Shown in pieces: positions 1 through 64,000 of a DNA stretch of 64,000 nucleotides. Under the pieces are notes generated by a model. It did not search any database. It was not told where the DNA came from and saw only the letters and a program-made list of their open reading frames with translations. Origin of the DNA: Bacteroidota bacterium (GTDB lineage Bacteria > Bacteroidota > Bacteroidia > 2-12-FULL-35-15). The stretch spans positions 211,907 through 275,906 of the forward strand of contig JAOQAG010000008.1 of assembly GCA_025963715.1 (NCBI GenBank), in the 5' to 3' direction. Each line of letters begins with the position of its first letter. Position 1 is the first letter of the stretch. A program made the position numbers and the translations under genes.

Positions 1-149
1 ACAGGCAGATAACAAAAGACGGAACATTCTCAAAAAGCCGTTTGATGGATGGTAAAGTATATTATTATGACAGTGACGGGATCCTTAACCGTATTGCAGT
101 GTACAAAGACGGAAAATATGTGGGTGACGCTGTAGTGGAAGATAAATAG
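1..149 (+). CDS. 3' end of a MORN-repeat-like protein (partial)
   Basis: The frame is open from the left edge to the TAG at 147-149 and gives about 48 residues ending VVEDK. It contains two MORN-like strands of the DGKVYYYDSDG / YKDGKYVGD type, as in the YwqK/MORN-variant family common in Bacteroidetes, where short beta-hairpins repeat in tandem. The N-terminus lies outside the window, so length, signal peptide and role cannot be judged. A perfect hairpin with a T-run follows 39 nt downstream and probably ends this transcript. The family call rests only on the repeated tyrosine/glycine pattern and is moderate. Confidence 0.55.
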   Translation, partial: RQITKDGTFSKSRLMDGKVYYYDSDGILNRIAVYKDGKYVGDAVVEDK

Positions 150-180
150 GCCACGCGCCAAAAAATCCTAAAAAACTTAA

Positions 181-188
181 TATCTTTG
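181..188 (+). promoter_or_regulatory. Bacteroidetes -7 promoter element before cysS
   Basis: TATCTTTG matches the TAnnTTTG -7 consensus of the Bacteroidetes primary sigma factor. Its last base is the first base of the terminator hairpin that follows, so transcription would start inside that hairpin and the cysS mRNA would carry only part of it. No convincing -33 TTG was seen at the usual spacing. Confidence 0.5.
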
Positions 189-221
189 GACTTATGAAAC
201 ACTCATAAGTCCATTTTTTTT
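188..221 (+). terminator. Rho-independent terminator overlapping the cysS leader
   Basis: GGACTTATGA at 188-197 pairs perfectly with TCATAAGTCC at 203-212 around a 5-nt loop. Eight Ts (214-221) follow, running directly into the cysS ATG at 222. It probably ends the upstream MORN-like gene. A cysS transcript starting just after the -7 element would lack the left arm and escape termination. Confidence 0.75.
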
Positions 222-1665
<1,444 letters not shown>

Positions 1666-1694
<29 letters not shown>

Positions 1695-2670
1695 ATCCCA
1701 CATTTATTTCCCGATAATCTTTGCTGCATCATTTTTAGCTTCCTGCGGAAACGAGCCGAAAGCACCGGTTACAGAAACACCGGTAAAAACGGTTGCTGTT
1801 GCAAAAGTGCCAACGCCGGTATTCAATCCCGATTCGGCTTACACATTTGTAAAAGCGCAGGTAGATTTTGGCTCACGCATTCCGGGAACGGCAGCACATG
1901 AAAAGTGCGCGGATTATCTGGTGGCTAAATTAAAATCATACGGATTCACAGTAACAGTTCAAACAGGAACGATACAAACATTTGATAAAAAACAATTCAC
2001 GCTTAAAAATATCATTGCACAATTTAATCCCGGTGTACAAAGCCGGATCATGTTGTGTTCGCATTGGGATAGCCGTCCCTGGGCCGATTCGGATACAAAG
2101 GACAAGGACAAACCATTTGACAGCGCCAACGATGGCCCAAGCGGCGTAGGACTGGCGCTGGAAATTGCCCGCAATGTAAGCGGTGCCAAACCAAACATTG
2201 GTGTAGATATTATGTATTTTGATATGGAAGATTACGGCGAAGATGGTGGCAGTGAAGATACCTGGTGCCTGGGAACACAATATTGGGCAAAAAATATAAT
2301 ACCATCAAATTATTACGCCAATTTTGGGGTATTGCTGGATATGGTGGGCGCTCCAAATGCCACATTCCCGAAGGAAAGCCAGTCGGTGAGCCTTGCCGGA
2401 GCAGCAGTGGATAAAGTATGGAAAGCAGCAAGTGAGATCGGTTACGGAAATTATTTTGTATCGCAAACCCGCCAGTTTGTTGGCGTGGATGATCACATCT
2501 ATATAAATAAAGCAGGCGTCACCTGCCTGGATATTATTGAATACAACCCTGCAACGGGCGGTTTTGGCGATTATCACCATACGCATAAGGACAACATGAG
2601 CATCATTGATAAGAACACATTAAAAGCTGTTGGACAAACATTGCTGGAAGTGATCTATTCGGAAAAATAA
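1666..2670 (+). CDS. M28-family lipoprotein, probable glutaminyl-peptide cyclotransferase
   Basis: The protein has a lipoprotein signal ending LASC, so it should be lipid-anchored outside the cytoplasm. The body is an M28 zinc-hydrolase fold: SRIPGTAAHE, the metal ligand stretch HWDSRPWAD, NDGPSGV and FDMEDYGE, then DTWCLGTQYWA and a late HHTHKDN. The single-zinc pattern with the WCLGTQYW motif resembles the mammalian-type glutaminyl cyclases known from Bacteroidetes such as Porphyromonas, which convert N-terminal Gln to pyroglutamate. An aminopeptidase role is not excluded. The start is uncertain: ATG at 1666 overlaps cysS by 29 nt, while TTG at 1684 would give an ideal 21-residue lipoprotein signal (MKNRSHIYF...) and an 11-nt overlap. 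Either way it is translated with cysS. Confidence 0.85.
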
Positions 2671-2673
2671 GAT

Positions 2674-3657
2674 TTGAAAAAATTCCTGATCATACGGTTT
2701 AGTTCTATCGGCGACATTGTGCTTACAACGCCGGTTGTACGCTGTTTAAAAAAACACTCTGCCGATTTTGAGATCCACTATCTTACCAAAAAATCCTTCA
2801 AAGGAATTTTAGAAAATAATCCTTACATCACAAAAGTGCATTGCATTGAAAAGGATGTGAACGAAGTGATCGCGGATCTGAAAAAAGAAAACTTTGATTT
2901 TGTATTCGACCTGCATAATAATTTGCGCTCCTCGCAGGTAAAAATGAAATTGGGAAAACCGTCTGCGGCGTTTAAAAAGTTAAATTTTAAAAAGTGGCTG
3001 CTGGTAAATTTCAAGATCAATAAAATGCCTGCAGTCCATGTAGTGGATCGCTACATGCAGCTGCTGGAGCCGATGGGAATAAAAAACGATAACAAAGGAC
3101 TTGATTATTTTATTCCTGAAAAAGATGAAATAAATAGTAATTCACTTCCAGCATCTCATCAAAATGCCCGCCTGAATGACGCAGTCGGGCAGGGATACAT
3201 TGGTTTTGTGATCGGTGCCAAACATTTTACAAAACAATTACCGGTAGAAAAAATAATCTCTATCTGTAAAAAACTCAATCAACCGATTATTTTATTGGGT
3301 GGAAAAGAAGATGCTGCGCGTGGAGCAGAAATTGAAAACGCTGTAGGCACCAATATTTACAATGCTTGCGGAATTTATAATTTAAACCAGTCGGCTTCCA
3401 TTATTAAAAACGCAACAAAAATAATTACTCACGATACAGGCCTGATGCACATTGCAGCGGCTTTCAAAAAAGAAATTATTTCGGTGTGGGGAAATACGGT
3501 TCCTGCATTTGGCTTTACGCCTTACCTTCCGGCTCCTGCTTCAAAAATAGTAGAGGTGACCGGATTGTCTTGTCGCCCCTGCTCCAAGATCGGTTATGAT
3601 AAATGCCCGAAAGGCCATTTTAAGTGCATGCGGGAGATTGATGAAAACGCGTTTTAA
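2674..3657 (+). CDS. GT9-family glycosyltransferase (ADP-heptose:LPS heptosyltransferase-like)
   Basis: The 327-residue protein belongs to glycosyltransferase family 9, which transfers heptose to the LPS inner core at the cytoplasmic face of the inner membrane. The N-terminal Rossmann half opens MKKFLIIRFSSIGDIVLTTP, the family's signature start. The C-terminal half has FVIGAKHFTKQLP, PIILLGGKED and THDTGLMHIAAA, the donor-binding region, and ends with a cysteine pair (CRPC) and CMREI. It starts at TTG, 3 nt after the preceding stop. The linker between the two halves (residues about 160-175) is encoded by a stretch matching an intergenic repeat family found elsewhere in the window; see findings. 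The exact sugar and acceptor cannot be read from sequence. Confidence 0.9.
   Translation: MKKFLIIRFSSIGDIVLTTPVVRCLKKHSADFEIHYLTKKSFKGILENNPYITKVHCIEKDVNEVIADLKKENFDFVFDLHNNLRSSQVKMKLGKPSAAFKKLNFKKWLLVNFKINKMPAVHVVDRYMQLLEPMGIKNDNKGLDYFIPEKDEINSNSLPASHQNARLNDAVGQGYIGFVIGAKHFTKQLPVEKIISICKKLNQPIILLGGKEDAARGAEIENAVGTNIYNACGIYNLNQSASIIKNATKIITHDTGLMHIAAAFKKEIISVWGNTVPAFGFTPYLPAPASKIVEVTGLSCRPCSKIGYDKCPKGHFKCMREIDENAF
3167..3194 (+). repeat. REP-like palindrome inside the GT9 coding region
   Basis: CCCGCCTGA (3167-3175) and TCGGGCAGGG (3185-3194) form an imperfect inverted repeat. It resembles the core of the intergenic element at 43002-43038 and 61341-61377. Here it is in frame and encodes an interdomain linker. 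Confidence 0.55.
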
Positions 3658-3700
3658 CACAGAGGTACGGAGTTAAAAAGAGTTGCACAGGGAAGTCGGG

Positions 3701-3753
3701 GCAGGCGCGAGTGTCTCACTCGTGCCATTATATTACAATGGTTCTTGCCATTG
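3701..3753 (+). repeat. Dispersed intergenic repeat, copy 1
   Basis: The segment starts GCAGGCGCGAGTGTCTCA and ends CTTGCCATTG. A homologous copy lies on the opposite strand at 58821-58872. A 10-bp hairpin (GGCGCGAGTG / CACTCGTGCC, one G-T pair) sits at its left. It lies between convergent genes (GT9 and thioesterase), where it might also act as a terminator. Confidence 0.6.
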
Positions 3754-3784
3754 ACCTGCAAGATTGAAATTGTTCAAAGAGATA

Positions 3785-4294
3785 CTAAGCAAACAATGCT
3801 TTCAGTTCAGTAGCATCCTCCGGTTTCATTTTACCGGCTAAGATCAAGCTCAATTGTTTTCTGCGCAAAGCACCGGCAAAGCGTTGTTTTTCCTCATCCG
3901 TTTCCGGGATCAGCTCGGGAACCGGCAAAGGAGAACCGTTTTGATCCACAGCAACAAATGTATAAATGGCTTCGTTACATTTTTTCTTTTCGCCTGTAAC
4001 GGGATCTTCTACCCACACATCAATAAAAACCTCCATAGAAGAGGAAAATGCGCGGGAAACCTTCGCTTCCATGGTCAATAAGCTGGCGTGATTGATCGGC
4101 ATGTTGAATGATACATTATTTACCGAAGCGGTTACCACTACCCTGCGGCAATGGCGGTGTGCAGCAATCGAAGAAACAATGTCCATCCACTGCAATAATT
4201 GTCCGCCGAATAAATTTCCCAATGTATTGGTATCATTCGGCAATACCATTTGTGTTTGAATGGTTAACGATTCTTTCGGTGTTTTGGCTTTCAT
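3785..4294 (-). CDS. Acyl-CoA thioesterase (hotdog fold)
   Basis: The 169-residue protein hydrolyses acyl-CoA thioesters to free acid and CoA in the cytoplasm. It shows the single hotdog domain of the YciA/BACH family: NTLGNLFGGQLLQWMD, with the conserved Asn/Asp and GGQ, then AAHRHCRRVVVTASVN and the VEV-type strand MEVFIDVWVEDPVTGEKKKCNEA. The C-terminal 40 residues are charged and helical. The ATG at 4294 was chosen because a TATCTTTG -7 element (minus strand, 4312-4319) lies 17 nt upstream, so the longer frame to 4345 would begin before the likely transcription start. It is convergent with the GT9 gene and divergent from hemJ. Chain-length preference is unknown. Confidence 0.9.
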   Translation of the reverse strand: MKAKTPKESLTIQTQMVLPNDTNTLGNLFGGQLLQWMDIVSSIAAHRHCRRVVVTASVNNVSFNMPINHASLLTMEAKVSRAFSSSMEVFIDVWVEDPVTGEKKKCNEAIYTFVAVDQNGSPLPVPELIPETDEEKQRFAGALRRKQLSLILAGKMKPEDATELKALFA

Positions 4295-4421
4295 TTCTTC
4301 AAAATTTTCGACAAAGATAGTGAGAATTTCTACCACAAAAGGCACAAAAGAAAAGCAAAAGACTATACGTCTTAATACCTGATACTTTGTAACTTTGCAT
4401 TAAATTTAAATACAACTAACT

Positions 4422-4979
4422 ATGAACTTAGGATATCTTAAAGCATTACATATCATTTTTGTTGTAACCTGGTTTGCTGGTTTATTTTATATAATCCGGT
4501 TATTTATTTATCATACCGAAGCTGAAAAAAAGGCTGAACCTGAAAAAAGTATTTTACAGGCTCAGTATAAAATCATGGAAAAAAGGCTTTGGTATGGGAT
4601 TACCTGGCCTTCAATGATTTTAACTATTGTATTCGGAACATGGATGGTTTGGGAGGCGCCGGGAATTTTAAAAGAAGCTTATTTTATTTTAAAATTATGC
4701 TTTGTAGGAGGACTAATTTTATATCATTTCCAATCTCATGTATTTTTTAAACAATTGCAAAGAGATGAGGTAAAATCCACATCTTTTAAACTTAGAATCT
4801 GGAATGAAGTAGCTACACTATTTTTAGTAGCAATCGTCTTTCTAATTGTACTGAAAAACAACACAGATTTCGTTTGGGGGATGCTCGCACTGATTGTCTT
4901 TGCAGCAACATTGATGCTGGCGATCAGGATCTATAAAAAAAGCAGAGAGAAGAAAGAGAATGGTGAAAAGGAATTATAG
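4422..4979 (+). CDS. hemJ: Protoporphyrinogen IX oxidase HemJ (CopD-like membrane protein)
   Basis: The 185-residue integral membrane protein has four or five hydrophobic segments. Its N-terminus, YLKALHIIFVVTWFAGLFY, is the hallmark of the HemJ/UPF0093 family, with the conserved His near residue 10, and is followed by RLFIYH. HemJ oxidises protoporphyrinogen IX to protoporphyrin IX, the penultimate haem step, in bacteria lacking HemG or HemY. This fits the haem genes at 28-32 kb. A TAACTTTG element at 4390-4397 precedes the ATG by 24 nt. The alternative is a generic CopD-type protein, but the conserved N-terminus favours HemJ. Confidence 0.85.
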   Translation: MNLGYLKALHIIFVVTWFAGLFYIIRLFIYHTEAEKKAEPEKSILQAQYKIMEKRLWYGITWPSMILTIVFGTWMVWEAPGILKEAYFILKLCFVGGLILYHFQSHVFFKQLQRDEVKSTSFKLRIWNEVATLFLVAIVFLIVLKNNTDFVWGMLALIVFAATLMLAIRIYKKSREKKENGEKEL

Positions 4980-5324
4980 ATGATAGATGATGAATTATAA
5001 ATAAAATTGCAAACATTCATGAGATCCCGTGTCAAGCACGGGATGACGAATCGAATTATTAATTTTAGTATTATCATGATTTGTACTCGAATCAAATCAT
5101 AAAGAAATCATAACACGCCAACGGCGATCATTTTTTATTTTTAAAATCTTAACGAATCTGCGTTCCACTACACACAGTTAACTCATCTGCTAACATTTAC
5201 GAGATCCCGTAACAGGTGCGGGATGACAGTTCCAGGATTAGAGCACTTATCAATAAAATTTCCGGAAATAAACAAGAGAAGAAAAATGACAATTATAAAT
5301 TCATTTATAATTCAGCATTTATCA
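4980..5324. repeat. Intergenic stretch with two REP-like hairpins
   Basis: No credible gene is present. GAGATCCCGTGTCAAGCACG at 5021-5040 continues GGGATGACG to form a hairpin of CCCGTG/CACGGG type, and a second copy begins at 5201 (GAGATCCCGTAACAGGTGCG, then GGATGACA). The two are about 180 nt apart in the same orientation. Between them lies a GCGTTCCACTACACACAG stretch that matches part of the 61.3-kb repeat. A short open frame at 5216-5401 is not believable. Confidence 0.6.
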
Positions 5325-6350
5325 TTAATTTTTATAAAGCCATGCATTCGGCTGTGACTTACGAAGGATTTCCAATTGATCATTTGCTTCTTTACGCGTA
5401 GCAAAATCGCCGCAGCTTACCACAAATAATCCTTTATCATTTTGTCCGATGATGGACGCAGCAATGTTTTGCGATTGTAACGATGCTACAAATTTTACCG
5501 CATTGTTTTCGATCTGGAAGCAACCGGCCACTAAATGAAATTTATAATCTACATTAACCGGCGGCGCAGTTACAACTCTTGTTGTATCAGGTTTTACAGG
5601 CTCTACAGTTGTAGTTGTTGCCAGCGTTTCAGCAGCATTTGCTGGCATTGCCGCTGTATCTTTTTTAACAGGCGCGATCACCACAAGCGTGGTATTTTTG
5701 GGAACATCCGGCGTAACCGTTTTCACTTCTTTTGAAGCAAAGGGATTTAAGCTGGCGTAATTGATGTGCTTTAACAAATCTGTTTTTAAAGGGATCCAGA
5801 CCATTGCAAAGATCAGCGGCATGGCAATCGCTAGTGCGACATAACGCTTTACATTTATTTTTTTGCGTTCGGCCGGAACAGCTCCACGGTCCTTGAATTC
5901 TTTTTCAATGCGTTTGCTAATGTTGTCGCGCTTTATAGCTGGCGACTGGAATGCAGCCAAGCCAAAAGCATCCGGCAAATGGTTGGTTTTGGTATCCGGT
6001 TCAAACTGGATATTACGTTCTACATCTAAAAACAAGGTCCCTACTTCATCGATCTTCACTTTGCTTCCTTTTTTCAGCTGCAGGTTTGCATTCTCCACAA
6101 AATGCTGAATGTATTTTAATGCTTCCGGGTAGGTTTTATTTTCGGTAGTAACGATCTGGTTAGCCAGTAAACCATCGTTGTTTTTTAAGTTTTTATTAAA
6201 AACAATGTTCTTGGAAGGTGGCGTAAACGAATGTTGCACGGGGTGAATTTTTGCAGGCGCATAATTCGCTACAAATCCACCCAGCTCCGGCACAATCACA
6301 CAATCGTGCCCGTATAATAATTCGCTGATATGTTTATCCACTTTTTGCAT
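5325..6350 (-). CDS. HU-domain / transmembrane / SPOR-domain protein
   Basis: The 341-residue protein has an unusual three-part layout typical of Bacteroidetes. Residues 1 to about 140 are two HU/CCDC81-like DNA-binding domains (opening MQKVDKHISELLYGHDCVIV and including KKGSKVKIDEVGTLFLD). Residues about 170-188 form a single membrane helix. A low-complexity Thr/Val/Ala/Pro periplasmic linker follows, and a C-terminal SPOR domain (HLVAGCF...NAVKFVASLQ...LFVVSCGDF) starts near residue 266. SPOR domains bind denuded septal peptidoglycan, so the protein could tie the nucleoid to the division site; that role is inference. The ATG at 6350 was chosen because the longer frame overlaps kdsB. It lies 25 nt downstream of kdsB and is probably co-transcribed. 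Confidence 0.88.
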   Translation of the reverse strand: MQKVDKHISELLYGHDCVIVPELGGFVANYAPAKIHPVQHSFTPPSKNIVFNKNLKNNDGLLANQIVTTENKTYPEALKYIQHFVENANLQLKKGSKVKIDEVGTLFLDVERNIQFEPDTKTNHLPDAFGLAAFQSPAIKRDNISKRIEKEFKDRGAVPAERKKINVKRYVALAIAMPLIFAMVWIPLKTDLLKHINYASLNPFASKEVKTVTPDVPKNTTLVVIAPVKKDTAAMPANAAETLATTTTVEPVKPDTTRVVTAPPVNVDYKFHLVAGCFQIENNAVKFVASLQSQNIAASIIGQNDKGLFVVSCGDFATRKEANDQLEILRKSQPNAWLYKN

Positions 6351-6375
6351 TTGGGGATGTGAAAATACAACAATT

Positions 6376-7113
6376 TTATAAAAATTTGTCCAGTTTTTTG
6401 AGGTCATCCGGGGTATCTACCGCAACACTCTCTAAATCAGTCACCTCAACTTTTAATTTATAACCATTCTCAATCCAGCGCAACTGCTCCAGCGCTTCGG
6501 CAAGCTCCAGCGGCGACTGTTTTAAAGCGGTAATTTCGGCTAAAACCGCAGTACGATAGGCATAAATACCGACGTGCTTGTAAAACGTAAAGTGGTTGAG
6601 CCATTCCGACTGTTCTTTCCCGCGAATGTGCGGTATGGTTTGTCTGCTGAAATAAATAGCTTCCATTTTTTTGTTCAGCAGCACTTTTGGCGTATTTACA
6701 TTGAGCAATTCCTCATTGGTGCTGATCTTTTTCACCAGCGTAGCCAGCTGTACCTCTCCTGCATTGAAACACGAAGCCACCAGGTTGATCTGTTCCGGGT
6801 GGATGAATGGTTCATCGCCCTGAATGTTGATCACTACATCTGCCGTAGCATCAAACTTTTGAATGGCCTCAAAGCACCTGTCGGTACCACTTTGATGCGC
6901 TTCCGAGGTCATTACCACGTTACCGCCAAAGGATCTTACATGTTCCCCGATCCGGGCGTCATCCGTTGCCACCACTACATCCGTTAATTTCCGCGATTTT
7001 TTCGCCTGTTCGTACACGCGTTGGATCATTGATTTTCCACCAATATCGGTCAGTGGTTTTCCCGGAAAACGGGTGCTTGCATAACGGGCAGGAATAATTC
7101 CGATGATCTTCAT
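6376..7113 (-). CDS. kdsB: 3-deoxy-manno-octulosonate cytidylyltransferase
   Basis: KdsB activates Kdo with CTP to CMP-Kdo for LPS inner-core assembly. The 245-residue length is standard. The N-terminus IIGIIPARYASTRFPGKPL carries the nucleotide-binding signature, followed by VVVATDDARI, TSEAHQSGTDRC and INIQGDEPFI, the metal/CTP site. The C-terminal LEQLRWIENGYKLKV is also family-specific. A TAAATTCG element lies about 20 nt upstream of the ATG on the minus strand. It is followed by the HU-SPOR gene and is divergent from the DUF1571 pair. With the GT9 gene at 2.7 kb it indicates LPS synthesis. Confidence 0.97.
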   Translation of the reverse strand: MKIIGIIPARYASTRFPGKPLTDIGGKSMIQRVYEQAKKSRKLTDVVVATDDARIGEHVRSFGGNVVMTSEAHQSGTDRCFEAIQKFDATADVVINIQGDEPFIHPEQINLVASCFNAGEVQLATLVKKISTNEELLNVNTPKVLLNKKMEAIYFSRQTIPHIRGKEQSEWLNHFTFYKHVGIYAYRTAVLAEITALKQSPLELAEALEQLRWIENGYKLKVEVTDLESVAVDTPDDLKKLDKFL

Positions 7114-7164
7114 CTCTTCGCTTTGTTTTGCACGAATTTAGTAATTAAAACGAACGCTTTTTTG

Positions 7165-7172
7165 TATGTTTG
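7165..7172 (+). promoter_or_regulatory. -7 element 5 nt from the start codon (leaderless candidate)
   Basis: TATGTTTG matches TAnnTTTG. It contains an in-frame ATG at 7166 that cannot be used if this is the promoter, so the ATG at 7178 is taken as the start. Transcription would begin about at that codon. Confidence 0.5.
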
Positions 7173-7177
7173 TAACT

Positions 7178-8032
7178 ATGCATTTTGTACGGGTTTTCAT
7201 TTGTTTTTTACTGATTTATACGTTTACCGCCGCTGATACTGCACCCACTAAAACTATTACCTGCAGGGAAATCATCAGCCAGATGATCGATAGCATCAAG
7301 ATCATTAAAACGCAGCGGTATACGGTAAAATCCACTGAACGGGTGGACGGACATTTGCTGTTTGCGCAATCGAACATCAAGATCAACACCAATCCGAAAA
7401 AGATCTACTTTTTTAATCCTGAAAAGAACATTGAAGTATTGTGGGTGCAAGGCACCAATAATAACGATGCGCTGGTGCATGCGAGCGCAATGCCGTTCAT
7501 GAACTTCAACCTGGATCCGTATGGCAGCATGATGCGCAAGGACCAGCATCATACTATTTTCGACCTGGGATTTCAATTTGTGGGATTGACCATTGCCAAT
7601 ACCATTATTAAGGCGCCAAAAGACTTCGACAAACATTTTTTATATGCGGGCAGCATTTTATACGACAACAAGGATTGTCACCAGGTGGTGATCAATTATC
7701 CCGAATACAAATATGTGGATTACATTACCGGCAAAGGCGAAACGGTGACCAGTATCTCGCAAAAGCTGAATACCAGCGATTTTAAGATCCGGCACATCAA
7801 CGATCTGTCAAGCTATTTCGGTACCATCAAGGAAGGCAAAAAGCTGAAAATCCCTACTCCGTATGCCAATAAAGCCATTGTGTATATCGAGAAAAAAACG
7901 GCATTACCGCTCAGCATTAAAATTTACGATGAAGAAGGGCTTTTTGAAAGCTATGATTTTACGTTCGTCAATATTAACAAGCCTTTTGCGGAAAATGAAT
8001 TTTCAAAATCCTATAAAGACTATCGTTATTAA
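7178..8032 (+). CDS. DUF1571 protein with LysM-like insert, copy 1
   Basis: The exported protein of about 284 residues begins with a hydrophobic signal (MHFVRVFICFLLIYTF). The DUF1571 region resembles the LolA-type outer-membrane lipoprotein carrier fold: a QRYTVKSTERVDGHL strand, VLWVQGTNNNDALVH and MRKDQHHTI. Between the last strands sits a LysM-like stretch, GKGETVTSISQKLNTSDF...IKEGKKLKIP (residues about 185-225), which in other proteins binds peptidoglycan. Domain identity is from pattern recognition. The next gene is a paralogue in the same order and orientation, 74 nt away. Function unknown; a periplasmic or cell-wall-linked carrier is an inference. Confidence 0.8.
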   Translation: MHFVRVFICFLLIYTFTAADTAPTKTITCREIISQMIDSIKIIKTQRYTVKSTERVDGHLLFAQSNIKINTNPKKIYFFNPEKNIEVLWVQGTNNNDALVHASAMPFMNFNLDPYGSMMRKDQHHTIFDLGFQFVGLTIANTIIKAPKDFDKHFLYAGSILYDNKDCHQVVINYPEYKYVDYITGKGETVTSISQKLNTSDFKIRHINDLSSYFGTIKEGKKLKIPTPYANKAIVYIEKKTALPLSIKIYDEEGLFESYDFTFVNINKPFAENEFSKSYKDYRY

Positions 8033-8106
8033 ACCCTTTTTTAATGAAATTAATTTAACGTTAATTTAAAAATGAGATTAACTTTGCAGCCCGTTAAATT
8101 TTTGGA

Positions 8107-8970
8107 ATGAAATTAAGGATCAGACATATACTCTTTTTTGCAGCGCTCTTGCTCATCGCAGGAACTTCCACTTCTTTTAAGATGCGGGGCACAGCTGAAT
8201 CCAACAACAGGGAATTTATTGATAAGATCTTCGATGCAGTGGACAATGTAAAAACACTGCGTTACAGCCTGCAATGCAATGAGCGCATCAAAGGCCGCAT
8301 GCAGCATACGGAATCAAAAGTAAAACTACAGATCTCCCCACGCAAATTATACCTGAATATCCGCGGTGTGGAAGTGTTGTGGCTACAAGGGCAAAATAAC
8401 GGCGAAGCGCTGGTAAACCCAAATGCTTTTCCGTACATTGATTTAAACCTGGATACATATGGCTCGCTGATGCGCAAAGATCAGCACCATACTATCCATG
8501 AAATGGGCTACCAATACCTTGCGGATATTTTAAAGGACGGATTACGCCGCTCTGGCGATAACCTTGATAAATATTTTAAAGTGCTGGGTGAAGAAAAATA
8601 CGACGGCCGCGATTGTTATAAATTGTCCATTTCGTTCCCGGATTATGCCTGGGTGGATTACACTGTAAAAAAAGGAGAAAATGTAACAACCCTTTCCCGC
8701 AAATTGCACGTGAGCGAATACATGGTGCTGGAAAATAATCCGAAGATCGACTGGTACAATGATGTAAGAGAAGGACAAGTGATCAAAGTTCCGAATGCTT
8801 ACGCAAAACTTACGCTATTACTGATCGATAAAGAATATATGCTGCCGGTAAACAATAAAGTCTTTGATGACAAAGGACTTTATGAAACCTACGAATACCA
8901 CGACCTGCAGATCAACCCGGTGATTGCGCCGGAAGAATTCACCAAAAATTTTAAAGGATACCATTTCTAG
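8107..8970 (+). CDS. DUF1571 protein with LysM-like insert, copy 2
   Basis: The 287-residue exported paralogue of the preceding gene shares VLWLQGQNNGEALVNPNAFP, LNLDTYGSLMRKDQHHTI and a late DEYMLPVNNKVFDDKGLYE-like strand. The LysM-like insert is clearer here: YTVKKGENVTTLSRKLHV, then NNP and VREGQVIKVPNAYAK. A TAACTTTG element at 8079-8086 lies 20 nt before the ATG, so it has its own promoter. The two proteins are diverged, so the duplication is not recent. Both probably act outside the inner membrane. The precise role is unknown. Confidence 0.82.
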   Translation: MKLRIRHILFFAALLLIAGTSTSFKMRGTAESNNREFIDKIFDAVDNVKTLRYSLQCNERIKGRMQHTESKVKLQISPRKLYLNIRGVEVLWLQGQNNGEALVNPNAFPYIDLNLDTYGSLMRKDQHHTIHEMGYQYLADILKDGLRRSGDNLDKYFKVLGEEKYDGRDCYKLSISFPDYAWVDYTVKKGENVTTLSRKLHVSEYMVLENNPKIDWYNDVREGQVIKVPNAYAKLTLLLIDKEYMLPVNNKVFDDKGLYETYEYHDLQINPVIAPEEFTKNFKGYHF

Positions 8971-9147
8971 ATTTCAGATGGGGAGAGATTAGATGTTAGA
9001 CTTAATAAAAGTTAATATTTAAAATCTGTTCATTATTTTAGATACAGGACACATTCCTAATAATTACTATCCATAAAGGTTTCATCGTTTTTTCTGTCAG
9101 GCCAATGATCAGGTAATTGATTGTTGGTGAAAAAAAAATTGAAAAAT

Positions 9148-9179
9148 AGTTCCCAGACCGGGAACTTTTATTAACTTTG
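9148..9179 (+). promoter_or_regulatory. Probable HigA operator and promoter of higBA
   Basis: AGTTCCC (9148-9154) and GGGAACT (9160-9166) form a perfect 7-bp inverted repeat around AGACC. The -7 element TAACTTTG lies at 9172-9179, and the toxin start is at 9196. The palindrome occupies the spacer just upstream of the -7 box, where an autorepressing HigA would block RNA polymerase. Confidence 0.6.
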
Positions 9180-9195
9180 TAAACGTAAAAAGAAG

Positions 9196-9489
9196 GTGAG
9201 AGTAATTTCGAAGAAAGTATTGAGGGAGTTTTGGGAAAAACATTCCGACAGTGAACAACAATTAAAAGCATGGTTTCGCGAGGCAGATACCAGCAAATGG
9301 AAATCACCAAAGGAAATCAAAAAGAAATACCCCGGTGCAAGCTTTCTGAATGATAACCGCGTAGTTTTTAATATTAAAGGAAATACGTACAGGATCATTG
9401 TAAGAATAAATTACGATTACCAGATGGTGTGGGTCCGGTTTGTAGGAACACATGCAGAATACGATAAAATTGACGCAACTAAAATTTAA
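9196..9489 (+). CDS. higB: HigB-type mRNA interferase toxin
   Basis: The 97-residue protein has the compact RelE/HigB fold: an N-terminal helix (VLREFWEKH), AWFREADTSKWKSPKEIKKKY, NDNRVVFNIKGNTYRIIVRI and the C-terminal WVRFVGTHAEYDKID, the signature tail of the HigB family. Such toxins cut mRNA on the ribosome. The gene starts at GTG 9196 behind an AGAAGG ribosome-binding site and lies 3 nt before the antitoxin gene, in the toxin-first order typical of hig loci. A palindromic operator sits in the promoter. No frameshift is seen, so the pair appears intact. Confidence 0.92.
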   Translation: MRVISKKVLREFWEKHSDSEQQLKAWFREADTSKWKSPKEIKKKYPGASFLNDNRVVFNIKGNTYRIIVRINYDYQMVWVRFVGTHAEYDKIDATKI

Positions 9490-9492
9490 GCC

Positions 9493-9870
9493 ATGACAAT
9501 CAAACCGATCAAAACAAAAAAAGATTATCAGAATGCTCTTGCAAGGCTGGAGCAAATTTTTGATGCAAAAAAAAATTCCGCCGAAGGCGATGAGTTGGAG
9601 ATTTTAGGAATCCTTATTGAGAAATACGAGGATGAACATTTTCCTGTTGATTTACCTGATCCGATCGAAGCGATCAAATTTCGTATGGAACAATTGGGTT
9701 ACAACCAAACTGATCTTGCAAAAGTAGTTGGGTTAAAAAGCCGTGCAAGCGAAATCCTGAATAAAAAAAGAAAGCTCACACTGGAAATGATCCGGTTGCT
9801 GCATGATAATTTGAAGATCCCAACAGATATATTGATTAAGGATTACATGATTAAGGATTATAAGATTTAG
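9493..9870 (+). CDS. higA: HigA-type antitoxin with HTH domain
   Basis: The 125-residue protein pairs with the upstream toxin. The N-terminal half is helical and acidic (LARLEQIF...AEGDELEILGILIEKYEDEHFPVD) and should contact the toxin. The C-terminal half is an XRE-type helix-turn-helix: IKFRMEQLGYNQTDLAKVVG, then SRASEILNKKRKLT, about residues 55-105. It should bind the AGTTCCC/GGGAACT palindrome upstream of higB and repress the operon. The last residues repeat DYMIKDYKI. A bidirectional hairpin terminator separates it from polA. Confidence 0.92.
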   Translation: MTIKPIKTKKDYQNALARLEQIFDAKKNSAEGDELEILGILIEKYEDEHFPVDLPDPIEAIKFRMEQLGYNQTDLAKVVGLKSRASEILNKKRKLTLEMIRLLHDNLKIPTDILIKDYMIKDYKI

Positions 9871-9915
9871 ATGTTGGACTGTGTGTAAAAGAAAAAAAGA
9901 ACTTTTAATTTGTAA

Positions 9916-9946
9916 AAAAGGAGAATCATTATATGATTCTCCTTTT
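9916..9946. terminator. Bidirectional terminator between higA and polA
   Basis: AAAAGGAGAATCAT and ATGATTCTCCTTTT form a perfect 14-bp stem with a 3-nt loop (TAT). A/T runs on both sides let it serve the convergent higBA and polA transcripts. Confidence 0.8.
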
Positions 9947-9981
9947 AGTTTTATAATACACAGTCAAACATCCAATATCCG

Positions 9982-12831
9982 CTAATGTGCTTCCAGCCAA
10001 TTATACCCCGTTCCCATTCCAATTTCCATTGGTACTTTTAAGGACGGAATTGCGTTTCGCATACGGTTGGAAACAATTCCCTTTACCACATCCACTTCTT
10101 CTTTCAACACATCAAACACCAACTCATCGTGCACCTGCAGTAACATTTTTGATTGCAGTTTTTGTTCAATAAAATCGTTGTGAATGTTGATCATTGCAAT
10201 CTTGATCATGTCGGCAGCACTCCCCTGGATGGGCGCATTGATAGCATTTCGCTCTGCATAACCTCGCACGGTATGATTCGGTGAATTAATATCACGCAGA
10301 TAACGCCTGCGTCCCATGATCGTTTCCACGTATCCTTTTTCTTTTGCCAGCTCAATACTTTCATCCATGTATGCTTTGATGCGCGGATATTTATCAAAAT
10401 AATTGGTGATGATCTCTGCGGCTTCCTTACGCGGAATGTTCAAGCGCTCGGAAAGTCCGAAAGCAGAAATCCCATAGATGATCCCAAAATTCACCATCTT
10501 CGCATTCCTGCGCTGATCGGAAGTTACTTCTTCCAAAGGCACATTGTATACTTTTGCTGCTGTAGCGGCGTGAATGTCCTGGCCGGATGCAAATGCTTCT
10601 ATCATTCCAACATCTCCGCTTAATTCAGCAATAATGCGCAATTCAATCTGCGAATAATCGGCAGACAACAAGATATAATTTTCATTGCGTGCCGTAAATG
10701 CTTTACGAATCTCGCGGCCACGCTCGGTGCGGATCGGGATGTTTTGCAGATTGGGATTATCCGAACTCAAGCGCCCCGTTACTGCTACCACCTGGTTGTA
10801 CGATGTATGAATGCGGCCGGTGCGTGGGTTTACCAGTTCGGGCAATGTATCCACATACGTATTTTTTAATTTCACTAATTCGCGGTAATCCAAAATTTTC
10901 CCAACGATATCATGCTTGCCAACCAGTTTCACCAATACTTCCTCACCGGTTGCATACTGACCGGTTTTTGTTTTTTTAGGTTTTTCAATGATCTGCAATT
11001 TTTCAAACAACACTTCTCCTACCTGTTTCGGTGATGAAACATTGAACGGCCCACCAGCCAATTGCTGAATTTCATTTTCCACCGTAGCAATGTCTGTTTG
11101 CAATGCCAGCGAAATATCTTTCAGCGCATTTTTATCCAGTGCAATGCCTTCTTTTTCCATCGCGGCAAGCACAGGAATCAGCGGAATCTCAATTTCTTCA
11201 AACAATTTGGTGATCTGTCCGTCGTGCAGCATCGGCTCAAATTTATCTTTTAATTGCAGCGTGATATCCGCATCTTCCGCAGCATATTCTTTAATATCTT
11301 CCAACGCTACATCGCGCATGGTCAGCTGATCTTTTCCTTTTTTTCCGATCAGCGCCTCAATCGATACCGGCGAATAGCCTAAATATGTTTCCGCCAGTAC
11401 ATTCATGTTGTGGCGCATTTCCGGCTGGATCAAAAAGTGCGCGATCATGGTATCAAACAATTTTCCTTTGATCTCCACACCGTACCATTTCAAAACAGAA
11501 AGATCGTATTTAATATTCTGCCCGATCTTCATGATCTTTTCGTTTTCAAACAATGGTTTGAATTCGTTCACGATCAGCTGTGCTTCATCATGATTAGCCG
11601 GAACCGGAACGTAATACGCTTCCCCGGTTTTAAATGCAAACGACATTCCTACCAACTCCACATTGTTGGCATCTAGTCCCGTGGTTTCCGTATCAAAGCA
11701 AATAGCTGGCTGCTGCGAAAGCTGCATAATCAGCTGTTCGCGGCTTTCTTTTGTTTCTGCAACATGGTAATTATGCGCGGTTTCTTTGATCGTTTTGTAT
11801 ACTTTTGGTGCTTCCACCACATCAATCTCCACTTCAACCGTAATTGTTGCTGCTCCTTCTCCAAACATATTTATTTGTGAAGCATCCTGTTTTTTCGCTT
11901 TCGCGGATGTTGATTTCGTTTTAGGAATGTCAGCCGTATTTGTAGTGATCGTTTCTCCCAGCACTTGTTCGGCCAGGCGACGGAATTCCAGCTCTGTAAA
12001 TAATTCGCGCAATGCTTCTTTATTCGGTTCGCCCATTTCCAAAGCATGCTCATCAAATTCTACCGGAACATCGCAAATGATGGTCGCCAGCCATTTCGAC
12101 TGGATTGCTTTTTCTTTGTTCTGTTCTACTTTTTCTTTTAATTTTCCTTTCAGCTTATCGGTATTTTCCAGTAAATTTTCAATGCTTCCAAAATCCTTGA
12201 TCAGTTGGATCGCTGTTTTTTCACCCACTCCCGGGATTCCCGGAATGTTGTCCACCTTATCGCCCATTAATCCAAGAATATCGATCAGCTGGCTGACATT
12301 TTCAATTTCCCATTTTTTACAAACTTCCGGAACACCCATGATCTCCACACCATTGCCCAAACGCGCCGGTTTGTAGATAAAAATATTTTCCGAAACTAAT
12401 TGCCCGTAATCCTTGTCGGGCGTCATCATATAAGTGGTATACCCTTCTTTCTCCGCCATTTTCGCCAACGTACCGATCACGTCATCCGCTTCATAGCCCG
12501 GTTTCCCGATCACCGGAATATGAAAACCTTCAATGATCCGGATGATATACGGAATTGCCAAACGCAGGTCGTCCGGCATCTCTTCACGATTGGCTTTGTA
12601 TTCGGTAAACTCCACGTGGCGCACGGTGGGCTCGGCTGTATCAAAAACAACGGCAATGTGCGTTGGTTTTTCTTTTTTCAATACTTCCAGCAATGTATTT
12701 GTAAAACCCAATACTGCGGATGTATTCAGTCCTTTTGAGTTAATGCGGTGGTTATTGGCAAACGCAAAATACGCGCGGTAGATCAATGCAAATGCATCGA
12801 GTAAAAACAATTTCTTTGGCTGGTCGCTCAT
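9982..12831 (-). CDS. polA: DNA polymerase I
   Basis: PolA removes primers and fills gaps in replication and repair. The 949-residue protein has all three domains. The 5' nuclease is residues 1 to about 300 (LLDAFALIYRAYFAF, EADDVIGTLA, LMGDKVDNIPGIPGVGEKTA). The 3'-5' proofreading exonuclease (about 365-545) keeps its acidic residues in CFDTETTGLD, IGQNIKYDLSVL and YAAEDADIT. The polymerase (about 570-949) has LLSADYSQIELRI, RRNAKMVNFGIIYG and the motif C QVHDELVFDV. A Thr/Lys-rich insert follows the first domain (about 300-365). The proofreading residues are intact, unlike in several Gram-positive PolAs. The gene stands alone between repeats and the hig locus. Confidence 0.98.
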   Translation of the reverse strand: MSDQPKKLFLLDAFALIYRAYFAFANNHRINSKGLNTSAVLGFTNTLLEVLKKEKPTHIAVVFDTAEPTVRHVEFTEYKANREEMPDDLRLAIPYIIRIIEGFHIPVIGKPGYEADDVIGTLAKMAEKEGYTTYMMTPDKDYGQLVSENIFIYKPARLGNGVEIMGVPEVCKKWEIENVSQLIDILGLMGDKVDNIPGIPGVGEKTAIQLIKDFGSIENLLENTDKLKGKLKEKVEQNKEKAIQSKWLATIICDVPVEFDEHALEMGEPNKEALRELFTELEFRRLAEQVLGETITTNTADIPKTKSTSAKAKKQDASQINMFGEGAATITVEVEIDVVEAPKVYKTIKETAHNYHVAETKESREQLIMQLSQQPAICFDTETTGLDANNVELVGMSFAFKTGEAYYVPVPANHDEAQLIVNEFKPLFENEKIMKIGQNIKYDLSVLKWYGVEIKGKLFDTMIAHFLIQPEMRHNMNVLAETYLGYSPVSIEALIGKKGKDQLTMRDVALEDIKEYAAEDADITLQLKDKFEPMLHDGQITKLFEEIEIPLIPVLAAMEKEGIALDKNALKDISLALQTDIATVENEIQQLAGGPFNVSSPKQVGEVLFEKLQIIEKPKKTKTGQYATGEEVLVKLVGKHDIVGKILDYRELVKLKNTYVDTLPELVNPRTGRIHTSYNQVVAVTGRLSSDNPNLQNIPIRTERGREIRKAFTARNENYILLSADYSQIELRIIAELSGDVGMIEAFASGQDIHAATAAKVYNVPLEEVTSDQRRNAKMVNFGIIYGISAFGLSERLNIPRKEAAEIITNYFDKYPRIKAYMDESIELAKEKGYVETIMGRRRYLRDINSPNHTVRGYAERNAINAPIQGSAADMIKIAMINIHNDFIEQKLQSKMLLQVHDELVFDVLKEEVDVVKGIVSNRMRNAIPSLKVPMEIGMGTGYNWLEAH

Positions 12832-13254
12832 GATTTTCTTTCTCTGAATTTAGAACTTAAAAATAACCGAAATTTTTCAGTTATCCGCGGTTTTTAGCCA
12901 CAGATTCACAGATTATTTGCTTGGAAGTTTACTGGCGTGCCCCCGCCCCCCTTTTCTACCACATAAGGCACAAAGAAGCACATAAGGCAAACAGTAACTT
13001 TCCAACGTGTAATTTTTAAACCACAAAAGAAAACAAAAGATATGGAGTGTTAAACTGTGTGTAAATATACATTGGTATGTCACAGCTTGTCTTTTGATTC
13101 TTTTGTTTTCTTTTGTGGTTCTTTTTATACCCCAGCCTTATGTGCTTCTTTGTGCCTTATGTGGTGGAATTTTGCTTTTTAATTTTGTTTTTCAATCAAA
13201 AAAAATCCCGGCCTGCAAATGCAAACCGGGATCTTTAAAAATTTCAGTAAAAAA
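12832..13254. repeat. Gene-free stretch with a nested inverted repeat
   Basis: Two perfect inverted repeat pairs are nested. The outer 31-bp arms are at 12958-12988 and 13135-13165 (beginning ACCACATAAGGCACAAAGAA). The inner 21-bp arms are at 13020-13040 and 13099-13119 (beginning ACCACAAAAGAAAACAAAAG). A single copy of another repeat, AGCCACAGATTCACAGAT, is at 12896-12913. The same three motifs recur near 40.5, 51.4 and 55.2 kb. No gene is seen. Confidence 0.8.
13198..13232 (-). terminator. Terminator of the 13.3-kb exported protein gene
   Basis: Read on the minus strand, GATCCCGG and CCGGGAT flank a TGCATTTGCA core and are followed by eight Ts. It lies about 20 nt past the stop codon. Confidence 0.8.
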
Positions 13255-13821
13255 CTAGTTCGATGCTTTTTTGTTGTACGCATCCACTACTTCCACAATG
13301 TTTTCGTAATCGTATTTTTTTTCTTCCAATGCTTTTACAATTTCCTGGTTATCAGACATCGCATCGGTCATTTGTTTTTTGAATTTGCTGGATTTTACTT
13401 TTACAAATTCACCGCCCGCTTTTTCCATGTAATAATCCGATTTTACTTTGATCTCATTCATTTGCAACACTTCCACCTGTGCTTCATATAAATTTACAGT
13501 TCCTTTCGACAGGCGTTTTACAAATACCTGATCGCCGTCAATGTTGCGGGAAACAAAGGTGATCCCATCCACACAGTATTCCTTGATCTTAGCCGGAGAA
13601 AACGTTTTGATCTCCGATCCTTCTTTTTTACGGTACGATGCTTTTGTGAAATTATCGAACTCGTGCTTCATGTTTGTTTTGATCTCTCCCTTCAATGAAT
13701 CGCCATTCAGCATGATCACATAACCCGGAAGATATTTTACCTGTGCGGTTGCACTGGTATTAAAAGCCATAACTGCAGCTACCACCACTACAGTTATAGA
13801 GAAAATATTTTTGATTTTCAT
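13255..13821 (-). CDS. Exported protein of unknown function
   Basis: The 188-residue protein begins with a clear signal peptide (MKIKNIFSITVVVVAAVM, cleavage after ATAQ). After it come KYLPGYVIMLNGDSLKGEI and a series of short beta strands, then a charged helical tail (EKKYDYENIVEVVDAYNKKASN). The 'NGDSLKGEI' opening is common in uncharacterised secreted Bacteroidetes proteins; I do not recognise a catalytic motif. It is probably periplasmic or outer-membrane associated. It is a single-gene unit with its own hairpin terminator, divergent from the L,D-transpeptidase gene. Confidence 0.75.
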   Translation of the reverse strand: MKIKNIFSITVVVVAAVMAFNTSATAQVKYLPGYVIMLNGDSLKGEIKTNMKHEFDNFTKASYRKKEGSEIKTFSPAKIKEYCVDGITFVSRNIDGDQVFVKRLSKGTVNLYEAQVEVLQMNEIKVKSDYYMEKAGGEFVKVKSSKFKKQMTDAMSDNQEIVKALEEKKYDYENIVEVVDAYNKKASN

Positions 13822-14025
13822 TAAATCTGGTTTTATCGTTTATTTTGCGAAAGCCCAAATTAAAAGGAAATATTTTACATAAAGAACAGCTCGTTAAAAA
13901 CTCCGCCCAATTGTTAATAACTTGTTAATTACCGGGAGTCGTTTTAGGGCTCATTCACCTCAAATTGCCAATTTTACTGGAAAACCCATTTAATTCTAAT
14001 TTAGTAAATTTGTACAAACTATTAC

Positions 14026-15693
14026 TTGACGCGCTTGAGACGTTACTACCTTTTTATTTTACCCGCTATTTTCCTTTGTGTTACTTCCTGCAATAAATGT
14101 GCAGGCGATAAACAAGCTGTTGTGCTCGTTGACAAACCCGAACTTGTAAACCAGGAGGTCACAAAATTACTGACTGAAAAATTAAGTGATGTTGATACTT
14201 CCAAATCATTGGTAATCGATAAGGATACGCTGGTGGCAAAAAAATTCCTGCTTGATTTTTACACGAAAAACAAGTTCGCGGTAAGCTGGACGGATAAAGG
14301 GAAACTGACCAAACAAGGCGATACGTTATTTTCTATTTTAAAAAATGCGGATGAATTTGGATTGATCGCGGAAGATTATCATTTTTCAAAAATCGATCAA
14401 TTATTAAAAACGGAACAAGACAGTACCACTCATAAATTTGACGCCGTTAAATTATTGAATGCCGATCTGTTACTTACCGACGCTATTTTTAAATTTACCG
14501 TACACGCCAGCAAAGGCCGTTTCAATCCGGATAGCTTAACGCTGGAATGGCATCCCGAAAAGCTGGATACTGACCTGGTGGTGCTCGTTAATATAGCGAT
14601 CCATCAAAACAGGCTGCGGCAACTGATCAATTCGCTGGAACCCAAAAATGAACAATACCAGAATTTAAAACTGTCGTTAAAAAATTATAAGAACGAATTT
14701 AAAACCGTTCACTGGGATAGCCTTGCCAGCCGCGAATCTGATTCGACCACCTTTACTGCGCGCTTAACAAAACGCCTGATCGCGAGCCACGATTATTTTA
14801 ACGATACTACGCACAACGATTCCATCAAACTGTTCAAGTCGGTCAAAAATTTCCAATGCAAACACAACCTGGTGGAAGACGGAAAGATCGGCAAGCTTAC
14901 ATTTAAAGCATTACAGCAGACAAAAGAAGATGTGATCCACCAGATCGAGATGAACATGGAACGCTGGCGCTGGCGCGATGCACCTGCCGACAAACAATAT
15001 GTGTGGGTAAACATTCCGAAATTCGAGATGCATGTAACAGAAGATGATACACTGGTAATGCGCTCCCGCGTGATCATCGGGGAACCGGAAAAACAAACGC
15101 CACTGTTAAAAAGCACGATCACCAACTTTTTAATTTATCCCTACTGGACTGTTCCGTTTAGCATTGCTACCAAAGAATTATTACCGATCTTAAAAAGAGA
15201 TACGGCGTATTTACGCAAGAAAAATTTTGAAGTGCTGGACGGAAACAACATGGTGGTGGATCCGCAAACGATCAATTGGAAGCGGTATTCCAAAACTTAT
15301 TTTCCGTGGAAATTGCGCCAGAAAACAGGCGATGATAATTCGCTGGGAATTTTAAAATTCAATTTTAATAATAAGTATGGCGTGTACATGCACGATACGG
15401 ATAATCACCGCTTATTTGGCCGCGAGATGCGCGCACTCAGCCATGGTTGTGTACGTTTGGAAAAGTTCATCGACTTTGCTTCTTTCCTGATCCGCGACGA
15501 CAGCGTGAAATATCCGAAAGATTCGCTAATGCTGGATCTCTTACAGGAAAAACAAAAGTATGTGTACATCAAACATCCGATCACGATCTACATTAATTAT
15601 TACACGGTGGAAGCCGACGCATATCATGAGCTGCATTTTTTTAATGATGTGTATGAGCGTGACGAAAAGATGTTAAAAGCGTTATACAGATAA
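14026..15693 (+). CDS. L,D-transpeptidase lipoprotein (YcbB-like)
   Basis: The enzyme crosslinks peptidoglycan stem peptides or attaches proteins to them, using a catalytic cysteine in the periplasm. The 555-residue product opens with a lipoprotein signal (YYLFILPAIFLCVTSC), followed by a long helical region and a peptidoglycan-binding domain (FKSVKNFQCKHNLVEDGKIG, about residues 270-300). The YkuD catalytic domain starts at VWVNIPKFEMHV and holds GVYMHDTDNHRLF and the active site SHGCVR near residue 475. The start is TTG 14026 or TTG 14035; both are downstream of a TAAATTTG element at 14005-14012. The large insert and N-terminal region match YcbB-type enzymes rather than the small ErfK type. 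It is followed 11 nt later by a small exported protein. Confidence 0.92.
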   Translation: MTRLRRYYLFILPAIFLCVTSCNKCAGDKQAVVLVDKPELVNQEVTKLLTEKLSDVDTSKSLVIDKDTLVAKKFLLDFYTKNKFAVSWTDKGKLTKQGDTLFSILKNADEFGLIAEDYHFSKIDQLLKTEQDSTTHKFDAVKLLNADLLLTDAIFKFTVHASKGRFNPDSLTLEWHPEKLDTDLVVLVNIAIHQNRLRQLINSLEPKNEQYQNLKLSLKNYKNEFKTVHWDSLASRESDSTTFTARLTKRLIASHDYFNDTTHNDSIKLFKSVKNFQCKHNLVEDGKIGKLTFKALQQTKEDVIHQIEMNMERWRWRDAPADKQYVWVNIPKFEMHVTEDDTLVMRSRVIIGEPEKQTPLLKSTITNFLIYPYWTVPFSIATKELLPILKRDTAYLRKKNFEVLDGNNMVVDPQTINWKRYSKTYFPWKLRQKTGDDNSLGILKFNFNNKYGVYMHDTDNHRLFGREMRALSHGCVRLEKFIDFASFLIRDDSVKYPKDSLMLDLLQEKQKYVYIKHPITIYINYYTVEADAYHELHFFNDVYERDEKMLKALYR

Positions 15694-15704
15694 AACATCA
15701 TTCT

Positions 15705-16133
15705 ATGAAAACTTTTGCCACCATTATTCTCCTCTTTACTTTTGCTACGGTGTATTCACAAAAAAGTGGCGGAACGGGAACAATAAAAGTTAAAAAATCG
15801 GGATGCGACAACATCTTTTTAGGGATTTGCATCTTTGATAAAGTGAAAGATACGTTAACCTTTGATCAGCTGCATGCTGCAGCAGGACTTTTTGCAAGAA
15901 CAAAAAATTGCGATCAGAATGTTACGTATAAGATCAATTCTTATGGGATTTCGATCAACGGCGACACACTAGAAATGATCACCGGGCCGGTGTATAATTT
16001 CGGCATTATTCCTCCTTCCAAAGTGTATAGAAAAATTACGATCAGCAATTGTAGTGTTGAAGTTAAAGCGCAGGGACTTCCGGCAAAAACGGTGATTATA
16101 CCGTTATGGAAATTTTACATTCGTCCCGAATAA
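15705..16133 (+). CDS. Small exported protein of unknown function
   Basis: The 142-residue protein has a signal peptide (MKTFATIILLFTFATVYSQ). The mature part has several cysteines (SGCDNIFLGICIF, KNCDQN, SNCSVEV) that may form disulfides, and alternating beta-strand-like segments. It starts 11 nt after the L,D-transpeptidase stop, so it is probably in the same transcript and may act in the same compartment. No family recognised. It is convergent with hflX, with 5 nt between the stops. Confidence 0.7.
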   Translation: MKTFATIILLFTFATVYSQKSGGTGTIKVKKSGCDNIFLGICIFDKVKDTLTFDQLHAAAGLFARTKNCDQNVTYKINSYGISINGDTLEMITGPVYNFGIIPPSKVYRKITISNCSVEVKAQGLPAKTVIIPLWKFYIRPE

Positions 16134-16138
16134 TAAGA

Positions 16139-17341
16139 TCAATAAAGAAAATTATTATACGGATACCGTTTCTGATGCAGGTCTTTAATCCTGTCATACA
16201 GCAGCTTCCGGAACTCATCGAGGTTTTGTTTGTTAGCTGCAGAAATAAAAATACATTCGGCATGTAATTTATTCATCCAGGTTTTGCGAAGATCTTCTAA
16301 ACTTAAATTTCTTTTAGTAACAGGCGTTAAATCGTCCGCTTCTTTTTCATCAAATGTAAACGCGTCGATCTTATTAAATACCAGCAATACCGGCTTATCC
16401 GAAGCGCCAATATCCGTAAGCGTTTGTGTCACCACATCGATCTGGTCTTCAAAACCGGAGTGTGAAATATCCACTACGTGTATTAAAATATCGGCTTCAC
16501 GCACTTCATCCAGCGTGGATTTAAAGGATTCAATTAAGTTGGTAGGCAGCTTGCGGATAAATCCAACTGTATCGGAAAGTAAAAAAGGCAAATTTTCGAT
16601 CACCACTTTTCTTACAGTTGTATCCAGTGTCGCGAATAATTTATTTTCGGCAAACACTTCACTTTTGCTGAGTAAATTCATGATTGTGGATTTTCCCACA
16701 TTGGTATAACCAACCAGCGCTACGCGGATCATTTCGCCGCGACTTTTGCGTTGCGTTTCCATTTGTTTGTCGATCAGCGTTAGCTTTTCTTTCAGCAATG
16801 AAATACGATCGCGCACAATCCTTCTATCCGTTTCAATCTCTTTTTCACCGGCACCTTTCATCCCGATCCCGCCCTTTACACGGTCCAGGTGATCCCACAT
16901 TTTGGTTAAGCGCGGTAGCAAATATTGGTATTGCGCCAACTCTACCTGCGTTTTTGCATGCGCTGTGCGGGCACGGGCTGCAAAAATATCAAGGATCAGC
17001 GTGGTGCGATCCAGCACTTTTACTTTTTGTTTGGGATCAACTTTTATTTCTTTCTCCAGGTTCCGTTGTTGCGCAGGCGTAAGCTCATCGTCAAAAATAA
17101 CAATGTCGACGGCATGTTCTTTTACATATGCTTTGATCTCGTTTAATTTTCCGGACCCTACAAATATCCGTGAATCCGGATGCTCCAGCCGTTGTGTATA
17201 GCGCTTTAAAATCTGCGCTCCGGCGGTATCAGCTAAAAATTCAAGCTCATCAAGGTATTCCCTGACCTTCTCTTCATCCTGGCTCCTGTTGATCAATCCT
17301 ACCAATACGGCAGTTTCCTGTTTCTTCGCGGTCTCAAACAC
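16139..17341 (-). CDS. hflX: Ribosome-associated GTPase HflX
   Basis: HflX splits stalled or stress-inactivated 70S ribosomes using GTP. The 400-residue protein has the HflX N-terminal domain (VGSGKLNEIKAYV, IFDDELTPAQQRNLE), the helical linker with ARARTAHAKTQVELAQYQY and the GGIGMKGAGEKEIETDRR motif, then the G domain: VGYTNVGKST (G1), DTVGFIRKLP (G3) and NKIDAF (G4). It begins with GTG at 17341. The C-terminal extension is short. It lies between convergent and co-directional genes with no obvious functional link. Confidence 0.96.
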   Translation of the reverse strand: MFETAKKQETAVLVGLINRSQDEEKVREYLDELEFLADTAGAQILKRYTQRLEHPDSRIFVGSGKLNEIKAYVKEHAVDIVIFDDELTPAQQRNLEKEIKVDPKQKVKVLDRTTLILDIFAARARTAHAKTQVELAQYQYLLPRLTKMWDHLDRVKGGIGMKGAGEKEIETDRRIVRDRISLLKEKLTLIDKQMETQRKSRGEMIRVALVGYTNVGKSTIMNLLSKSEVFAENKLFATLDTTVRKVVIENLPFLLSDTVGFIRKLPTNLIESFKSTLDEVREADILIHVVDISHSGFEDQIDVVTQTLTDIGASDKPVLLVFNKIDAFTFDEKEADDLTPVTKRNLSLEDLRKTWMNKLHAECIFISAANKQNLDEFRKLLYDRIKDLHQKRYPYNNFLY

Positions 17342-17381
17342 TGTTCGTTCTATTTCTAGTTTTATATTAAATAACGCCGGA

Positions 17382-18023
17382 TTATTTTTTCAGCGTTTGG
17401 ATGTATCCTACTACTGCACCAATCTGCTCATCGCTTAACTGTCCTGCAAATGCAGGCATTGTAGTTTTTCCATTTTTCACGATCTCTAATTTTGTATTCG
17501 CATCCATTGCGCTTACCGATAAGTCCGATGCTCCCAGCACACCTGCTTTTCCATCATCGCCATGGCATTTCGCGCAATTAGCTGAATATATTTGTTGACC
17601 ATCGGCAGATAATCCATCAGCTGGTTTCGCTACATTATCATTAGTTGTTGTTGGATGTAATCTTTGTTTATAGCTCACTTCACCTAATCCAAAAGCTGCT
17701 ACGATCATTATAAAAGCAAGGAGCGCCAACATTTTGTTTTGCTTTTTGAATCCTACCACCGCTATTGGAATGGAAGCCAGAACAACCACTATTTTTATGA
17801 TAAGCAGCGAGCTTACTACATCAATCTTTATCAATGGTATCAGTAAATAAATACCCGTGGCAAGGAATAAAAAACTCACGATCATTTCAGGAACTTTTAC
17901 TGATTTTGTAAATTTTATCAGTTGTTCTTTTTTATCTGTTAACAATAAGAATGTCTTGATCAGGTAAATCAGTAAAAAAAGTGTTACTACTGCAAAGTGT
18001 GTATAAAGTATTGCTCTTTCCAT
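17382..18023 (-). CDS. Membrane-anchored cytochrome c with N-terminal SirB-like region
   Basis: The 213-residue protein has four hydrophobic helices in its N-terminal half (ILYTHFAVVTLFLLIYLIKT..., MIVSFLFLATGIYLL, LIIKIVVVLASIPIAVVGF, LALLAFIMIVAAFGL), resembling the SirB family. A C-terminal class I cytochrome c domain follows, with the haem site CAKCH and a distal methionine in TTMPAF. The haem domain should face the periplasm. The fusion suggests electron transfer tied to a membrane module, but the partner is unknown. The ATG at 18023 (MERAILYTHF) was preferred to an upstream in-frame start that would add a second hydrophobic stretch. Confidence 0.82.
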   Translation of the reverse strand: MERAILYTHFAVVTLFLLIYLIKTFLLLTDKKEQLIKFTKSVKVPEMIVSFLFLATGIYLLIPLIKIDVVSSLLIIKIVVVLASIPIAVVGFKKQNKMLALLAFIMIVAAFGLGEVSYKQRLHPTTTNDNVAKPADGLSADGQQIYSANCAKCHGDDGKAGVLGASDLSVSAMDANTKLEIVKNGKTTMPAFAGQLSDEQIGAVVGYIQTLKK

Positions 18024-18190
18024 GGCTAAGGTTGTTTTTTGTCCATTCAAAAGTAATAAAAATCCGGCGAATTTACCGCTCATCCGTTTTTAAACGTTTA
18101 TTCGTTTAAAATGCTATTTTTGTTAGGCTTAAAATTCAGATAAAATGTCGTGCCACAGGAGCTAAAATGTGGCGGCAACCAACAGGAACT

Positions 18191-21100
18191 ATGAAACAAC
18201 TATTTATACTGCTTGCCCTTGTAATCGGTAGCACCAGCATCGCACAGGTTACCGAAACATTTCCGGTAAACGGCACCACTAATAAAAATCACAATACCTA
18301 CGCATTTACAAATGTGAAAATTGTGGTGGACCCGGAAACCACTATCGACAATGGAACTCTTGTAGTGAAGGACGGAATTATCATCGCCGTAGGGCCTAAA
18401 ATTTCCGTACCTAAAGGCGCTGTGGTGTACGATTTGAAAGGAAAAACGATGTATCCGGGCCTGATTGATGCCTATACTTCCTACGGAATGCCGGAAATAA
18501 AACGCATGCCGGTGTGGGGCCCGCCGCAAATGGAAAGCAACGTAAAAGGTGCTTACGGCTGGAACGGCGCTGTAAAAGCAGAAACAGAGGCCAACAAGAT
18601 TTTTACCGACGATAGCAAAGCCGCTGATGAAATGCGCAGAATGGGATTCGGGTCGGTGCTTACTTTCCAGAAAGACGGGATTGTACGCGGTTCGGCTGCG
18701 GTGGTAACGCTGGCCGACGGGCGCGAGAATGAATTGATGGTGCTGGATAAAGCTGCCGCGATGTATTCTTTCGATAAAGGAAGCTCCACACAGGATTATC
18801 CTTCGTCGCTGATGGGTGCCATTGCATTGCTGCGCCAGACTTACCTGGATGCCGACTGGTACAAAAAAGACAAAACAAAAAAAGAATACAACATTTCGCT
18901 TGATGCATTTAACAACCTGCAAACGCTTCCGCAGATCTTTGAAAGCACCGATAAGCTTAACATCATGCGCGCTGATAAAATCGGAGATGAGTTTAAAATG
19001 CAGTACATCGTGAAAGGTTCGGGTAATGAATACCAGCGTTTGGACGACATCAAAGCCGCCAATTGCAGACTGATCATTCCGCTTAACTTCCCGGTGGCGT
19101 ACGATGTGGAAGATGCGTACGATGCCGCTAACATTTCGCTTACGGAATTAAAACACTGGGAAATGGCGCCGGTGAACCCGTATGCGCTCGAAAAATACGT
19201 GATCCCTTTTGCGATCACTACTGCTGATCTGAAAGACAAAAAAGATTTCTGGAAAAATATGCGTAAAGCTATTTCTTATGGCTTATCGGAAAAACAAGCG
19301 TTAAAATCACTCACTGTTACTCCGGCCGAAATGCTGAATGTATCGGACAAGCTGGGGAAATTAAAAGCCGGGATGATTGCTAATTTCATTATTACTTCCG
19401 GCGATCTGTTTGATGAAAAAACGTTGATCTACGAAAACTGGATCCAGGGAAACCCATATAAAATATTGGATTATAACGCTATTGATGTACGCGGAAATTA
19501 TGATCTTTCCTACGGCGGCAATCACACGGTAAAATTAAAAGTGGAAGGCGAACCGGATAAATTAAAAGCAACCGTAATGGCTGACACAGCTAAAATGGTT
19601 GCCAGTATTACCGTTACCGGAGATGCGATCACGCTTAATTTTAACCCGAAAGATGCAGCAGGAACACTTCGCTTAAGCGGAAACATAAATGCAAATCCTC
19701 TGAAATTTAACGGTAAAGGGCAATTACCGGATGGCAGCTGGATCAGTTGGTCGGCTACTTATACATCCGCGATGAGCGCAGATGCAAAAAAAGATACTGC
19801 AAAAAAACAAGCGCCTACCTTCGGACAAGTGATCTATCCGTTTTGTGCTTACGGCGAGCCTGCAGACGATCGCGATGGATTTGACAAGATCATCAATGAT
19901 TTTAAAAACCGCTACGATGCGATCCTGATCAAGCATGTAACCGTTTGGACCAACGAAGCGGAAGGTGTTTTAAAAAATCAGGATGTGTACATTACAGAAG
20001 GCCGTATTGTTAGAATTGCGGATGATATCAATGCAACAAAAATGGCCTATGCCAAAATAATTGACGGAACCGGAATGCACCTCACTGCCGGGATCATTGA
20101 TGAACACTCGCATATTGCGCTGATCAGCGTGAACGAAGGAACGCAGGCTTCCAGCGCAGAAGTACGCATGGGCGATGTGATCAACTCCGAAGACATCAGC
20201 ATCTATCGTCAGCTTTCGGGCGGTGTTACCATGGCGCAATTGCTGCACGGTTCTGCAAATCCGATCGGCGGACAATCAGCGATCATCAAATTGAGATGGG
20301 GAAAATCGCCGGAACAAATGAAGTTTGATAAAGCTGCGGGTTTCATCAAATTTGCTTTGGGCGAAAATGTAAAACAAAGTAACTGGGGCGATATGAATAC
20401 CATCCGTTTCCCGCAAACCCGCATGGGTGTTGAGCAAGTGTATTACGATTATTTTACACGCGCAAAAGAATACGATGCAAAACAAAAAGCATTCGGCGCA
20501 TTAACCGACAAAGCGAAAGCAACGGCAACACCTTTCCGCAGGGATCTGGAGCTGGAAGCAATTGCCGAAATTTTGAACAAGCAGCGTTTTATCACTTGTC
20601 ACTCTTATGTACAATCGGAGTTGAACATGCTGATGCACGTAGGCGATTCCATGGGTTTCCAGGTAAATACCTTCACACATATTTTAGAAGGTTATAAAGT
20701 AGCGGACAAGATGAAAGCGCGCGGCATTGGCGCTTCTACCTTCGCTGATTGGTGGGCCTATAAAGTGGAAGTAAAAGATGCAATCCCTTATAATGCAGCC
20801 ATTATGACCAAGATGGGAATTACTACTGCGATCAATTCGGATGATGCCGAAATGGGAAGACGATTGAACCAGGAAGCAGCGAAAACAGTAAAATACGGCG
20901 GCATGACGGAAGAAGAAGCGTTGAAAATGGTAACGCTCAATCCGGCGAAACTACTGCACATAGATAAATGGGTAGGAAGTATCAAAGTCGGGAAAGATGC
21001 CGATGTGGTATTGTGGTCGGATAATCCCTTATCGATCTATGCGAAAGTGGAAAAAACGATCATCGACGGACATATTTATTATGACCGTGACCAGGATGAA

Positions 21101-21253
21101 AAAATGCGCATTGAAATTCAGAAAGAACGTGCACGCATTATCCAGAAAATGATCGATGAGAAAAAAGCAGGTGCTGCAACGCAGAAGCCGGTTTTGAAAA
21201 AACAGAAATTATTCGGATGTGATAGTATGCAGGAGAATTATATGGAGGAATAG
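18191..21253 (+). CDS. Secreted two-domain amidohydrolase
   Basis: The 1020-residue protein has a signal peptide (MKQLFILLALVIGSTSIAQ). The N-terminal half (about 30-480) has an amidohydrolase beta-sandwich and barrel (DGIIIAVGPKISVPKGA, MYPGLIDAYTSYGM), but the metal-binding HxH is missing. The C-terminal half (about 580-1000) is complete: GIIDEHSHIA (HxH), CHSYV and FTHILEGY histidines, and the acid in NSDDAEM, then WVGSIKVGKDADVVLW. So it looks like a fusion of a dead and a live amidohydrolase. Substrate unknown (cyclic imide, dipeptide or similar). The ATG at 18191 gives the signal peptide directly; a TATTTTTG element is at 18115-18122. The next intact gene is a homologue of the dead half. 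Confidence 0.88.
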   Translation: MKQLFILLALVIGSTSIAQVTETFPVNGTTNKNHNTYAFTNVKIVVDPETTIDNGTLVVKDGIIIAVGPKISVPKGAVVYDLKGKTMYPGLIDAYTSYGMPEIKRMPVWGPPQMESNVKGAYGWNGAVKAETEANKIFTDDSKAADEMRRMGFGSVLTFQKDGIVRGSAAVVTLADGRENELMVLDKAAAMYSFDKGSSTQDYPSSLMGAIALLRQTYLDADWYKKDKTKKEYNISLDAFNNLQTLPQIFESTDKLNIMRADKIGDEFKMQYIVKGSGNEYQRLDDIKAANCRLIIPLNFPVAYDVEDAYDAANISLTELKHWEMAPVNPYALEKYVIPFAITTADLKDKKDFWKNMRKAISYGLSEKQALKSLTVTPAEMLNVSDKLGKLKAGMIANFIITSGDLFDEKTLIYENWIQGNPYKILDYNAIDVRGNYDLSYGGNHTVKLKVEGEPDKLKATVMADTAKMVASITVTGDAITLNFNPKDAAGTLRLSGNINANPLKFNGKGQLPDGSWISWSATYTSAMSADAKKDTAKKQAPTFGQVIYPFCAYGEPADDRDGFDKIINDFKNRYDAILIKHVTVWTNEAEGVLKNQDVYITEGRIVRIADDINATKMAYAKIIDGTGMHLTAGIIDEHSHIALISVNEGTQASSAEVRMGDVINSEDISIYRQLSGGVTMAQLLHGSANPIGGQSAIIKLRWGKSPEQMKFDKAAGFIKFALGENVKQSNWGDMNTIRFPQTRMGVEQVYYDYFTRAKEYDAKQKAFGALTDKAKATATPFRRDLELEAIAEILNKQRFITCHSYVQSELNMLMHVGDSMGFQVNTFTHILEGYKVADKMKARGIGASTFADWWAYKVEVKDAIPYNAAIMTKMGITTAINSDDAEMGRRLNQEAAKTVKYGGMTEEEALKMVTLNPAKLLHIDKWVGSIKVGKDADVVLWSDNPLSIYAKVEKTIIDGHIYYDRDQDEKMRIEIQKERARIIQKMIDEKKAGAATQKPVLKKQKLFGCDSMQENYMEE

Positions 21254-22051
21254 CGGATTTTAGTTTTTGTACGCAGATTTTAAAGGTGAATTTTTAATGT
21301 AAATAGGAACGCAGATTTATTAGGATTTTTATGATCAAAAAAGATTTTTTTATGGTTGCTGTGTGTGGTTGGTACGCAGATTTTAAAGTAAAATTTTTAT
21401 GATAAAAAATGATTTTTAAGGCTGATTGATAGATTATGATGGATAACTTTTTTACATTCTGAAATTACCGGAACGATTTTAAAATCGTTCTTTAATGTTT
21501 ACAATGCCTTGGGTTCGGGTTTCCCGAAAAAGTTTATGAAAACGCCCTAGCCATTGAGTTAAAGAAAGCCGGGTTAAATTGCGAAAAGCAAAAATCGATT
21601 TCTGTTTTTTATAATGATGAGATTGTAGGATCTTATTTTGCCGATCTGGTAGTAGAAGAAAAAGTAATCATTGAACTAAAAGCAGTAGATCAACTAATTG
21701 AGCAACATGAAATTCAAATTGTAAATTACTTAAGGGCAACAAACATGGAGGTTGGGCTTCTTTTAAATTTTGGAACTAAGCCACAGTATAAAAGAAAAGT
21801 GCTAGCAAATGAACTAAAAATTCATACAAATAAAATACTTGCAACACAATAAACACAAAGCAATCATATATAAACCATAAATAAAAATCATTTTTTATCA
21901 TAAAAATTTTACTTTAAAATCTGCGTACCAACAACACACAGTATAAGTAAAACAGCAATCATAAATAACCATAAATAAAAAAAGATCATTTTTTTATCAT
22001 AAAAAAATCTCTTAAAATCAGCGTACTAAAAACACACAGCACACACAGCAA
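21254..22051. mobile_element. Putative mobile cassette: broken GxxExxY gene between 50-bp inverted repeats
   Basis: Perfect 50-nt inverted repeats lie at 21369-21418 and 21882-21931 (inner ends ATGATTTTTA / TAAAAATCAT; outer ends TTGGTACGCAG / CTGCGTACCAA). Further diverged copies of the same unit flank them at about 21267-21360 and 21940-22030, so each side is a short array of units, inverted with respect to the other. The only coding content is a broken GxxExxY nuclease gene. The block separates two amidohydrolase genes that look like former operon neighbours. Mobility is inference. Confidence 0.6.
21436..21852 (+). pseudogene. GxxExxY-family PD-(D/E)XK nuclease-like gene, frameshifted
   Basis: Joining frames gives an almost complete small protein: ATG AAC-type start at 21436-21447 (MMDNF), LHSEITGTILKSFFNVYNAL, GSGFPEKVYENALAIELKKA, then SYFADLVVEEKVIIELKAVD and a tail ending ILATQ. 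The naming motif GxxExxY is present as GFPEKVY, and the D...ELK pattern fits a PD-(D/E)XK nuclease core. Two frame breaks are needed: an extra T in the six-T run at 21448-21453, and one missing C in TTCCCG at 21521-21526. Both are in homopolymers, so sequencing error is possible. From the second break the frame is open to the TAA at 21850-21852. Such genes are abundant and mobile in Bacteroidetes. Confidence 0.75.
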
Positions 22052-23332
22052 ATGAAAAAATTAACCTTTATACTAGCACTTCTTACCACCATCGCCACAG
22101 CGCAAAAAAGCACGCTGATCATGAATGGCACCGCGCATATCGGCAACGACAGCGTGATCCAGAATTCCATGATCGGGATCAAAGACGGAAAAATTGTAGA
22201 AGTGGTGGATGCTTCCAAAGCACAGGTAACCGGTACTTACGATGAAAAAATTGATGCTACCGGCAAACAAATCTACCCGGGATTTATTGCACCCAACTCT
22301 ACCCTCGGCCTGACCGAAATTGATGCTGTACGTGCCACTAACGATTTCCATGAAGTAGGAACCACGCTTCCGAATGTACGTTCACTGATCGCTTACAACA
22401 CCGATTCTAAAATTATTCCAACCGTGCGCACCAACGGAATTTTACTGGCACAGATCACACCGCGCGGCGGATTGATCTCCGGGACTTCCAGCGTGGTAGT
22501 GCTCGATGGCTGGAACTGGGAAGATGCTGCTTATAAAATTGATGATGGTATTCACGTGAACTGGCCGCGCATTCAAAGCCGCAAATATCTGGATGAGGAT
22601 AATATTTATCCGGGCCCGTACGAAAAAAACAAGGATTATACCAAACAAACAAATGATCTGCAAAAATTATTTGCCGATGCAAAAGCATATAATGAAACGG
22701 ATGTAAAAGAAGAAAAAAATCTGCGCTTCGAATCCATGAAAGGATTATTTACGGGCGAACAAACATTGTATCTGCACGTAAACAACGTGAAAGAAATTAT
22801 TGAAGCGGTTAATTTTGCAAAAACAAACATGATCAAAAAAGTAGTGATCGTGGGTGGCAGAGACAGCTGGATGGTAACTGATTTACTGAAAGAAAATAAC
22901 GTTGCTGTAATGGTTTCCCGCCTGCACGATCTGCCGGAACATCCGGAAGATGATGTGGACCTGACGTACAAATTACCTTACCTGTTGCAGAAAGCAGGCG
23001 TTATGTATTGCCTGAACAATGAAGGTGACATGGAAGCAATGGGAACCCGAAACCTGCCTTTCCTTGCGGGAACAGCTGCTGCATACGGCTTAACAAAAGA
23101 ACAGGCTTTGCGTTCCATCACATTGAACACTGCAAAAATTTTAGGCATCGATAAAACTACTGGCAGCATTGAAGTTGGTAAAGATGCAAATATTTTTATT
23201 TCCACCGGCGATGCGCTCGATATGAGAACGAACAATGTAACGCAGGCATTCGTAAAAGGAGTAAGCATTGATCTGAACAACGATCAGAAAGAATTGTACG
23301 AAAAATATAAAAAGAAATACGGATTGAAATAA
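22052..23332 (+). CDS. Secreted amidohydrolase-like protein lacking metal ligands
   Basis: The 426-residue protein has a signal peptide (MKKLTFILALLTTIATAQ) and an amidohydrolase body: MIGIKDGKIVEVVDASKAQ, KQIYPGFIAPNSTLGL, EQALRSITLNTAKILGID and GSIEVGKDANIFI. In place of the expected HxH it has APNS, and no compensating histidine cluster is visible, so it is probably not catalytic by the usual metal mechanism. It is homologous to the N-terminal half of the 18.2-kb protein. The pair may form a secreted complex in which this subunit is structural; that is inference. The ATG at 22052 lies immediately after the repeat block. Confidence 0.85.
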   Translation: MKKLTFILALLTTIATAQKSTLIMNGTAHIGNDSVIQNSMIGIKDGKIVEVVDASKAQVTGTYDEKIDATGKQIYPGFIAPNSTLGLTEIDAVRATNDFHEVGTTLPNVRSLIAYNTDSKIIPTVRTNGILLAQITPRGGLISGTSSVVVLDGWNWEDAAYKIDDGIHVNWPRIQSRKYLDEDNIYPGPYEKNKDYTKQTNDLQKLFADAKAYNETDVKEEKNLRFESMKGLFTGEQTLYLHVNNVKEIIEAVNFAKTNMIKKVVIVGGRDSWMVTDLLKENNVAVMVSRLHDLPEHPEDDVDLTYKLPYLLQKAGVMYCLNNEGDMEAMGTRNLPFLAGTAAAYGLTKEQALRSITLNTAKILGIDKTTGSIEVGKDANIFISTGDALDMRTNNVTQAFVKGVSIDLNNDQKELYEKYKKKYGLK

Positions 23333-23366
23333 TGTGCTGATCGGGTAACCTTAAAAGATCATCAAC

Positions 23367-23726
23367 ATGAAAAATTTTACTTATTTTTTTCTCATCCTGG
23401 GGTTGTTTTCCTCCTGTAAAAAGGATGCAAAAAAGCACAGCGTTATTTACAAAGTAACTGTGATCGGCGGGCATCCGAGCTACACCGTTAATTACTCTTC
23501 CACCGATAACAGCACCGCATCACAAGGTCCGTTTACAGATCAGATGTGGACATCACCAAAAGTTGACGACCGCGAAGGTGGCAGCAGCGTTTATCTTACA
23601 CTGGAAGGTGGCGTTGGCGGATCGTACAATCTATACATTTATGTGGATGGCAGCCTTCAAAAAACAGACCGCATGGATGATCCATACGGTCCGTTGACCA
23701 TTAGCGCGAAAATTCCGGAAGACTAG
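23367..23726 (+). CDS. Small lipoprotein of unknown function
   Basis: The 119-residue protein has a lipoprotein signal (MKNFTYFFLILGLFSSC). The mature part is rich in Tyr/Ser/Gly and likely all-beta (VIYKVTVIGGHPSYTVNYSS; SYNLYIYVDG), compatible with an immunoglobulin-like or MmpS-like fold, but no specific family is recognised. Its stop is inside the tetranucleotide CTAG at 23723-23726, which also holds the stop of trpS on the other strand. Confidence 0.75.
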   Translation: MKNFTYFFLILGLFSSCKKDAKKHSVIYKVTVIGGHPSYTVNYSSTDNSTASQGPFTDQMWTSPKVDDREGGSSVYLTLEGGVGGSYNLYIYVDGSLQKTDRMDDPYGPLTISAKIPED

Positions 23727-24697
23727 TTTTTAAATCCCAATTTTTCCCGCACACGTTTTAATGTTGCTTTCGCGATCACGCGCGCTTTATCAGCACCGAT
23801 CTGTAATTTCGCATCCAGCTCGTTGCGGTTTGCCATGTAATAATTATAGGTTTCGCGCGGCGTTTTAAATTTATCCAGGATCAGCTCGTATAACGCCGTT
23901 TTTGCATGCCCGTAACCGTAACCGCCTTTTAAATAATTGGCGCGCATTGCTTCTATCTGTTCTTTTCCTGCCAGTAATTTATACAAAGCAAATACATTGC
24001 AGGTATCCGGATTCTTAGGTTCTTCCAACGGTGTGGCATCCGTAACAATACTCATCACAATTTTTTTCAATTCCTTTTCAGGAAGAAAAATATTGATGAA
24101 ATTATTATACGATTTGCTCATTTTTTGTCCGTCAATTCCCGGCACGATCATCACCGCTTCATCTACCTTTACCTGCGGCACCACAAATACTTCCCCGAAT
24201 TTATTATTGAATTTTTCAGCAATATCGCGCGTCATTTCCAAATGCTGCACCTGATCTTTTCCAACCGGAACAAAATGTGCATCGTACAAAATAATATCCG
24301 CCGCCATCAAAACCGGGTACGTAAATAATCCTGCATTTACATCCGCCAAACGCTCCGATTTATCTTTGAACGAATGTGCATTTGCCAGCATCGGGAAAGG
24401 TGTGAGACAGCTCAAATACCAGGTCAATTCACATACTTCAGGCACATCACTCTGGCGATAGAAAATATTTTTATCCGTATCAAATCCAAATGCCAGCCAG
24501 GTTGCAGCAACCGCATCCGTGCTTTCTTTCAGCTGCTCTACATTTTTTAAAGATGTAAGTGAATGCAGATCGGCAATAAAAAAAAGCGAATCGTTCCCTG
24601 CCTGTTTCGATAATTCGATCGCAGGCATAACCGCACCTAAAATATTTCCTAAATGCGGAATGTTGGTGCTTTGAATTCCTGTAAGTATTCGTGACAT
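23723..24697 (-). CDS. trpS: Tryptophanyl-tRNA synthetase
   Basis: TrpS charges tRNA-Trp. The 324-residue product has the standard bacterial length. The N-terminus reads SRILTGIQSTNIPHLGNILG, with HIGH as HLGN; the KMSKS loop is GQKMSKSYNN. LFFIADLHSLTSL and ADIILYDAHFVPVGKDQVQH are the tryptophan and dimer regions. The ATG at 24697 (MSRILTG) was chosen; a longer frame adds 15 unlike residues. It overlaps the preceding convergent gene by four bases at the shared CTAG. Confidence 0.97.
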   Translation of the reverse strand: MSRILTGIQSTNIPHLGNILGAVMPAIELSKQAGNDSLFFIADLHSLTSLKNVEQLKESTDAVAATWLAFGFDTDKNIFYRQSDVPEVCELTWYLSCLTPFPMLANAHSFKDKSERLADVNAGLFTYPVLMAADIILYDAHFVPVGKDQVQHLEMTRDIAEKFNNKFGEVFVVPQVKVDEAVMIVPGIDGQKMSKSYNNFINIFLPEKELKKIVMSIVTDATPLEEPKNPDTCNVFALYKLLAGKEQIEAMRANYLKGGYGYGHAKTALYELILDKFKTPRETYNYYMANRNELDAKLQIGADKARVIAKATLKRVREKLGFKN

Positions 24698-25051
24698 TAT
24701 ATAGTTTTGAGTTTGAAAAAGTTTTGAGTTTGCAAAATTCAATCTTTAAAAATAAAATCCCGGCAAACGATTAATTTACCGGGAACTAAGTTAATATAAA
24801 ATAAGTTCAAATTCGGAAGTTCAATTTCAGAAGTGTTGGAATACAGAAAGTAAAAAATAAAAAAGTATGAATGTATTAATTTTTTTATTTGCCTTTTGCT
24901 TACTGCAAATTCGGAAGCCCGATTTCGGAAGTGTAGAAGCGCAGAAAGTAAAAATTTAAAAAGTATGTACTAATTTTTATTTACTTTTTGTCTATTGCCT
25001 TTTCTTCTCCGCTTTGTTTTGCCTTTTGTCGACTGCATATTGTCGACTGAA
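24698..25051. repeat. AT-rich stretch with a degenerate tandem duplication and a hairpin
   Basis: A hairpin on the minus strand (CCCGG/CCGGG arms, about 24757-24785, then an A/T run) probably ends the upstream thioester-reductase transcript before trpS. From about 24811 a unit beginning AATTCGGAAG is repeated at about 24908 in a diverged form (AATTCGGAAGCCCGATTTCG), so the block is an imperfect tandem duplication of about 100 nt. No gene is seen. Confidence 0.5.
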
Positions 25052-26221
25052 TTATGGTTCTAACGCCGCTTCAAAAATATCAATGTTCTCCAGCAAATGG
25101 ATCGAATTTTTAATATACTCATGCGCCGGTTTTGATTGTCCCACACCTTCAATGTTTTCTTCCAGCAGGCGGGAATTGTCAAATACCTGTCCCAGCTCCA
25201 TAAATTCAATGTAAGGATCCAGTCCGCCCATTAAAATACGCAGGTCGCTGGTATCATCCATAATGCTGTTCCAGTAATCTAAATATTCCGGATAATCATT
25301 CAGTTTGCTATCATCGTTCAAACGCTTGCGTGCCCAAAGCTTTACATCTTTCAGCATTTCGCGGCCAATAAAATTAAATTTCGGCTGGTCGGGAAAAGCA
25401 TGTGCAATGGTTTCACACAGCAGTTCCGATGTGGTTGCCGCAGCTTCACCTGCCGAAATATGATACACATTGTATTTCCGTTTCTTGAACATCAGCTTGG
25501 TAATAGCGCTGGAAACATAATCCACCGGCACCATGTCCAGCAAACAATGTGCATCGCCCGGGATCAAACGCAGGAAATTTACCGTTGCCAGTGTCCACAT
25601 GATCACATAAGAACGCGGGATCCACGGACGGCTATCGCCGAGAATGATCGATGGCCGCACGATCAGCACTTTATCTTCCGTTAAATATTTGTGCAGTAAT
25701 ATTTCGCCCTGTGTTTTTGTATAGGTATATTTTACAAGATGTTCGGCATTCGGGTTCGGAGATTCATCTTCCGTTACCGTTCTGTTTTTTACCTGCTTGC
25801 CGCAGATGGTAGCCGTTCCAACATATACAAATGAATCCAGGTTTTTCAATGACTGGCTCCATTTTAATACTTTTTCAAGTCCGTTGATATTGATCTCTTC
25901 TACTAATTTATCGTAGATCGGAGAAAAGGAAGTATTTGCTGCAGAATGCACAATGTAATTCACATCCGCCAGCATTTTATTTTCAATCAGGCATTCCGTT
26001 AAGTCATCCTGCGCCAGGTCTCCCTGTACCGGGATGATGCGCTCCGGATCAAATACATCGCCATGAAAATCAAATACTTTTTTCAGGCGTTGCATCGCTT
26101 TTTCTTTAGAACCTGCACGTACCAGGCAATAGATCTTGTTGACTTCATTTCTTTTAGATAAATCTACCAGCAACTCTCCTCCTAAAAATCCGGTTGCACC
26201 CGTTATAAAAATGTTTTTCAT
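25052..26221 (-). CDS. Thioester-reductase-like SDR (NAD-binding 4 family)
   Basis: The 389-residue protein belongs to the extended short-chain dehydrogenases of the male-sterility/thioester-reductase type, which use NADPH to reduce acyl-thioesters to aldehydes or alcohols. It shows the nucleotide motif TGATGFLGGELL, VHSAANTSF, the catalytic YTYTKTQGE (YxxxK), and RPSIILGDSRP. A C-terminal helical part of about 110 residues follows the Rossmann domain. It stands alone, not fused to a peptide synthetase, so the substrate is probably a free acyl-CoA or acyl carrier protein. It starts 19 nt after an SMR transporter gene, so the two are probably co-transcribed. Confidence 0.85.
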   Translation of the reverse strand: MKNIFITGATGFLGGELLVDLSKRNEVNKIYCLVRAGSKEKAMQRLKKVFDFHGDVFDPERIIPVQGDLAQDDLTECLIENKMLADVNYIVHSAANTSFSPIYDKLVEEININGLEKVLKWSQSLKNLDSFVYVGTATICGKQVKNRTVTEDESPNPNAEHLVKYTYTKTQGEILLHKYLTEDKVLIVRPSIILGDSRPWIPRSYVIMWTLATVNFLRLIPGDAHCLLDMVPVDYVSSAITKLMFKKRKYNVYHISAGEAAATTSELLCETIAHAFPDQPKFNFIGREMLKDVKLWARKRLNDDSKLNDYPEYLDYWNSIMDDTSDLRILMGGLDPYIEFMELGQVFDNSRLLEENIEGVGQSKPAHEYIKNSIHLLENIDIFEAALEP

Positions 26222-26240
26222 CGTTATGAAATAAATTGAA

Positions 26241-26558
26241 TCAAAAAAGTTCTAAGCCAATAATACCGGCAATTATCAATAATATAGAAACCACTTTCGG
26301 GATCGAAAAAGGCTCCCCTAAAAAAATCATTCCGATCGCAGCGATCAATGCTGTTCCTACACTCGCCCAGATCGCATACGCAATGCTTACCTGGAATTTT
26401 TCAAGCACCAGCACCAACAAGCCTAAGCTCAATCCGTAAAACACAAAAACAAGCACGGAAGGCCATAATTTTGTAAAACCTTCGGCAAATTTCATGCAAA
26501 CAGTGCCTAACACCTCAAAAACTATTCCCAAAGCCAGATAAATCCAATACGTTTTCAT
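26241..26558 (-). CDS. Small multidrug resistance (SMR) family transporter
   Basis: The 105-residue protein has four hydrophobic helices. The essential SMR glutamate is in TM1 (LGIVFEVLGTVCMK, Glu14), and the AYAIWASVGTALIA segment of TM3 and the IFLGEPFS loop are typical. SMR proteins work as antiparallel dimers that exchange protons for quaternary ammonium compounds or guanidinium. The subtype (EmrE, Gdx or other) cannot be fixed from sequence. It lies upstream of the thioester-reductase gene with a 19-nt gap. Confidence 0.88.
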   Translation of the reverse strand: MKTYWIYLALGIVFEVLGTVCMKFAEGFTKLWPSVLVFVFYGLSLGLLVLVLEKFQVSIAYAIWASVGTALIAAIGMIFLGEPFSIPKVVSILLIIAGIIGLELF

Positions 26559-26778
26559 TTTATCTTCTTTGGGTTATGCGCTAAATTGTTGATTATTTGT
26601 TTTTTAAGAGGGGGAAATCCGGAATATGACCTGCTTAAAAAGTTAATGTTAAAAAATACTGTTTCATGTTAAATTTCCGCAAATTTATAAAAATTTACCT
26701 ATCTGAAAATTAAAAACATTGTTAAAAAACCCTTATTCAGGCTTAATGCAGCAAATGCAGCTACCACGCCGCTGTTAA

Positions 26779-26813
26779 TTTGGACAACACAGCGTTTTTT
26801 TTTCATATTTTTG
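26779..26813 (+). promoter_or_regulatory. Promoter of plsC, near-leaderless
   Basis: TTTG at 26779-26782 and TATTTTTG at 26806-26813 form a -33/-7 pair with a 23-nt spacer, at the long end of the usual range. The plsC ATG begins 7 nt after the -7 element, so the mRNA would have almost no leader. Confidence 0.55.
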
Positions 26814-26820
26814 CATTCCT

Positions 26821-27573
26821 ATGAAGTATCTGTTAATCTTGCCCCGAGTACTTTGGAAAATTTTGTTTTTGCTCAATTTCGTGCTGGGGCTGATCGTGCT
26901 TTATCCTTTTTTTTACCTCCTGCTTTCCCGCAGAAAATGGTTTCCGCTCGCTTTTCGGTTAAAGCGATTCTGGGCCCGCTGGATCCTTTTTACTCCCGGC
27001 TTGTTCCTGACTGTAAAATATAAGAATCCACGCCAGCAATTGCCTCAGCCCTGCATTTATTGCGGCAACCACGTTTCCTATCTCGATATCATTGCCAGTT
27101 ACCTGATCACCTGCAATTATTTTGTATTTATGGGTAAGCAGGAGTTGGACAAAGCGCCTTTGTTCCGCATTTTTTTCAGGGAAATGAATATTTTGGTGGA
27201 TCGCAGCAGCAATATTGGTTCACACCGTGCATTTATGCGGGCCGGGGCCGATATTGATAAAGGCGACAGCGTATTCCTGTTTCCGGAAGGCACCATTTCC
27301 AGCTTTGGGAAATTACGCGGATTTAAGAACGGCGCATTCAAGCTCGCCATCGAAAAACAGGTACCGATCGTGCCGGTTACCTTTTTGAATAACTGGAAAT
27401 TGCTGCAGAACGGTGGTTTTCTAAAATCGCACGGCAGGCCCGGCATCAGCAAAGTGGTGGTACACGAGCCTATTTCCACTGTTGGAATGACTGAACAGGA
27501 TTTAGTATCTTTACGCAGCAAAGTACACGGGATCATTTCGGCCGAACTGGAAAATTATAATAGTAAAAAGTAA
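26821..27573 (+). CDS. plsC: 1-acyl-sn-glycerol-3-phosphate acyltransferase
   Basis: PlsC acylates lysophosphatidic acid to phosphatidic acid at the inner membrane. The 250-residue protein starts with one or two hydrophobic helices (LLNFVLGLIVLYPFFYLLL). The acyltransferase motifs are NHVSYLD (HX4D) and, about 80 residues on, FPEGTIS, followed by FKNGAFKLAIEKQVPIVPVT. It starts with ATG 26821, only 7 nt after a -7 element. The related ornithine-lipid acyltransferases share these motifs, so PlsC proper is likely but not certain. Confidence 0.9.
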   Translation: MKYLLILPRVLWKILFLLNFVLGLIVLYPFFYLLLSRRKWFPLAFRLKRFWARWILFTPGLFLTVKYKNPRQQLPQPCIYCGNHVSYLDIIASYLITCNYFVFMGKQELDKAPLFRIFFREMNILVDRSSNIGSHRAFMRAGADIDKGDSVFLFPEGTISSFGKLRGFKNGAFKLAIEKQVPIVPVTFLNNWKLLQNGGFLKSHGRPGISKVVVHEPISTVGMTEQDLVSLRSKVHGIISAELENYNSKK

Positions 27574-27582
27574 AAAATTTAG

Positions 27583-27610
27583 TCGGGTCTTGTAGGGATT
27601 CGAACCTTTA
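27583..27610 (-). other. tRNA T-arm-like fragment
   Basis: On the minus strand GGTTCGAATCCC matches a T-arm consensus and is followed by an acceptor-like stretch CAAGACC. Only three of five T-stem pairs form, and no anticodon arm is visible upstream. It may be a relic or chance. Confidence 0.3.
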
Positions 27611-27632
27611 ATACCAACATTTACAATACGAT

Positions 27633-27926
27633 ATGAAAATCGATAACGACACAGTAGATAAGATCGCGCACCTGGCCCGCCTTGAATTTAACAGTGAAGC
27701 CAAAGCGGCAATGGTAAAAGACATGAACAACATGCTTGGCTTTATTGATAAGCTGAACGAATTAGATACCACCAACGTGGAGCCGCTTATTTACATGAGC
27801 GACGAAGTGAATGTACTGCGCGAAGATGATGTGATGCACGACATTACACAACAGGAAGCATTAAAAAATGCTCCAAAACATGATTCCGATTATTTTAAAG
27901 TGCCGAAAGTGATTGGAGGGAAATGA
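27633..27926 (+). CDS. gatC: Asp-tRNA(Asn)/Glu-tRNA(Gln) amidotransferase subunit C
   Basis: GatC holds the GatA-GatB amidotransferase together, which converts mischarged Glu-tRNA-Gln or Asp-tRNA-Asn. The 97-residue protein has the family pattern: DTVDKIAHLARLEF, MLGFIDKLNELDTTNVEPL, the REDDV turn and the C-terminal YFKVPKVIGG. It is 59 nt downstream of plsC. gatA and gatB are not in the window. The full small domain is present. Confidence 0.95.
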   Translation: MKIDNDTVDKIAHLARLEFNSEAKAAMVKDMNNMLGFIDKLNELDTTNVEPLIYMSDEVNVLREDDVMHDITQQEALKNAPKHDSDYFKVPKVIGGK

Positions 27927-28223
27927 TTACTGATGTGCAGATGGACGCGCTGTGTAGAGGATAATTTGAAAATATTTTGCTGTGCGCAGAAATTCAATTT
28001 GAAAATTTGAAGATGTGTTAATTTGAAAATGCGCCTGACGCTGAAAATAAAACGAATGAAATGATTATTAGAACTGTTGCAGTTTTTTTAAATCATATAT
28101 AAATATTCTCCGGAGCTGTCAGGCACGGGATGACGTTTAAATTGGTGATTGAAATCCTACAAACATTAACGCTACTATAATCCAGCATTTTCAAATTTTC
28201 AAGTTGATTCATTTTCAAATTAG

Positions 28224-29192
28224 TTACAACCAACCTTTCTCCAGAATATCTTTTGTATGATAGGTGATAATCAGATTTGCGCCTGCTCTTGCAAATGCAT
28301 ACATGTTTTCCATCACAATTTTTTGCTCATCTATCCAACCTTTTGCTGCCGCGGCTTTCACCATGGAGTATTCGCCGGAAACATTGTAGCAGGCAATGGG
28401 TAATAATGTATTTTGGCGCAGGTTAAAGATCACATCCATGTACGCCAGCGCCGGTTTTACCATCAGTACATCTGCACCTTCGGCTTCATCCAGCAACCCT
28501 TCCGTCATCGATTCATTGCCATTCCTGAAATCCATCTGGTAGGATTTACGATCGCCTTTTTGTGGCGCCGAATCAGCAGCTTCACGGAACGGCCCGTAAT
28601 ACGCCGATGCATATTTTATGGAATACGACATGATCGCTGTGTTCTCAAAACCATTATCATCCAGCAGATCGCGCATGGCAACAATGCGCCCGTCCATCAT
28701 ATCGCTTGGCGCAACCATATCAGCACCCGCCTGTGCATGTGCCAGCGCCATTTTCGCAAGCACTTCCACAGATGCATCATTGTGTACATATTCATCGTGA
28801 ATGATCCCGCAATGACCGTGCGTGGTATAGGCGCACACACACACATCCGTGATTACGTAAATATTTTCTCCAAATTTTTCTTTCAATGCTTTCACCGCTT
28901 TTACAACTACGGAGTTGTTACTGAATGACGAGCTTGCATCTTCTGTTTTTTCTTCGCCCACACCAAACAATAAAATTTTATTTATGCCTGATTTTAATCC
29001 TGTTTCCACATCCTTCAATAATTCATCTACCGAAAAGTGGCTCACACCGGGCATTGCATCAATCGGGTGAACAATATTTTTTCCATCCACCACAAAATAA
29101 GGGTAAATGAACATGTCTTTTGACAAACGTGTTTCGGCAACCATTTCACGAACGATCGCGTTTTTTCTTAATCTTCTTGGTCTTTGTAACAT
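28224..29192 (-). CDS. hemB: Delta-aminolevulinic acid dehydratase (porphobilinogen synthase)
   Basis: HemB condenses two aminolevulinate molecules to porphobilinogen. The 322-residue protein has the zinc cysteine region CVCAYTTHGHCG, the GADMVAPSDMMDGRI motif, and two Schiff-base lysines in YSIKYASAYYGPF and MVKPALAYMD. The YFVVDGKN and MPGVSHFSVD pieces near the N-terminus are also typical. With three zinc cysteines it should be a zinc-dependent form. It lies downstream of hemA and hemCD on the same strand, separated by a 355-nt block of repeats, so it probably has its own promoter. Confidence 0.97.
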   Translation of the reverse strand: MLQRPRRLRKNAIVREMVAETRLSKDMFIYPYFVVDGKNIVHPIDAMPGVSHFSVDELLKDVETGLKSGINKILLFGVGEEKTEDASSSFSNNSVVVKAVKALKEKFGENIYVITDVCVCAYTTHGHCGIIHDEYVHNDASVEVLAKMALAHAQAGADMVAPSDMMDGRIVAMRDLLDDNGFENTAIMSYSIKYASAYYGPFREAADSAPQKGDRKSYQMDFRNGNESMTEGLLDEAEGADVLMVKPALAYMDVIFNLRQNTLLPIACYNVSGEYSMVKAAAAKGWIDEQKIVMENMYAFARAGANLIITYHTKDILEKGWL

Positions 29193-29547
29193 TGTACTGT
29201 ATTTTTTAACCGCAGAGAGCGTAAAGAAGGCGCAAAGTCCGTGGAGTTTTTATTTACTGTAAATTTTATAATTTCGTTTTTCTTGTTTCTTCGTAAGAAC
29301 ACACCCCTAACCCCTCTCAAGAGGGGAACTGATCCTTCACACTTTTATAATTTAGTTCAACAAACATAGATTCGTAGTTTCGTTCCTGTTCGTAATTCGT
29401 AAAGAACACACCCCTAGCCCCTCTCAAGAGGGGAATAGATCCTGCAAACATTTAAGCCTGGTGCTTAACACACAGATTCGTTATTCGTTGAAATTCGTTA
29501 TTCGTTGAAAACACAGAACAGATTAGTATATTCGTAATAATTGGTAA
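29193..29547. repeat. Gene-free stretch with two copies of the CCCCTCT/AGAGGGG palindrome
   Basis: ACACCCCTAACCCCTCTCAA (then GAGGGGAA) occurs at 29301-29328 and again with one mismatch at 29408-29435. Each is followed by GATCCT and an AACAAACA-type AT-rich tail containing CAGATTCGT. The intervals resemble a 107-nt tandem duplication. TTAACCGCAGAGAGCGTAAA (29206 on) is a copy of another repeat also seen at 47.1 kb. Confidence 0.75.
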
Positions 29548-31110
29548 TTAGTAGACCCCAAATACAGCTTCCGCTAATCCCACTTCATCAAAGGATTCCG
29601 GCAATATGCATTTTTCCACACCGTATTCTTTTAATTTTTTTTCTGTAGATTTTCCAATTGCAATTACTTTTTGATCCGCGCTTATTTTTGCTTTTTCAAA
29701 AAAGGAATCTACATTCGACGGACTTGTAAATACTACAATTTCCACTTCCGGTAATTTCAGATTTTCTTTTTTTACCGTTTCGTAAACCACCATGTCGGTT
29801 AATTTACCGGCATCACCAAATTGCTGCTGCACGGTGCGTAATCCGCCTTTTGCCTGCGGGAATAATACGGTTTCTTCTCCTACTGTTTTTGCAAATTTTT
29901 GCGCGATCACTTTTGTGTCGTTTATCTTCCCAACAAATGCAGCATTTTTTCCAAACTGTTTTAATGTTTGTTCGGTCGCTGTTCCGATCACACCGTATTT
30001 CACTTTCGGTTTTAATTCCGGTTCCTGTTCAAAAAAGTGGCTTACCGCATTGCTGCTTGCAAAAAAGATCCAGTCGGTTGCCGGTAATTTTTCGATCATT
30101 ACTTTTTTTGTTTCAATGAACGAGATCCCGTGTACCGTATATTTATTACCTTCCAGCACATTCTTAAAAAACGAATCATCATTCAGATCACGTGTTATCA
30201 GCACCGAAGTTGCTTTTACCGCATTTAATTCATTCACAATTTTCTGTGCAAAACCATCCATCGTAAACGATTCGCGGTAAATCCGCTTCGGCATGGTATC
30301 CCATGTTTCCGAACGCGATGCCCATACTTTAAATTTGTTATCTTCTTTGATGCAATAAACGCCCAGGGGCAATTGACAACCGCCATCAAACAAGTTCAAT
30401 ACTTTGCGTTCAATGCCGATAATGTCTTCTACTTTTTCGGAATTTAATTTCTGAATGTACTGCTCCAGCTCAAAATCATCCTCGCGGATCTGCAAGCCCA
30501 ATACGCCTTGCGCCGGTGCCGGAATAAATTCTTTCGGATCCAGGCGGATCACTTTAAATTCCGTTAAGTTTATTTTCAAACGTTCTACTCCTGCTGCTGC
30601 CAGCATAATGGCATCGTATTTTTTATCACGTAATTTCTGAATGCGTGTTGGTACATTTCCACGCAGATCTTCAATTTTTATATCGTTACGGAAAGCCAGC
30701 AATTGGGATTTTCTTCTTGCCGAAGATGTTCCCACCACTGCATTTTTTTTGAATCCGTATTTCAAACCATTGTCAGCGCTTTCCTTGCGGATCAGCACCA
30801 ATTCGGCCGGGTCTTCCCGTTCGGATACCGCTGCAATCTTTAACCCTTCCGGAGATGTGGTTGGCAGATCTTTGTGTGAATGTACCGCCAGGTCGATCTC
30901 TTTTTTTAATAACGCTTCTTCAATTTCTTTTGTAAAAAACCCTTTTCCTTCCAGTTTGTCAAAACTCAGATCCTGGACGGCATCTCCCTGTGTGGTGATT
31001 ATTTTTATTTCAGCCGTTAGTCCCAGCTTCTGCACTTTGCGTAATATGTGATTGGCTTGCCACAATGCAAGATCGCTTCCTCTACTACCAATAATTATTT
31101 TTCGTTCCAT
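29548..31110 (-). CDS. hemC: Hydroxymethylbilane synthase / uroporphyrinogen-III synthase fusion
   Basis: One 520-residue chain carries two consecutive haem enzymes. Residues 1 to about 300 are HemC (IIIGSRGSDLALWQAN, VHSHKDLPT, GTSSARRKSQL, and Cys245 in FDGGCQLPLG, which holds the dipyrromethane cofactor). Residues about 305-520 are HemD (SVLITRDLNDDSFF, DWIFFASSNAVSHFF, EIVVFTSPSNVDSFF). The unstable linear hydroxymethylbilane made by HemC is cyclised by HemD, so fusion may help channelling; that is inference. The upstream gene is hemA, with a hairpin between. Other bacteria, for example Leptospira, are known to fuse these two. Confidence 0.94.
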   Translation of the reverse strand: MERKIIIGSRGSDLALWQANHILRKVQKLGLTAEIKIITTQGDAVQDLSFDKLEGKGFFTKEIEEALLKKEIDLAVHSHKDLPTTSPEGLKIAAVSEREDPAELVLIRKESADNGLKYGFKKNAVVGTSSARRKSQLLAFRNDIKIEDLRGNVPTRIQKLRDKKYDAIMLAAAGVERLKINLTEFKVIRLDPKEFIPAPAQGVLGLQIREDDFELEQYIQKLNSEKVEDIIGIERKVLNLFDGGCQLPLGVYCIKEDNKFKVWASRSETWDTMPKRIYRESFTMDGFAQKIVNELNAVKATSVLITRDLNDDSFFKNVLEGNKYTVHGISFIETKKVMIEKLPATDWIFFASSNAVSHFFEQEPELKPKVKYGVIGTATEQTLKQFGKNAAFVGKINDTKVIAQKFAKTVGEETVLFPQAKGGLRTVQQQFGDAGKLTDMVVYETVKKENLKLPEVEIVVFTSPSNVDSFFEKAKISADQKVIAIGKSTEKKLKEYGVEKCILPESFDEVGLAEAVFGVY

Positions 31111-31132
31111 TGTTTTTCTTTTCGCTTCTGTT

Positions 31133-31157
31133 TAAAAAATAAAAGCCCTTTCGGGCT
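31133..31157 (-). terminator. Hairpin with T-run between hemA and hemCD
   Basis: On the minus strand AGCCC-GAAA-GGGCT is followed by TTTATTTTTT. It sits in the 55-nt gap between the hemA stop and the hemCD start and would attenuate read-through. Confidence 0.65.
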
Positions 31158-31165
31158 CTGAATAT

Positions 31166-32458
31166 TTATTTTGTTTTTGCATCCTCTATCAGGATATCCT
31201 TTGCCATTTTCATCGGGACGCTGATGTACTTTTTTTCCATGTATAACAGGATCTTGTCCAGTACTTCTTTTGATCCGGCATCCATGTTACTCAGCTCTTT
31301 TGCAAACACTTCATTGATCGCCAGCTCACGGATCTCTTTCACTTTTTTCGGCACTTCGCTCATAGCGAGCTCCACTTTGCGCGTTTTTAAAATTTGTTTA
31401 AAACCTTCAATGTTTTTGTTGATAATGGTTGCACATGCTTCCATTTCCTGTTCACGCGCCTGTAAATTTTCTTTTGCCACTTCCTGCAGGTTGTTCACTG
31501 CAATTAAATTCACGTCGTAATTATTTAAAATTTCGGAATCAAGATCATTCGGGATTGCAAGATCGATCACTACTTTCTTAGCTTTATCATCGCCTACAAG
31601 GCTTTTGTAAATGGCAGGCGTGATAATGCTTTCGGCTGCACCGGTACAAGTAACAATAATATCAAAACCGCCTTTGTAATGTTCCAGTTCTGATAACGGA
31701 AATGCTTTTCCGTTTAATTCGTTTGCTAATTTTTGTGCATTTTCCAATGTTCTGTTAAATACGGTAAAGTTCGCAAACTCGTGTTTTTTCAGGTATTTCG
31801 CCATGTTGGTATTGGTAACACCGGAACCGATGATCAAAAAACGGGCATCTGATTTTACATTCAGTGCGCGCAATTTGCGGTAAGCCAATGATACAACAGA
31901 AACAGGATTCCGTGCAATATTTGTATTTGTATATACTTCTTTTGCTACTTCAATGGTGCTTTTGATCGCCAGGCGGATCAGATCTCCGGTAAGGCCTAAT
32001 GCATTACATTGTTCGTACGCGTTGCGCACCTGTGTGATGATCTCGCGCTCGCCAACCACCAGTGAATCAATAGAAGAAGCTACACTGAATAAATGGTTTA
32101 AAGCGGCGTCGCCTTCAAAAACCTGTGCATTCTGCATCGACCAGCTTACATCAGCAGTGCTCATGTTGGGATCAAATGCAGGAAAGAATTTTTTCAGGAA
32201 AGACTCGTCAATCGCAGCAGCGGTAGAAAGAAGAAACTCTACACGGTTGCAGGTTGACAGGTACAGCAGCTCATCAACAGCCATTTCACTTTTCAATGTT
32301 TCCAACCTGGATCTCAGATCGGATTCATCCATGTGAAATTTACCGATGTCATTTATATCGGTGGTTTTGTGTGTAAATGCTATGATCTTAATACGCTGCA
32401 AAGGGTCGTTCTGTTTTGGTAATACAAATTTCCTATGTATTTGCGCTATTATTGTCAT
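31166..32458 (-). CDS. hemA: Glutamyl-tRNA reductase
   Basis: HemA reduces Glu-tRNA-Glu to glutamate-1-semialdehyde, the first step of C5-pathway haem synthesis. The sequence has IIAFTHKTTDINDIGKFHM, the active cysteine in YLSTCNRVEFLL, VVGEREIITQVR, the NAD(P) site FLIIGSGVTNTNMAKYL and the C-terminal dimerisation helix. The start is uncertain: ATG at 32458 is used here, but TTG at 32401 (just before QRIKIIAFTHK) would match the family's usual N-terminus better, and a TTG at 32473 is also in frame. It heads the hemA-hemCD run. The promoter must lie in the repeat-rich stretch upstream. Confidence 0.93.
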   Translation of the reverse strand: MTIIAQIHRKFVLPKQNDPLQRIKIIAFTHKTTDINDIGKFHMDESDLRSRLETLKSEMAVDELLYLSTCNRVEFLLSTAAAIDESFLKKFFPAFDPNMSTADVSWSMQNAQVFEGDAALNHLFSVASSIDSLVVGEREIITQVRNAYEQCNALGLTGDLIRLAIKSTIEVAKEVYTNTNIARNPVSVVSLAYRKLRALNVKSDARFLIIGSGVTNTNMAKYLKKHEFANFTVFNRTLENAQKLANELNGKAFPLSELEHYKGGFDIIVTCTGAAESIITPAIYKSLVGDDKAKKVVIDLAIPNDLDSEILNNYDVNLIAVNNLQEVAKENLQAREQEMEACATIINKNIEGFKQILKTRKVELAMSEVPKKVKEIRELAINEVFAKELSNMDAGSKEVLDKILLYMEKKYISVPMKMAKDILIEDAKTK

Positions 32459-32964
32459 AGAATTGTCAGGCAACCAATTTAGAACAATTATAAATTAGAC
32501 CAAAAGACTGGGAGATTCCGGAAGCCGGTTTGATTTTTTGCAATTTTCCGGTAAAAACCACCGCATTTCCATAGATTATAGTAATTTAGCATTCCCAAAA
32601 TAAAAAACGGGAGTTTTTCAGACAAAATTCCTCCCAAAACGACAGATGGAGCCAGATTAGATGCGATTTTGAGATCTCGGATCAAGTCCGGGATAAATGA
32701 ATCTAATCGTTTCAGGAAGCGAAAAGCTTCCCAAAACGACAGATGGAGCTAATTAGATGCGATTTTGAGATCCCGGATCAGGTCCGGGATAAATGAATCT
32801 AACTCGTTTCAGGAAGCGAAAAGCTTCCCAAAACGACAGATTCATTTAGTTTTCAACATTTTATTTGTGAATTATTTTGTGGAAAAAAAAAATGTGCTTA
32901 TCTTCGCGTCCCATTTTTAGGGAAAAGTGGATATTATTAGTAAATAAATTAATACATAAATAAA
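32459..32964. repeat. Tandem 97-bp repeat upstream of hemA and rplM
   Basis: A 97-nt unit starting CCCAAAACGACAGATGGAG is repeated at 32633, 32730 and (only the first 15 nt) 32827, about 2.2 copies with a few differences. Each full copy contains a hairpin (GATCCCGGATCAGGTCCGGG in copy 2) and an AAGCTT palindrome. It lies between the divergently transcribed hemA and rplM genes. A 65-residue open frame here is not credible. Confidence 0.85.
32876..32906 (+). promoter_or_regulatory. Promoter of the rplM ribosomal-protein operon
   Basis: TTTG at 32876-32879 and TATCTTCG at 32899-32906 (one mismatch from TAnnTTTG) are separated by 19 nt, the canonical Bacteroidetes spacing. The spacer is A-rich. 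The leader to the GTG at 32965 is about 50 nt, long enough for an autoregulatory site. Confidence 0.65.
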
Positions 32965-33420
32965 GTGGAAGCAATTAGTTACAAAACGGTTTCAGCAAGC
33001 AAAGAGACTGTAACCAAAGGTTGGATTTTGATCGATGCAGAAAACGAAGTATTAGGTCGTTTAGCGTCAAAAGTAGCGTATGTATTACGTGGAAAAGACA
33101 AAACCAACTTTACACCTCATGTTGATACCGGCGATAATGTAATTATCATTAACGCTGAGAAGGTTAAATTAACCGGGAACAAGTTAAATGATAAAGAATA
33201 CGTTCGTCACACAGGCCATCCTGGTGGACAGCGTTTCGCAACTCCAAAAGAATTACTTGCCAAAAAACCAACGGAAGTAATTACAATGGCAGTGAGCGGT
33301 ATGTTACCTAAAAACAAATTAGGTGATGCTTTAAGACGCAATGTATATGTGTATGCAGGTACTGAGCATCCTCATACTGCGCAACAACCAAAAGAAATCA
33401 AATTAAATTCAATTAAATAA
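32965..33420 (+). CDS. rplM: 50S ribosomal protein L13
   Basis: L13 is an early-assembling large-subunit protein. The 151-residue protein shows WILIDAENEVLGRLASKVA, the conserved LRGKDK and HVDTGDNVIIINAEKV, and the MAVSGMLPKNKLGDALRR region. It begins with GTG at 32965. The promoter has a canonical 19-nt spacer. rpsI follows 5 nt later, the near-universal L13-S9 pair. Confidence 0.98.
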   Translation: MEAISYKTVSASKETVTKGWILIDAENEVLGRLASKVAYVLRGKDKTNFTPHVDTGDNVIIINAEKVKLTGNKLNDKEYVRHTGHPGGQRFATPKELLAKKPTEVITMAVSGMLPKNKLGDALRRNVYVYAGTEHPHTAQQPKEIKLNSIK

Positions 33421-33425
33421 AAAAA

Positions 33426-33812
33426 ATGGAAGTAGTAAATACTCTTGGTAGAAGAAAAACCGCTGTAGCACGTGTATACGTGCAAAAAGGAAGTGGCGAA
33501 ATTGTAGTCAACAATAAAGATTACAAAACGTACTTCACAACATCCGTTTTACAAGGTAAAGTAATGCAAGCCTTCGCAGCAACTAAAACGCTGGGTGAGT
33601 TTGACGTGAAAATCAATGTAAAAGGGGGCGGGGTAACAGGTCAGGCAGAAGCTGTTAGATTAGCGATTGCCCGTGCTTTAGTCGAAATGGATGCAAATCA
33701 TAAGCCGCTGTTGAAAGCAGAAGACTTAATGACACGTAATCCTAAAATGGTTGAACGTAAGAAACCGGGTCAGAAAAAAGCCCGTAAACGTTTCCAATTC
33801 AGTAAACGTTAA
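33426..33812 (+). CDS. rpsI: 30S ribosomal protein S9
   Basis: S9 is a small-subunit protein whose C-terminal tail reaches the P-site tRNA. The 128-residue product has LGRRKTAVARVYVQKGSG, GGGVTGQAEAVRLAIARAL, and ends with the basic tail KKARKRFQFSKR, with the terminal KR expected for S9. It follows rplM by 5 nt and is translated from the same transcript. rpsB follows after a 92-nt gap containing an inverted repeat. Confidence 0.98.
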   Translation: MEVVNTLGRRKTAVARVYVQKGSGEIVVNNKDYKTYFTTSVLQGKVMQAFAATKTLGEFDVKINVKGGGVTGQAEAVRLAIARALVEMDANHKPLLKAEDLMTRNPKMVERKKPGQKKARKRFQFSKR

Positions 33813-33824
33813 TATTATTTGGTT

Positions 33825-33852
33825 TTGCAAATCCCTTTTCAGCGATTTGCAA
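33825..33852 (+). other. Inverted repeat in the rpsI-rpsB gap
   Basis: TTGCAAATC and GATTTGCAA form a perfect 9-bp stem with a 10-nt loop and no T-run. It lies 53 nt before the rpsB start and could be a leader structure bound by S2, as rpsB autoregulation is known elsewhere, or just a processing site. Confidence 0.4.
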
Positions 33853-33904
33853 TTCCTTATATCAACTATCAAACAAGTATTAATCAAAAATAAAAAGACA
33901 CTAA

Positions 33905-34765
33905 ATGTCATCATCAAGAACTAATTTTAACGAATTACTAGAGGCCGGTTCACACTTTGGCCACTTAAAAAGAAAATGGAATCCTGCAATGGCTCCATAT
34001 ATCTTTACAGAAAAAAACGGTATCCATATTATTGACTTAAATAAAACGGTTGTAAAAATCAACGAAGCTGCTGAAGCTTTGAAACAAATTGCAAAATCCG
34101 GTAAAAAAGTTTTATTTGTTGCTACTAAAAAACAGGCGAAAGACATTGTTGCTGATAAAGTAAAAAATGTAAATATGCCGTATGTTACCGAGCGTTGGCC
34201 AGGTGGTATGCTTACTAACTTTGCAACAATCCGCAAAGCAGTTCGCAAAATGGCGACTATCGATAAGATGAGCACTGACGGAACATTTGACAATATCTCT
34301 AAAAAAGAGAAATTACAAATTTCCCGTGTTAGAGCTAAATTAGAAACCAACTTAGGAAGTATCGCTGACTTAACCCGCTTACCGGCTGCGTTATTCATCG
34401 TTGATATTTCTAAAGAGCATATCGCTGTTGCGGAAGCAAAACGTTTGAACATCCCAACGTTTGCTATCGTTGATACAAACTCTGATCCTAATGCAGTTGA
34501 TTACGCAATCCCTGCAAATGATGATGCTTCTACTTCTATCGCTTTAATTACCGGTATCATTACCAAAGCAATTGAAGAAGGATTGGCAGAACGTAAAGTG
34601 GACAAAGAAGCTGCTGCAGCTGAAGAAAAAGAAGGTGGTAAAACATCGCGTGAAGATGCTGAGAAATTAGCAGTCGGAACAAAATTCAAATCTCCTTCGG
34701 ACGATGAAGCTAAGAAAAGCGGAGGTGCAGGAGCACCGAAAAAACCAAGAAGAAAAGTTAATTAA
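33905..34765 (+). CDS. rpsB: 30S ribosomal protein S2
   Basis: S2 docks late on the 30S subunit near S1. The 286-residue protein has the conserved EAGSHFGHLKRKWNP, IHIIDLNKT, FVATKKQAKDIV, YVTERWPGGMLTNF and PTFAIVDTNSDP. The C-terminus beyond about residue 225 is an acidic/lysine-rich extension (VDKEAAAAEEKEGGKTSRED...GAPKKPRRKVN), longer than in E. coli and probably disordered. tsf follows after a hairpin terminator. Confidence 0.98.
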   Translation: MSSSRTNFNELLEAGSHFGHLKRKWNPAMAPYIFTEKNGIHIIDLNKTVVKINEAAEALKQIAKSGKKVLFVATKKQAKDIVADKVKNVNMPYVTERWPGGMLTNFATIRKAVRKMATIDKMSTDGTFDNISKKEKLQISRVRAKLETNLGSIADLTRLPAALFIVDISKEHIAVAEAKRLNIPTFAIVDTNSDPNAVDYAIPANDDASTSIALITGIITKAIEEGLAERKVDKEAAAAEEKEGGKTSREDAEKLAVGTKFKSPSDDEAKKSGGAGAPKKPRRKVN

Positions 34766-34786
34766 TTATACTAACTAATAAAAAAG

Positions 34787-34815
34787 GTCCCGACAAAAAA
34801 ATCGGGACATTTTTT
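34787..34815 (+). terminator. Attenuator-like terminator between rpsB and tsf
   Basis: GTCCCGA (34787-34793) and TCGGGAC (34802-34808) form a perfect 7-bp stem followed by ATTTTTT. It lies inside a conserved gene pair, so it probably attenuates rather than stops transcription into tsf. Confidence 0.75.
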
Positions 34816-34834
34816 AATAAAACAAGATCTAACA

Positions 34835-35662
34835 ATGGCAATTACAGCAGCAGATGTAAACAAATTAAGACAAATGACCGGTGCAGGTATGATGGATTGT
34901 AAAAAAGCATTAACTGAAGCAGACGGTGATTTTGAAAAAGCAATTGATGAATTGCGTAAAAAAGGACAAAAGGTTGCCGCTAACCGCAGCGATCGTGATG
35001 CAAAAGAAGGTTTGGTTGTTGCAGGTGTTACTGCTGATAACAAACGTGGTGTTGTGTTCGCTGTGAACTGTGAAACTGATTTTGTTGCGAAGAATGCTGA
35101 TTTCGGTAAATTTGTAAATAACATTCTTGATATCGCGATTGCAAAAAACCCAAAAACTGCGGATGAATTAAAAGCAATGGCGTATGATAACAACATTACA
35201 ATTGCTGATAAACTGATCGAACAAACAGGTGTGATCGGTGAAAAAATCGAATTATCAAAATACGAAGTGATAGAAGCTCCGTTTGTGATCGCTTACAACC
35301 ACCCGGGTAACCAATTGGCGAACATTGTAGGATTTACTTCTGCAGCTGTTAATGCTGATGTAGCGAAAGACGTAGCAATGCAGGTTGCTGCAATGGCTCC
35401 TGTAGCTGTTGATAAAGACGGTGTGGATGCTGATACATTGCAACGCGAAATTGAAGTTGGCAAAGAACAAGCACGCCAGGAAGGTAAACCGGAAGAAATG
35501 CTGGAGAAAATTGCCATGGGTAAACTGAATAAATTCTACAAGGAATCTACTTTGTTGAACCAGGAATTTATCAAAGACAATAAAAAAACAATTGCCCAGT
35601 ATCTGAACGAATCTGAAAAAGGATTATCAGTAAACGCTTTCAAACGAATTGCACTAGGCTAA
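34835..35662 (+). CDS. tsf: Elongation factor Ts
   Basis: EF-Ts recycles EF-Tu from GDP to GTP. The 275-residue protein has the N-terminal UBA-like part (VNKLRQMTGAGMMDCKKALTEADGDF, EKAIDELRKKGQ), then FAVNCETDFVAKNADF, and the C-terminal QVAAMAP and KFYKESTLLNQEFI pieces. It is the partner of rpsB in nearly all bacteria. A perfect terminator follows 16 nt after the stop. No pyrH overlap is present; a small lipoprotein gene lies in between. Confidence 0.98.
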   Translation: MAITAADVNKLRQMTGAGMMDCKKALTEADGDFEKAIDELRKKGQKVAANRSDRDAKEGLVVAGVTADNKRGVVFAVNCETDFVAKNADFGKFVNNILDIAIAKNPKTADELKAMAYDNNITIADKLIEQTGVIGEKIELSKYEVIEAPFVIAYNHPGNQLANIVGFTSAAVNADVAKDVAMQVAAMAPVAVDKDGVDADTLQREIEVGKEQARQEGKPEEMLEKIAMGKLNKFYKESTLLNQEFIKDNKKTIAQYLNESEKGLSVNAFKRIALG

Positions 35663-35678
35663 TTTATTCTTATTTTAA

Positions 35679-35706
35679 AATCCCGATATGTATCGGGATT
35701 TTTTTT
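35679..35706 (+). terminator. Terminator of tsf
   Basis: AATCCCGATA and TATCGGGATT form a perfect 10-bp stem with a 2-nt spacer, followed by six more Ts. It is a strong intrinsic terminator. Confidence 0.88.
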
Positions 35707-35724
35707 GGACTAATCTTTCCTGTT

Positions 35725-36174
35725 ATGACAAAAGCATTGAGTTATTTTTTGGTACTTCCCCTTGTGTTACTCTTTTCGTGCTCCGGGCATTCCGTTAAGG
35801 AAAAAATCAATACCGTTGGTGATGCCGCCGGGCAAACGGCCGGAGAGTTTTTTAAAGGCGTTGGAAAAGGAGTGGATAAAATTCTTGAAGTAAAAATTAC
35901 GGCACCCGCATTCATTGCTGAAAAGGGATTGCAACTGGGGAAATCAACCGTTACAAGCGCTAATGAAGGAACTGATAACGTACTGAATGTATATGCGATC
36001 TTCACAAAAGCATTTTCAGGAAAGCTAACTGCAAAAGTATTTGATTTGAAAAACAATGAGATCGGTCGCGCAGCAGTTGAAATTACCGGCAAAGCAGACG
36101 ATGCACAGTATATTACATTTGAGTTTGACAAGCACACAAATATTGACAGTGATTTTAAAATAACGATAGAATAA
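35725..36174 (+). CDS. Small lipoprotein of unknown function
   Basis: The 149-residue protein has a lipoprotein signal (LVLPLVLLFSC, Cys near residue 19). A Gly-rich amphipathic stretch (AAGQTAGEFFKGVGKGVDKI) is followed by beta-like strands (LTAKVFDLKNNEIGRAAVEI, YITFEFD). I do not recognise the family. It begins right after the tsf terminator and ends 21 nt before pyrH, so it may be the first gene of the pyrH-frr run. Confidence 0.75.
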   Translation: MTKALSYFLVLPLVLLFSCSGHSVKEKINTVGDAAGQTAGEFFKGVGKGVDKILEVKITAPAFIAEKGLQLGKSTVTSANEGTDNVLNVYAIFTKAFSGKLTAKVFDLKNNEIGRAAVEITGKADDAQYITFEFDKHTNIDSDFKITIE

Positions 36175-36195
36175 TATTCAAAAACAATTTTTAAT

Positions 36196-36903
36196 ATGAA
36201 ATACAAACGCATACTTTTAAAACTGAGCGGTGAATCGCTGATGGGAAATAAACAATTTGGAATTGATAACGAGCGGATCGCGCAGTATGCAAAGCAGATC
36301 AAAGAAATCTCCGAAATGGGTGTGCAGGTAGCGATTGTGATTGGCGGCGGAAATATTTTCAGGGGAATCCAGGCGGAAGAAGGCGGAATGGACCGGGTGC
36401 ACGGCGATTATATGGGAATGCTTGCGACGATGATCAATTCCATGGCGTTACAATCTGCGCTGGAAAAAGCCGGTGTGGAAACACGCCTGCAATCGGCCAT
36501 TAAAATGGAGCAGATCTGCGAGCCATACATCCGCAGAAAAGCAGTACGCCATTTGGAAAAAAACCGAGTGGTGATTTTTGGTGCCGGAACCGGAAACCCT
36601 TATTTTACAACCGATACAGCTGCAACATTACGCGCGATCGAGATTGAAGCGAATGTGGTTTTAAAAGGCACACGTGTGGATGGAATTTATACTGCTGATC
36701 CTGAAAAGGATAAAACTGCTACTAAATACGATACGATCTCGTTTGACGAAGTGTATGCAAAAAACCTGGAAGTAATGGATTTGACTGCGTTTACATTGTG
36801 TAAAGAAAATAAATTGCCGATTATTGTGTTTGACATGAACAAAACCGGTAATCTTAAAAAATTAATGGACGGTGAAAAAGTAGGAACGCTGGTAAGCCTG
36901 TAA
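36196..36903 (+). CDS. pyrH: UMP kinase
   Basis: PyrH phosphorylates UMP to UDP for pyrimidine nucleotide supply. The 235-residue protein belongs to the amino-acid-kinase fold: [54 protein letters not shown], and a C-terminal [15 protein letters not shown]. The order tsf-pyrH-frr is widely conserved, here with a small lipoprotein inserted. It follows that gene by 21 nt. Confidence 0.98.
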
Positions 36904-37004
36904 TTATTGTTTTTTGCTTCATCGCGATCCGGATGTTGAAGCATGGAAAGAATAAAAAAATTAAATATATTTGTAGTAAAGATTAACATTTCAAAGACGA
37001 TATT

Positions 37005-37568
37005 ATGAACGAAGACATTCAATTTATACTTGACAATGCAAAGGAGCAGATGGACAAAGCTGTGTTGCATCTGGAAGCAGAACTGGTGAAAGTACGCGCT
37101 GGCAAAGCTAGTCCGAGCATGCTGGAAAGCATTATGGTAGATTATTACGGAACAAAAACGCCATTGAACCAGGTTGCGAACATCAATACGGGCGATGCGC
37201 GTACACTGATCGTGCAGCCATGGGAAAAATCGATGCTGACACCGATCGAAAAAGGAATTATGATGGCTAACCTGGGGTTGAATCCTCAGAATGATGGTGT
37301 GATCATCCGTATTTTGGTGCCTGCATTAACTGAAGAACGCAGAAAAGATCTGGTAAAAAAAGCAAAATCGGAAGCTGAAAATGCAAAAGTGAGCTTGCGT
37401 ACTATCCGTAAGGAGGCGAATGAAGAATTAAAAAAATTACAGAAGAACGGCACGCCGGAAGATGAGGTAAAAACTGCTGAAACCACTGTACAAACTATTA
37501 CTGACGGCTTTGTTATTAAATGTGACAAGCATTTAGAATTGAAAGAAAAAGAGATCATGACGGTTTAA
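37005..37568 (+). CDS. frr: Ribosome recycling factor
   Basis: RRF splits post-termination ribosomes together with EF-G. The 187-residue protein has VRAGKASPSMLESIMVDYYG, TPLNQVANINTGDARTLIV, the LTEERRKDLVKKAK motif and VSLRTIRKEANEELKKL. Length and both domains are complete. It is the third member of the conserved tsf-pyrH-frr order and is followed by a hairpin terminator. Confidence 0.98.
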   Translation: MNEDIQFILDNAKEQMDKAVLHLEAELVKVRAGKASPSMLESIMVDYYGTKTPLNQVANINTGDARTLIVQPWEKSMLTPIEKGIMMANLGLNPQNDGVIIRILVPALTEERRKDLVKKAKSEAENAKVSLRTIRKEANEELKKLQKNGTPEDEVKTAETTVQTITDGFVIKCDKHLELKEKEIMTV

Positions 37569-37590
37569 TGTTTCGATCATACCATTTACA

Positions 37591-37621
37591 AAAATCCTGT
37601 ACCTGCGTACGGGATTTTTTT
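37591..37621 (+). terminator. Terminator of frr
   Basis: AAATCC-TGTAC and GTACG-GGATTT arms around CTGC form a near-perfect stem, followed by a seven-T run. It lies 22 nt beyond the frr stop. Confidence 0.82.
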
Positions 37622-37824
37622 ATGGTTTCATTTCTGCGCTACTGCTACTATACAAAAATGCACCCCCCCGGTTGCCCGGAAAGGTTGCTACCACATTAAT
37701 CATTGTCGTGGAAACCAACATGAATTAGTTTAAACGACAGGCAAATTAATCCCTTTTTAAGGAGAGTATCAATCTCAATATCGCAAAATCTTACTAAATT
37801 TGAATACCACTTAACATTACTACT

Positions 37825-39231
37825 TTGAGCCAGTTACAATCCTTATTGCAAACCCTTTCTGAAAATGAAATGGTGGAATTGAACACTTTGCGATTGATCG
37901 GCAAGGAAAAAGTGGTATTTGATTACACACAGAAATACCGGCAACAGGAGCTCCCAGGCATTGAAACAATACTGGAAACGCTCCGGATCACAGACGCTCA
38001 TTATTACAAAATAAACTCGATCCTGCTGCGGAAATGCTATGAGGCGCTGGTTCCCGGACAAGATGCGGCATTGCTTCAATTTTTAAAACGGAAAAATTTA
38101 TTTCATTTGCTGCGGCATGAAATGCTGTTCCAGGATAAAAAATCTGCTGCTAAAAAAAGCAAAACCGAGCTGGAAGCCTTTTATTTATCGTGCTTTCACT
38201 ACCTGATCGATTTCCCATATAAATATTACGATAAAAAACTGACGCATACATTCGGGCAGAAATACCTGGAACATAAACATAACCGCAGGGAATCGGATTC
38301 GTTATATATAAAATTCCATACGCTTTTTTCGGAGATCAACCGGATGGCGGCACGCAAAAATCCGCGGAAATCCAGCGGAATTAACCTTCCTGAACTGTTG
38401 AAATATGAAAAGGAGCTGGAAAATTCCAATCATTATTTAGCTGCTTATTATTTGTACCGCAGCATTTGCAGCTATTATTCCTACTATGATAAACATCCTG
38501 AAAAGGTAATTATCTACCTGGAAAAAGCAATGACGCTGAAAGATAAGATCGCTTTCTTTTTCCCGGTTGATATTCATATTTTCCTGCAATTACTTTATGC
38601 AGATGCTTTGTTTAACAACAACCAGGTAAAGGATGCGGAGATGATCTACAATGCTGTTTTTAAAACAGGCGTGAATGAAAACATGTACGGCTATTATTAT
38701 CATTGCGAACAATACATCCTGGTATCCATCATTCAGAAAAAATACGAGCAGGCGCAATTGCTTATGGATAAAGTGTTTCAGCCCTGCATTGATAACAAAC
38801 TGGATATTTACGCAACGCGCGGCGCTATGTCGTATGTGAAATTATACCTGAGCAATGGCGAATTAAAAAAGGCATCTGCGTATTTGAATACAGCAAAAGC
38901 AATCAACGAAAAAACATTTTACCTTCCGTTTGATATACAGTTGCGGGTACTGGAGAATATTTATTTTTTCCTGAAAAAGGATTATGATTTCAGCTTTCAG
39001 CTGGCGACACGTAACATGAAGTTTTTAAAAGCACAGGAACAGGATGATATTTTTAAAAGTTACATGCAGCTCTGGCGCATGATCATTGGCATGATCAACT
39101 CAATGAACAAAGGAAATAAACTGAGCGACGAGCTTGTAAAAGATTATAATTTTTTGAACAAGCGTTATACGAACTTATATTGCGGATTGCTGGAACAGTT
39201 GTATTTACAGGCAATTAAGGAGATAAAATAG
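37825..39231 (+). CDS. Helical-repeat protein of unknown function
   Basis: The 468-residue protein has no signal peptide and is probably cytoplasmic. It is rich in aromatic and leucine residues in regularly spaced helical hairpins (YLAAYYLYRSICSYYSYYDK; VKDAEMIYNAVF; LKKASAYLNTAKAINEK), suggesting TPR-like helical repeats from about residue 195 onwards. No catalytic motif is seen. It starts with TTG at 37825; a TAAATTTG element is at 37795-37802. It stands alone after the frr terminator. A scaffold role is only a guess from the architecture. Confidence 0.75.
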   Translation: MSQLQSLLQTLSENEMVELNTLRLIGKEKVVFDYTQKYRQQELPGIETILETLRITDAHYYKINSILLRKCYEALVPGQDAALLQFLKRKNLFHLLRHEMLFQDKKSAAKKSKTELEAFYLSCFHYLIDFPYKYYDKKLTHTFGQKYLEHKHNRRESDSLYIKFHTLFSEINRMAARKNPRKSSGINLPELLKYEKELENSNHYLAAYYLYRSICSYYSYYDKHPEKVIIYLEKAMTLKDKIAFFFPVDIHIFLQLLYADALFNNNQVKDAEMIYNAVFKTGVNENMYGYYYHCEQYILVSIIQKKYEQAQLLMDKVFQPCIDNKLDIYATRGAMSYVKLYLSNGELKKASAYLNTAKAINEKTFYLPFDIQLRVLENIYFFLKKDYDFSFQLATRNMKFLKAQEQDDIFKSYMQLWRMIIGMINSMNKGNKLSDELVKDYNFLNKRYTNLYCGLLEQLYLQAIKEIK

Positions 39232-39389
39232 TTGTTAGTTACTGTTGTTTATAGTTGGGAGTTCGTTGACGGATCAGCCGGATGATTGTACTGTCAATTT
39301 GAAATTGGTGCGCATATAAAATCTGTTCTGTGTTTTTTATTTTCTACTTGTTAGACCGTTGTTAGGTTTAGCGTCCCGCTACGTCGAGG

Positions 39390-40412
39390 TTAAGCCCAGA
39401 CCTGTGTCCCTTCGGTGCAATTTTTACAAATATCTATTTCGGAACGGGAGCGTAATACGGCTGCACGAAAGTTGGTGTATTCCGGGCTTTTCCAAAGCGC
39501 TGCAAAACTTGTTTTTTTAAGATCGCCTAATTGATGTGTGGCATCTTTGTCAAAGCAGCAAGGCACTACCAGCCCATCCCAGGTAATCACGGTGGAATGC
39601 CACAAACGCCAGCAATGATTCATCATCTGGTTTTTAATGCCGTATGTACCATTTTCCTGCTTTTTATAACGCGCGTATTTATCAATAGTAGGCAACAAAG
39701 GGCTTCCATTTTCATGATCGTAGATTTGTGCCGTTTTAAAACGCACCTCATCCACGCCAATTTTTTTCGCCAGCAACTTCACCTCTTCCAGCTGATGTTG
39801 GTTGGGTTTCACCACCAGGAACTGAAAAATAACATGCGGCGTTTTTGATTTTAATTCTTTTTTCCAGCGGATAATATTCTCTGCTCCTTCGAGCACTTTT
39901 TTAAGATCGCCGCCAATGCGATACTGTTCGTAGGTTTCCTGCGTGGTGCCATCTATGGAAATAATAAGACGATCGAGCCCGCTCTCAATTGTTTTTTTTG
40001 CATTCGCATCGTTCAGGTAATGTGCGTTGGTAGATGTGGCGGTATAAATTCCTTTTTTCGACGCGTAATTTACCATGTCCAAAAACTTCGGATTCAGGTA
40101 GGGTTCGCCTTGAAAATAGAAAATCAAATAGGCTACTTTTTTCGCCAGTTCATCAATAGTATTTTGGAAAAAATCATTTTTAAGCATGCCTGTCGGGCGG
40201 GTAAATTCGCGTTTGCCGCTGGGACATTCCGGGCAGCGTAAATTACAGGAAGTAGTCGGCTCCACGGTTACACTGATCGGGAATCCCCATTGAACCGGCT
40301 TTTTTGTGAGCTTGGATACATAAAAACTCGACACTACTTTTACTCCATTCCACATGCGGCCAACACTTAGTTTGGAAAAAAAATTGAGTCCGTCTGTGAT
40401 TTTTGCATTCAT
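39390..40412 (-). CDS. Radical SAM protein with SPASM domain
   Basis: The protein of about 340 residues has the radical SAM cluster CNLRCPEC (Cys56, 60, 63; CX3CX2C), IFYFQGEPYLNP, and a second cysteine-rich SPASM-like region near the C-terminus (VPCCFDKDAT, then ICKNC), which would bind additional iron-sulfur clusters. SPASM enzymes modify peptides, sugars or RNA, but no substrate peptide gene is visible nearby. A TATCTTTA element lies 5 nt from the ATG at 40412. The first residues of the longer frame were discarded because they would precede this promoter. Substrate unknown. Confidence 0.88.
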   Translation of the reverse strand: MNAKITDGLNFFSKLSVGRMWNGVKVVSSFYVSKLTKKPVQWGFPISVTVEPTTSCNLRCPECPSGKREFTRPTGMLKNDFFQNTIDELAKKVAYLIFYFQGEPYLNPKFLDMVNYASKKGIYTATSTNAHYLNDANAKKTIESGLDRLIISIDGTTQETYEQYRIGGDLKKVLEGAENIIRWKKELKSKTPHVIFQFLVVKPNQHQLEEVKLLAKKIGVDEVRFKTAQIYDHENGSPLLPTIDKYARYKKQENGTYGIKNQMMNHCWRLWHSTVITWDGLVVPCCFDKDATHQLGDLKKTSFAALWKSPEYTNFRAAVLRSRSEIDICKNCTEGTQVWA

Positions 40413-40755
40413 TATTGTAAAGATACGCATTCTTTTTCTGGGTAAATCTTACCTGCAGGCTTGCTTGTTTATACCACAAAAGAAAACAAAAGAACCAAAA
40501 GAACGAAACACGTGCTGTGTGTTTTAAACCACATAAGAAAACAAAAGAGTGAATTAGAAAATAGCCACAGATTCACAGATAAAAAAGGATTCGAATTTGC
40601 ACAAATTGTTTTAAAATCGCGTTGCGGTTTTATCAGTATATAATTTCAAGTAAAAAAATCTGTGAATCTGTGGCTAAAATGAATGTTGTGTGTAAATAAA
40701 AAAACTCCCAAACAAATGAACGTTTGGGAGTTTTTTATGTGTATTAAAACAATGT
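40413..40755. repeat. Gene-free stretch with three repeat families and a terminator
   Basis: ACCACAAAAGAAAACAAAAG begins at 40473, with a variant at 40528. AGCCACAGATTCACAGAT (40563-40580) is perfectly inverted at 40658-40675. A bidirectional terminator lies at 40703-40735 (ACTCCCAAAC / GTTTGGGAGT with T-runs on both strands). A 60-residue open frame spans the repeats and is not credible. Confidence 0.75.
40703..40735. terminator. Bidirectional terminator after the 40.8-kb T9SS gene
   Basis: ACTCCCAAAC and GTTTGGGAGT flank AAATGAAC. A runs upstream and T runs downstream allow termination from either side; on the minus strand it follows the T9SS gene. Confidence 0.82.
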
Positions 40756-41688
40756 TTAATTGCTTACCTGGAATTTTCCCCTGTTAAGAGAAACGCCATG
40801 TGTATCATATACGTTGTACATGTAAATACCGTTTGAGTAGCCGGATGTTTCCACTTCTACTTTGTTGTTGTTCATCATGTAGGTTCCAACTTTTCGGCCG
40901 GTAAGGTCTGTTACTTCTACCATTTTAGCTGTTACAGAACACTCTAAAGTGATTTTGTTTGTTGCAGGGTTCGGATACACGCTTACGCTGTTTTGAACGC
41001 CTTCAATGTCGTTAGTGCTTACATAACCTGACCATGCAAAATCATCAACAGTAAATTCACTATTGAGTTGTGCCCCATGGTGGGAACGGTAAATACTGGA
41101 AGAGATAAAGATCTGTTCCGAATCGGCCATCACACTGGAAAATGCAGGTTTGTATGCCATTGATAAACTGCATGTAGTAGCAACCCCCAGCGCTCCTGTT
41201 GCAAACTTTCCGGTACCGATGGTATCGCGTTTGTTCAGCGTGGTATTCCAGTGTGTCATGTAGGCAATTACAAAAGCAGAATCAAGTCCGCTAGGTGCGT
41301 ATAGTGCTTTAAAAGTAAGCACCGCAGGTCTGTTTACATACGTATAACCATAAATAATGCCCGGAGGCGAAATGTTTATTTTTCCGATAGCAAGAATTCC
41401 GGCAGTATCCAATGTTCCTCCATAAGGATTCGGGATAGTGGCACCCGTTACTTTTACGGTTTTAATCCTTGCGCTGGCTGTTCCGGCAATAGGTAATGCA
41501 GTTTCTTTGAATACAGATTGAGGTGTTCCGGCAATGGTAAGAACATTCAAACTGGCCCAGCCATTGGGATCCTGTGCTGTAGAAAATGGAACGGTAGTCC
41601 AGTTTTCAAAGCCAAAATCAGGTGCTTGTGCTTTGGCGCCTGTAGCAAATGCTGCGATAACAGATAAGGATAGTAAGATTTTTTTCAT
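40756..41688 (-). CDS. T9SS cargo protein with C-terminal sorting domain
   Basis: The 310-residue protein has a signal peptide (MKKILLSLSVIAAFATGAKAQ). The middle part begins with FGFENWTT, a start common in beta-sandwich domains of secreted Bacteroidetes proteins (PCMD-like). The C-terminal 80 residues form a type A T9SS sorting domain (VYPNPATNKITLEC, ...VTDLTGRKVGTY..., GIYMYNVYD), ending RGKFQVSN. It should cross the outer membrane through the T9SS and be anchored or released. A TATATTTG -7 element is at 41714-41721 on the minus strand. The ligand is unknown. Confidence 0.88.
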   Translation of the reverse strand: MKKILLSLSVIAAFATGAKAQAPDFGFENWTTVPFSTAQDPNGWASLNVLTIAGTPQSVFKETALPIAGTASARIKTVKVTGATIPNPYGGTLDTAGILAIGKINISPPGIIYGYTYVNRPAVLTFKALYAPSGLDSAFVIAYMTHWNTTLNKRDTIGTGKFATGALGVATTCSLSMAYKPAFSSVMADSEQIFISSSIYRSHHGAQLNSEFTVDDFAWSGYVSTNDIEGVQNSVSVYPNPATNKITLECSVTAKMVEVTDLTGRKVGTYMMNNNKVEVETSGYSNGIYMYNVYDTHGVSLNRGKFQVSN

Positions 41689-41785
41689 TTTTTATGGGTT
41701 TATTCCGTTTAAACAAATATAAGGCTAAAAAACATTCCCTGCAAATCTCCATGGGAGATTGGAAATCAGATGTGGTAAGGGCAAT

Positions 41786-41820
41786 AAAAAAAGGCATCTT
41801 CTTAATAAAGATGCCTTTTT
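41786..41820. terminator. Terminator between the two T9SS genes
   Basis: AAAAAGGCATCTT and AAGATGCCTTTTT form a perfect 13-bp stem around a short loop, with A and T runs for either direction. It separates the two minus-strand T9SS genes into independent units. Confidence 0.82.
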
Positions 41821-41838
41821 AAAATGGATAATCAATTT

Positions 41839-42903
41839 TTATTTTGCAACGGTAAATTTACCGCGATTTAAAACGGATTTATCTTTTCCTAAAATAGAGA
41901 ATGTATAAGCGCCGTTCGCGTAAGCGGAAGTATTGATCACAGAAATAGTGGAAGTGATGGTTTGCGCATCTACCACACGTCCCATAATGTCGTAGATCTG
42001 CAAGGCATACGCACGTGTGGGGTCTGTTTCTACATTGATCTCGTTTTGAGCCGGATTAGGATATACATTTACCTCAACAGGCGCTGTATACTCTGTAATG
42101 CCTACTGTAGGAAGTGCTTTCAACCAGGTTGCAGAGGACACGTTGCCTAATGAATCTTTGGTTAATGATACTAATGGAAAACCAACGCTGTTCGCCCAAT
42201 ACGTGTATTGCGTGGTAGAATCAGATGTAATTTGCGCACCATTTTGCCAGCCGATAAAACCAATGTGTACATCGGAAGTATCGTGTTTTACTTTGGTTTC
42301 TTTGGAACGGATCACACTGTAAGTTCCCAGTGGAGTTGTTAAGGTTCCCCAACCGTCAACCAACACGGTTTTATGAACGGTTGATCTTGAACGGATAGAA
42401 TCCGCAGGAGGAAAAGCCGAGCCAATGTAGGTTGCAGGTGTAATGGTCACAAAATTATTGGTATACGCCGTATTGTAAGTAAAGGGGAAAGTTGCTACTT
42501 TTTCAACCGGGGAATTGATCTGTGTTACAGTAATAGGTGATCCTGCAACTGAAATGGTTGCATGAATTCCTAAGCCGGATAACTGGGATGTATTGTTTGC
42601 AAGGTACGAGTAGATATTGCTTGAATTCTGCTGAACCACAATGTTTGCCGAGCTGAATGCTGCATTTGGCGCCCATGCGTAAGGAATAAAATGCAGGGTG
42701 TCAATGGAATGGGAGTTCAAGCCTGTCATGTTCCAGGTTTGGCTGATACCTGCGCCGCCTTCCACCACGGTTGGCATGGTGTCATTTGCCTGCAAAATGG
42801 TTTTCAGAGGCGTTGCAACGTCGGTTGAATTGATGGTGATCTGTGCGCTTGCGCTGATGGCTGCAACAGTAAAAAGAGTAAGAAGTAGTAAAGGTTTTTT
42901 CAT
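41839..42903 (-). CDS. T9SS cargo protein with C-terminal sorting domain
   Basis: The 354-residue protein has a signal peptide (MKKPLLLLTLFTVAAISASAQ). The body is Ser/Thr/Asn-rich and probably all-beta; I do not recognise a catalytic motif. The last 80 residues match the type A sorting domain: VNVYPNPAQNEINVET, LQIYDIMGRVVDA and GAYTFSIL, ending NRGKFTVAK. The -7 element TATATTTG (minus strand, 42939-42946) lies about 35 nt before the ATG. It is not closely similar to the neighbouring T9SS protein apart from the tail. Confidence 0.87.
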   Translation of the reverse strand: MKKPLLLLTLFTVAAISASAQITINSTDVATPLKTILQANDTMPTVVEGGAGISQTWNMTGLNSHSIDTLHFIPYAWAPNAAFSSANIVVQQNSSNIYSYLANNTSQLSGLGIHATISVAGSPITVTQINSPVEKVATFPFTYNTAYTNNFVTITPATYIGSAFPPADSIRSRSTVHKTVLVDGWGTLTTPLGTYSVIRSKETKVKHDTSDVHIGFIGWQNGAQITSDSTTQYTYWANSVGFPLVSLTKDSLGNVSSATWLKALPTVGITEYTAPVEVNVYPNPAQNEINVETDPTRAYALQIYDIMGRVVDAQTITSTISVINTSAYANGAYTFSILGKDKSVLNRGKFTVAK

Positions 42904-43221
42904 GGGTTTTAGTTTTAGTTAAAATGCAATATATCAGACAAATATAGCTTTTTTGAAGATAAACTACGGTTTAAATATGTTAAAAATTACGGTACGGATA
43001 ACGCCTGCCTGAACGATTCGGGCAGGAACAGGAACGAAACTGCAAATCTGTGTGTGATGGAACGCAGATCTTACGGGTGAAACGGATTTGGACGGATAGG
43101 ATGCAGAGCTGTATGTTAAAAAAAGGACTATCCCTTCAAGGGTTTCAAACCCTTGAAGGGATAATAGCAAGCCCTGGTATAAAATGTTACGAATAAAGCC
43201 CGCCTTTGTTTGGATATGGTT
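42904..43221. repeat. Gene-free stretch with a long REP-like element and a perfect palindrome
   Basis: CGCCTGCCTGAACGATTCGG at 43002 starts an element that continues to about 43097 and has a homologue in the opposite orientation at 61275-61377. At 43129-43163 lies a perfect 17-bp stem (TATCCCTTCAAGGGTTT) with a single-base loop. No gene is seen. Confidence 0.8.
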
Positions 43222-45069
43222 TTACACAAACGATTGTAATTCGTGCAGCTTTTTGTAGGTGCCGGTCTGTTGGATCAGCTCGGAATGGGTTCCGCGCTCA
43301 ATGATCTTGCCTTTTTGCATGACAATGATCTCATCGGCATGCTGAATGGTGGATAAACGGTGCGCAATCACAATGGAAGTACGGTTTTTCATCAGTTTAT
43401 TGAGAGCATCCTGTACCAAACGCTCGCTTTCGGTATCCAGTGCGGAAGTTGCTTCATCGAGGATCAGGATCGGTGGATTTTTGAGCACTGCGCGCGCAAT
43501 GCTGATGCGCTGACGTTGTCCGCCCGACATTTTATTACCACGATCGCCGATATTGGTTTGGTAACCAAATGGCATTTGTGTAATAAACTCGTGTGCATTG
43601 GCAATTTTTGCCGCTTCCATCACTTGTGCTTCGGTAACGTTATCGATGCCGAAGGCAATGTTGTTGTATACGGTATCGTTGAACAAAATGGATTCCTGCG
43701 TTACAATTCCCATCAGGGCACGCAAATCTTTCAGGCGTGTATTTTTGATGGGGATGCCATCGATGGAAATTTCGCCTTTGGTGGTATCGTAAAAGCGTGG
43801 AAGCATGTCGGCCATGGTGGTTTTTCCGGAACCGGATTGTCCCACAAGCGCAATTGTTTTTCCTTTTTGGATCTTGAGGTTGATATCGTCCAGCACCCAG
43901 CCTACTTCTCCTTCGCGGTAAGCAAAAGAAACGTTTTTATATTCAATCTCTTTTTCGAAGTTGGGAATTTCGGTTGGGTTTTCCGCATCCCGGATGTTTA
44001 CTTCGGCATCTAAAATCTTATTAATGCGTTCGGCGGAAGCCAGGCCTTTTTGAACGTTGTAATACGCCTGTGTGAATGATTGTACAGGTGGCAGCAATTG
44101 GGCGAAAACCAATAAATAAAAAATAAGGCTTGACCCGTTAACGCTTGAATCTGCGCCAAGAACAAGCTTTCCGCCAAAATACAGCACGATCACCAAAACG
44201 CTGACTCCTAAAAATTCGCTGATGGGTGAAGCCAGGTCGACCTTGCGCTGAATTTTGAGTGAAACACCGGCATAATCGCTGTTTACTTTCTGAAAGCGGT
44301 CGTTGGAATGTTTTTCGGCATTAAATCCTTTGATGATGCGCAAACCGCCCAGTGTTTCTTCCATTATGGAAATGAGCAATCCGATCTTTTCTTTTTGACC
44401 GGTGGAAGATTTGCGCAGGGCTTTACCGATGCGGCCGATGAGCAAACCGCTGATGGGCAGTAATACAAATGAAAACAGGGAAAGCTTCGGACTGATGGCC
44501 ACCATGGTGCCGAGGGAAATGAAAATGCTAACCGGTTCACGAAAGATCGCTTCAAGCGATTGCATGATACTCCATTCTATTTCCTGTACATCGGTGGTCA
44601 TGCGGCTCATGATATCGCCTTTGCGCTCTTCGGAATAATAAGATAAAGGCAATTTTAATACTTTATCGTACATTTTGTTGCGCATATCGCGGACTACATT
44701 GATGCGGATGGGCGCTACAAAGAACATTCCGAGGTAACGGAACAGGTTTTTCAGGAATACATTGACGACGACAAACAAACAGATGAGTACGAGCGCATCC
44801 AGCTTGCCGTGCTCCACGATGATTTTTGAAAGGTAATAATTGATGGTATCGTTAATGGAACCGGCGGAAAGCTTAAAGGCAGGAAGTCCTTTTTTAATGG
44901 CATCCTGGAGTTTATTGTCGTCTGCATAAAGCAATACCTGCAGGAAAGGATAGATCATGGCAATAGAAGACAATGCAAAAACAGCGGACAGGATATTGAA
45001 GATGATATTGAACACTGCAAAATTCCAGTATCCTTTCACATAGCGCAACACGCCGAAAAATTTTTTCAT
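43222..45069 (-). CDS. MsbA-like ABC exporter (fused permease and ATPase)
   Basis: The 615-residue protein has six membrane helices (residues about 15-310) followed by an ATPase domain. The nucleotide site is complete: Walker A VGQSGSGKTT, signature MSGGQRQR, Walker B ILILDEATSALD with the catalytic Glu, and H-loop IAHRLST. It should work as a homodimer, flipping lipid A-core or another lipid or drug across the inner membrane. A TATCTTTG element (minus strand, 45074-45081) lies only 4 nt from the ATG. It is divergent from rbfA. Substrate assignment is by overall similarity to MsbA only. Confidence 0.92.
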   Translation of the reverse strand: MKKFFGVLRYVKGYWNFAVFNIIFNILSAVFALSSIAMIYPFLQVLLYADDNKLQDAIKKGLPAFKLSAGSINDTINYYLSKIIVEHGKLDALVLICLFVVVNVFLKNLFRYLGMFFVAPIRINVVRDMRNKMYDKVLKLPLSYYSEERKGDIMSRMTTDVQEIEWSIMQSLEAIFREPVSIFISLGTMVAISPKLSLFSFVLLPISGLLIGRIGKALRKSSTGQKEKIGLLISIMEETLGGLRIIKGFNAEKHSNDRFQKVNSDYAGVSLKIQRKVDLASPISEFLGVSVLVIVLYFGGKLVLGADSSVNGSSLIFYLLVFAQLLPPVQSFTQAYYNVQKGLASAERINKILDAEVNIRDAENPTEIPNFEKEIEYKNVSFAYREGEVGWVLDDINLKIQKGKTIALVGQSGSGKTTMADMLPRFYDTTKGEISIDGIPIKNTRLKDLRALMGIVTQESILFNDTVYNNIAFGIDNVTEAQVMEAAKIANAHEFITQMPFGYQTNIGDRGNKMSGGQRQRISIARAVLKNPPILILDEATSALDTESERLVQDALNKLMKNRTSIVIAHRLSTIQHADEIIVMQKGKIIERGTHSELIQQTGTYKKLHELQSFV

Positions 45070-45138
45070 GCGGCAAAGATAGTGTTTGTAGGCTTTAATT
45101 TGCTAATTTTGCTGTTCTTAATTAATGTTAAAACAAGA

Positions 45139-45477
45139 ATGGATTCACAACGTCAGTTAAAAGTATCACGGTTATTACAAAAGGAATTGGGCGAGATTTT
45201 TCAACGCGAAACACGCCCGCTTTTTGGCAATGCGCTTATTACGGTAACGCAGGTGCGTGTGAGCCCCGACCTGAGTGTTGCAAAGGTGTATGTAAGCTTG
45301 TTCAACGTGCCGGATACAGCAGCTTTGCTGGCATCTATCAAAGTAAACACAAAAGAGATCCGGACACGGTTATCCGACCGGGTAAAAAAGCAGGTAAGGA
45401 TCATCCCGAATCTGAGCTTTTTCCTGGATGATTCACTGGATTATGCGATGCGGATTGAAGAATTATTGAAAAAGTGA
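45139..45477 (+). CDS. rbfA: Ribosome-binding factor A
   Basis: RbfA helps mature the 30S subunit, acting on the 16S rRNA 5' end. The 112-residue protein is short but complete: RQLKVSRLLQKELGEIFQR, VTQVRVSPDLSVAKVYVSLF, VRIIPNLSFFLDDSLDYAMR. The ATG at 45139 was chosen because the longer frame adds hydrophobic residues unlike the family, and a TAATTTTG element lies at 45104-45111. The LolC/E-like permease gene follows, a neighbour pair I believe recurs in Bacteroidetes. Confidence 0.95.
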   Translation: MDSQRQLKVSRLLQKELGEIFQRETRPLFGNALITVTQVRVSPDLSVAKVYVSLFNVPDTAALLASIKVNTKEIRTRLSDRVKKQVRIIPNLSFFLDDSLDYAMRIEELLKK

Positions 45478-45713
45478 TTTTTCGATTACTAATTACTTAT
45501 TTCTGATGTGCAGATTTGCTGTGTGGAGATACTATTGAAAAACACATTATTTGATTATATAAATTTTACACACCCCTAACCCCTCTCAAGAGGGGAATTG
45601 ATCCTGCACAATTTTGTACTTAGTTTAACAAACACAGATTCGTAAATTTGTATTAATTAGTAATTTGTAATAACACACATTTCGTAAATTCGTATTAATT
45701 CGTTATCCGTACC
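45478..45713. repeat. Intergenic repeat cluster before the permease gene
   Basis: ACACCCCTAACCCCTCTCAA begins at 45570 (palindrome through 45597). It is followed by GATCCTGCACA and an AACAAACACAGATTCGTAAA-type AT-rich tail, the same combination as at 29.3 and 29.4 kb. CTGATGTGCAGATTTGCTGTG at 45502-45522 matches a related string near 27930. Confidence 0.7.
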
Positions 45714-46916
45714 TTGAACTTCCCTTTCTTCATAGCAAAACGTTACCTGGTTTCGAAAAAATCGAACAATGCCATCAATATTATTTCGGCCATTTCGGTG
45801 GGCGGCATCTGCATTGGAACCATGGCGCTGGTAATCGTGCTCTCGGCATTTAACGGCTTATCTTCCCTGGTACAATCGCTTTACAATTCTTTTGATCCGG
45901 ATCTCGAGATCAGCATCAAACAGGGAAAAACATTTGATCCTTCCACTCCTGAATTTGCCGAATTGAGAAAAGTGAAAGGCATTGCGTATTACGCCGAAGT
46001 GGTGGAAGGAAATGCTTTATTAAAATACAACGACAAACAATGCATTGCCACTATAAAAGGCGTAACCAGCGATTTTGAAAAAATGAGTGGTTTTGATACG
46101 CTGGTACGCGAAGGGAATTTTAATGTGGCGGGCAATAAAATGGTGATCGGAAAAGGGATTGCTTATATTTTGCAAACGGGCCCGAACGACCACTTTTCTC
46201 CTGTTTCGGTATATGCTCCCAAACGTGGAAATGTTAATACACTAAACCCGGAAGACGGGCTGAATGAATTAAAGGTGTATGTTTCCGGCGCATTTTCCAT
46301 CAGTGATGAATTTGACAGTAAATACGCGATCATGAACATTGCCAAAGCGCGCGAATTACTGGATTATACAACGGAGGTAACGAAAATTGAGATTGGGCTG
46401 GAAAAAGGCGCGAATGTAGCAGAAGTACAATCGGAGCTGAAAAAAATTGCGGGCGACAAATATGAAATAAAAAACAGGGAAGAACAAAATGCCTTGTTGT
46501 ATAAAACATTTAAAGCAGAAAAATTATGGACCTTCATCATCCTGGTTTTTATCCTGATCATTGCCACGTTCAACGTGATCGGATCACTGACGATGCTGAT
46601 CATTGAAAAGAAAAAAGATATTGTGATCCTGCACAATATGGGTGCGGGCATTACGCTGATCCGCAGGATCTTTTTAATGGAAGGTATTCTCATCACGGTA
46701 ATCGGTGCTGCATCGGGATTATTCCTTGGGGCATTGGTTTGCTGGCTGCAGCAGAAATTTTCTTTTGTAAAATTTACGCAGGGTTATGTGGTGGATGCTT
46801 ACCCGGTTGCTTTTAACACGATGGATTTTGTGATGATCACGGTTTCGGTATTACTGATCGGATTTTTTGCGGCCTGGTACCCGGTGAGAATTTTCACGAA
46901 GAAACATCTTATATAG
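45714..46916 (+). CDS. LolC/LolE-like ABC permease (FtsX domain)
   Basis: The 400-residue inner-membrane protein has the lipoprotein-releasing permease layout: one N-terminal membrane helix (AISVGGICIGTMALVIVLSAF), a large periplasmic domain, then three C-terminal helices (FIILVFILIIATFNVIGSLTM, GILITVIGAASGLFLGALV, FVMITVSVLLIGFFAAWYPV) of the FtsX type. N-terminal FIAKRYLVSKKSNNAINIIS is typical of LolC/E. It starts with TTG at 45714. It probably pairs with a LolD ATPase encoded elsewhere, to release lipoproteins towards the outer membrane. MacB-type function is less likely from the N-terminus. Confidence 0.88.
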   Translation: MNFPFFIAKRYLVSKKSNNAINIISAISVGGICIGTMALVIVLSAFNGLSSLVQSLYNSFDPDLEISIKQGKTFDPSTPEFAELRKVKGIAYYAEVVEGNALLKYNDKQCIATIKGVTSDFEKMSGFDTLVREGNFNVAGNKMVIGKGIAYILQTGPNDHFSPVSVYAPKRGNVNTLNPEDGLNELKVYVSGAFSISDEFDSKYAIMNIAKARELLDYTTEVTKIEIGLEKGANVAEVQSELKKIAGDKYEIKNREEQNALLYKTFKAEKLWTFIILVFILIIATFNVIGSLTMLIIEKKKDIVILHNMGAGITLIRRIFLMEGILITVIGAASGLFLGALVCWLQQKFSFVKFTQGYVVDAYPVAFNTMDFVMITVSVLLIGFFAAWYPVRIFTKKHLI

Positions 46917-47091
46917 TACAGATAACGAACAGGAACGAAATTACGAATCTGTGTAAAAAACAAGTTCAACGTTTAAAGTTCAAAATTCAAAGTTTGCTAA
47001 GCGCAGATGTCGGATTTAATTTCCGCTGCATACAAATGACAAACAGTAACGAATGTGTGAACCTCTCTTTAATCTATAAAAACATTGCGAA

Positions 47092-47123
47092 CTCTGCGCC
47101 TTCTTTGCGCTCTTTGCGGTTAA
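47092..47123 (+). repeat. Dispersed repeat copy (TTTGCGGTTAA family)
   Basis: CTCTGCGCCTTCTTTGCGCT followed by CTTTGCGGTTAA matches, in reverse orientation, the copy at 29206-29237. It lies just beyond the HPP-gene stop. Confidence 0.65.
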
Positions 47124-47127
47124 AAAC

Positions 47128-47718
47128 CTACTCTACCCTATTAAACAATTTCTGCAAAAATTTGCTTTTCGGTTTTTTATAGGGATAAAAACGATCGCGC
47201 GGAATATTGTTGAAGATGAGCGCAATTACCAGTAAAATCAACACTCCTGTGAGCACCGGCGAAAGCACATAAATAAATCCAAGCGCTTTTATCTTTTCCG
47301 AACCGATGTTGGCGATCAATGCTGTAGCGCCTCCGGGAGGGTGAACAGTTTTGGTAACCTGCATTGCTACAATGGCAGTGGATACAGCTAATGCGGACGA
47401 CAGCCACACTTCGCCGGGAATTAATTTATGAACGGCAACACCTACAATGGCGCTGATCACATGTCCGCCCACCAGGTTGCGCGGCTGCGCCAGCGGGCTA
47501 TTGGTGGCACCGTATACCAATACAGCCGAGGCACCGAAAGAGCCAATTAAAAATAAATTATCGTTGAGGGTAAAATATTTTGAGCTGATAAAACCGATGA
47601 TCCCGATGCCGAAAAATCCACCGAGAAAAGTCCAGAGCATGTCCGTTTTATCAATAATGGTTTCACGATAAACCACGTAACGGGCAATGCGGATATTTCG
47701 TTTGATCTTATCTTTCAT
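47128..47718 (-). CDS. HPP-family membrane protein
   Basis: The 196-residue protein has four to five hydrophobic helices and the HPP motif, VHPPGGATALIA, that names the family, with PRNLVGGH before it. Some HPP proteins have been linked to nitrite transport in plastids and cyanobacteria; the substrate here is unknown. It starts 5 nt after the dusB stop on the same strand, so it is translated from the same mRNA. Confidence 0.85.
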   Translation of the reverse strand: MKDKIKRNIRIARYVVYRETIIDKTDMLWTFLGGFFGIGIIGFISSKYFTLNDNLFLIGSFGASAVLVYGATNSPLAQPRNLVGGHVISAIVGVAVHKLIPGEVWLSSALAVSTAIVAMQVTKTVHPPGGATALIANIGSEKIKALGFIYVLSPVLTGVLILLVIALIFNNIPRDRFYPYKKPKSKFLQKLFNRVE

Positions 47719-47723
47719 GAAAT

Positions 47724-48716
47724 TTAAGCAATTTCCATTTCGGAATATTTTTGCTGCACTTCGTCGAGGATGCTGATGATCTCTTCGTATGAATACGTAG
47801 TAACCAGTTTAAGACGGTAATCTTTAAAGTGCGACAAACCTTTAAAGTAGTTGGTATAGTGCCTGCGCATTTCCACAATACCGGCATGATTGCTTTTCCA
47901 TTTCATTGAAAAATCCAGGTGTTCTTTACACACATTCACCCTGTCGGCGATGGTAGGCGGCGGAAGATGTTGCCCTGTTTTCAAAAAATGTTTGATCTCG
48001 TTGAAGATCCATGGATAACCGATACTGGCGCGACCGATCATCACACCGTCCACACCATAACGATCCTTCATAAGCTTTGCTTTTTCGGGCGAATCCACAT
48101 CACCGTTCCCAAAGATCGGGATTTTGATACGCGGATTATTTTTGATCGCACCGATGAGTGTCCAGTCAGCTTCGCCTTTATACATTTGTGAGCGCGTACG
48201 CCCGTGGATGCTCAGTGCTGCAATTCCTATATCCTGCAGGCGTTCCGCTACTTCCATTACATTTTTGGTATTATCGTCCCAGCCCAGGCGGGTTTTCACG
48301 GTCACCGGCCGATGCGCAATTTTCACGATCTCGGAAGTCATCTGCACCATTTTGGGAATATCCTGCAACAATGCAGCACCAGCGCCTTTACAGGCAACTT
48401 GTTTTACCGGGCAACCGTAATTAATATCGATCAGATCGGGATTTGCATGATCGGCAATAATGCCTGCTTCCCTCATGGAATCTATATCGGAGCCAAACAG
48501 CTGAATGCCGATGGGGCGTTCGTATTCAAAAATATCAAGCTTTTGAACGCTTTTGGCAGCATCGCGGATCAGTCCTTCCGATGAAATAAATTCGGTATAC
48601 ATAAGGTCGGACCCGTTTTTTTTACAAACCGCACGAAAAGGTGGATCACTCACATCCTCCATGGGTGCAAGCAATAAGGGAAAATCGCCCAGCTCTATAT
48701 TACCAATTTTGACCAT
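47724..48716 (-). CDS. dusB: tRNA-dihydrouridine synthase
   Basis: Dus enzymes reduce specific tRNA uridines to dihydrouridine with FMN and NADPH. The 330-residue TIM-barrel protein has LLAPMEDVSDPPFRAV, IDINYGCPVKQVACKGAGAAL with the catalytic cysteine, VTVKTRLGWDD, LSIHGRTRSQMYKG and IFGNGDVDSPEKA. The C-terminal helical domain is complete. DusB fits best among the bacterial groups. A TAATTTTG element lies only 4 nt before the ATG (minus strand, 48721-48728), suggesting a leaderless message. The HPP gene follows 5 nt downstream. Confidence 0.95.
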   Translation of the reverse strand: MVKIGNIELGDFPLLLAPMEDVSDPPFRAVCKKNGSDLMYTEFISSEGLIRDAAKSVQKLDIFEYERPIGIQLFGSDIDSMREAGIIADHANPDLIDINYGCPVKQVACKGAGAALLQDIPKMVQMTSEIVKIAHRPVTVKTRLGWDDNTKNVMEVAERLQDIGIAALSIHGRTRSQMYKGEADWTLIGAIKNNPRIKIPIFGNGDVDSPEKAKLMKDRYGVDGVMIGRASIGYPWIFNEIKHFLKTGQHLPPPTIADRVNVCKEHLDFSMKWKSNHAGIVEMRRHYTNYFKGLSHFKDYRLKLVTTYSYEEIISILDEVQQKYSEMEIA

Positions 48717-49035
48717 GCTGCAAAATTACCAAAAAATCGGATACCCCCGCTCATGAATGGAATTAATGGGTATAAACACGTAAAAGATCGGCAGCCTAAG
48801 CATTTTCCCGCTTTTACGTAATTCTGCGCAAGCCGCAGGTAAAGCATGAACTATTTTAGGTTATGTTGTAATAAAATGTTGTTGTTTTACGATGTTCATT
48901 AACAATACTGTCATCCAAGTCCGCCGCGGCGGACGGGATGACAGATCAGAAAAGTATTTCTGTTTCCATAGCAACATTATTCTACAACATAACCCTATTT
49001 TATTAATTTTAGACAAAATTCTCACAAACACACCC
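48717..49035. mobile_element. MITE-like inverted repeat element before the CPBP gene
   Basis: AGGTTATGTTGTAATAAAAT at 48858 is inverted, with small differences, at 48972-48996. In the middle, 48908-48944 holds a near-perfect palindrome: CTGTCATCC and GGATGACAG around the 16-mer GTCCGCCGCGGCGGAC. The total length is about 139 nt. No open frame lies inside, so a non-autonomous (MITE-like) origin is possible. Confidence 0.5.
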
Positions 49036-49926
49036 ATGGAAAATACTGTACAGGAACGTCATTCGTGGTTAAAGCTCACCGTTGTTTTATTATGGATCTC
49101 AGTATGGGCAGCGGCAACCGCTTTTTCAGGAAACAATGAGGTAACATTGAATTATGACGACCCTAAAACGGTTGCATTGATGTACGTTTTACAAATTGTG
49201 AGTGTGATCATTTTATTTGTTGCACCGGCAATTTTAATTGCTGTTTTCTGGACAACAACGCGCATCCGTTTCCTGGGTATTGCCACCAAACCACGCTTCG
49301 CAACGCTTATTGCTGCAGGATTTGGAATCTTATTTGCGCTTCCGCTGATCGACTGGCTGTCGGGAATAAATCAACAAATGCATTTACCATCGGCCCTGAG
49401 CGGCCTGGAAGAATGGATGAAAAGCACGGAGGCAAAGGCTGCCGGGATGACGGCTGTTTTTACAAGAGGTACCACAATAGGTTCATTGTTTTTAAATTTA
49501 TTTGTAGTTGCTTTTCTTGCAGCTTTCAGCGAAGAGCTTTTTTTCAGAGGACTTCTCCAGAAAATGGCCATTCAATGCTTTAAGAATAAACATGTGGCAG
49601 TGTGGTTCGGAGCCATTATTTTCAGCGCCTTTCACATGCAGTTTTATGGATTTTTACCGCGGATGCTGATGGGTGCTTACCTTGGTTACCTGTTTTTATG
49701 GAGCGGATCATTGTGGCCGGGAATACTAGCGCATTTTCTGAATAACGGGATTATTGTTTTTCTTACCTGGTTATCTAACCGCGGCGCCATTGCAATAGAT
49801 CCTGATAAAATAACAGGCGGACAAAATCAGCTGGCTTATGTTGCGGGAAGTGTTATACTGGTAACCGCCTGCCTGTACCTGGTGCAGCGGATAGAAAAGA
49901 AGAGATCAGGTTCATTGGTTCAGTAG
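49036..49926 (+). CDS. CPBP-family intramembrane metalloprotease
   Basis: The 296-residue membrane protein has about eight hydrophobic helices. The CPBP/CAAX-protease motifs are AFSEELFFRGLLQK (EExxxR), FSAFHMQFYGF (FxxxH) and HFLNNG (HxxxN). Such proteins cleave prenylated or signal peptides or process bacteriocins; the substrate here is unknown. The ATG at 49036 was chosen, since the upstream extension of the frame runs across the palindromic repeat. There is no immunity or bacteriocin gene nearby. Confidence 0.88.
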   Translation: MENTVQERHSWLKLTVVLLWISVWAAATAFSGNNEVTLNYDDPKTVALMYVLQIVSVIILFVAPAILIAVFWTTTRIRFLGIATKPRFATLIAAGFGILFALPLIDWLSGINQQMHLPSALSGLEEWMKSTEAKAAGMTAVFTRGTTIGSLFLNLFVVAFLAAFSEELFFRGLLQKMAIQCFKNKHVAVWFGAIIFSAFHMQFYGFLPRMLMGAYLGYLFLWSGSLWPGILAHFLNNGIIVFLTWLSNRGAIAIDPDKITGGQNQLAYVAGSVILVTACLYLVQRIEKKRSGSLVQ

Positions 49927-50088
49927 TTTATTGGTTCATTAGGGTGCGCTGTGTGAACCTGTGTAAAATTTGGTCTGTCACGCACAGTAATTATCAATTG
50001 TCCATTATCAATTCTCAATTAAACAAAAAATCTGCGCTGGCATCTTTTTCGTATGTCGTTGTATATTCATCATTTAAATTTTACGGCT

Positions 50089-50592
50089 ATGAAACACCTG
50101 TTTTTTATATTCGCTGTTGCGATCTGCATTTCGGCGAATGCACAGCAACCGATCCCGCAACGTAGCACTACACCTTTCGCTGCTGATACGACCTGGACCA
50201 CGAAAGTGATCAAATCGAAAGAGGAATGGAAAAAGATCCTGACACCGCAACAATATTATATTACGCGTGAAGAAGGAACGGAAACGCCTTATTCAAAAGG
50301 GAATTTTTCCGACAATCATGAAAAAGGAATGTATTATTGCGTGTGCTGTAACAATCCTTTATTCAGCTCCGCAACCAAATTTGATTCGGGAACCGGCTGG
50401 CCAAGCTTCTGGAAAGCATATTCCACAAAAAGTATTCAGTTAAAAACGGATACATCTCTGGGCATGGATCGTAATGAAGTTTCCTGCAAACGCTGCGGCG
50501 CTCACTTAGGTCACGTTTTTGATGACGGCCCAAAACCAACAGGATTAAGGTACTGCATGGACGGAGCGGCATTGTTGTTCAGGAAAAGCTAA
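50089..50592 (+). CDS. msrB: Exported peptide methionine-(R)-sulfoxide reductase
   Basis: MsrB reduces methionine-R-sulfoxide in damaged proteins. The protein of about 167 residues has a signal peptide ([19 protein letters not shown]), so it acts in the periplasm or as a secreted enzyme. The zinc cysteines are CVCC and CKRC, the fold motif is [11 protein letters not shown], and the catalytic cysteine is in [12 protein letters not shown]. Start at ATG 50089 gives the signal peptide without extra residues. It is followed by a long AT-rich hairpin. Its periplasmic electron donor is not encoded nearby. Confidence 0.95.
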
Positions 50593-50893
50593 TTTATTTT
50601 TTAGTGTTTATTATTTTTTACACTCGCTTTTATTGCGATATAAGATACACATACACGTCTGAAAATTAAAATGGAATAATTACTTTATAAATAATTATTC
50701 CATTTTAATTTTATAACGACCCTCCCATAATTCCTTCAAATAAAGGGTTACAGACGACTACTATTTTTGGTGTATTTATTTTTCAGGAAAACAAAATTTA
50801 CTTTCTTCTATTTTTTTTACATCGTGCAACTTTATGCAACATTCCATTGTCTGAATTACAAATAGAATAACCACTGCTCCATTTTTGATTTTT
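50593..50893. other. Gene-free stretch with a 21-bp perfect hairpin and a shared upstream motif
   Basis: The hairpin at 50662-50712 has perfect 21-bp arms (AAAATTAAAATGGAATAATTA) and a 9-nt loop and probably ends msrB. At 50732-50757, CCTTCAAATAAAGGGTTACA (then GACGAC) closely matches a string at 57791-57815, about the same distance upstream of another gene. Confidence 0.6.
50662..50712. terminator. AT-rich terminator of msrB
   Basis: Perfect 21-bp inverted repeat with arms AAAATTAAAATGGAATAATTA and its complement around CTTTATAAA. It ends AATTTT but has no long T-run, so it may be a weak terminator or a stabilising 3' hairpin. Confidence 0.6.
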
Positions 50894-51334
50894 ATGAATG
50901 TTATTTGCCCTGACCAGTTTGCGCTGGACATAATTGCTCTGTACGATAAAGTGAACAACCATATTGAAAACATTGCTTTTTCTGAAGCTCGAAAAAGTCG
51001 TTATTTATTTATGATCCGGTCGGAGATCCGCCACTATTGCCGGTTAAGCTGTATTAATTACAATACGCATTTCAAGCAGAAAAAAGCATTGGTGGTTCCT
51101 TCCAGCCATTTTTTATATTTCCGTTTTTTAGCACTGGCATTGGCACATCTGCCGTTAAAGGAACTGCCGGGATTCCTGGAATACCAGTTTCAGCAATACG
51201 ATGGAAACAAGCTGGCAACGAGAGAAGAATTTAAAATTTATTTAAAAGAGAAATTACAGGACGAAGTGAAAACACTTTCTTTCAGTGATACGATCATTCG
51301 TTTGCAAACAATCGCACAGTGGGTAGATGGCTGA
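50894..51334 (+). CDS. Conserved-looking small protein of unknown function
   Basis: The 146-residue protein is helical and without signal peptide: DQFALDIIALYDKVNNHIE, AFSEARKSRYLFMIRSEIRH, then FLYFRFLALALAHLPLKELP and a charged C-terminal half. No motif is recognised. It starts with ATG at 50894 (a TTG nine bases upstream would add three residues). It is a monocistronic gene flanked by hairpins and repeats. The shared sequence element 137-162 nt upstream also precedes the 57.9-kb beta-barrel gene. Confidence 0.7.
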   Translation: MNVICPDQFALDIIALYDKVNNHIENIAFSEARKSRYLFMIRSEIRHYCRLSCINYNTHFKQKKALVVPSSHFLYFRFLALALAHLPLKELPGFLEYQFQQYDGNKLATREEFKIYLKEKLQDEVKTLSFSDTIIRLQTIAQWVDG

Positions 51335-51714
51335 GTTTAAAGTTAAATTTTTGAAAGTCCGTTGCTTCGTAGCATTAGCGCCGGACTTTCAACTTTAAAC
51401 TACTGCTTTTTTGAACTACAATTTTTTTTGAACCACAAAAGATTACAAAAGGAATTTCCCCTACTGTGTATTTCAACCACATAAGGCACAAAGAAACACA
51501 TAAGGCATTGTGTGGTTTGCTGTGTGTGAAGCTGTACGCGAAACACACCCCTAACCCCTCTCAAGAGGGGAATTTGATTCTGCTGAATTAAAAATTATAG
51601 TTTTAAATATAATTATAGAATAATAATATAATCACACTGTATGCAGCATGCATTCCCCTCTTGAGAGGGGTTAGGGGTGTGTTAAAAACATAGATAATTT
51701 AAAACACTTCCTGT
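51335..51714. repeat. Repeat-only stretch with a 32-bp inverted pair
   Basis: A hairpin with an 8-nt interruption spans 51333-51401 (GAAAGTCCG / CGGACTTTC core). ACCACAAAAGATTACAAAAG begins at 51432 and ACCACATAAGGCACAAAGAA at 51477. AACACACCCCTAACCCCTCT (51542) is perfectly inverted at 51652-51683, 32-bp arms, with an AT-rich centre. No gene is present. Confidence 0.8.
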
Positions 51715-52692
51715 TTACACCATCGCTTCCTTATTGTATTTATTCCGATACTCGATCGGCGATACACCGGTGATCTTGCGAAAAACCGTGCGAAATGCTT
51801 TTGTATCGGTATAACCGACATCATCCATTACTTCATTGATATTTTTCCTGCTGCTTTCAAAACTTTTTTTGGCGGCTTCAATTTTTACACGCTGAATGTA
51901 TTCGATAACGGTGTTGCAGGTTGCTTTCTTAAAGCGGCGCTCAAAACTTCTTCTGCCAACGGAATACATATCCGCTAACTGGTCAACGGTTATTTTGTCG
52001 GCGTAATGTTTTTCAATGTATTCCTGCGCTTTTTTCACTTCGTGATCTTCATGCTCTTTCTGGCCTTTAAAAATAATAAATGCCGACTGGCTGCTTCTGC
52101 CAATATCAACGGCAAAATATTTGGAAGCATGGATCGCCACTTCCCTGTCAGTATATTTTTCTACGAGATGCAGCAATAAATTCCAGTACGACATAGCGCC
52201 ACCGCTGGAATACAAGCCGTTTTGCTCGGTGATGATGCTGCCGTCGACCAGTTGTACATCGGGGAACATTTCCCTGAACTCGTTTGCAAACAGCCAATGT
52301 GTGGAACATTGTTTTCCTTTTAACAAACCGGTGGATGCCAGTAAAAATGCACCAATGCAGAGACTTGCTACTTCCGCTCCATCTTTGTATTGTTGCGTGA
52401 TCCAGGGAATAAAATCTTTATTGAGCTTCAGGGTGTTTTTCATATCACCGCTGAGTGCGGGAATAAAAATAAGATCTGTTTTTTTTACATCACCGATAAG
52501 CACATCGGGATAAATGCTGAAGGAATCATCGTTGAGCTTTACTTCTTTTGTAAGCCCTACCAGCTGCACTTTAAATAATGGTGGCTTACCAAGCTGTTTT
52601 AAAAACTGGTTGGCCGCGGTAAACATATAGCGCGGATCGGCAATGGCAGCAAGCACTGCTTCATTGGGTACAAGAATGGATACGTGTTTCAT
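51715..52692 (-). CDS. GlxA-type transcriptional regulator (DJ-1/PfpI plus AraC domains)
   Basis: The 325-residue protein has an N-terminal DJ-1/PfpI-like domain (SILVPNEAVLAAIADPRYMF, IPALSGDM, VASLCIGAFLLASTG with a nucleophile-elbow cysteine, YSSGGAMSYWNLLLH) and a C-terminal AraC helix-turn-helix pair (ITVDQLADMYSVGRRSFERR; INEVMDDVGYTDTKAFRTVF). This fusion is typical of GlxA/FtrA regulators; the N-terminal half usually senses a ligand and is not catalytic. A TACTTTTG element lies only 4 nt before the ATG (minus strand, 52697-52704). It is divergent from a DoxX-like gene, which it may regulate. Confidence 0.9.
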   Translation of the reverse strand: MKHVSILVPNEAVLAAIADPRYMFTAANQFLKQLGKPPLFKVQLVGLTKEVKLNDDSFSIYPDVLIGDVKKTDLIFIPALSGDMKNTLKLNKDFIPWITQQYKDGAEVASLCIGAFLLASTGLLKGKQCSTHWLFANEFREMFPDVQLVDGSIITEQNGLYSSGGAMSYWNLLLHLVEKYTDREVAIHASKYFAVDIGRSSQSAFIIFKGQKEHEDHEVKKAQEYIEKHYADKITVDQLADMYSVGRRSFERRFKKATCNTVIEYIQRVKIEAAKKSFESSRKNINEVMDDVGYTDTKAFRTVFRKITGVSPIEYRNKYNKEAMV

Positions 52693-52811
52693 ATTACAAA
52701 AGTAAAAAATTAACTTGTCGCGATCAACCCCTTTGATTGTCGTTTTTACACCCTTTACAATTGCAGATTTTCACAATACCTTTGCAGTATCAACTAAAAC
52801 TTTTAGAAAAC

Positions 52812-53186
52812 ATGAGCGCAAAAACAGTTAAAATCATTTATTGGATCGCAACGGTGCTGATTGCATTGTTCGTCCTTCCGGGAATTTTTTTCCTGAACAG
52901 TCCCATGGCGGTTGAAGGATCGCGACACCTGGGCGTACCCGAATGGCTGCGCCTGGAAGTCGGCATCGGCCATTTTATCGGTGCACTGATTCTGATCATT
53001 CCGGTGTTTGGCAAACGCATTAAAGAGTGGGCGTATGTGGCATTGGGCATCGAATACATTTCTGCGATCATTGCGCATTTATATGTGGATGGCGTAACAA
53101 GCGAAGCCTTTTTTGCGCTGATCATTTTTGTGATCCTTTTGATCTCCTATATTTTTTACCACAAGATGAAGGACGCTGTAGCGTAA
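52812..53186 (+). CDS. DoxX-like membrane protein
   Basis: The 124-residue protein has four hydrophobic helices (IIYWIATVLIALFVLPGIFFL, GIGHFIGALILIIPVF, IKEWAYVALGIEYISAIIAHLY, FFALIIFVILLISYIFY), in the pattern of the DoxX-like family. It resembles the second DoxX-like gene at 55.4 kb, sharing the IKEWAYxxL piece and the terminal YxFYHKxK. A TACCTTTG element is at 52777-52784. The ATG at 52812 was chosen; the longer frame starts before the promoter. It is followed by a 71-residue protein 6 nt later. Function unknown. Confidence 0.85.
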   Translation: MSAKTVKIIYWIATVLIALFVLPGIFFLNSPMAVEGSRHLGVPEWLRLEVGIGHFIGALILIIPVFGKRIKEWAYVALGIEYISAIIAHLYVDGVTSEAFFALIIFVILLISYIFYHKMKDAVA

Positions 53187-53192
53187 AGCGCG

Positions 53193-53408
53193 ATGGTAGA
53201 AATTTTTAAAACAAATGTGAATGATCGTGATCAGGCGCAATTGCTGCTGACCGAGATCCATAAGGCTTTCAGTGTTTATAAAGCTAATTTTGATTTGGAG
53301 GACTGTGATAAGATCCTGCGTGTAAAATGCACGGAGGAAATTATCCAGCCTTCTTCTTTGATCGCATTCCTGGAAAATTTTGGTTGTAGTGCTGAGGTTA
53401 TTTTTTGA
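53193..53408 (+). CDS. Small protein of unknown function, ferredoxin-like fold possible
   Basis: The 71-residue protein reads MVEIFKTNVNDRDQAQLLL, then a central FDLEDCDKILRVKC and a C-terminal LIAFLENFGCSAEVIF. The beta-alpha-beta-beta-alpha-beta pattern and the paired cysteines suggest a small ferredoxin-like (HMA-type) fold, though the metal-binding CxxC is absent. It overlaps nothing and lies 6 nt after the DoxX-like gene, so it is probably co-transcribed. I do not recognise an experimentally studied member. Confidence 0.7.
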   Translation: MVEIFKTNVNDRDQAQLLLTEIHKAFSVYKANFDLEDCDKILRVKCTEEIIQPSSLIAFLENFGCSAEVIF

Positions 53409-53790
53409 TATTTCTATGCCTTTACTTTTTGAAGGCAAAAAGTAACAATCCGCCGCGGCGGACTGGCCTGTAAGGTAATTTTTCCTTCCGCTGGCGCTGC
53501 AGGAAAACCGCGGTTAATTTCGCGGACGCAGTCATCGCTTCGTAGTTATAATTTTTCTGCCGCTCATTCCCGCTATTACTGAACAGGCCGAAATAGTCTG
53601 CAGAATGAGTCTGCAGAATGAGTCTGCTTTTATTTTGCAAATAAGGATTTCAATAAACTTACATGCTCTAATGCAAGAACCATTTGGTATAAACTTTCCG
53701 GTAATTATAATATTGTCCTTTCCTGCCGCGAAAGCCTGTTATTCCTACCATTTATTTATTCATAATTAAAAAAACGAAAAATAAATTTGC
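53409..53790. other. Gene-free stretch before the arsR-like operon
   Basis: Contains a TTACTTTTTG/CAAAAAGTAA-type hairpin near 53421-53444, a GC-rich palindrome AATCCGCCGCGGCGGACT near 53446-53463 related to the 48.9-kb element, and a short tandem repeat of GCAGAATGAGTCT near 53601-53628. A 72-residue minus-strand open frame across it looks spurious. Confidence 0.5.
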
Positions 53791-53832
53791 GTAACCGAAC
53801 AGTTACATATATATTTGTAACCGATCAGTTAC
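53782..53832 (+). promoter_or_regulatory. Duplicated promoter-operator module of the ArsR-like gene
   Basis: TAAATTTG (53782-53789) is followed by GTAACCGAACAGTTAC (53791-53806); TATATTTG (53810-53817) is followed by GTAACCGATCAGTTAC (53817-53832). So a -7 element plus a GTAAC-N6-GTTAC palindrome occurs twice at a spacing of about 26-28 nt, upstream of ATG 53851. These are likely binding sites of the ArsR-like protein. Confidence 0.7.
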
Positions 53833-53850
53833 ATAATTAATAGTATTAAA

Positions 53851-54234
53851 ATGAGAAGAGATGTATTCCAGGCCATAGCCGACCCGACACGCAGAGAAAT
53901 CATTGGCATGCTTGCCAGCCAGTCGCTGAACCTGAATTCGGTTGCGGAACATTTTGATGTGAGCCGTCCCGCGATCTCGAAACATATAAAGATCCTGACG
54001 GAATGCGGATTGATCACGATCACGCAGCAGGGCCGGGAGCGCTACTGCGAGGCAAAGCTGGAAAAGCTGAATGAAGTATCGGACTGGGTGGAGAAATATA
54101 AAAAGTTCTGGACCGGAAAACTGGATGCGCTTGAAATCTACCTGATGGAAATGCAGGCGGAAGAAAAATCAAAAAAGAAATCTTCAAAGAAATCAGATAA
54201 ATTAAAAAAGAAAAAACATGGCAGAAAAAAATGA
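53851..54234 (+). CDS. ArsR-family transcriptional regulator
   Basis: The 127-residue protein has the ArsR winged helix-turn-helix (MRRDVFQAIADPTRREIIG, LNSVAEHFDVSRPAISKHIK, LTECGLITITQQGRERYC), about residues 1-90. The ADPTRREI opening is typical of the subgroup coupled to SRPBCC genes. The tail from about residue 103 is unusually lysine-rich (KKKSSKKSDKLKKKKHGRKK). No metal-site cysteines are seen. It overlaps the next gene by 17 nt, so they are translationally coupled. It probably represses its own operon through the two palindromes upstream; the inducer is unknown. Confidence 0.92.
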   Translation: MRRDVFQAIADPTRREIIGMLASQSLNLNSVAEHFDVSRPAISKHIKILTECGLITITQQGRERYCEAKLEKLNEVSDWVEKYKKFWTGKLDALEIYLMEMQAEEKSKKKSSKKSDKLKKKKHGRKK

Positions 54235-54724
54235 TTTTACGATCACGCGGGTGTTCAATGCATCACGTGATCTTGTATGGAAAGCACATACGGAAGCAAA
54301 ACATCTTGCAAAATGGTGGGGTCCAAAAGGTTTTAAAATGCTGGCCTGTAACCTGGATCTGCGCCCGGGCGGTATGTTCCATTACGGAATGGAATCGCCG
54401 GACGGGCATACAATGTGGGGCAAATTCATCTACCGCGAAGTACAGCCGCAGGAGAAACTTGTATTTGTTGTCTCGTTCTCAGACGAGAACGGTGGCACCA
54501 CACGCCATCCGATGAGCGAGAACTGGCCGCTGGAAGTATTGAATACGGCAACGTTTACAGAGCAGGACGGAAAAACAACGATGGTTATTAAAGGACATCC
54601 GGTAAACGCCCTCCAAGAAGAAGAGGAAACATTTTTTGCTGCATTTAACGGCATGAACCAGGGCTTTAATGGAACATACGACCAGTTTGAGGAATATCTT
54701 ACAAGTATTATACATTCAAAATAA
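54218..54724 (+). CDS. SRPBCC (AHSA1-like) protein 1
   Basis: The 168-residue protein has the helix-grip START/Bet v1-like fold: FTITRVFNASRDLVWKAHTE, AKWWGPKGFKM, DLRPGGMFHYGMESPDGH, GKFIYREVQPQEKLVFVVSF and a C-terminal helix (MNQGFNGTYDQFEEYL). AHSA1-like proteins bind hydrophobic ligands or act as co-chaperones of Hsp90-type proteins; the ligand here is unknown. It overlaps the ArsR-like gene and is 7 nt from a paralogue. It is the first of three SRPBCC genes in this locus. Confidence 0.9.
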   Translation: MAEKNDFTITRVFNASRDLVWKAHTEAKHLAKWWGPKGFKMLACNLDLRPGGMFHYGMESPDGHTMWGKFIYREVQPQEKLVFVVSFSDENGGTTRHPMSENWPLEVLNTATFTEQDGKTTMVIKGHPVNALQEEEETFFAAFNGMNQGFNGTYDQFEEYLTSIIHSK

Positions 54725-54731
54725 ACGTAAA

Positions 54732-55202
54732 ATGACAACAACAGACAACGATACATCCGGCCGTGAGCTGGTAATAAGCCGCACATTGAATGCGCCGCGC
54801 GAACTGGTATGGAAAGCATGGACATCGCCGGAGCACCTGATCAACTGGTGGGGGCCAACCGGTTTTACAAATACATTTAAAGAGATCAGCATTAAACCGG
54901 GCGGCGTTTGGCTGTTTACAATGCACGGCCCGGACGGTACGGATTACCCGAACAGGATCATTTTTAAAGAAGTGGTAAAGCCTGAGCGATTGGCGTATGC
55001 GCATGATTCGGGAGAAGATAATGATCCGCAATTATTCAACGTGGTTGTAACATTTGAAAAAGCGGGCGATAAAACCAACCTGACCATGAAGAGTATTTTT
55101 GCTTCGGTGGAAGCTCTTAAATTAGTAGTGGACCAATACGGTGCAATAGAAGGCGGCAATCAAACGATCGATCGTTTGGAAGCGGCATTAAAAGAAATGT
55201 AA
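54732..55202 (+). CDS. SRPBCC (AHSA1-like) protein 2
   Basis: The 156-residue paralogue of the preceding protein reads ELVISRTLNAPRELVWKAWT, INWWGPTGFTNTFKEISIKP, GGVWLFTMHGPDGTDYPNRI and a C-terminal helix. The ATG at 54732 (MTTTDNDTS) was chosen; the longer frame would overlap the previous gene by more than 50 nt. It lies 7 nt after the first SRPBCC gene, in the same transcript. Pocket residues differ from copy 1, so the ligands may differ. Confidence 0.9.
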   Translation: MTTTDNDTSGRELVISRTLNAPRELVWKAWTSPEHLINWWGPTGFTNTFKEISIKPGGVWLFTMHGPDGTDYPNRIIFKEVVKPERLAYAHDSGEDNDPQLFNVVVTFEKAGDKTNLTMKSIFASVEALKLVVDQYGAIEGGNQTIDRLEAALKEM

Positions 55203-55243
55203 AAGCGTTAACATGGTTCATTGCAAGATCTGTGTATTTTTGA

Positions 55244-55264
55244 ACCACAAAAGAAAACAAAAGA
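55244..55264 (+). repeat. Dispersed ACCACAAAAG repeat copy
   Basis: ACCACAAAAGAAAACAAAAG occurs in the 179-nt gap between the second SRPBCC gene and the DoxX-like gene. It is identical to the inner arm of the nested palindrome near 13.0 kb and to the copy at 40473. Confidence 0.75.
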
Positions 55265-55381
55265 ACAGAAAAGGCGTGATGAGTACTGGCTGGTCGTACT
55301 TGAATAAAAAAATTAAAATAATGTTTCAAATATTCATTAAATCTAATTCAACAAAAAGTATAAACTAAAAATCAAACAAAC

Positions 55382-55750
55382 ATGAAAAAAACAAACATTA
55401 TTTACTGGACCCTGACGGGATTATTTGCTGCATTTATGATCTTCACGGCTATCCCTGATATTTTAAAAACGCCGGAAACTGTTGACTTTATGACGAAACT
55501 GGGTTACCCGGTTTATTTTACTCCGTTCATCGGGGTGGCAAAAGTGCTGGGTGGACTCGCAATCGTGATCCCGGGTTTTCCGCGCATCAAAGAGTGGGCG
55601 TATGCAGGATTGATGTTCGACCTGATCGGTGCAATGTATTCGATCATGGCTGTTAACGGCGTTGCACAAAGCTTAATGATGCTGGTATTTATCGCATTTG
55701 GTTTCAGCTCGTATTTTTTCTATCACAAAAAATTAAAACTTGCTGCATAA
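55382..55750 (+). CDS. DoxX-like membrane protein
   Basis: The 122-residue protein has four hydrophobic helices (IIYWTLTGLFAAFMIFTAIP, FIGVAKVLGGLAIVIPGF, IKEWAYAGLMFDLIGAMYSI, LMMLVFIAFGFSSYFFYHKK). It is related to the 52.8-kb protein through IKEWAY and the YFFYHKK end. DoxX-like proteins are often found beside SRPBCC genes in Bacteroidetes. It starts 179 nt after SRPBCC 2 and 17 nt before SRPBCC 3, so it may have a separate promoter but shares the locus. Function unknown. Confidence 0.87.
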   Translation: MKKTNIIYWTLTGLFAAFMIFTAIPDILKTPETVDFMTKLGYPVYFTPFIGVAKVLGGLAIVIPGFPRIKEWAYAGLMFDLIGAMYSIMAVNGVAQSLMMLVFIAFGFSSYFFYHKKLKLAA

Positions 55751-55767
55751 ATTATTTACTATTAAAA

Positions 55768-56214
55768 ATGAACGACATGAAAAATGAACCATTCGTAATT
55801 GAGCGCACGTACAATGCGCCAATTGCAACAGTCTGGAAAGCCATCACCAACAGGGACGACATGGAGCAATGGTATTTTAAGCTGAAAGAATTTAAACCCG
55901 AAGTGGGATTTAAATTTGAGTTTACCGGCGGTGATGAAAAAATGGAATACCTGCATGAATGTATTGTGCAGGAAGTGGTTCCCGGTAAAAAAATAGCATA
56001 CACCTGGCGTTATCCGGAGTATGAAGGCAGCTCACTTGTAACATGGGAATTGTTTGAGGAAGGAAACAAAACGCGATTGAAATTAACGCACGAAGGTTTG
56101 GAAACATTCCCGAAAAACAATTCTTCTTTTGCAAAAGAAAGCTTTGCAGGAGGCTGGACGTACATTACCGGCACTTCACTGAAAGAGTTTGTAGAAAAAG
56201 GTACACAAAGCTAG
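55768..56214 (+). CDS. SRPBCC (AHSA1-like) protein 3
   Basis: The 148-residue protein has the same fold as the two above: FVIERTYNAPIATVWKAITN, MEQWYFKLKEFKPEVGFKFE, AYTWRYPEYEGSSLVTWELF and a C-terminal helix (GGWTYITGTSLKEFVEKG). It diverges from copies 1 and 2: the WWGP loop is replaced by WYFKLK. It lies 17 nt after the DoxX-like gene, and a terminator hairpin follows about 30 nt after the stop. Ligand unknown. Confidence 0.9.
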   Translation: MNDMKNEPFVIERTYNAPIATVWKAITNRDDMEQWYFKLKEFKPEVGFKFEFTGGDEKMEYLHECIVQEVVPGKKIAYTWRYPEYEGSSLVTWELFEEGNKTRLKLTHEGLETFPKNNSSFAKESFAGGWTYITGTSLKEFVEKGTQS

Positions 56215-56243
56215 TTTTTTCACGAGTACAAACCTGCTAAAAC

Positions 56244-56276
56244 AAGCCACCGGAAGCTATTTTCGGTGGCTTATTT
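56244..56276 (+). terminator. Terminator of the DoxX-SRPBCC unit
   Basis: AAGCCACCG and CGGTGGCTT form a 9-bp stem around GAAGCTATTTT, followed by a T-rich stretch (ATTTTGTATTT). It closes the ArsR/SRPBCC/DoxX locus. Confidence 0.75.
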
Positions 56277-56398
56277 TGTATTTAACAGCATATTCATTTT
56301 TTGCGTATAAGTTACAGATGTAAGAAATTACGCATTTTTGTAAAATTCCTGAAATGCTCAGGGGCTATTTTTGATATACAAATCAATACAATAGCCCG

Positions 56399-57475
56399 AT
56401 GAAAAAAGCTATTAACTTCCTGATGTACCTGGTAATTTTTGTTTTTACCAAAAACGCAACGGCCCAGGTGTATGCTAATTCGCAAACTTTTAATGTAACC
56501 GGACTATGCATCGGTTGTGGCATTTCAACTCCGGCAAATTCGGTGGATGCCCCGATTACCAATTACGAAACCATGAGCCTGACGGTTTCTGTTCTGGGAG
56601 CAAATGTGACACAAAAATTTGTTTTTCCTTCTACGGGCAGCGTTGGGAATTATGTGGGCGTGGTGGTAGAAAATCCATCACTCGGGGCGCTTAATTCTAC
56701 ATTGCTGAATAGCCTGAGTGTTACTACTTTTTTATCCGGGGTATCCAATGCTGATACAAAAAATGCCGGTGGAATGCTGGTTTCTAATATAGGTGGTTCG
56801 CTCTGGAAAATGGAATTTACCACCGCATACTCTTTTAATCAGCTGGAAGTGAAATTCGATGCCGGGATATTGGGTGCTATGAACAATGTGCATGTTTATT
56901 ATGCCTATTATACAACCGTAGCGCCATTACCGATCGAGCTGCTTTCCTTTGGTGCACAAGCTAAGGACAAAGCAATTGATTTAAACTGGAGTACCGCTTC
57001 GGAACAGAACAACGATCATTTTACCGTGGAAAAAAGTACGGATGCCATTCATTATTCGGAAGTTACAAATGTGAGCGGTTCGGGAACCAGCACCAATGTA
57101 CATCAATATACGTATGCAGATCAACATCCGCTTTCCGGCCTAAGCTATTATCGCCTCAAACAAACTGATTTTGACGGGAATTTCAAGTATTTTACAACAT
57201 TATCTGTTAATTATACAGCTCCGGATCCGGGCTATTACTACGTTTATCCGAATCCATCCGGGAACGGTGCTATTCATTTGATAATGCCGTGTGCAGGAAC
57301 AAGGGTAAAAATTATAAACACAACCGGGCAGCTGATTCTTGAAAAAGTATACAGCGATGCGGGAGATTACACGGAAGATTTATCTGCGCTCAACAATCCA
57401 ATAGCTCCCGGAATGTATTTTATCTTGTTTATTTCCGGCGAAAGCAGTCAAACGTTCAGGCAAATTATCCAATAA
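56399..57475 (+). CDS. T9SS cargo protein with C-terminal sorting domain
   Basis: The 358-residue protein has a signal peptide (MKKAINFLMYLVIFVFTKNATAQ), an N-terminal all-beta part with a cysteine pair (GLCIGCGIS), then the frequent Bacteroidetes stretch PLPIELLSFGAQAKDKAIDL, a FNIII-like piece (VEKSTDAIHYSEV) and a T9SS sorting domain (VYPNPSGNGAIHLI, VKIINTTGQLILEK, GMYFILFI) ending TFRQIIQ. It should be exported and attached to the cell surface. The N-terminal part is not recognised. A terminator follows at about 57.63 kb. Confidence 0.86.
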   Translation: MKKAINFLMYLVIFVFTKNATAQVYANSQTFNVTGLCIGCGISTPANSVDAPITNYETMSLTVSVLGANVTQKFVFPSTGSVGNYVGVVVENPSLGALNSTLLNSLSVTTFLSGVSNADTKNAGGMLVSNIGGSLWKMEFTTAYSFNQLEVKFDAGILGAMNNVHVYYAYYTTVAPLPIELLSFGAQAKDKAIDLNWSTASEQNNDHFTVEKSTDAIHYSEVTNVSGSGTSTNVHQYTYADQHPLSGLSYYRLKQTDFDGNFKYFTTLSVNYTAPDPGYYYVYPNPSGNGAIHLIMPCAGTRVKIINTTGQLILEKVYSDAGDYTEDLSALNNPIAPGMYFILFISGESSQTFRQIIQ

Positions 57476-57935
57476 TAAAATTTACTACTCGGTGTTTGAT
57501 CTACTAAATACCAATTAATACGAATATATTAATCTGTGTGATGCTGTGTATAATGGAACGCAAATTTGGCAGATGATGCGGTGTAAATAGAATTTGTGTG
57601 ATGGTTTAATACAGCACACAACCCTATCCAAACAAAAGCCTCTTGTTATAATAAACAAGGGGCTTTCTCAATTTTATCCCTGATTGAGTAAACAAATCTA
57701 CGTTGAGAAATTTGCAGAATAAAGCATTTTGATAAATCATCTTATCAAAAAATAAATTTCATTTAACAAAACACATTATTATCTTATAAACCCTTTAAAT
57801 AAAGGATCACAGACAGTATAAAAAATCATACCTGCATAATAATGAATGATGCGGCATACCTGTATTGCGTCAATAAATGAGATGGTATGTATTTTTAAAT
57901 GGGTAATTAAACAAACAACTAAAAAATTAGTAATC
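57476..57935. other. Gene-free stretch with a terminator and a shared upstream motif
   Basis: The terminator of the T9SS gene is at 57635-57674 (AAAGCC-CTTGTT and AACAAG-GGCTTT arms, one bulge, T-rich end). CCCTTTAAATAAAGGATCACA (57791 on) contains the small palindrome CCTTTA-AA-TAAAGG and matches the string at 50732. GTGTATAATGGAACGC at about 57546 is related to the long REP-like element. No other gene is seen. Confidence 0.55.
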
Positions 57936-58562
57936 ATGAAAAAATTAACTTTTATAATAGCACTTATTGCAACAACGCTTTCAGGCTATAGTCAGAACAA
58001 CAACAATGTGGATGCTCCGGCACCCATTGAGCAATCAAAATTTTCAATCGGATTTAAAGGCGGTTACGGGCATTCCACTATTATGCCTTTTACACATGCA
58101 ACTTTCTGCCCTTCATGGGATGCAGGTATTGCAGCCGTTTATGCACCGGCAGTACACTGGGGAGTGGAAGTGGATGCATTGTACTCCGAAGAAGGTGTAA
58201 ATTACAAATACCGCAATTCAGGAGATGAAGCGTACCATACCAAACAAATTTACCTGGATTATATCCGTGTACCGGTTAAAGCGGTTTACTTTTTCAGAGC
58301 ATACGATAAAGATTTCCGTCCGAAAATTGCAGTAGGGCCATCCATGGGATTCCTTGTAAACGAAGTTGGCAGCAGAGGAGCAGCTTCTTTTGACTTAGGT
58401 GCTACCGGTTTGGTTGGATTTAACTACCGTATTGCAAAAGCCGTTTGGATCAATGTGGACGCAGTATATTACCAGGGTTTTCTTGATACGTACGATAACA
58501 AATCCAGCAATGAGCTGAACAGCAATATGCGTTTGGATGCAGGTATCAATGTAGGATTTTAA
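57936..58562 (+). CDS. Outer-membrane beta-barrel protein (PorT-like)
   Basis: The 208-residue protein has a signal peptide (MKKLTFIIALIATTLSGYSQ). The mature part alternates amphipathic strands of an eight-stranded barrel (KFSIGFKGGYGHSTI, WDAGIAAVYAPAVHWGVEV, DYIRVPVKAVYFF, RPKIAVGPSMGFLV) and ends in the aromatic IDAGINVGF, as expected of outer-membrane barrels. The ATG at 57936 was chosen because it gives the signal peptide at residue 1. Ligand or partner unknown. Confidence 0.85.
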   Translation: MKKLTFIIALIATTLSGYSQNNNNVDAPAPIEQSKFSIGFKGGYGHSTIMPFTHATFCPSWDAGIAAVYAPAVHWGVEVDALYSEEGVNYKYRNSGDEAYHTKQIYLDYIRVPVKAVYFFRAYDKDFRPKIAVGPSMGFLVNEVGSRGAASFDLGATGLVGFNYRIAKAVWINVDAVYYQGFLDTYDNKSSNELNSNMRLDAGINVGF

Positions 58563-58973
58563 AGATTAAATGATACGGAAGTATTGATCTTTTCTAAATA
58601 AAAACATCCGTCATTTATTAAATGACGGATGTTTTTTGTGAATACAAATATCATTTTAAACGGTACGTTGGGGCTTGCTGTGTGCTGATTTATTATTAGA
58701 ATCCCCTGCGAGGGCTTTTTTGCCCCTGGCAGGGGTTGAATAAGCAGTTAGTACGTCGGTTAAACAAAACGTTATTAAAAACATGCGATTAATACTCCTG
58801 TTTATAGATGTATGTTTCCACAATGGCAAGATGCCATAAAATAAAATGGCACGTTGAGACACTCGCGCCTGCAATTTTAATTTGAGTGGTCATCCCGGGC
58901 TTAGCCTGTCCCGAATCTTCGGGAGCCCGGGATGACAAATAAGAAGAAGAATTAGTTTTCCAATTTCACATCA
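58563..58973. repeat. Stretch with a terminator and three palindromic repeats
   Basis: The terminator at 58601-58636 (ACATCCGTCATTTA / TAAATGACGGATGT) ends the barrel gene. The inverse copy of the 3.7-kb repeat is at 58821-58872. At 58890-58935 a nested palindrome has outer arms TCATCCCGGGC / GCCCGGGATGA and an inner hairpin TCCCGAA / TTCGGGA. CCCCTGC...GCAGGGG hairpins lie near 58704-58738. Confidence 0.75.
58601..58636. terminator. Terminator of the beta-barrel gene
   Basis: AACATCCGTCATTTA pairs perfectly with TAAATGACGGATGTT, followed by TTTT. Also A-rich on the left, so it may work from either side. Confidence 0.82.
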
Positions 58974-61028
58974 TCAAAACTCTCCTTTCACACCTGCATA
59001 ATAATTACGCGGCGCAGCAGCGTTGTAATAACGGTTACCAGCGGCATTCAGGTCGTTCCCTAAACTGTATTTCTGATCCAGTAAATTATCCACGCCTGCA
59101 AAAACGCTGAGCTTAAAACGTTGGAACAGAATATACCATTCGGTTTTTATTTGCAGTAAATGATATTCTTTTGCCGATTCGGTTCCGGCATCATTCAATG
59201 GAATAGCTGATGAATAATAGTATTGCGCATACATGCTGATGTGCCCCGGAATTTCCAGGTAAATGCTTTCTGCAGATGTATAATCAGGAACACCCGTTAA
59301 TTTATTCCCGGAATAATCTGTATTATTTACTACGTAATTACTAAATGTAAACTGATTGTATGTGATGTTGCCTTTGATCTGTAATGCTCTCACAAACACA
59401 TCGGTGTTGGGTTTTATGATCCACAAATTCATTTGCGCTTCCAATCCGGGCTGAGAAGTGCCACCTGCATTTACAAAATATTCATTCCCGTTTTCATCCG
59501 TACGGCGTACAATTGCATTTTTTAAATTGAAATAAAAAACAGAAGCATCTATCCAGATAAAATCTTTTTTATCGCGCAGGCGAAAACCTGTTTCATAATT
59601 TTGCCCTTTTTCTGCTTGTAAATTTGTATTTACAATATTATCAGATGAACGCACTTCTGCAATAGTGGGTGCGGAATAGCCTGCGCTTGCTGCTGCACGC
59701 CAGGAAAAACAATTGGTTATTTTATACGATGCGGCAAAATGCGGCATGAGCTGTGGGGTAAAATTGCGTTGTCCGAATGACGTTTCATTTGCAGGGAAAA
59801 TATTTTTATAACGGTAAGAGAAAAAATTATAGCTCAGCGAGGCTTCCAGTAACAAGCGCTGATCCACATCGGCCAGCAAGCGTGTAAAAGCAAAAGCCTG
59901 TTGCGCATTCAACAGATCGTGCGCCTGCATAGCCGCTTTCACACCGGCATCGTTATCAAAGTTGGAAATATCAGAATTGGTTTGTTGTGCTTCTCCTCCG
60001 ATATTCCATTTTAAACTGAAATGCTCCCTATTCAAAAAAGTAATATCGAAATACGTGCGAACTCCTAACGTGGCTTCCCTGCGCTGCTCATAATTGGTAA
60101 TGAAGGGATTTTTAAAATCGGTATACGAACCAAAAACAGAAACAACATGCCGCACGTGATCCGTGATGTTGTATGTATTGGAAATTCCGCCAAAAGCGGT
60201 TTTATTGTAGATCGCTGCCTTTTGCTCCACAGCGCCCGGTAATGTGGCGGTGGCGTGCCGCGCATCGGATGGCGATTCATTAAATTGTTTCAGCGTTAAT
60301 CCTCCCGGCGTTTGATAATAGAGATCGGAAAATAAAAGCAATACTTTTAACTGTGTTTTGGAAGTATAATTCCAGATCTCAGATGTTTGTACATAATGCC
60401 TTTGCATAGCGCTGTTCTGGCGGTATCCGTCGGAATGCTGATATGCCTGGTTGAGTGTGAATACGGAATTTTTCTCCCGTATTTGAAAAAGCACATCCTC
60501 ATGAAATAAGCCGTATGAGCCGCCGCTCAATGTGGCAGTCAGCTTTAAGCTATCCGGCGTTTTATAAACGGGATCGATCAATAATACACCACCTGTGTTA
60601 GCGCCAAAAATACTGGCTTCCGGACCTTTTAAAATGCGAATGCTGTTCAGGTTAGAGATATCCAAACTTCCTAAATATGTATTTCCTCCGGCATCTGTAA
60701 AGGGAAAATCACCGAGATAAATTTTCACATCGCGTACGCCAAAAGGTGAGCGCAACAAACTTCCGCGAAGTGATAAGCGATAGCTTCCGGGAGAGCGCTC
60801 TTCCATGCGCAGCCCGGGAACGGTGTTGAGAGCTGAAAGAATGGAATAAGACGCTTGCTTTTTTAATTCCTGCTGTTCCAGGATATTTTCGGAGGATAAT
60901 AAACGTAATGCAGCTTCCTGCGATACAGGCTTTATTTCCACAGCTGGTAAGCTGTAATAAATGGAATCCTGCTGTGCGCTTGCGCACAACGATAGAAACA
61001 TCAATAAAAAAAGTAAATTCTTTTTCAT
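58974..61028 (-). CDS. TonB-dependent outer-membrane receptor
   Basis: The 684-residue protein has a signal peptide (MKKNLLFLLMFLSLCASAQ), a plug domain (AVEIKPVSQEAALRLLSSEN, ILSALNTVPGLRMEE, LRGSLLRSPFGVRDVKIYL, IRILKGPEASIFGANTGG) and a 22-strand barrel ending GVKGEF with a terminal aromatic. It lacks the N-terminal carboxypeptidase-like domain of SusC transporters, so it resembles siderophore, haem or cobalamin receptors. A near-N-terminal TonB box is not obvious. No ferrichrome or haem periplasmic gene is adjacent; the heterodimeric exporter follows further on. Substrate unknown. Confidence 0.93.
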   Translation of the reverse strand: MKKNLLFLLMFLSLCASAQQDSIYYSLPAVEIKPVSQEAALRLLSSENILEQQELKKQASYSILSALNTVPGLRMEERSPGSYRLSLRGSLLRSPFGVRDVKIYLGDFPFTDAGGNTYLGSLDISNLNSIRILKGPEASIFGANTGGVLLIDPVYKTPDSLKLTATLSGGSYGLFHEDVLFQIREKNSVFTLNQAYQHSDGYRQNSAMQRHYVQTSEIWNYTSKTQLKVLLLFSDLYYQTPGGLTLKQFNESPSDARHATATLPGAVEQKAAIYNKTAFGGISNTYNITDHVRHVVSVFGSYTDFKNPFITNYEQRREATLGVRTYFDITFLNREHFSLKWNIGGEAQQTNSDISNFDNDAGVKAAMQAHDLLNAQQAFAFTRLLADVDQRLLLEASLSYNFFSYRYKNIFPANETSFGQRNFTPQLMPHFAASYKITNCFSWRAAASAGYSAPTIAEVRSSDNIVNTNLQAEKGQNYETGFRLRDKKDFIWIDASVFYFNLKNAIVRRTDENGNEYFVNAGGTSQPGLEAQMNLWIIKPNTDVFVRALQIKGNITYNQFTFSNYVVNNTDYSGNKLTGVPDYTSAESIYLEIPGHISMYAQYYYSSAIPLNDAGTESAKEYHLLQIKTEWYILFQRFKLSVFAGVDNLLDQKYSLGNDLNAAGNRYYNAAAPRNYYAGVKGEF

Positions 61029-61390
61029 TGATGGATGTTTTGGCGGTTACACAGGAAATTAATTTTCATGTGAAAAATATTTAAAATGATGCTTAAATAT
61101 TTGTGCCAGTGTTGTTGCCTATCTGTGTTTACACGTAGGCGCCAGGCTCCGCCTAGTGACGTACATTTTTTTGTCACTAGGCGGAGCCTGGCGCCTACGG
61201 CATTCTGCAAACATCAAAATCCCACCCTTCAATATCATCCGGGAGATTTCCATTTTAGCGGAACCAAAATCAAAATCCGTTTTTATCCGTTACATCCGCG
61301 TTCCATCACACACAGCCCCGATAGCTATCGGGACGTAATATTCGTTCCTGTTCCTGCCCGAATCGTTCAGGCGGGCGTTATTCGTACACT
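61029..61390. repeat. Gene-free stretch with a 27-bp perfect palindrome and REP-like element
   Basis: CGTAGGCGCCAGGCTCCGCC (61134 on) forms a perfect 27-bp stem with 61173-61199 around a 12-nt loop (GTACATTTTTTT). From 61275 to 61377 lies a reverse copy of the 43.0-kb element, with the extra perfect palindrome CCCGATAGCTATCGGG at 61317-61332 inside it. Confidence 0.85.
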
Positions 61391-63151
61391 TTAGCTCGTC
61401 CGCTTATCATTTAGTAATTTACTTACAGCATCCTTAAATGAACCGGCACGTGTTACTTCACCGGCATTTACAAAAAAGATCTCATCTGCATTTTCAATTG
61501 TATTGAGGCGATGCGCAATAATAATGCGCGTAGTTTTATCCGATAATTTATTTAAAATTTCCTGCAGCAAATGTTCCGTCATCGTATCTATATTCGCAGT
61601 TGCTTCATCCAGGATCAACACTTCGGGATTCCGCAATACGGCACGCATGAATGCGATCAGCTGTTTTTGCCCTAAGCTGATACTATCCCCGCCGGAAGAA
61701 ATTTTTGTTTCCAATCCGCTTTCAAAAATTTTCAATAAGCTTTCGAGGTTGGAATCTTTGATGACCTGCTCCAGCTGTTCGTTTGTATAATGCTGGTATT
61801 GCTCATTTCCATATAAAATATTATCCTTTACCGTTCCCGAGAACAGGATAGGTTCCTGCAAAATGAAACCGATCTTTTTCGAAAGTTGTTCCGGCGGATA
61901 AGAACGAATGTCTTTTCCATCTACCAATATTATTCCGCTGGTTGGGTCATACAAACGCGCGATCATGGATGCTGTGGTGGTTTTTCCGCCGCCGGTAGGC
62001 CCCACAAACGCATACGTTTTACCACGCTCTAATTTTAAAGAAACATTGTGTAAAATTTCTTTGCCGGTTTCGTATGCAAAATGTACGGAACGAAATTCGA
62101 TCAATGCATCGGAGGTAGCAACGCCCGGATTATCAATGGTTGTTAAATTGCTATCCATGGATAAGATTTTTGCGATCCTGTCCCAGCCTGCAAGCGCTAC
62201 CTGGAAACTGGTCCAGAGCGCTGCCAGTTGCCGTAGCGGATTGTAAAAATTGACTGCATACGCTAAATAACTTACTAACAGACCAACAGAAAAACTTCCT
62301 TCCACGATCAGGTAAATCCCGAACGTTAATACGATCAGCTGTGCAAAGCTGGAAAACATACTGTATACCGGCAACACAAAGTTATTGACCAAACCCGCTC
62401 CTGTTGCGGTTTTATAATTCTGCTGATTTGCTTTATCAAAACGGTTGCGGAAATAATCGCGGCGGTTGAACGCGATGATCACTTTAAAATTTTGCAGACT
62501 TTCCTGGATCTCCGCGCTCAGATCGCCTACACTTTTAGCGCTGGCTGCGTTTTTTCTTTTCACCCAGGGCGAATATAACCGCGTGAAAATTAAAATGAGC
62601 AGGCCGGGAAGTAACGTTGCTAACCCTAATTTAATGTTGATGGACAGCAGAAAAATACCGGCGCCCAGCATGATGGCAATGCTGCTGATGAATTGCATGA
62701 GCGATTGCGAAAAAAATGTATTGAGCTGATCGGTATCGTTGTTTACCCGGGAGATCAGATCACCTGCTTTATTAGCATTAAAAAATGCAACCGGTAATTT
62801 CTGAAGCTTTGTAAAGATGGCGTTCCGCAATGCAAACAATACGCGCTGCCCGATACCGCCCATGAGCTTTGTTTGCAAATAACCGGTAAACAGCGCCACA
62901 ACGTACATTGCCAGCAGAATGCCCGAAATCACCAGCACGCCGTGATAATTACTGTGCTGTACATATTTATCGATGGCTGTGCCGATCAGGAACGGGCCAA
63001 GTAAGGTAAGCCCGGAATTGATCAGGATCGCAACCACGGCCAGCATCAGATTTTTGCGCTCGTCTTTTACCAATTGCAGCAAGCTTTTCAGCGCTGCATA
63101 AGTGGATGTTTTCTTTTCCTTCCCGGCAAGATTATTCAGGTTATAATTCAT
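61391..63151 (-). CDS. ABC exporter half-transporter, canonical-site partner
   Basis: The 586-residue protein has six membrane helices followed by an ATPase domain with Walker A VGPTGGGKTT, Walker B LILDEATANID (catalytic Glu present) and a normal H-loop IAHRLNT. The signature motif is altered (SLGQKQ instead of LSGGQ). Paired with the upstream gene, which has the reverse set of defects, this gives one functional and one degenerate nucleotide site, as in heterodimeric exporters such as TM287/288. The two genes overlap by 11 nt. The substrate is unknown: drugs, lipids or peptides. Confidence 0.92.
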   Translation of the reverse strand: MNYNLNNLAGKEKKTSTYAALKSLLQLVKDERKNLMLAVVAILINSGLTLLGPFLIGTAIDKYVQHSNYHGVLVISGILLAMYVVALFTGYLQTKLMGGIGQRVLFALRNAIFTKLQKLPVAFFNANKAGDLISRVNNDTDQLNTFFSQSLMQFISSIAIMLGAGIFLLSINIKLGLATLLPGLLILIFTRLYSPWVKRKNAASAKSVGDLSAEIQESLQNFKVIIAFNRRDYFRNRFDKANQQNYKTATGAGLVNNFVLPVYSMFSSFAQLIVLTFGIYLIVEGSFSVGLLVSYLAYAVNFYNPLRQLAALWTSFQVALAGWDRIAKILSMDSNLTTIDNPGVATSDALIEFRSVHFAYETGKEILHNVSLKLERGKTYAFVGPTGGGKTTTASMIARLYDPTSGIILVDGKDIRSYPPEQLSKKIGFILQEPILFSGTVKDNILYGNEQYQHYTNEQLEQVIKDSNLESLLKIFESGLETKISSGGDSISLGQKQLIAFMRAVLRNPEVLILDEATANIDTMTEHLLQEILNKLSDKTTRIIIAHRLNTIENADEIFFVNAGEVTRAGSFKDAVSKLLNDKRTS

Positions 63152-64000
63152 AATTGCTGGTGCTATGTTGTGAATTCACTAATTGTATGTATTCCGGACT
63201 GGTGTGGATCAAATCTTCGTGTTTACCGATCGCGATCAGCTCGCCCTGCATGATCATGATGATCTGATCATAATTTTCCACCGCTGCTATTTTTTGTGTT
63301 ACCGAAAGCAATGTCAGTCCGGGGTAATTGTTGTGAATGTTTTCCAATATTTTTTTCTCGGTAGTATTATCCACACGTGCTGTAAAATCATCAAGCAGTA
63401 AAATCGCAGGATTGAGTGCCAGCGCTCTTGCCAGCATGATGCGTTGTTTTTGTCCACCCGAAAGATTGGAGCCGCGTTCGGAAACAATGGTATTTAATTT
63501 TTCAGGAAGCGCATCTACAAAGTGGTTCAGCTCGGCTGTATCGATCGCTTTTTTCAGAGATTCGTCGGTTACGGTATCGCTGAACGCGATGTTTTCCCGG
63601 ATACTCATATTAAAAATGATGCTGTCCTGGAAGACAAAGCCCACCTGGCTGTGAAAGGATTCGCTTTTATAATTTTGCAATTCCTCGCCGTCAAATCTTA
63701 CCTCGCCGGAAGTAGGGTTGATCAAACCGGTAAGCATATACAGCAATTGCGTTTTACCGGCGGCGGTGGGCCCTACCACTGCCACTTTTGTTCCCGGCTG
63801 TACATTAAAAGAAATATTTTTCAGGACCGGTTTTTGTCCGTACATCATATTCACATCTTTTAATTCGATCTCGCCGCGCAATTTCCCGCTGATGCTGCCT
63901 GTTTCCGGCTGTTCTGCCGTTTCGATCACCGTGCGGATCCGCTCGTATGAAGCGCTTGCCTGTGCGATCACGTTGCTCATGAACCCGATCACAAGAATGG
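63141..64000 (-). CDS. ABC exporter half-transporter, degenerate-site partner (partial)
   Basis: The gene runs off the right edge; about 286 C-terminal residues are visible, with the end of the membrane domain and the ATPase domain. Walker A VGPTAAGKTQ and signature LSGGQKQR are normal, but Walker B is LLLDDFTARVD with Asp for the catalytic Glu, and the H-loop is VTQKIAA, with no His. So this subunit contributes the degenerate site's Walker and H residues, and the partner contributes the altered signature. The frame is open to base 64000; the GTG near 63992 is internal. It overlaps the downstream partner gene by 11 nt. Confidence 0.9.
   Translation of the reverse strand, partial: ILVIGFMSNVIAQASASYERIRTVIETAEQPETGSISGKLRGEIELKDVNMMYGQKPVLKNISFNVQPGTKVAVVGPTAAGKTQLLYMLTGLINPTSGEVRFDGEELQNYKSESFHSQVGFVFQDSIIFNMSIRENIAFSDTVTDESLKKAIDTAELNHFVDALPEKLNTIVSERGSNLSGGQKQRIMLARALALNPAILLLDDFTARVDNTTEKKILENIHNNYPGLTLLSVTQKIAAVENYDQIIMIMQGELIAIGKHEDLIHTSPEYIQLVNSQHSTSNYEL

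Follow-up and report, generated by a model that had tools for sequence, protein, structure and literature searches.

Two adjacent, putatively autoregulated units of SRPBCC, DoxX and associated genes in a Bacteroidota genome

Within the window – the whole stretch of 64,000 nucleotides analysed here – lie eight genes that an earlier note had described as a single packed block. Our analysis corrects this: the genes fall into two transcription units, each with a different conserved site. We read the first as a GlxA-type regulator gene divergent from DoxXa and HP71 (encoding a 71-residue protein), and the second as ArsR-SRPBCC1-SRPBCC2-DoxXb-SRPBCC3, closing at a terminator-like hairpin (Table 1). 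The explanation that we favour, and consider probable, is that these are two adjacent, separately autoregulated units using one pool of small-molecule-handling genes to bind and clear a small hydrophobic or electrophilic compound. Sequence-level evidence supports the gene content, both conserved sites, the co-occurrence of the genes, the covariation between ArsR residue 44 and the operator, and the predicted fold of HP71.

All eight predicted genes were found at the coordinates given in the earlier note, and its inventory – three AHSA1-like proteins, two DoxX-like proteins, a cysteine-containing protein of 71 residues and two regulators – was recovered in full from Pfam matches and open reading frames. 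An in-frame ATG at 54669 would make SRPBCC2 longer. The -7 consensus against which promoters were read is TAnnTTTG. Two terminator-like sites were found in the scanned stretch against a mean of 0.7 in shuffles; Rfam at its gathering threshold gave no match in 50000-57500, and the GC content of the region shows no sign of an island.

Table 1. Features of the two units (positions in the window)
Feature	Position	Strand	Basis
GlxA-type regulator, N-terminal DJ-1/PfpI-like and C-terminal AraC HTH	51715..52692	-	Pfam PF01965, PF12833, PF00165 (DJ-1_PfpI, HTH_18, HTH_AraC) above cut-off
-7-like box TACTTTTG, GlxA-type gene	52697..52704	-	direct sequence reading
Direct-repeat tandem site GGGTGTAAAAACGACA-N6-GGGGTTGATCGCGACA, 22-nt period, between GlxA type and DoxXa	52716..52753	-	upstream survey
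-7-like box TACCTTTG, DoxXa	52777..52784	+	direct sequence reading
DoxXa, DoxX_2, 124 aa	52812..53186	+	53.8 bits vs PF13564 cut-off 26.3
HP71, 71 aa, HMA-like fold, T7-N8 and D37-C38-D39 motif	53193..53408	+	alignment and AlphaFold2 model
ArsR promoter: TTTG -33 (53786-53789), N20, TATATTTG -7 (53810-53817)	53786..53817	+	direct sequence reading
Operator O1 GTAACCGAACAGTTAC, inside -33/-7 spacer	53791..53806	.	predicted, palindrome survey
Operator O2 GTAACCGATCAGTTAC, last base of -7 box across likely start site	53817..53832	.	predicted, palindrome survey
ArsR, Lys-rich tail, K44, C52, C66	53851..54234	+	HTH_5 and NF033788 above cut-off
SRPBCC1 (AHSA1)	54218..54724	+	87.9 bits vs PF08327 cut-off 22.1; 17-nt overlap with ArsR
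SRPBCC2 (AHSA1)	54732..55202	+	106.4 bits vs PF08327 cut-off 22.1
DoxXb, DoxX_2, 122 aa	55382..55750	+	77.9 bits vs PF13564 cut-off 26.3
SRPBCC3 (AHSA1)	55768..56214	+	85.7 bits vs PF08327 cut-off 22.1
Intrinsic-terminator-like hairpin 3' of ArsR operon	56244..56272	+	13-pair stem, T-rich tail

Evidence for autoregulation of the second unit came from the ArsR promoter, where two palindromes (GTAACCGAnCAGTTAC) 26 nt apart flank the -7-like box. The tandem pair is present in 60 of 79 ArsR upstreams compared with 5 of 735 control upstreams and 0 in 100 shuffles, figures to be read with the knowledge that the operator patterns were derived from the same upstreams later counted and that the loci, being the best 80 of 488 candidates, are mutually related. 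Spacing is 26 nt in 39 of the 60 tandem loci, and in 59 a -7-like box (on a lax pattern) lies between both operators. Four of the five control matches are sites 5' of the gene directly upstream of ArsR (L048, on both sides, L083 and L085), the ArsRs of these loci having no sites of their own; since the site there stands before the gene preceding ArsR and not at ArsR, it marks the operon start. Six ArsRs lacked a site in this survey, among them that of L115, for which we have no explanation. The genome (4.9 Mb) contains four exact matches to the operator consensus, two at the ArsR promoter and two within ORFs. With up to three mismatches the counts (23 forward, 19 reverse) are near those of the control (21 and 18), and seven other sites examined lie inside ORFs; we therefore claim no wider ArsR regulon.

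The regulator itself exceeds both relevant cut-offs (PF01022, 47.3 bits against 22; NF033788, 73.7 against 55) and falls below that of the SdpR subfamily (NF033789, 66 bits against the required 100). Cysteine 52 is found in 79 of 79 aligned ArsRs and cysteine 66 in 78 of 79, the window copy included. These are the only cysteines of the domain in the window protein, which has none in residues 23-37, the helix that we take to be the classical ArsR/SmtB metal site.

Comparison across loci revealed that residue 44 of ArsR predicts base 5 of the operator: K or R goes with C (113 cases) and Q or L with G (8 of 8), and the residue has changed approximately eight times on the ArsR tree. The final table covers 144 loci, 19 of them without a called palindrome (16 K, 3 N); one sampling round dropped 8 of its 30 additional loci because they did not fit the start/helix pattern, and in another 14 of 40 loci had no palindrome (10 K, 4 N). 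In three K loci (L069, L084 and L273) a different base was called, and on reading these look like wrong picks; two of these loci also carry AACC sites, and L273 carries GTAGC. Mixed sites were seen twice: the second site of L049 (Q) joins one GTAAC half to one GTAAG half, and L253 (N) has one GCAAC half. Twelve plasmid records were kept outside the table. Among these, the R. ruizarguesonis and Rhodococcus loci (both K44) have no AAC palindrome, in those of Methylosinus (N) and Qingshengfaniella (G) the palindromes are of other kinds, and the Gemmatirosa ORF, a mispick, was left out of the evaluation.

The first unit carries a site of its own. Allowing at most 7 mismatches over 26 fixed bases and a spacing of 21-23, the direct repeat was found in 25 of 41 upstreams of GlxA-type genes, compared with 2 of 1845 control upstreams and 0 in 20 shuffles; the half-site has a single match at one mismatch or fewer in the 4.9-Mb genome. 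An initial pattern, out of register, placed the tandem in 2 of 41 and was dropped for the present one. The protein shares the DJ-1/PfpI plus AraC architecture of GlxA/FtrA regulators, but lies below the FtrA equivalog cut-off (NF006902, 151.7 bits against 425) and has its own direct-repeat site; the DJ-1 cysteine motif was found in 24 of 41 GlxA-type proteins. SRPBCC, DoxX, HP71 or ArsR genes stand on the upstream side of the regulator in 16 of 29 loci of this class and on the downstream side in 1 of 29. GlxA-type genes occur in 13 of 78 ArsR loci (7 of them strong, E<1e-100), with no rise in density near ArsR, so that the side-by-side placement of the two regulators may be chance.

A central issue is whether these genes belong together. 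Our survey of other genomes indicates that they recur together more than chance allows, and that ArsR-SRPBCC is the core to which other genes are optional additions. Among 78 ArsR operons (from the best 80 of 488 candidates; L051 and L076, with no ArsR call, were excluded) SRPBCC is present in 71, DoxX in 19 and HP71 in 8, and seven of the eight with HP71 also hold DoxX. DoxX density reaches 8.0 per 100 kb at 0-2 kb downstream of ArsR compared with 0-0.8 upstream. The operons hold from 0 to 5 SRPBCC ORFs, and those of relatives add alpha/beta-hydrolase, glyoxalase-fold (3-dmu-9_3-mt), RibD_C-like and other genes; one hydrolase cluster recurs in eight ArsR operons, all eight with DoxX. DoxXa and HP71 sit beside the GlxA-type regulator here; in other genomes DoxX and HP71 are found in ArsR operons. 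In 9 of the 12 plasmid records, from several phyla, an annotated SRPBCC or polyketide-cyclase gene adjoins ArsR, itself annotated there as 'metalloregulator'. The co-conservation whose absence the earlier note had named as refuting its proposal is thus real but partial, DoxX and HP71 being in a minority of operons and the GlxA type not concentrated near ArsR. Its remark that no catalytic enzyme is present is true of the window copy, but not of like operons in relatives, and its suggestion of an inducible system holds insofar as the locus, with its recurring genes for membrane and ligand-binding proteins, is probably inducible (autoregulated), albeit as two units rather than one.

The DoxX pair (36% identical) and the SRPBCC set (25-32% identical to one another) are, given these values, old paralogues. 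Both DoxX proteins share the IKEWAY and FYHK motifs, as first reported; across 33 aligned relatives KEWA is almost invariant (32 carry the K, all 33 the E, W and A), and FYHK is not among the columns conserved in at least 85%. In a FastTree tree DoxXa groups with GlxA-linked proteins (L184, L189) and an ArsR-linked one (L084), and DoxXb with DoxX proteins of ArsR operons. Homologues of SRPBCC3 (66% identical) lie downstream of ArsR in two genomes of the genus (L016, L017). SRPBCC1 has homologues in 4 of 36 genus genomes, its own included (E<=1e-20); for its closest relative found (74%; G081, L030), the stretch compared contains no match to ArsR.

HP71 is, judging by its model, an uncharacterised family with an HMA-like beta-alpha-beta-beta-alpha-beta fold. 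It has no match in Pfam or NCBIfam at E<=0.1, and a profile search of PDB sequences gave no credible one (best E 0.016, to PDZ proteins). The AlphaFold2 model (pLDDT 93.5) aligns with HMA metallochaperones over 62-68 residues at 1.3-2.2 Å; Foldseek returned no match at E<=0.001 (best 0.003). VIA-align Z scores against HMA domains reach 11.3 (11.2 for gold-binding GolB), and the fold call rests on TM of about 0.8 and Z of about 9-11, a modest margin given that the unrelated HIV-1 reverse transcriptase reaches 9.3. The protein contains three cysteines. Its fold would be that of CopZ, Atx1 and GolB, with their CxxC – absent from all 16 aligned HP71 sequences – replaced by near-invariant TN and DxxDCD.

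The nearest studied system is Rv2034-Rv2035(-Rv2036) of Mycobacterium tuberculosis, with MSMEG_6762-6760, Rv2034 being a distant relative. According to the part of PMC3338718 available, Rv2034 autorepresses at CCGTAAGT-N4-ACTTACGG, requires its single cysteine and is not released by any of seven metals tested. In both systems an SRPBCC gene follows ArsR and overlaps it, and a palindrome of GTAA-N8-TTAC geometry lies near the start site; in the window this likeness is one of sequence. Whereas one GTAAG-type site was footprinted there, two GTAAC-type sites 26 nt apart are predicted here, and that part of the paper reports no DoxX, HP71 or GlxA type for Rv2034-Rv2035. In mycobacteria a DoxX protein acts in a thiol-oxidoreductase complex (as cited in the available part of PMC7907618). 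This complex, DoxX-SseA-SodA (cited also in part of PMC8638967), likewise joins a DoxX-family membrane protein to cytosolic partners, but the window units have no rhodanese or SOD and HP71 has a different predicted fold. Among the titles listed, none was recognised as a publication on the tandem operator, the residue-44 code or HP71.

It has been predicted for Rv2034-Rv2035 and MSMEG_6762-6760 that ArsR and SRPBCC form a type II toxin-antitoxin module, ArsR being the antitoxin and COG3832/SRPBCC the toxin; the pair is so listed in the part of PMC3968373 available, and the overlapping genes here, with a DNA-binding partner predicted to act at its own promoter, would suit such a module. The variable number of SRPBCC ORFs, some alongside DoxX, hydrolase or glyoxalase-fold genes, departs from a two-gene organisation, and the accessible text of PMC9416677 has SRPBCC alone allowing growth in M. 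smegmatis and ArsR overexpression being lethal (it also cites others who saw no effect); we give this view very little credence. A metal response, with ArsR as metalloregulator and HP71 as metallochaperone, draws on the name of NF033788 ('metalloregulator', NCBIfam) and on the HMA-like model, but faces an ArsR without cysteine in the presumed metal helix, an HP71 family without CxxC, the indifference of Rv2034 to metals, and recurring neighbour clusters in which, by reading of the part scanned, no metal pump was seen. We regard it as improbable.

The genes may also have no joint function, being readily transferred and having landed side by side. Composition differs between loci, SRPBCC1 is sparse in the genus, and two different regulators are present with no enrichment of one near the other; the skew of DoxX to the downstream side of ArsR, the pairing of HP71 with DoxX, and the upstream bias of GlxA-type neighbours all speak against it, and we think it unlikely. 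A defence against quinones or electrophiles would be a special case of the reading that we prefer. In Bacillus, a MarR/DUF24-type repressor controls mhqNOPED and catDE, which combine DoxX with genes of the glyoxalase-fold and hydrolase kinds; ArsR or the GlxA type would here take its place. The likeness, one of gene kinds, lies in the recurrence of these same kinds in relatives' operons, and the conserved cysteines of ArsR and HP71 would fit; the window copy, however, has none of these enzymes, no such dioxygenase is among the window genes scanned, its regulators are ArsR and the GlxA type, and 3-dmu-9_3-mt is a dioxygenase kind only putatively. This special case is possible, and we hold it tentatively.

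Under the two-unit explanation that we favour, an ArsR dimer on both palindromes (in the -33/-7 spacer and at the start site) would shut off the ArsR operon, repression being lifted by a small hydrophobic or electrophilic compound rather than a metal, with invariant Cys52 and nearly invariant Cys66 as candidate sensors. The SRPBCC proteins would bind the compound and DoxX would handle it, or its thiol effect, at the membrane. The GlxA type, through its direct repeat, would bind over its own -33 region, its DJ-1-like domain serving as sensor, and would control the divergent DoxXa-HP71 pair, probably as an activator.

A wider proposal, offered as a speculation, is that a Bacteroidota-wide pool of small-molecule genes stands under two interchangeable, unrelated autoregulators (ArsR and the GlxA type), with a separate tandem operator for each; that a one-residue ArsR code (K/R44 for GTAAC, Q/L44 for GTAAG) reaches beyond the phylum; and that HP71 is a new HMA-fold family whose TN/DCD-Cys site, in place of CxxC, may serve DoxX as a cysteine-based or metal relay. 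The residue-44 rule offers a cheap and direct way to test DNA recognition. ArsR-SRPBCC pairs are widespread and their conserved operators provide ready reporter promoters for an inducer search, and HP71 is a clearly delimited unknown that can be studied alongside DoxX, the precise role of which is described, in the available parts of two papers, as unknown or to be studied.

All eight genes that the earlier note had placed at 51715-56214 are present there and, judged from gene spacing, they form two units rather than one. The first pairs a GlxA-type regulator (DJ-1/PfpI-like domain plus AraC helix-turn-helix) with the genes of a DoxX_2 membrane protein, DoxXa, and of the 71-residue HP71. A 442-nt gap separates HP71 from the second regulator gene, ArsR, which is followed by those of the AHSA1 proteins SRPBCC1 and SRPBCC2, the second DoxX_2 protein (DoxXb) and SRPBCC3. 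The long tail of this ArsR is Lys-rich (KKKSSKKSDKLKKKKHGRKK), as are those of two relatives in the genus.

Features of the locus and its flanks (window coordinates)
Feature	Position	Strand	Remark
MsrB-type gene	50053-50592
27-nt near-repeat, copy 1	51425-51451		outside locus
Inverted repeat	51542-51683
GlxA-type gene	51715-52692	minus	divergent from DoxXa and HP71
GlxA-type direct repeat	52716-52753		putative site
DoxXa	52812-53186	+	unit with GlxA-type gene
HP71	53193-53408	+	after DoxXa
ArsR site 1, GTAACCGAACAGTTAC	53791-53806		putative; between TTTG (53786) and TATATTTG (53810)
ArsR site 2, GTAACCGATCAGTTAC	53817-53832		putative; first base is last base of TATATTTG
ArsR	53851-54234	+	heads second unit; 17-nt overlap with SRPBCC1
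Lys-rich ArsR tail	54162-54234
27-nt near-repeat, copy 2	55237-55263		between SRPBCC2 and DoxXb
Terminator-like hairpin	56244-56272		3' of SRPBCC3

The Bacteroidota promoter has the form TTTG/TAnnTTTG, and the spacing of the two putative ArsR sites is 26 nt. Their consensus, GTAACYGNNCRGTTAC, occurs at four places genome-wide (reversed-pattern control: none); the two matches away from the ArsR promoter lie inside ORFs. Named GTDB loci, the best 80 of 488 by ArsR alignment and 78 of them with a usable ArsR, were searched with AACCN4GGTT at up to one mismatch. At least one site precedes 73 of 79 ArsRs, window included (controls 29/735; shuffles, mean 2.2), and a tandem pair precedes 60 (controls 5/735; shuffles, mean 0.00); because the pattern was derived from these same upstream regions, the controls weigh more than the raw count. 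Among the six ArsRs that lack a site, three (L048, L083, L085) have the tandem site instead before the gene immediately upstream, reductase-like by reading, whose likeness in L037 is RibD_C; L081 and L118 carry sites of GTAAG type, which leaves L115 without explanation.

The GTAAG variants (L049, L081, L118) coincide with the three ArsRs carrying Q at residue 44. This correspondence between residue 44 and operator base 5 (C in GTAAC, G in GTAAG) was tested on extra loci, the first set of which gave one further Q, on a second ArsR subfamily about 50% identical, and on the full set of 144 distinct ArsRs, where one Q and two L were new and each had G. In the final count K44 goes with C in 112 cases and with another base in 3, apparent mispicks on reading, with no call in 16; R44 goes with C (1), Q44 with G (5/5), L44 with G (3/3) and N44 with A (1; 3 without a symmetric site). 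Fisher's test of the association gives 1.4e-11, without correction for kinship, and parsimony on a FastTree tree gives 8 changes at residue 44. Among 12 plasmid records, AACC palindromes accompany K-type ArsRs in Sinorhizobium, Nostoc, Azospirillum and Spirosoma and an R-type in Streptomyces, TAAG a Q-type in Roseibium, and AAGG repeats, by eye, an Ensifer ArsR (Q by reading); R. ruizarguesonis and Rhodococcus, both K, are at odds with the code, and the other three have different residues or were left unevaluated. In Ensifer adhaerens p1 (L248) tandem AAGG-type repeats, seen by eye, lie upstream of an ArsR-SRPBCC pair beside a divergent dihydrofolate reductase family gene.

SRPBCC genes occur in 71 of the 78 ArsR operons, DoxX in 19, HP71 in 8, and DoxX and HP71 together in 7 (Fisher 1.3e-4, uncorrected). 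Four clusters of extra genes, three with members covered by the family scan, comprise alpha/beta-hydrolases (8 loci, every one with DoxX), RibD_C-like reductase-like genes (5), 3-dmu-9_3-mt (4) and DUF4287 (3). Downstream of ArsR, DoxX density per 100 kb is 8.0 at 0-2 kb and 5.0 at 2-4 kb, against 0-0.8 on the upstream side; for GlxA-type genes no comparable increase near ArsR is seen in the 78 loci. Within the genus, two of the three neighbourhoods examined (G006, G003) have ArsR and then SRPBCC genes, of which the last is related to SRPBCC3, and neither has a DoxX match. In loci L041-L120, 28 SRPBCC ORFs of at least 280 aa resemble fused doubles, 15 of them with the N half closer to SRPBCC2 and the C half to SRPBCC1.

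The GlxA-type protein is found in 37 of 295 class genomes, own included (E<=1e-60). Within 1.5-kb flanks, SRPBCC, DoxX, HP71 or ArsR lies on its upstream side in 16 of 29 loci and on its downstream side in one; glyoxalase-fold, SRPBCC, DUF1801 and DoxX genes are among those placed divergently in several of the loci. A direct repeat of 21-22 nt period precedes 25 of 41 GlxA-type genes, the upstreams from which the pattern was derived, and 2 of 1845 controls, one of these being the N-terminal fragment of a split gene of this type; here its half-site occurs once in the genome. By branching order in the DoxX tree, DoxXa clusters with GlxA-linked L184 and L189, together with ArsR-linked L084, and DoxXb with ArsR-linked proteins.

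HP71 is present in 27 of 295 class genomes, own included (E<=1e-6), with DoxX at most 1.5 kb away in 8 of 29 class loci. E3, T7, D34, D37, C38, D39, L42 and R43 are invariant in 16 aligned HP71 sequences, and HP71 lacks CxxC. Its AlphaFold2 model (pLDDT 93.5) has beta-alpha-beta-beta-alpha-beta order; HMA-type domains make up the best 23 Foldseek rows, with E of 0.003-0.05 and TM reaching about 0.8, and VIA-align gives Z of about 9-11, a range in which unrelated reverse transcriptase rows reach 9.3. From the fold topology, the TN loop and DCD hairpin should lie at the HMA metal-site pole.

Beside the locus, a perfect 32-nt inverted repeat (CACACCCCTAACCCCTCTCAAGAGGGG..., 78 nt between arms) is a MITE/REP-like element; its arm has 78 genome matches at up to one mismatch, many as arm pairs about 110 nt apart. 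Ahead of it, 1.1 kb past the GlxA-type gene and on the opposite strand, is an MsrB-type methionine sulfoxide reductase gene (TIGR00357 above cut-off). The 27-nt near-repeat TTTTTGAACCACAAAAGA... (93%) has two copies.

By analogy with Rv2034, a distantly related mycobacterial ArsR, the ArsR would repress. The Rv2034 study describes repression of its own promoter, no release by the metals tested, a footprinted site of GTAAG type, and C61, its only Cys, as required for repression (PMC3338718). We infer that H54 of the M. smegmatis counterpart MSMEG_6762 is H45 here; if Rv2034 is numbered likewise, C61 is the invariant C52. Cys may be the sensing residue and the GlxA type an activator; the SRPBCC proteins would bind the ligand, putatively a small hydrophobic or electrophilic compound, and DoxX would have a thiol or redox role.

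Comparison establishes both predicted sites, the operon structure, the co-occurrence, the residue-44 code and the modelled HP71 fold. As judged from sequence, the locus is real, conserved and modular, putatively of detoxification type, and belongs with the known ArsR-SRPBCC kind as a variant of it; it is of interest chiefly for its readable operators, for the residue-44 code and for the HP71 family.
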